DNA from: Sphingomonadaceae bacterium
GTDB lineage: Bacteria > Pseudomonadota > Alphaproteobacteria > Sphingomonadales > Sphingomonadaceae
Assembly (NCBI GenBank): GCA_014380205.1
Contig: JACMKH010000355.1
Location: forward strand, 1-16,119
Reading direction: 5' to 3'
Length of the DNA stretch: 16,119 bases
Shown: piece after piece, positions 1-16,119 of the stretch
Numbering within the stretch: the stretch's first letter is position 1
Layout: every line of letters starts with the position of its first letter
Made by a program: the position numbers and the translations under genes
Notes under the pieces: generated by a model
The model's database searches: none
Told to the model about the DNA's origin: nothing
The model's input: the letters and a program-made list of their open reading frames with translations, nothing else

Positions 1-1
1 G

Positions 2-1858
2 CCGCCGCCCCAGCAGCGCCTTTACGCCGACCCCGCGCCCGAATCGCTGAGCCCCGCCGAGGTCCGCCAGGTCATCACGCAGGCGGCGGGCGAGGCGCAG
101 GCGCGCGGGAGGCCCGTCGCGATCGCGGTGGTCGACCGCGTCGGCAACGTCCTCGCGGTCTATGCGATGGACGGCGCGGACCTATCGCTCAGTGTGCCTG
201 CCCCACCCGGCCCCGATTTCGACCTCCAGGGGATCAGCCTCCCCGCCCCCGCCGCCGTCGTGGGCGCGATCGCCAAGGCGATCACCGGCGCCTATCTCTC
301 CTCGGCCGGCAACGCCTTCTCGACGCGCACCGCGAGCGAGATCGTCCAGCAGCATTTCCCGCCCGCGCCGACCACCGTCGGGCTCGAGAGCGGGCCGCTG
401 TTCGGCGTCCAGTTCAGCGCGCTGCCGTGCTCGGACCTCGTCCGCCGCTTCACCGGCGCCCCCGGCCCCGACGCGCTGATCGGCCCCAAGCGCTCGCCGC
501 TCGGCCTCTCGGCCGACGCGGGGGGCTTCCCGCTCTACCAGAACGGCGTCGTCGTCGGCGGCGTCGGCATCATGGGCGACGGCGTCTACGGCTTCGATCC
601 CAACCGGCTCGACCGCGACCAAAGCGACGAGGAGGCGATCGCGCTCGCCGCGAGTTTCGGCTTCGAGCCGCCGCGATCGATTGTCGCCGACCGCATCCCG
701 GTCGACGGCACCACGCTCAAATACACCGATGCGCGCGACAGCGATCTCGTGAGCAACCCCGCGAGCCCGCCCGCCTTCGGCTCGATCGCGGGGTCGCTGG
801 TCGATGTGCCCGGTTATTTCGATGCGGCAGGCGGCGTGCTCACGGGAACCGCCTATGGCACCGAGCCCTCGGGCGTGCGCCTTTCGACCGCCGCCGAATT
901 CTCGATCCGCGACGCCTATGTCCTCTCGAACGGATCGGGCGGCAACCGCTTCCCCTTGCGCGCGGGGACCGATGGCGCCGACGTATCGAGCCCGCTCACG
1001 CTCGCCGAGGTCACCGCGGTGCTGGAGGAAGCGTTCGTCGTGATGCGCCGCGCGCGCGCGCAGATCCGCCGTCCGCTCGACAGCCGCGCGCAGGTCACGA
1101 TCTCGGTGGTCGACACATACGGTCGCGTGCTCGGCATCGTCCGCTCGCCCGACGCGCCCATCTTCGGGATCGACGTCTCGCTGCAAAAGGCGCGCACCGC
1201 GGCCTTCTTCTCAAGCGCGCGCGCCGCCGCCTCGCTCGAGGCCAATCCGAGCGCCGACGTCCGCCAGTTCGTCGCCGCCGCGCGCGCTTTTTTCGACGAT
1301 CCCAACGTGCTCACCGGCGCGACCGCCTTTTCCGATCGCGCGATCGGCAACGTCTCGCGGCCCTTCTTCCCTGACGGCGAGGTCGGCCGGCCGCCCGGGT
1401 CTTTCTCGCGCCCGATTGAGAGCTTCAATCCGTTCTCGACCGGGCTCCAGTCGGCGCTCGTGCTCGACAATATCCTCCAGCACGTTGGCTTCGTGCTCGG
1501 TCTTGGGCCGGACACGCCCGCGCGCTGCACCGCCGCGCCCGATGTCGCGGCTGGCCAGAACCCGCTCGAGAACGGCATTCAGATCTTTCCCGGCTCGGTG
1601 CCGATCTATCGCGGCAACACGCTCGTCGGCGGCATCGGCATCTCGGGCGACGGCATCGACCAGGACGACATGATCGCCTTCCTGGGCTTGCACAACGGCG
1701 CGCAGCGCGCGGGCTCGATCGGCAACGCCGACCCCGCGATCCGCTCGGACCGGATCGAGATTGACGTCGGCGGAACGCCCGTCCGCTTGCGCTACGTCAA
1801 CTGCCCGTTCGCGCCGTTCCTCGACACGAGCGACCAGAATGTCTGTCAGGGGCTGTGA
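2..1858 (+). CDS. Tandem GlcG/HbpS-like (DUF336) haem-binding-type protein, 5' partial
   Basis: The reading frame is open from the left edge, so the true start and any signal peptide lie outside the window; 618 residues are visible. The GTG at 128 is internal, because a good GlcG-fold N-terminus (LSPAEV, residue 16 of the visible part) precedes it. Two GlcG/HbpS-like units can be seen. Unit 1 has VVDRVGNVLAVY (43-54) and GGVGIMGDG (186-194). Unit 2 starts near residue 331 and has SVVDTYGRVLGIV (368-380) and GGIGISGDG (543-551). The helix-strand pattern, the G-rich GGxGIxGDG turn and the DxxGxVL strand are typical of this family; HbpS members bind haem and sense redox stress. Both units carry long insertions, so the protein far exceeds the usual 130-150 residues per domain. 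It ends 3 nt before the barrel gene, so they are probably co-transcribed. A haem, iron or redox accessory role for the cytochrome is inference. Confidence 0.8.
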   Translation, partial: PPPQQRLYADPAPESLSPAEVRQVITQAAGEAQARGRPVAIAVVDRVGNVLAVYAMDGADLSLSVPAPPGPDFDLQGISLPAPAAVVGAIAKAITGAYLSSAGNAFSTRTASEIVQQHFPPAPTTVGLESGPLFGVQFSALPCSDLVRRFTGAPGPDALIGPKRSPLGLSADAGGFPLYQNGVVVGGVGIMGDGVYGFDPNRLDRDQSDEEAIALAASFGFEPPRSIVADRIPVDGTTLKYTDARDSDLVSNPASPPAFGSIAGSLVDVPGYFDAAGGVLTGTAYGTEPSGVRLSTAAEFSIRDAYVLSNGSGGNRFPLRAGTDGADVSSPLTLAEVTAVLEEAFVVMRRARAQIRRPLDSRAQVTISVVDTYGRVLGIVRSPDAPIFGIDVSLQKARTAAFFSSARAAASLEANPSADVRQFVAAARAFFDDPNVLTGATAFSDRAIGNVSRPFFPDGEVGRPPGSFSRPIESFNPFSTGLQSALVLDNILQHVGFVLGLGPDTPARCTAAPDVAAGQNPLENGIQIFPGSVPIYRGNTLVGGIGISGDGIDQDDMIAFLGLHNGAQRAGSIGNADPAIRSDRIEIDVGGTPVRLRYVNCPFAPFLDTSDQNVCQGL

Positions 1859-1861
1859 CGG

Positions 1862-3790
1862 GTGGCGGGAGCGCTCTCCCTGATGCTGGCGGCGGTGAGC
1901 GGGCCGGCGATGGCGGCGACGGCGATTCCCCCCCCGAGATGGATGCCGCGAGCCCATTTCGCCGAGCCCGCCCCTTCCTCGCAGATGGAGCGCCGCATCC
2001 CCGGCGTCGCCGAGCCGGGGCTCAACGAAAATCAGGTCGCGGACGATCAAGCCCCCGGCGATGCCGATGAGACGTTGATCGAAGGCCGCCGCCGTCCCGG
2101 TGTTCCTCAGCACGAGCTGCCCGAGGCGGTGACGCAGGAGAATGAGGGCGCGGTGCGCGCGCCGCCGCCCTCGGCATTTCCCGTGGACCAAATCCCGGTT
2201 CCCGATCGCTGGCGGCTTGTCGAGACGCTCGGGCTGGTCAATTCGCGCTGGTCCGACCCCTACAACCAGAATTTCCTCAAGGGCGACCGCCCGATCGTCG
2301 ATCCGCCGAGCTGGCTGCCGATCACCGGCGACGATTGGTTCCTCGTCTTGAACGCGATCGCGGACACGGTGATCGAGCCGCGCAGCTTCCCGACCCCGGT
2401 CGGCGTCCAGACCACCACCGATCCCGACAGCAACGACGTGTTCGGCCGCGCCGACAGCCTCGTCTTGGCGCAGACCTTCATCGCCGGCTTCGCACTGATC
2501 AAGGGATCGACCGCCTATCGGCCACCCGACATCGAGTACCGCCTCACGCTCGCGGGCCAGGTCAATTACGCCGACGTCAACGAGCGCCGCATCCTGTTCG
2601 TCGAGCCGAGCCGGCCGAGCCACCGCACCGACTGGTTCATCGGCGTCCAGGAAGCCTTCGTCGACTATCACATCCGCAACACCTCGCGGCGCTACGACTT
2701 CGATTCGGTGCGCGTCGGCATCCAGCCCTTCCAGGCCGATTTCCGCGGCTTCCTGTTCCAGGACAACCAGCTCGGCGTGCGGCTGTTCGGAACGCGCGAT
2801 TCGAACCGCTTCCAGTACAATCTCGCGGCGTTCTGGCGGCTCGAGAAGGACACCAATTCGGGGCTCAACGACGTCACGCAATCGCCGCGCAGCGATTTCG
2901 TCTTCTTCGCCAACGCGTACCTCCAGGATTTCCCCTTCACCTCGCTGACCAGCCAGCTCAGCGTCACGTTCAACCTCAACCGCGAGGCGGGCGACGTCGA
3001 GATCGACCGCAACGGCTTCCCCGTCCGCCCCGCGCTGCTCGGCTCGCTGCGCGGTCGCGATTACGACGTCGTCTACCTCGGCTACAGCGCCGACGGGCGG
3101 ATCGGACGCATCAACCTGACAGGCTCGCTCTACGCCGCGCTCGGCGAGGACCGGAACAGCTTCTTCACCGACGAGCCCGCCGAGATCAGGGCCTATTTCG
3201 CGGCGGCCGAGGCGAGCTACGACATCGACTGGATTCGCTTCCGCTTCTCGGGCCTTTACGCGACTGGCGACGGCGACCCCTTTGACGGCACCGAGACCGG
3301 CTTCGACGCGATCTTCGAGAACCCGATCTTCGCGGGCGCCGACACGAGCTACTGGATCCGCCAGTCGATCCCCTTCGCGGGCGGCGGGCGCGCGATCGGC
3401 GTCAACGGCCGCAACGGCATCCTCAATTCGCTGCGCTCGTCCAAGGAGCAGGGTCAGTCGAACTTCAACAATCCGGGGACGATGCTCGTCGGCGCGGGCA
3501 TGGATTTCGACATCACCCCCGCGATCCGCCTCTCGGCCAACGCCAATCATCTCTGGTTCGAGAACACTGCGACTCTCCAGGCGCTGCGCAACGAAGGCAG
3601 CATCCCTCGCTCGATCGGCCTCGACCTCTCCGCCGCCGCGATCTGGCGCCCCTTCGCGACCCAGAATATCGTCCTGCGCCTCTCGGGGGCGCTGCTCGAC
3701 GCCAGCCCGGGATTCGCGGATTTGTTCGCGCAGGACCGGCGCTCGAGCCTCTATTACTCCGTCCTCTTCAACGCGATCGTGACGTACTGA
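1862..3790 (+). CDS. Putative outer-membrane beta-barrel (porin-like) protein
   Basis: The product has 642 residues. The start is GTG at 1862, the only usable start after the in-frame stop of the previous gene (1856-1858); AGGGG at 1848-1852 lies 9 nt upstream. Residues 1-18 form a short signal peptide ending GPAMA, though without the usual basic N-terminal residues. A proline-rich, probably disordered stretch follows to about residue 110. The rest alternates polar and hydrophobic residues in strand-length runs with many aromatic girdle residues and Gly/Asn/Asp turns (for example GRINLTGSLYAALGEDRN), and the chain ends in an aromatic residue (IVTY), as barrel proteins folded by the BAM machinery often do. 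No haem motif is present. Its stop overlaps the start of the decahaem gene (TGATG), so translation is probably coupled. By analogy with MtrB or the barrels of porin-cytochrome clusters it may seat the cytochrome in the outer membrane. I cannot assign a named family; an ordinary substrate porin is the alternative. Confidence 0.75.
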   Translation: MAGALSLMLAAVSGPAMAATAIPPPRWMPRAHFAEPAPSSQMERRIPGVAEPGLNENQVADDQAPGDADETLIEGRRRPGVPQHELPEAVTQENEGAVRAPPPSAFPVDQIPVPDRWRLVETLGLVNSRWSDPYNQNFLKGDRPIVDPPSWLPITGDDWFLVLNAIADTVIEPRSFPTPVGVQTTTDPDSNDVFGRADSLVLAQTFIAGFALIKGSTAYRPPDIEYRLTLAGQVNYADVNERRILFVEPSRPSHRTDWFIGVQEAFVDYHIRNTSRRYDFDSVRVGIQPFQADFRGFLFQDNQLGVRLFGTRDSNRFQYNLAAFWRLEKDTNSGLNDVTQSPRSDFVFFANAYLQDFPFTSLTSQLSVTFNLNREAGDVEIDRNGFPVRPALLGSLRGRDYDVVYLGYSADGRIGRINLTGSLYAALGEDRNSFFTDEPAEIRAYFAAAEASYDIDWIRFRFSGLYATGDGDPFDGTETGFDAIFENPIFAGADTSYWIRQSIPFAGGGRAIGVNGRNGILNSLRSSKEQGQSNFNNPGTMLVGAGMDFDITPAIRLSANANHLWFENTATLQALRNEGSIPRSIGLDLSAAAIWRPFATQNIVLRLSGALLDASPGFADLFAQDRRSSLYYSVLFNAIVTY

Positions 3791-6700
3791 TGTCGGCGCG
3801 AGCCCTTCCACGCCTGGCCCTCGTCCTCGCTGCGCTCATCGCGCTCGCGGCAGTCCTCTCGGCCCCGATCATCGCCGCCGAAGGCGAGATCGCGGTGATC
3901 AGAGACTACGCCGCCGCGGGTGTGCTCGCCGGGCCCGCGCCGCGCACGCAGGAGCAGGCAGAGGCCGACGCCAAATCCGCCGGGTGCCTGAGCTGCCACG
4001 TCCGGACCGACCAGGCGACGATGCACGCGACCCCCGCCGTGGTCCTCGGCTGCACCGATTGCCACGGCGGCAACCCCAATGTGCGCCTCTCCGACGCGAC
4101 GCTCTCCCCCGACGCGCCCGCCTATCTCGAAACCCAGAACCGCGCGCACGTCCTCCCGCTCTACCCCGAAAGCTGGCATCATCCCGCGAGCGCCAACCCG
4201 CAGCGCACCTACACGCTGATGGCGCGCGAATCGGCCGAGTTCGTCCGCTTCATCAACCCCTCCGACTATCGCGTGGTCCGCGAATCGTGCGGCTCCTGCC
4301 ACATCGAGATCATCGAGGCGGCCGAGCGCTCGCTGATGGCGACCGGGGCGATGCTGTGGGGCGGCGCGGCCTACAACAACGGGATTCTGCCGTTCAAGAA
4401 TTACCTGTTCGGCGAGGCCTACACGCGCGAGGGCGAGCCCGCGATGGTCGTCTCGCCCGGCGATCCGCACGGCGCAGTCACCCCAGAGCAGGCCGCGCGC
4501 GGCGCGCTCCCCGAAATGTATCCGCTGCCGACCTGGCACGTCGTCCCGCCGGGCGACATCTTTCGCGTGTTCGAGCGCGGCGGGCGCAACATCGGCACCC
4601 AATTTCCCGAGATCGGCATTCCCAACATCGGCGGCATCATCCAGCGGCTCGAGGAGCCGGGCCGGCCCGACCTGCGCCAGTCGAACCGGGGGCCCGGAAC
4701 GGGACTTCGCGTCTCGATCCCGATCCTCAATATCCACAAGACCCGGCTCAACGACCCCTTCACCTGGTTCGCGGGGACCAACGACCAGCCCGGCGACTAT
4801 CGCCATTCGGGCTGCGCCTCGTGCCACGTGATCTACGCCAACGACCGCGAGCCGCGCCACAGCCTGATCTACGCGCAGCACGGTCGCGACGGCCAGACCG
4901 CGACGGTCGATCCGACTATCAACCGGTTGAGAGAGCGGCATCACGAGGAGGTCGATACCGCGGTGGCGCCGGGCCAGTGTGGCGCGTCATTCGATCGTGT
5001 GATGGAGCGGATCACGTCGGAGGGGGAGGGCGATCACGCTACCAGCGAGGCGCACCCCAGCGAGACCGTGCCCGCGCCCGAGGAAGGCGGTCACGGCGCC
5101 ATCCGCCAGCCAGAGGCCAACCAATCCGCCATCCCTCCCGCGCTCCGCGAGCGCGGCCATCCGATCCGCCACGCCTTCACGCGCCAGATTCCGACCTCGC
5201 AATGCATGTCGTGCCACATGCACCAGCCCAACATGTTCATGAACACCTACCTCGGCTACACGATGTGGGACTATGAGTCCGACGCGCCGCTGATGTGGCC
5301 CGCCGAGCAGCTCTACCGCACCGCCGAGCAGGCCTTCGCGATCCTCGACCGCAATCCCGAGATGGCCGCGACGCGCGGCTGCTGGGGCGATCTCGATTTT
5401 CTCCGCAACGTCTATGATGTCGTCAACCGCGCCGCAGAGCGCACGCAGTTCGCCGACTATCACGGCCACGGCTGGAACTTCCGCGCGATCTTCCGCCGCG
5501 ACCGCGCGGGCAATTTGCTCGACGAGAATGGCGAGATCGTCCCCCCCGACGATCCCGAGCGCTTCCGCCGCGAGGGCGAGCCCGATTTCGTCCCGATCGG
5601 AACCAATCCGGGCCGCGCGGTCCACCTCATGGACATCCACGCCGAGCGCGGGATGCAATGCGCCGACTGCCATTTCGCGCAGGACAACCACGGCAACGGC
5701 CTGATCTACGGCGAGGTCGCCAACGCCGTCGAGATCGGCTGCCGCGACTGCCACGGCACCGCCGACGCCTATCCGACGTTGCTCACCTCGGGCCCCGCCG
5801 CGCCGCCCTCGGGGACCAACCTCACCCTGCTCCGCAACGCCGACGGCCGCCGCCGCTTCGAATGGACCGAGGACACGCGCGGCGCCCGCGTGCTGATCCA
5901 GCGCTCGGTGGTCGATCCGAGCCTCGAATGGGAAGTCAGCCTCGTCCGCGACAGCGTCGACTCCGACCACCCCGACTTCAATGAGCGCGCCGCGCGCTCC
6001 AAGCTGATGGGCCGCAGCGGCGCGGACACCGGCGTCTACGAATTCGGCTCGGGGATAGCCCCCGCCGACCGCGCGCACCGCGACGAGGAGATGGCATGCT
6101 TCACCTGCCATCTTTCCTGGACGACCTCATGCGGCGGCTGCCACCTCCCGATCGAGGCCAATGCGCGCACCACGAGCCATCGCTACGAGGGCGGCGAGGC
6201 GCGCAACTTCGCGACCTACAACCCCCAGGTCGCGCGCGACGAGATGTTCCAGCTCGGCCGCCACCAGACCACGCGGGGCAACGTCGTCGCGCCCGTGCGC
6301 TCGTCCTCGGCGCTCGTGCTCTCCTCGACCAACATCAACCGCGAGCGCATCTACGTCCAGCAGCCACCGATCTCGGCCGCGGGCTATTCGTCGCAGGCCT
6401 TTGCTCCCCACTTCCCGCACACCGTTCGCCGCACCGAAACCAAGACCTGCACCGACTGCCACCTCTCCGAAGCCAACGACAACAACGCGATCATGGCGCA
6501 GCTGCTGCTCAACGGGACCAATTACGTGAACTTCGTCGGCATGCACGCCTGGGTCGGCATGGAGAGCGGCTTCGAGGCGGTGCGCGTCACCGAATGGGAG
6601 GAGCCGCAGGCGGTGTTCGGCTCCTATCTCCACCACTACGCCTATCCCGATTACTGGCGCATCCACGCCGAGGACCACGACCGCGAGCTGCGCGAGTTCA

Positions 6701-7992
6701 CGCGTGGCGAGCGGCTCGACGGCGACATGTCGGGCGAGACGCGGCCGATCGAGGAAATCCGCAACATCACCCAGCAGACCTCGGGCGCGGCGCGCTGCCT
6801 CCAGCTGCGCGGCGAGTATATGTTCGTCGCCGAGGGGCGCGGCGGCTTCCAGGTCTATGACGTCGCTTCGATCGCCAACAAGGGCTTTTCCGAGCGCATC
6901 GTCACCGCGCCTTTCTCCCCGCTCGCGCAGGACATGCAGGTCTCGAGCGAGAACGCGACCTGCATGGCGCTGCCGACCAACCAGAATATCGCGCCGGCGC
7001 GCAACCGCAACATGGCCGCCACGATGGTGACGAGCGCGGCGGGTGAAGCGATGAGCATGCTCGCCTACAATCAGGAGCAGGCGATGCACCCGCTCTACGA
7101 TTACGCCTTCGTCACCGACAGCGAGGAGGGGCTGATCCTCGTCGATGTCGGCACGCTAGCCGACGGCGAGGTGCGCAACAACGACCTCAGCCGCGCGCTG
7201 ACCTGGAACGAGAACGGCGTGCTCGCGGGCGCGCGCCACATCACGCTCGGCGGCCATTACGCCTATATCGCCGCCGATGTCGGCCTCGTTGTGCTCGACC
7301 TGAACGACCCGCTCCAGCCCCGCCACGTTGCGACCATTGCGCTGCGCGATCCGCGCGCCTCGGCGCTCCAGTTCCGCTACCTCTGGGTGACCACCGCCGA
7401 GGGCGTCGAGCTCATCGACGTCACCACGCTCAACGAGCCCCGCCACCTCCCCGAGGCGACCTTCGCGCTCGCCGACGCGCGCCGCCTCTATGTCGCGCGC
7501 ACTTACGCCTATGTCGCGGCGGGCCGCGACGGCCTCGTCATCCTCGACGTCGCCAACCCCGAGCGCCCAGCCGAATATCGCCGCGTCGCCTGGCCCGGCG
7601 AGACCCCCGACACGCAGGATGTCGTCATCGGCAGCACCAATGCCTCGCTATTCGCCTATGTCGCCGACGGCGTGAACGGCATGAAGCTGCTCCAGCTCAC
7701 CAGCCCCGACAGCCAACCCAACTATTACGGCTTCTCCCCCGCCCCGGTGCCCGAGCTGATCGCATGGGTAAGGACGCCGGGGCGCGCGCTGGCTATGTCC
7801 AAGGGTCTCGATCGCGACCGGGCGGTTGACGAGACCGGAAGCCAGATCGCCGTGTTCGGGCGCCTCGGCTCGCGGCCCTTCAGCCGGGGGGAGATGGAGG
7901 CGCTGTTCCTCAACTCGCGGGGGCTGCCCTATCGGGTGACCGATGAGGTGGACATGGAGGATTGGGTAACTAGGTCATTGGTGGCGCATTGA
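3790..7992 (+). CDS. Exported decahaem cytochrome c with C-terminal LVIVD-type beta-propeller
   Basis: The product has 1400 residues. Residues 1-30 are a Sec signal peptide (basic MSARALPR, long hydrophobic core, AA end). Ten CXXCH haem attachment motifs start at Cys 66, 88, 167, 342, 472, 624, 651, 770, 781 and 887. From about residue 1000 the protein changes to six propeller-type repeats starting near 1010, 1105, 1157, 1197, 1239 and 1288, each of the form YxYVAxxxGLxxxDVxxP, which is the LVIVD repeat signature. No CXXCH lies in the propeller. The ATG overlaps the barrel stop codon and has no clear ribosome binding site, which fits translational coupling. The haem domain should carry electrons in the periplasm or on the cell surface; the propeller may bind a partner, substrate or surface. 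Residues about 385-460 are a hydrophilic, acidic insertion with a lone Cys 397. The pairing with a barrel suggests an outer-membrane electron conduit, but the protein does not look like MtrC/OmcA by eye. Haem count is certain; function is inferred. Confidence 0.9.
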   Translation: MSARALPRLALVLAALIALAAVLSAPIIAAEGEIAVIRDYAAAGVLAGPAPRTQEQAEADAKSAGCLSCHVRTDQATMHATPAVVLGCTDCHGGNPNVRLSDATLSPDAPAYLETQNRAHVLPLYPESWHHPASANPQRTYTLMARESAEFVRFINPSDYRVVRESCGSCHIEIIEAAERSLMATGAMLWGGAAYNNGILPFKNYLFGEAYTREGEPAMVVSPGDPHGAVTPEQAARGALPEMYPLPTWHVVPPGDIFRVFERGGRNIGTQFPEIGIPNIGGIIQRLEEPGRPDLRQSNRGPGTGLRVSIPILNIHKTRLNDPFTWFAGTNDQPGDYRHSGCASCHVIYANDREPRHSLIYAQHGRDGQTATVDPTINRLRERHHEEVDTAVAPGQCGASFDRVMERITSEGEGDHATSEAHPSETVPAPEEGGHGAIRQPEANQSAIPPALRERGHPIRHAFTRQIPTSQCMSCHMHQPNMFMNTYLGYTMWDYESDAPLMWPAEQLYRTAEQAFAILDRNPEMAATRGCWGDLDFLRNVYDVVNRAAERTQFADYHGHGWNFRAIFRRDRAGNLLDENGEIVPPDDPERFRREGEPDFVPIGTNPGRAVHLMDIHAERGMQCADCHFAQDNHGNGLIYGEVANAVEIGCRDCHGTADAYPTLLTSGPAAPPSGTNLTLLRNADGRRRFEWTEDTRGARVLIQRSVVDPSLEWEVSLVRDSVDSDHPDFNERAARSKLMGRSGADTGVYEFGSGIAPADRAHRDEEMACFTCHLSWTTSCGGCHLPIEANARTTSHRYEGGEARNFATYNPQVARDEMFQLGRHQTTRGNVVAPVRSSSALVLSSTNINRERIYVQQPPISAAGYSSQAFAPHFPHTVRRTETKTCTDCHLSEANDNNAIMAQLLLNGTNYVNFVGMHAWVGMESGFEAVRVTEWEEPQAVFGSYLHHYAYPDYWRIHAEDHDRELREFTRGERLDGDMSGETRPIEEIRNITQQTSGAARCLQLRGEYMFVAEGRGGFQVYDVASIANKGFSERIVTAPFSPLAQDMQVSSENATCMALPTNQNIAPARNRNMAATMVTSAAGEAMSMLAYNQEQAMHPLYDYAFVTDSEEGLILVDVGTLADGEVRNNDLSRALTWNENGVLAGARHITLGGHYAYIAADVGLVVLDLNDPLQPRHVATIALRDPRASALQFRYLWVTTAEGVELIDVTTLNEPRHLPEATFALADARRLYVARTYAYVAAGRDGLVILDVANPERPAEYRRVAWPGETPDTQDVVIGSTNASLFAYVADGVNGMKLLQLTSPDSQPNYYGFSPAPVPELIAWVRTPGRALAMSKGLDRDRAVDETGSQIAVFGRLGSRPFSRGEMEALFLNSRGLPYRVTDEVDMEDWVTRSLVAH

Positions 7993-8067
7993 AAACATGC
8001 CCCCGAGAGGGAATTAGTAACAAATGCAGATCCACACGTTAATATTCATATCTGCCACAATGCTAAT
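7993..8067. other. Convergent intergenic gap, no clear terminator
   Basis: These 75 bases separate the stop codons of the two convergent operons. Base composition falls abruptly here from GC-rich to AT-rich. The only structure I see is a weak inverted repeat, GCAGAT at 8026-8031 and ATCTGC at 8050-8055, with an 18-base loop and no T-run, which is too weak to call a terminator. Confidence 0.4.
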
Positions 8068-8442
8068 TCATGGAAATTGATCCAGAAGGTCTGCGATGAG
8101 AGAGCTTTCGTTATCGTGCATCATCTTGGTTATCAATTCATTTCTATCTTCCTGAGACATCGTAATGCTACTGTCTCCCCCAGACATTGATGATATCATA
8201 GAGTTAATCGCATGAGAATAGCTGTCTACCATTCCGTCTTGCTCGTTCATACAGCGGGATCGCGCAGCTCTCGTCAAAGTTTCTAAAGGTTGCTCCGTAT
8301 CAATCCATGGCAGAATAACTCCTCTCATGCACTGCTTCCAGGACGTTACCGCATTTGAATATGCTGGATTGGAATAGGTCGCAGTCTGAGAAAATGCTGT
8401 TGTCGACCAAAAACAGCATACTAATAATATCCGCATTTTCAT
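8068..8442 (-). CDS. Small secreted protein of unknown function, AT-rich gene
   Basis: The product has 124 residues. I chose the ATG at 8442 because AAGGAG (8455-8450 on the minus strand) sits 7 nt upstream and translation begins directly with a signal peptide, MKMRILLVCCFWSTTAFS, probably cleaved before Gln19. An upstream in-frame start would add a basic leader without a ribosome binding site. The mature part is about 106 residues, hydrophilic and Ser/Met-rich, with two cysteines (38 and 64) that could form a disulfide. I recognise no family. The gene uses many A/T-ending codons (ATT, AAT, TCA, AGT), unlike every other gene in the window, and sits in a patch of about 38% GC by my count of 8041-8160. 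That suggests recent acquisition. It follows the phosphoesterase gene on the same strand after a 57-nt gap and may have its own promoter. Confidence 0.7.
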   Translation of the reverse strand: MKMRILLVCCFWSTTAFSQTATYSNPAYSNAVTSWKQCMRGVILPWIDTEQPLETLTRAARSRCMNEQDGMVDSYSHAINSMISSMSGGDSSITMSQEDRNELITKMMHDNESSLIADLLDQFP

Positions 8443-8449
8443 TAGATTT

Positions 8450-8455
8450 CTCCTT
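8450..8455 (-). promoter_or_regulatory. Ribosome binding site for the small secreted protein
   Basis: AAGGAG on the minus strand, 7 nt before the ATG at 8442. It fixes this start over the longer in-frame option at 8481. Confidence 0.75.
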
Positions 8456-8499
8456 CTTTTTGGTGCTCTGCCTGGCAACAATTGCCTGCGGAATTTGGC

Positions 8500-9354
8500 C
8501 TATCCGTCCCCCAACCTCTCCTCGATCAAATGCCGCACGAGCGGTCGCATCCCTTCGTCAAACCGCGCCAATTCCACATGATCGTCCGCATCGTCGAAAT
8601 GCGTGACGAGCTGCGCGCCGTTCCACCAGTGGAGCGCGTAGGCGGGGGCGTCGGCGATGATCATCGGGCGGCCGTCGGGGCGATCCGGGTCGATCGTCGA
8701 GAGATCGAGCGCGACCTGCGGGGCGGTCGAGGGCGCGACCGCGAGCGTACGGCCCTCCCAGTTCGTCGTCATCGGGCGGTGGATGTGGCCCGCGATCAGG
8801 CCGACGATATTGTCGGCCCCCACCATCGCGTCGCGCAGCCGCGCGATCCACACGGCCTCGGGGTTGCTCGTCATCCAGTCGATCCCGGTCTCGACCGGCG
8901 GGTGGTGGAGCACGATCGCGGTCGGCTTGTCGCGCTCCTCGGCGAGCCGCGCGGCGAGCCAGGCGGCGCGCTCGGCGCAGAAGGCGCCGCCGTGACGGCC
9001 CTCCTCGAGTGTGTCGAGCAGGATCAGCCGCAGCGGGCCCTTCTCCCAGGTGTATTGGACAAAGCCGCCGGCGAAGGGAACGTCCGGAAAATGGCGCGCG
9101 AAATTGCCGCGATGGTCGTGGTTGCCGACGCACGGGAGCACGGGGAACGAGCAGGCCTCGAGCGCGACGCGCAGGCGGCGGTAGGAATCCGAATCACCTT
9201 TGTCGGTGAGGTCGCCGGTCGCGAGCAGCAGCTCGGGACGCGGGTGGAGCTCGATGATCCGGTGGAGCACCTGATCGAGCCGCCGCCGGTTGAACTCGGC
9301 GGGGTTGTCGGGATCGAAGCCAATGTGGAGGTCGGTGACCTGCGCGATCAGCAT
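8500..9354 (-). CDS. Calcineurin-like metallophosphoesterase, CpdA (3',5'-cyclic-AMP phosphodiesterase) type
   Basis: The product has 284 residues, near the usual length for class III cyclic-nucleotide phosphodiesterases of the CpdA/GpdQ group. The start is ATG at 9354, with GGAGG (9364-9360) 5 nt upstream and the first metal motif immediately after it; the longer open frame upstream belongs to no protein. The full set of dimetal ligands is visible: D8 and H10 in TDLHIGF, D48 in GDLTDKGD, N78 and H79 in GNHDHRGN, H150 in LHHPPVE, H190 and H192 in GHIHRP. There is no signal peptide, so it should act in the cytoplasm. Family members cleave cAMP or glycerophosphodiesters, and these activities are hard to separate by sequence. 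The gene lies 49 nt after the FHA-decahaem gene and belongs to the same operon as a protein with two cyclic-nucleotide-binding domains, which favours a role in lowering cAMP or cGMP here. That link is inference. Confidence 0.87.
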   Translation of the reverse strand: MLIAQVTDLHIGFDPDNPAEFNRRRLDQVLHRIIELHPRPELLLATGDLTDKGDSDSYRRLRVALEACSFPVLPCVGNHDHRGNFARHFPDVPFAGGFVQYTWEKGPLRLILLDTLEEGRHGGAFCAERAAWLAARLAEERDKPTAIVLHHPPVETGIDWMTSNPEAVWIARLRDAMVGADNIVGLIAGHIHRPMTTNWEGRTLAVAPSTAPQVALDLSTIDPDRPDGRPMIIADAPAYALHWWNGAQLVTHFDDADDHVELARFDEGMRPLVRHLIEERLGDG

Positions 9355-9359
9355 GAAAT

Positions 9360-9364
9360 CCTCC
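9360..9364 (-). promoter_or_regulatory. Ribosome binding site of the metallophosphoesterase
   Basis: GGAGG on the minus strand, 5 nt before the ATG at 9354. It separates the true start from a frame that stays open a further 600 bases upstream through the cytochrome gene. Confidence 0.75.
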
Positions 9365-9403
9365 AGGGCACGGGGAGGACATGGACGGAGCAAGCCACCA
9401 CCT

Positions 9404-11227
9404 TCATCTACCTCGATCCCCCTGCTCGCGCGCCCGCCGGCCTTGGGCATCGCGCCCGCCGCCGCGCACATCGCGTCCCCGGACCAGATACGGTGCGCCA
9501 TCGTCGGCGTGATAATTGTGACACAGCGCACAGGTCGAGGGAACGAGGTCGCCGTGCGCGTCCTCGCCGCCGTGGCAGTCGCGGCAGGTCGCGATGCCGG
9601 GGATGAGGATGTCCGAGGCGCTTTCGGAGCGCTCGGCCGCGTGGCATTCGGTGCAATCCTCGTTGACGTGGGCGGCATGGTCGAACCAGCCGCGCCGCAT
9701 GTAGCGCGCGATCTGGCGCACCGGGAGGATGCGATACTCGGCCCCGCGCGGCGGCGCCTGGACGCGGTGGCAGTCGAAGCACACGCCGCCGTCCGAAAAG
9801 GCGCGGCGGATCGCGCGGTCGGCGCCGCTGTAGCGCGTCGCGACGGCGAATTGGTACCGCCCCACCGTTCGCGCGCGGTTATCGCCGCCGGGCCGCCGCC
9901 GCGCCATCCCCGAAAGGTCGATCGGGCGCGGCGGCGCGGTGCCGCGATAGAAGGCGCGGATGTCGGCGACGACCTGGGCGGGCTCGCCATGCCGCAAGGT
10001 GCGCACCGTCCCGCCGATCCGGTCGAAGGCGAGGCTGTGGCACATCTGGCAATCCCCCTCCATCGTCACCGGCATGAAGCGCACGCCGTCGGCGGTCGGC
10101 GTGTGGCAATCGGCGCAGCCCAGCGATTCGCCGAAGCCGTAGCGCCGCGACAGCCGCTGCGCCATCCGCGCGACGCCGTTGGTGGTCGAGAGGTGGAGCT
10201 CGTGGGGGAATTTGAGGCCGGTGTCCTCTTGCGGCCGCCGATCGAGCGAGAGCCGCGCGAAGCTCGGCCGCGCGCCGGGCTGGTTGCCCGGGCTGGTCAT
10301 CACCACGGGGCGGAACTCGGGGTGGTCGCGCGCGAAATCGCCCGCGTCGAGCAGCCGCGTGTCGGTCAGCCGCGACTCGAGCCCGGTGTGGCACTCGGCG
10401 CAGAAGCGCTGCGGGGTCGGCGCCATCGCGCCCGCGCCCTCGTGCTCGGTATGGCATTCGACGCACGCTTGGCGGGGGCGGTTGAAGAAATCGGCGAAGA
10501 CGAGCCCGACGCGATCGGTGAAGTCGGGGGGCGCGACCGCGCGCGCCATGCGATCGCGATCGGCGTGATCGTGGACGTCGGCATGGCACGAAAGGCAGCT
10601 CGAATCGCGGACCGAGACGAACGCCTGCTGGTGGCATGCCTGGCAGTCGTTCTCGAGATTGGCGTGCGCCGAAGAGAGCGCGCCGGTCGACCACATCGTG
10701 TCGGCGTGAAAGCCGTCGGGACGCTGCTCGACGCCGCGCGACTGGTAAAAGGTCCAGACCGGCCAGGCGAGGAAGGCCGCGAGGATCAGGAGCGCGAACA
10801 TCCACGCCGACCGGCGCTTGCCCGGCACCGTTCCCGCGAGCCCGTGCGCGTCGCGCTCGGGCGCCGTCACCTCCTCATCGCGCGTCACCGTGACGACGAG
10901 CGCGCCGGCCTCCTCGCCTTCGCCGAGGCTCACCACGAGCCGGTGCGGGCCGATCCTTATGGCGCCTCCGCGCCGCGCGTTGATCGCCGCGCGGCTCGCC
11001 GAGCGCCCGTCGACCTTGACCGGAACGTCCTTCTCGGTCGCGATCATCGCGTCGGCCTCGCCGCGCCGCGTGATAGTCGCATGGTGGAGCATCACGCCGA
11101 GATCGGTGAGGTGGACGTCCGAATCGGCGGCGCGACCGACGGTGAGCGCGTCCTTCTCGATCCGCCGCGCCCGCACGATCTCGCGGCCCCCCGCGGTGCG
11201 CGACACATGGCGGACGATAAAGGCCAT
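9404..11227 (-). CDS. FHA domain - transmembrane helix - periplasmic decahaem cytochrome c fusion
   Basis: The product has 607 residues. The ATG at 11227 lies 5 nt after the cytochrome b stop and begins directly with an FHA fold; the frame stays open to 11830, but that part only shadows the upstream gene. Residues 1-105 resemble FHA: VGRAADSDVHL (30-40), HHATI (48-52) and a final strand RIGPHRLVVS (91-100). The GR pair is kept, but the position that is normally Ser in the SRRHA loop appears to be Met46, so phosphothreonine binding may be lost. A single helix spans about 142-160 after a basic KRR, giving FHA inside and the rest outside. Ten CXXCH motifs start at Cys 195, 211, 255, 276, 371, 393, 483, 525, 548 and 566. 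The last 25 residues are Arg/Gly-rich and of unclear meaning. The likely role is a membrane-anchored periplasmic carrier taking electrons from or to the adjacent cytochrome b. Domains are clear; the role is inferred. Confidence 0.9.
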   Translation of the reverse strand: MAFIVRHVSRTAGGREIVRARRIEKDALTVGRAADSDVHLTDLGVMLHHATITRRGEADAMIATEKDVPVKVDGRSASRAAINARRGGAIRIGPHRLVVSLGEGEEAGALVVTVTRDEEVTAPERDAHGLAGTVPGKRRSAWMFALLILAAFLAWPVWTFYQSRGVEQRPDGFHADTMWSTGALSSAHANLENDCQACHQQAFVSVRDSSCLSCHADVHDHADRDRMARAVAPPDFTDRVGLVFADFFNRPRQACVECHTEHEGAGAMAPTPQRFCAECHTGLESRLTDTRLLDAGDFARDHPEFRPVVMTSPGNQPGARPSFARLSLDRRPQEDTGLKFPHELHLSTTNGVARMAQRLSRRYGFGESLGCADCHTPTADGVRFMPVTMEGDCQMCHSLAFDRIGGTVRTLRHGEPAQVVADIRAFYRGTAPPRPIDLSGMARRRPGGDNRARTVGRYQFAVATRYSGADRAIRRAFSDGGVCFDCHRVQAPPRGAEYRILPVRQIARYMRRGWFDHAAHVNEDCTECHAAERSESASDILIPGIATCRDCHGGEDAHGDLVPSTCALCHNYHADDGAPYLVRGRDVRGGGRDAQGRRAREQGDRGR

Positions 11228-11232
11228 CGCCG

Positions 11233-12123
11233 CTACCAGTAGAAGAACACGCTGACGATGTGCGCCGAGAGCGCGGCGATCGTGGCGAAGGTCATCGGGA
11301 CGTGGACGTAGAGCCAAGCCTCGAGCAGCGCGCGCACGCGCATGTGGCTCCTGATCCGCTGGAGCGCGGCGACCTTGCGCGCGAGCAGCGCTTCGACCCG
11401 GTCGAGGTGCGGATCGGGCGCGCGCAGCAGCAGCGTCTCGCGTCTGATCTCGGCGAGCGAATCGGCGCTCGTGCCGAGAAATCGCGTTCCGAACAGCCGC
11501 CGCCGCACGCTCGCCCAGGCCACCTCCTCGTCGAGCGCGCGCTGGACGATCGCCGCGTGACGCGTGTCGAGCGGCTGCGCCGCCTCGCGCAGCTGCCGGT
11601 CGAGCTCCCCGACCGTCGCCAGCATCTGCTCCTCGGTGGTCTCGTCGCGGTTGTCCGAGAGGTAGCGCGGCAGAAAGCCGTAGACGGTGATCCCGAACAA
11701 TCCCGAAAGGATGACGAGCAGCATCAGCGCCCAAGCGAGCGTGTGGACGTTCCAGCCGAGCTGGAAGCCGGTGTGCAAGGTCGCGATGAAGATCAGCGAT
11801 ATGCCGAGATAGACATGCGCCGAAGTCCATGCCTTCAGTGACCAGCGCCCCGGCGTCATCGCGCGCTTGCGCACGCCGAGCAGCGTCAGCCAGAGGATGA
11901 GCAGCGCGCCGATCGTCCCCAGCGCATAGCCGTACCAGCTCCCCCCATTATGGCGCGGCTCGACATCGACGAGCAGGTAGGAGACGACCGCAAGCAGCGC
12001 GACGACGCTCGCGAGCTTGGCCCAGAACAGGCCGCGGTAGCGCAGGAAGCTCTCGTGGCGCGCGGCGTGGCGCTGGCTCGCGCTATCGTAGCTTTCCGCC
12101 CCCTCCGCCCCCCGCGTCGCCAT
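11233..12123 (-). CDS. Five-helix membrane protein, probable dihaem cytochrome b
   Basis: The product has 296 residues. ATG at 12123 lies 3 nt after the stop of the iron-sulfur oxidoreductase gene, with GAGGAGGGG near the end of that gene serving as a somewhat distant ribosome binding site. Predicted membrane helices are at about 33-53, 63-84, 102-122, 126-150 and 268-294. Helix 3 has His103 and His117, and helix 5 has His274 and His288. Both pairs are 14 residues apart, the spacing by which two helices hold two stacked b haems in bis-histidine cytochromes b. His127 is a further candidate near the start of helix 4. A charged, probably helical loop (about 155-265) sits between helices 4 and 5. 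I recognise no exact family; it resembles the cytochrome b561 / ferric reductase-like group in general plan. The position between a cytoplasmic oxidoreductase and a periplasmic decahaem fits a transmembrane electron carrier or quinone-reactive subunit. Confidence 0.78.
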   Translation of the reverse strand: MATRGAEGAESYDSASQRHAARHESFLRYRGLFWAKLASVVALLAVVSYLLVDVEPRHNGGSWYGYALGTIGALLILWLTLLGVRKRAMTPGRWSLKAWTSAHVYLGISLIFIATLHTGFQLGWNVHTLAWALMLLVILSGLFGITVYGFLPRYLSDNRDETTEEQMLATVGELDRQLREAAQPLDTRHAAIVQRALDEEVAWASVRRRLFGTRFLGTSADSLAEIRRETLLLRAPDPHLDRVEALLARKVAALQRIRSHMRVRALLEAWLYVHVPMTFATIAALSAHIVSVFFYW

Positions 12124-12126
12124 GTC

Positions 12127-14571
12127 TCAGATCGTCCCCTCCTCGAGCCGCGCGACCGAAAGGAACTGCTCGGGCGCGACGCGGATCGCCGCGCCCGTCG
12201 GGCAGGCGCGCACGCACGCGGGCCCGCCCTCGATCCCCGCGCACATATCGCACTTGACCGCGACCTTGGGCGTGTCGGGCGAGACTCGCTTGTCGATCCA
12301 GTCGTGGCTCGGCTCGCCGGGACCCGGTCCGAAGCCGAACAGCAGCCAGCTCAGCAGCGGCGGCTTCCTCGGCGGCTTCTTCTCCATCCGGATCACGCCA
12401 TAGGGGCAGTTGCGCTGACAGTTGCCGCAGCCGATGCAGGTCTCGTCGATGAACACCTCGCCGTCGACGCCGCGGTGGATCGCGTTAGGGGGGCAATCGG
12501 CCATGCAGTGCGGGTGTTCGCAATGGCGGCATGAAGTGGGGACGTGGAGGTGCGCGTAGGTGCGCCCCGCCTCGCGGTCGAGCCGCGAAAGGCCGTCGTG
12601 GCTGTCGGCGCAGGCTTTTTCGCAATTGTCGCAGCCAACGCACAGATTCTCGTCGATCAGCAGCACGTCGGTCGCCTCGCCGATCCCGCCCTCGACGAGG
12701 AAGGATGCGATCGACGAATACATGTCGACCGCGCCCGAAAAGCTGTCCTTCTTCGCCTCGACATAGTCGTTGAGGTCCTGCCGCGTCTCCATCTCGCGGT
12801 GCGCGCGGGCGAGCAGCGCGGGGTTCTTCTCGAGCAGCGCCTTGAACGCCGCGCCGTCGATCCTGATCACCTCGGACTTGACCGCCGCGCGCACGGTCGC
12901 GGTGCGCCGGCCACCCTCGAGCACCGCCATTTCGCCGACATAGGTCCCGGCGGGCAGGTACGAGAGGAAGACCGGCTTTCGCCCGATCGTCTTCTCGACG
13001 ACCATCGAGCCGACGCGGATGACGAAGATGTCGTAGCCTTCCTGGCCTTCCTCGATGATCGTGTCGCCCGCCTTGACCGGAACGATCTCGGCCGTCTCGA
13101 CGATCGGCGCGACATCCTCGCGGGAGAGCCCCGACCCGAACATCTGGAGCAGCTGGCGCTCGATCGAGATGCGCGTGATCTCGGCCTTGGCGGGCGGCAC
13201 CTGGCTCTGGAGCTTGAGCGCGGCCATGCGCGGAATTTCGACGCAGATCGCGTCCTCGCACGCGATCACGGTTGCGCCGCGCCGCCGGCCCGAGATCAGC
13301 CCGACCTCGCCGAAGATCGACCCCGTTTCGATCGGCACGGTCTTCGCGGGATCGTCGGGATCGACCTGGACGAGCACCGAGCCCCGCGCGATCGCGAACA
13401 GTGAATCGCCGGGCTCGTTGCGATCGAAGATCGTCGCGCCCGCGCGATAGAAATGCGCCTCGCTGTCGAGCATGAACTCGCGCATCTGCAGGGGCGTCAT
13501 CGGTTCGAGGATGGTGACGCTCGAGCGCAGCGCCTCGAGCCATTCGGCGACGCTGAGCCGGCCGGGCAGGCCCTTGAACTTGCCCTCGAGGATCGGCTCG
13601 TCGGCGGGCTTCAGCGCGGTGTTGCCCTTGATGAACTCGACCACGTCATGGCCCTGGTTCATGCAATGCTTGATCAGCGGATAGCCCGCCAGCGCGCCGA
13701 TCACATAGATGCCGGGCTTGCTGCTCTCGAAGGTCGGTGAGAGCCTGGGGAAGGCGGTCCGGTCTGGACCCGAGAACTCGACCCCGCACGCCTCGACGAA
13801 GGCGCGCGGCGGGGCCGAGCCCATCCGCGCGATGACGCGGTCGCAGCGCGCCCGCGCCTCGCCGTCGCGCGTGTCGAACACGATCTCCCCGGCCTCGATC
13901 GCCGAGGCGGTGGTCTCGGTCAGGATGATCATCCGCCCCGCGTCCTGCGCGGCGGTCAGCGCCTGGACGTTGGCGGCCTTAGCGGTCGCGAAATCGGCCG
14001 AGCGGTTGATGATCGTGACCATATTGCGCTGCTCGGGATCCGCAGCGAGCCCCAGCGCATTCTCGATCCCCGCGTCCCCCGCCCCGATCACGGTGATATG
14101 CTCGTCGACATATTCCTGCGGGTCGTCGAGCGTGTATTGCACGACCGCGCCCTCGCCCACCGGGCAGCGCACGAGATTGGGATTGCCCTGCGTCCCGATC
14201 GCGAGCACGATCGTCTCGGTCTCGATGGTCGCGCCGTCCTTGAGCGCGATGCGGAACGCCCCTTGCTCGCCCTCGATCGAGACCACCTCCGAGTTGAGCC
14301 GGACGTTGACCTTGTTTCCCCCGGTCTGCTCGTCCCAGGTCCCGAGCACCTTCTCGCGCTTGCCCGCCGCGAAATCGAGGTCCGAGCGCAGCACGAGCTG
14401 GCTCGGCGTCGCCATGACGTGCTTGCCCTTCTGGTATTTGTAGATCGTGTCCGAGAGGTGATCGGCCTTTTCGAGCAGGACATGCGCGAGCCCCAGCTGC
14501 GCCGCGCGCGACGCCGCGCTGAGCCCGGCGGGGCCCGATCCGACGATCGCTATGCGGTAAGTCTCAGACAC
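12127..14571 (-). CDS. Fusion oxidoreductase: FAD/NAD(P)-binding domain, two cyclic-nucleotide-binding domains, four [4Fe-4S] clusters
   Basis: The product has 814 residues. I start it at GTG 14571 because AGGAGG (14585-14580) is 8 nt upstream and the FAD motif follows at once; an ATG at 14616 would add 15 unrelated residues. Residues 1-320 form a thioredoxin-reductase/YpdA-like fold with GSGPAGL (11-17) and GAGDAG (163-168) but no CXXC active site. Two cNMP domains follow, with intact phosphate-binding cassettes FGEVGL...RRRGATV (420-435) and VGEMAVLEGGRRTATV (545-560). The C-terminal part is a DmsB/NarH-like ferredoxin with cysteines 644, 647, 650, 654; 681, 684, 689, 693; 712, 715, 718, 722; and 774, 777, 786, 790. 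There is no signal peptide or membrane helix, so it is cytoplasmic. It heads the minus-strand operon. The likely role is moving electrons between NAD(P)H or another cytoplasmic partner and the cytochrome b, gated by cAMP or cGMP. Domains are clear; partner, direction and gating are inferred. Confidence 0.92.
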   Translation of the reverse strand: MSETYRIAIVGSGPAGLSAASRAAQLGLAHVLLEKADHLSDTIYKYQKGKHVMATPSQLVLRSDLDFAAGKREKVLGTWDEQTGGNKVNVRLNSEVVSIEGEQGAFRIALKDGATIETETIVLAIGTQGNPNLVRCPVGEGAVVQYTLDDPQEYVDEHITVIGAGDAGIENALGLAADPEQRNMVTIINRSADFATAKAANVQALTAAQDAGRMIILTETTASAIEAGEIVFDTRDGEARARCDRVIARMGSAPPRAFVEACGVEFSGPDRTAFPRLSPTFESSKPGIYVIGALAGYPLIKHCMNQGHDVVEFIKGNTALKPADEPILEGKFKGLPGRLSVAEWLEALRSSVTILEPMTPLQMREFMLDSEAHFYRAGATIFDRNEPGDSLFAIARGSVLVQVDPDDPAKTVPIETGSIFGEVGLISGRRRGATVIACEDAICVEIPRMAALKLQSQVPPAKAEITRISIERQLLQMFGSGLSREDVAPIVETAEIVPVKAGDTIIEEGQEGYDIFVIRVGSMVVEKTIGRKPVFLSYLPAGTYVGEMAVLEGGRRTATVRAAVKSEVIRIDGAAFKALLEKNPALLARAHREMETRQDLNDYVEAKKDSFSGAVDMYSSIASFLVEGGIGEATDVLLIDENLCVGCDNCEKACADSHDGLSRLDREAGRTYAHLHVPTSCRHCEHPHCMADCPPNAIHRGVDGEVFIDETCIGCGNCQRNCPYGVIRMEKKPPRKPPLLSWLLFGFGPGPGEPSHDWIDKRVSPDTPKVAVKCDMCAGIEGGPACVRACPTGAAIRVAPEQFLSVARLEEGTI

Positions 14572-14579
14572 GACACGCC

Positions 14580-14585
14580 CCTCCT
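14580..14585 (-). promoter_or_regulatory. Strong ribosome binding site deciding the GTG start of the fusion oxidoreductase
   Basis: AGGAGG on the minus strand, 8 nt before GTG 14571. It lies inside the coding part implied by the alternative ATG at 14616, which argues for the shorter protein. Confidence 0.8.
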
Positions 14586-14636
14586 GACCGCCGACGCCCT
14601 TTCGCCACCTTACCATGCGCGCGTCGAGGGGCTAGA

Positions 14637-14653
14637 CGCAAACGCGAATTGCG
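14637..14653. repeat. Short inverted repeat CGCAA-N7-TTGCG, possible operator
   Basis: Two perfect 5-base arms (14637-14641 and 14649-14653) flank a 7-base spacer, 15 nt upstream of the TPR start codon and within the divergent gap. The arms are short enough to arise by chance in GC-rich DNA, so a regulatory role is only a suggestion. Confidence 0.3.
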
Positions 14654-14668
14654 AAACCCGGGAGCAAG

Positions 14669-15628
14669 ATGAGCGAATCTCAACGCATCGCACCGAGCCG
14701 CCTCGCGCTCGCCGGAGCGGCGGCGATTGCGCTGTTCGCGATCGGCTATAGCGTTGCGCGCGGCGACGATCCGGAGGTGACGGCGAGCGGCGCGCCCGAA
14801 GGAGCGCCCCAGGCTATGGCGGCGGCCGAGGGCGGCGATTTCGCCGAGCTGATCCCCCAGCTCGAGGCGCGGCTGCGCGACGATCCCGAGGATGAGGAGG
14901 GCTGGGCGCTGCTCGGCCTCTCCTATTATCAGACCGGGCGCTTCGACGAGGCGGCCGAGGCTTACCGCCGCGCGGCCGCGCTCAACCCGACGCTCGCGCG
15001 CCATCGCTCGGCGCGCGGCGAGGCGCTCGTGCTCGCCTCTTCGGAGGAAGGCTTTCCGCGCGACGCCGCCGCCGCGTTCCGTGAGGCGATCCGGCTCGAC
15101 TCCGCCGATCCGCGCGCGCGCTATTTTCTCGCCGTCGAAAAGGACATGGGCGGCGACCGCGAAGGCGCGCTCGAAGACTGGATCGCGCTGCTCGAGGACA
15201 CGCCGCCCGGCGCGCCGTGGGAGGCCGACCTGCGCCGCCTGATCGCCGAGGTCTCGCACCAGACCGGGATCGACGTGTCGGATCGGGTGCCGCCGCCCGG
15301 CCGGACGGACGCGGACGACGCACCCGCCGCCGCAACGCGGGGAATCCCGGGACCGACGCGCGAGCAAATGGCCGCCGCGCGCAACCTCCCGCCCGGCCAG
15401 CAGGAGATGATGATCGAGGACATGGTCGAGGGTCTCGACCAGCGGCTGCGCCGCAATCGCAACGACGCCGACGGCTGGATCATGCTGATGCGCTCGCGCA
15501 TGCAGCTCGGCCAGACGGCGCAGGCCAGCCAGGCATGGCGGCGCGCGCGCCAGGCGTTCGCGGGCAATTCGGGGCAGCTCCAGCGCATCAACGCTTCGGC
15601 GCGAACCTTGGGAGTTCCCGGCGCTTAG
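14669..15628 (+). CDS. Membrane-anchored TPR protein, CcmI/CycH-like (cytochrome c maturation type)
   Basis: The product has 319 residues. ATG at 14669 is preceded by GGGAG (14660-14664). Residues 11-30 form one membrane helix near the N-terminus, and an Ala/Gly/Pro linker follows. A clear TPR motif runs from about 77 to 107 (WALLGLSYYQTGRFDEAAEA), with further TPR-like helices at about 115-175 and 262-300. The C-terminal stretch MVEGLDQRL...GWIMLMRSRMQLG (252-281) resembles the periplasmic TPR part of alphaproteobacterial CcmI/CycH, which hands apocytochrome c to the haem ligase. The N-terminal two-helix part of classical CcmI is missing, so a general TPR scaffold is the alternative and I give no symbol. 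It is divergent from the redox operon and converges on ispE with one base between stop codons. Its presence next to genes that need 20 covalent haems is suggestive, but it may be ordinary chromosomal neighbourhood. Confidence 0.78.
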   Translation: MSESQRIAPSRLALAGAAAIALFAIGYSVARGDDPEVTASGAPEGAPQAMAAAEGGDFAELIPQLEARLRDDPEDEEGWALLGLSYYQTGRFDEAAEAYRRAAALNPTLARHRSARGEALVLASSEEGFPRDAAAAFREAIRLDSADPRARYFLAVEKDMGGDREGALEDWIALLEDTPPGAPWEADLRRLIAEVSHQTGIDVSDRVPPPGRTDADDAPAAATRGIPGPTREQMAAARNLPPGQQEMMIEDMVEGLDQRLRRNRNDADGWIMLMRSRMQLGQTAQASQAWRRARQAFAGNSGQLQRINASARTLGVPGA

Positions 15629-15629
15629 G

Positions 15630-16119
15630 TCAGCGCAGAACGGTCGCGAAACGCCAGCAGCGCGGATGCATCGCATCGACCATAGCATCGGCCGCATCGC
15701 GCGCCGCTAAGCTGTCGAACAGCGCGAAGCAGGTCGCGCCCGAGCCCGACATCCGCGCCAGCAGGACATCGGGCTGATCGGCGAGCAGGTTGAGGACATC
15801 GCCAATGACGGGGAGCAGCGCCTTGGCGGGCGCTGCGAGATCGTTGCGGCCGGCGCGCGCGATCGCCAGCGCGTCGCCGGCGCCGAGCGCACCGCGATCC
15901 TCGCCGTCCCACCCCGCGAACACCGAAGACGTGGCGAGCGATACGCGGGGGTTGACGAGCAGGACGGGGGTTCCCCCGAGGCCGTGGTCCCGAATCGGTT
16001 CGAGCCTGTCACCGCGCGCGAGGCCTATCGTGGTCCGCGAGGCGAGGCAGGCGGGGACATCCGCGCCGAGCGCCGCCGCGATCTCGGCGAGCCGCACGTC
16101 GTCGGTAGGCAGCTCCCAC
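15630..16119 (-). CDS. ispE: 4-diphosphocytidyl-2-C-methyl-D-erythritol kinase IspE, 5' partial
   Basis: The frame is open through the right edge, so only the last 162 residues of the usual 270-290 are present; the GTG at 16097 is internal, since WELPTDDVRLAE upstream of it is part of the family sequence. IspE phosphorylates CDP-methylerythritol with ATP in the MEP pathway to isopentenyl diphosphate, in the cytoplasm. Seen in the sequence are LGADVPACL, a conserved IspE segment, and the third GHMP kinase motif ARMSGSGATCFALF near the C-terminus. The segments VFAGWDGEDRGAL and AGRNDLAAPA have the character I associate with sphingomonad IspE. The gene is a core housekeeping gene and marks the edge of ordinary chromosome. 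Its stop codon is one base from that of the TPR gene. Confidence 0.93.
   Translation of the reverse strand, partial: WELPTDDVRLAEIAAALGADVPACLASRTTIGLARGDRLEPIRDHGLGGTPVLLVNPRVSLATSSVFAGWDGEDRGALGAGDALAIARAGRNDLAAPAKALLPVIGDVLNLLADQPDVLLARMSGSGATCFALFDSLAARDAADAMVDAMHPRCWRFATVLR

Follow-up and report, generated by a model that had tools for sequence, protein, structure and literature searches.

A split seven-gene multihaem cytochrome module in Sphingomonadaceae and a proposed electron pathway from NAD(P)H to the outer membrane

The two convergent operons in the DNA analysed here (hereafter the window, the 16,119 nucleotides of one contig from a Sphingomonadaceae bacterium) are the split form of a seven-gene module, F-C-H-X-B-D plus a gene for a pentahaem cytochrome, c0. 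Many bacteria from water and soil carry this module, and its proteins F, C, H, X, B and D almost certainly work together. We lean towards the reading that they form a cAMP-responsive pathway from NAD(P)H to the outer membrane, where the decahaem cytochrome D would reduce an acceptor.

The window spans contig C7 completely; the genome has 498 contigs and is 87.6% complete. The X-B-D operon lies on the plus strand, and F-C-H lie with a phosphodiesterase-like gene on the minus strand (Table 1). X and B are separated by 3 bases, B and D overlap by 1 base, and the gaps within F-C-H are 3 and 5 bases. An earlier note on this DNA had reported ten CXXCH motifs in each of two proteins, 16 cysteines of the ferredoxin type, a barrel and two His-x13-His pairs, and all of these were found again in the sequence. 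The first ATG is at 14616, 45 bases beyond the 14571 at which the note had ended the second operon; the difference is one of start-codon choice. The small ORF between the two operons had no match at E ≤ 1e-10 in 120 loci (L078-L197).

Table 1. Genes of the window, with positions counted from its first letter
Gene	Position	Strand	Description	Evidence
X	2-1858	+	HbpS/GlcG-like domains, 5' end lost at contig start	PF03928 E 2.3e-24
B	1862-3790	+	AlgE-like outer-membrane beta-barrel	predicted model, ~18 long strands by count
D	3790-7992	+	exported decahaem cytochrome, C-terminal LVIVD repeats	10 CXXCH; PF08309 E 2.2e-18
Small ORF	8068-8481	-	intergenic between operons, signal-like start	
Phosphodiesterase-like	8500-9354	-	metallophosphoesterase	SpdA model E 3.8e-38
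H	9404-11227	-	FHA-like N-terminal domain, one hydrophobic helix (142-160), decahaem domain	10 CXXCH; hydropathy
C	11233-12123	-	probable dihaem b-type membrane cytochrome	H103/H117, H274/H288
F	12127-14616	-	FAD/NAD(P) oxidoreductase, two cyclic-nucleotide-binding domains, four [4Fe-4S] motifs	PF13738, PF00027 (two stretches), Fer4 families
CcmI/CycH-like	14669-15628	+	TPR protein, cytochrome c maturation type	PF23914 E 1.7e-22

To follow the two operons through the host family, each of the six proteins was searched in 149 genomes of that family (E ≤ 0.001; for F, E ≤ 1e-60). The raw counts were 53 genomes for D, 54 for H, 56 for C, 54 for B, 54 for X, and 52 for F. Genomes with only weak matches were then dropped (G142 and G246 for H; G136, G142, G194, and G246 for C; G239 for B; G139 for X), which left 53 genomes each for D, B, and X and 52 each for H, C, and F. 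Finally, all six genes were present in 52 genomes, X, B, and D alone in one, and none in 96, in a count that ignores the shared ancestry of the genomes. The sole exception (G146) is a genome that is 67% complete. In addition, the distance between D and H varied among the 52 genomes: they lay within 12 kb in 27, shared a contig at a distance of 12 kb or more in 15 (90 kb or more in 11 of these), and were on different contigs in 10, some of these assemblies being fragmented. Thus, D and H are often unlinked and still found together, and linkage does not explain their co-occurrence. Presence also differs within at least one genus, g82, in which one genome (G222) has D and H and another (G158) has neither. 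The earlier note had proposed that the two operons make one system and had set independent occurrence in most genomes as the outcome that would speak against it. We found the opposite, because the operons co-occur even when unlinked, the same 52 genomes hold all six genes, and a single operon is found elsewhere. Its remark that such a system would be unexpected in a sphingomonad did not hold, since D is found in 53 of the 149 family genomes and also in many Gammaproteobacteria.

All six genes were present in 57 of the 120 loci, collinear on one strand in the order F-C-H-X-B-D in 45 and convergent like the window in 12. The collinear loci include 44 from named genomes and one (L097) from the host family. 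For named genomes with D, the best 80 of 92 loci were kept, and the taxa among them include Steroidobacter, Marinobacter, Alcanivorax, Colwellia, Pseudoteredinibacter, Stagnimonas, Nitrosomonas, and Phenylobacterium; a Marinobacter genome (L113) bears the set. Among these 80, 51 had 9 kb or more of sequence before D, and 40 of the 51 held all six genes, four held all but X, and seven held fewer, namely L101, L102, L107, L109, and L160 (with Phenylobacterium, Caulobacteraceae or Alphaproteobacteria titles), L123, and L175. B adjoined D in 50 of the 51 loci and X was present in 46. The only locus of the 51 with D followed by c0 and with none of B, X, F, C, and H in the 9.8 kb upstream was L175 (9863-14901). 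Plasmid records carried D in 13 cases, 12 of them from Sphingobium and one from Sphingopyxis; those 12 Sphingobium records also have H. Replicon pMSHV of Sphingobium herbicidovorans MH has its operons convergent as in the window, preceded by c0 and with two extra genes between them. A search of the Sphingopyxis indica plasmid, which bears c0-X-B-D, did not find H on that plasmid. Meanwhile, a locus titled as a Klebsiella pneumoniae MAG (L159) also bears the cluster, and its D is 54% identical to that of the window; this bin is probably mislabelled.

The set was also sought in a sample of the phylum. D was found in 5 of 299 genomes at E ≤ 1e-15, with only two candidate places scored per genome, and the C profile matched 18 of 299 at E ≤ 1e-8, five of which were the genomes bearing D. 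Six of the other 13 were read, and G250, G273, G288, G289, G391, G402, and G443 were left out. Among the six, G398 has F-C-H-X heading to the contig end, with D not found, G249 has F-C-H close to a contig end, and G270 and G376 have distant look-alikes. The last two, G281 and G397, have F-C-H and no X-B-D in the stretch read. In both, F and C are fused into a protein of about 1120 residues, which is followed by an H-like cytochrome with nine CXXCH (L211:3052-8143, L212:9850-15653), and D was not found genome-wide with two candidate places scored per genome. Thus, the inner part of the module is modular and can serve other partners. Distant look-alike sets were seen at L214:2794-8495 and L213:7717-13616, with a c554-like cytochrome, a flavoprotein that resembles F but is shorter, a membrane protein like C (in L213 a match from the genome search only), and a ten-haem H-like protein.

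A seventh member of the module, the c554-like cytochrome c0, emerged when the neighbouring genes were clustered; 82 of the 120 loci have it. It directly follows D in 51 loci, all of them named, directly precedes X in 29, and has another position in two. A CX4CH motif is present within its first 170 residues in all 82 and four CXXCH in 78 of 82, which gives five haem sites and brings the seven-gene set to 25 c-type haem sites. In the window genome, a match to the first 102 residues of c0 stops at base 3380 of contig C226, which is 3381 bases long; c0 is therefore missing from the window because of a contig break. The earlier list of parts for each layer of the envelope lacked this pentahaem cytochrome.

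The cofactor motifs of the module proteins are well preserved. In F, the 16 cluster cysteines were invariant in 73 of 73 aligned sequences, and the phosphate-binding cassettes of the cyclic-nucleotide domains were found. In C, H103, H117, H274, and H288 form two His-x13-His pairs that were invariant in 71 of 71 sequences and are candidate haem ligands. Cytochrome b561 (PF01292) was matched by 25 of 30 members of the C family at E ≤ 0.1 (best 5.1e-6), the window C not being among them, and the best rows of C against PDB sequences had only E 0.48 or worse.

For the two decahaem cytochromes, the alignments were made after duplicates and sequences beyond set length limits had been removed. All ten CXXCH were invariant in 98 of 98 sequences of D and in 78 of 78 sequences of H (window included in each), so these motifs do not arise by chance. 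Among unfiltered ORFs, 98 of 106 for D and 76 of 79 for H had ten CXXCH and the remainder had fewer. D was far more conserved than H, with 404 of 1400 positions conserved at 95% or above against 58 of 607. H has exactly ten non-CXXCH histidines conserved in at least 90% of its 78 sequences, and D has 15 conserved non-CXXCH histidines for ten haems, up to five of them spare. At least 6858 proteins were related to D at E ≤ 0.001, and the closest named ones among the matches listed were from Parasphingopyxis. The window D matched only the families LVIVD, Cytochrome_C7, and Cytochrom_c3_2. The model of its haem part (residues 31-990) had a mean pLDDT of 51.1, too poor for a fold comparison, and the profile of this part had no PDB sequence match at E ≤ 0.1; H had no PDB sequence relative at the limits used. 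In addition, we considered the FHA-like domain of H as a clear reader of phospho-threonine. This is doubtful, since only 58 of 78 sequences keep the arginine that follows the conserved glycine.

The predicted model of B has about 18 long strands, and structure comparison gives it the 18-strand porin fold of the AlgE/OprD type, with 11-12% identity in the AlgE rows. MtrB was absent among the best 50 rows of either fold comparison of B, which by itself excludes nothing. The window B matched no Pfam family at E ≤ 0.01 and had no PDB sequence relative at the limits used. Eight of 46 members of its family matched Alginate_exp weakly at E ≤ 0.1 (best 3.3e-4) and no other family; the window B had no such match. 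When the faces of the barrel were assigned by hydropathy, conservation was 0.75 on the polar face against 0.58 on the apolar face. Near the N-terminus (window 1862-2210), 69 of 94 sequences have an RPG-type basic motif before a conserved DRW site. This motif lies in a poorly modelled tail and is possibly a docking site.

The relatives of the first gene X look like lipoproteins from their sequences, a trait that the earlier note had not picked up, and a permissive lipobox-like pattern, for which no control was run, occurs in 60 of 81 aligned. X matched HbpS/GlcG-like chains in the PDB weakly. Four loci (L116, L117, L149, and L150; two Nitrosomonas and two titled Gammaproteobacteria) have F-C-H-B-D and c0 with no X nearby, and X is thus possibly dispensable. 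Meanwhile, a two-partner-secretion transporter of the ShlB/FhaC type was seen near X-B-D in 8 of 122 loci (L095, L101, L102, L105, L107, L109, L160, and L199).

Some neighbours of the module point to regulation. The phosphodiesterase-like gene, an accessory gene whose product resembles phosphodiesterases of cyclic nucleotides, scored 131.7 bits against the SpdA model, below the cut-off of 400. It was found in 34 of 122 loci, here only alphaproteobacterial ones, in which it adjoins H or D or lies close to one of them. A CHASE2-cyclase-like match was found in 11 of 122 loci, and Pfam gave CHASE2 and cyclase domains in all three proteins tested. Taken with the cyclic-nucleotide domains of F, these two kinds of neighbour suggest control by cAMP. 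The CcmI/CycH-like neighbour, also accessory, was found in 26 of 122 loci and in none of the best 80 named loci, and it is frequent in sphingomonads. In named loci outside the host family, an FHA protein (25 loci) and a PP2C phosphatase (23 loci), each assigned by Pfam on one member, lie beside the cluster, downstream of c0 or D (L103, L113, L115, L137, L145, and L173 among them).

On the basis of these parts, we propose the following order of transfer. F would oxidize NAD(P)H in the cytoplasm through its FAD and pass electrons along four [4Fe-4S] clusters, and its two cyclic-nucleotide domains would make this step responsive to a cyclic nucleotide. The two b haems of C would take the electrons through the inner membrane. 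H, which would be anchored in this membrane, would accept them in the periplasm on ten bis-histidine haems, and c0 would probably relay them from H to D. At the outer membrane, D with the barrel B and the lipoprotein X would then reduce an acceptor. We prefer outward flow because pyridine nucleotide is an input of low potential and because no quinone enzyme or oxidase was recognized in the set. D may act outside the cell, with electrons crossing the outer membrane. Such a last step is favoured by the barrel gene, which adjoins D in 50 of 51 loci, and by the lipoprotein-like X, present in 46 of 51; the solute or polysaccharide porin fold of B and the enzyme-like conservation of D weigh against it. 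A haem wire of the MtrA type inside the bore of an 18-strand porin is unlikely. The full pathway also has to face three cases that count against it, namely the D of L175, which has c0 and none of B, X, and F-C-H nearby, the F-C-H of G281 and G397 without X-B-D, and the Sphingopyxis indica plasmid, on which H was not found beside c0-X-B-D.

Other readings of the module were weighed. The same chain from NAD(P)H through F, C, H, and c0 to D could end in the periplasm, with D an enzyme for a soluble substrate, B a porin that admits this substrate, and X a protein that binds a cofactor or product; no electrons would then cross the outer membrane. The fold of B is that of the solute and polysaccharide porins AlgE and OprD/Occ, its polar face is conserved above the apolar one, and D is conserved like an enzyme rather than a wire and has spare histidines. 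Furthermore, no lipobox was seen at the N-terminus of D on inspection by eye, and L175 has D with no B nearby. However, B adjoins D in nearly all the named loci with enough upstream sequence, and in known porin-cytochrome conduits the barrel gene adjoins the cytochrome gene. In addition, the haem part of D, which lacks a PDB match, gives no known enzyme to back the reading, and D carries LVIVD repeats, a type described in cell-surface proteins in the available part of the source (PMC2447325). We consider a purely periplasmic reductase less likely than the full outward pathway.

Electrons could also run the other way, from an extracellular donor oxidized by D inward to NAD(P)+. Such uptake needs the same parts, and haem wires conduct in both directions. 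However, starting from common extracellular donors, the reduction of NAD(P)+ by way of b and c haems is energetically uphill, and the module holds no recognizable quinone enzyme or oxidase. In the available part of one study, Marinobacter species, a genus in which one genome here bears the set, were reported to be capable of cathode oxidation, but the Marinobacter isolates of that community gave only weak current (PMC5371394). We regard uptake as improbable. Finally, two unrelated cytochrome operons might merely lie side by side, as the apparently unrelated small ORF between them and the F-C-H genes without nearby X-B-D in G281 and G397 could suggest. Against this, F, C, and H are present in 52 of the 53 family genomes with D, even unlinked, and one collinear order is kept in 45 loci. 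Chance adjacency of the two operons is ruled out by this co-occurrence and by the single-operon arrangement, and the reading of unrelated operons, refuted in the main, has hardly any probability left.

The outward pathway that we prefer resembles several known systems in part. As in MtrCAB and the OmcB-type conduits of Geobacter, multihaem cytochromes are encoded with a barrel, and there are inner-membrane, periplasmic, and outer parts. However, the MtrB and PioB barrels have 26 or more strands and form a wide sheath, whereas B models as an 18-strand barrel of the AlgE/OprD type and has no match to an MtrB-type family. MtrCAB is fed by a quinol oxidase of the CymA type, and the input here would be a flavin/iron-sulfur protein and a dihaem b protein; D, moreover, has LVIVD repeats. 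The Pfam search found no MtrC-family domain (PF22113) in the window D. However, this domain is precomputed for a few D relatives (e.g. P0059 and P0091), and the window H scores 32.5 bits, narrowly above the cut-off of 30, along about 31 residues that surround haem motifs. With Cyc2 the module shares a proposed redox role at the outer membrane, but Cyc2 is one fused haem-barrel protein, and B has no haem motif (no CXXCH in 96 of 96 sequences). The earlier statement that the set matches neither MtrCAB nor Cyc2 is thus borne out as far as tested, because B and D fail the features that were tested.

B also differs from the alginate exporter AlgE in its low identity, in its place in a cytochrome operon, and in the few and weak Alginate_exp matches of its family. 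In ferric reductases and NADPH oxidases, electrons pass from NAD(P)H to FAD, then to two b haems and outside. Here, by contrast, the flavin belongs to a separate protein that also has iron-sulfur motifs and cyclic-nucleotide domains, and the electrons would continue to a decahaem. Nearest by content among the systems found is the extHIJKLMNOPQS cluster of Geobacter, which, in the available part of its description, has a porin-like protein (ExtI), several multihaem cytochromes (ExtM and ExtN among them), and a membrane cytochrome b (ExtP), together with a Rieske protein, ExtO (PMC5877670). F, with FAD, cyclic-nucleotide domains, and four [4Fe-4S] motifs, differs from ExtO so described, and ExtI is given 12 membrane segments in the part available of one source (PMC5877670) and 21 in that of another (PMC6148476). 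D showed a local likeness to the NCBIfam ExtM model (69.9 bits against a cut-off of 800, best stretch 50 residues), and two of its relatives scored 70.3 and 68.5 bits against the same cut-off. D thus falls short of ExtM, the one Ext model followed. A survey of MtrCAB reported, in its available part, a single alphaproteobacterial case (PMC8805035), against 53 of 149 genomes of one family that have D.

Meanwhile, a survey of multihaem clusters contains neither 'sphingo' nor 'alphaproteobacteria' in its main text, as far as that text was available (PMC11475568). A keyword search of the open-access PMC literature, preprints and subscription papers aside, found no description of the cluster among the matches listed. 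We suggest that the module may represent a new class of trans-envelope conduit, widespread in Alpha- and Gammaproteobacteria. It would take its electrons directly from NAD(P)H instead of from quinol, would be controlled by a cyclic nucleotide, and would cross the outer membrane by means of an 18-strand AlgE-type barrel, a surface decahaem with a propeller-like domain, and an HbpS-like lipoprotein.

Multihaem electron systems of the outer membrane are best known from metal-respiring bacteria, and the Sphingomonadaceae are mostly aerobic. The seven-gene set occurs in about a third of the sampled genomes of this family, judged by D, and in marine and soil Gammaproteobacteria as well. The strong conservation of D makes it likely that the protein has a definite job. 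If the pathway reaches outside the cell, common aerobes would have a regulated route by which NAD(P)H could be used for extracellular reactions, and if it does not, they would have a widespread periplasmic reductase. In both cases, the module is a concrete gene set, and it is present in the cultured Sphingobium herbicidovorans MH.
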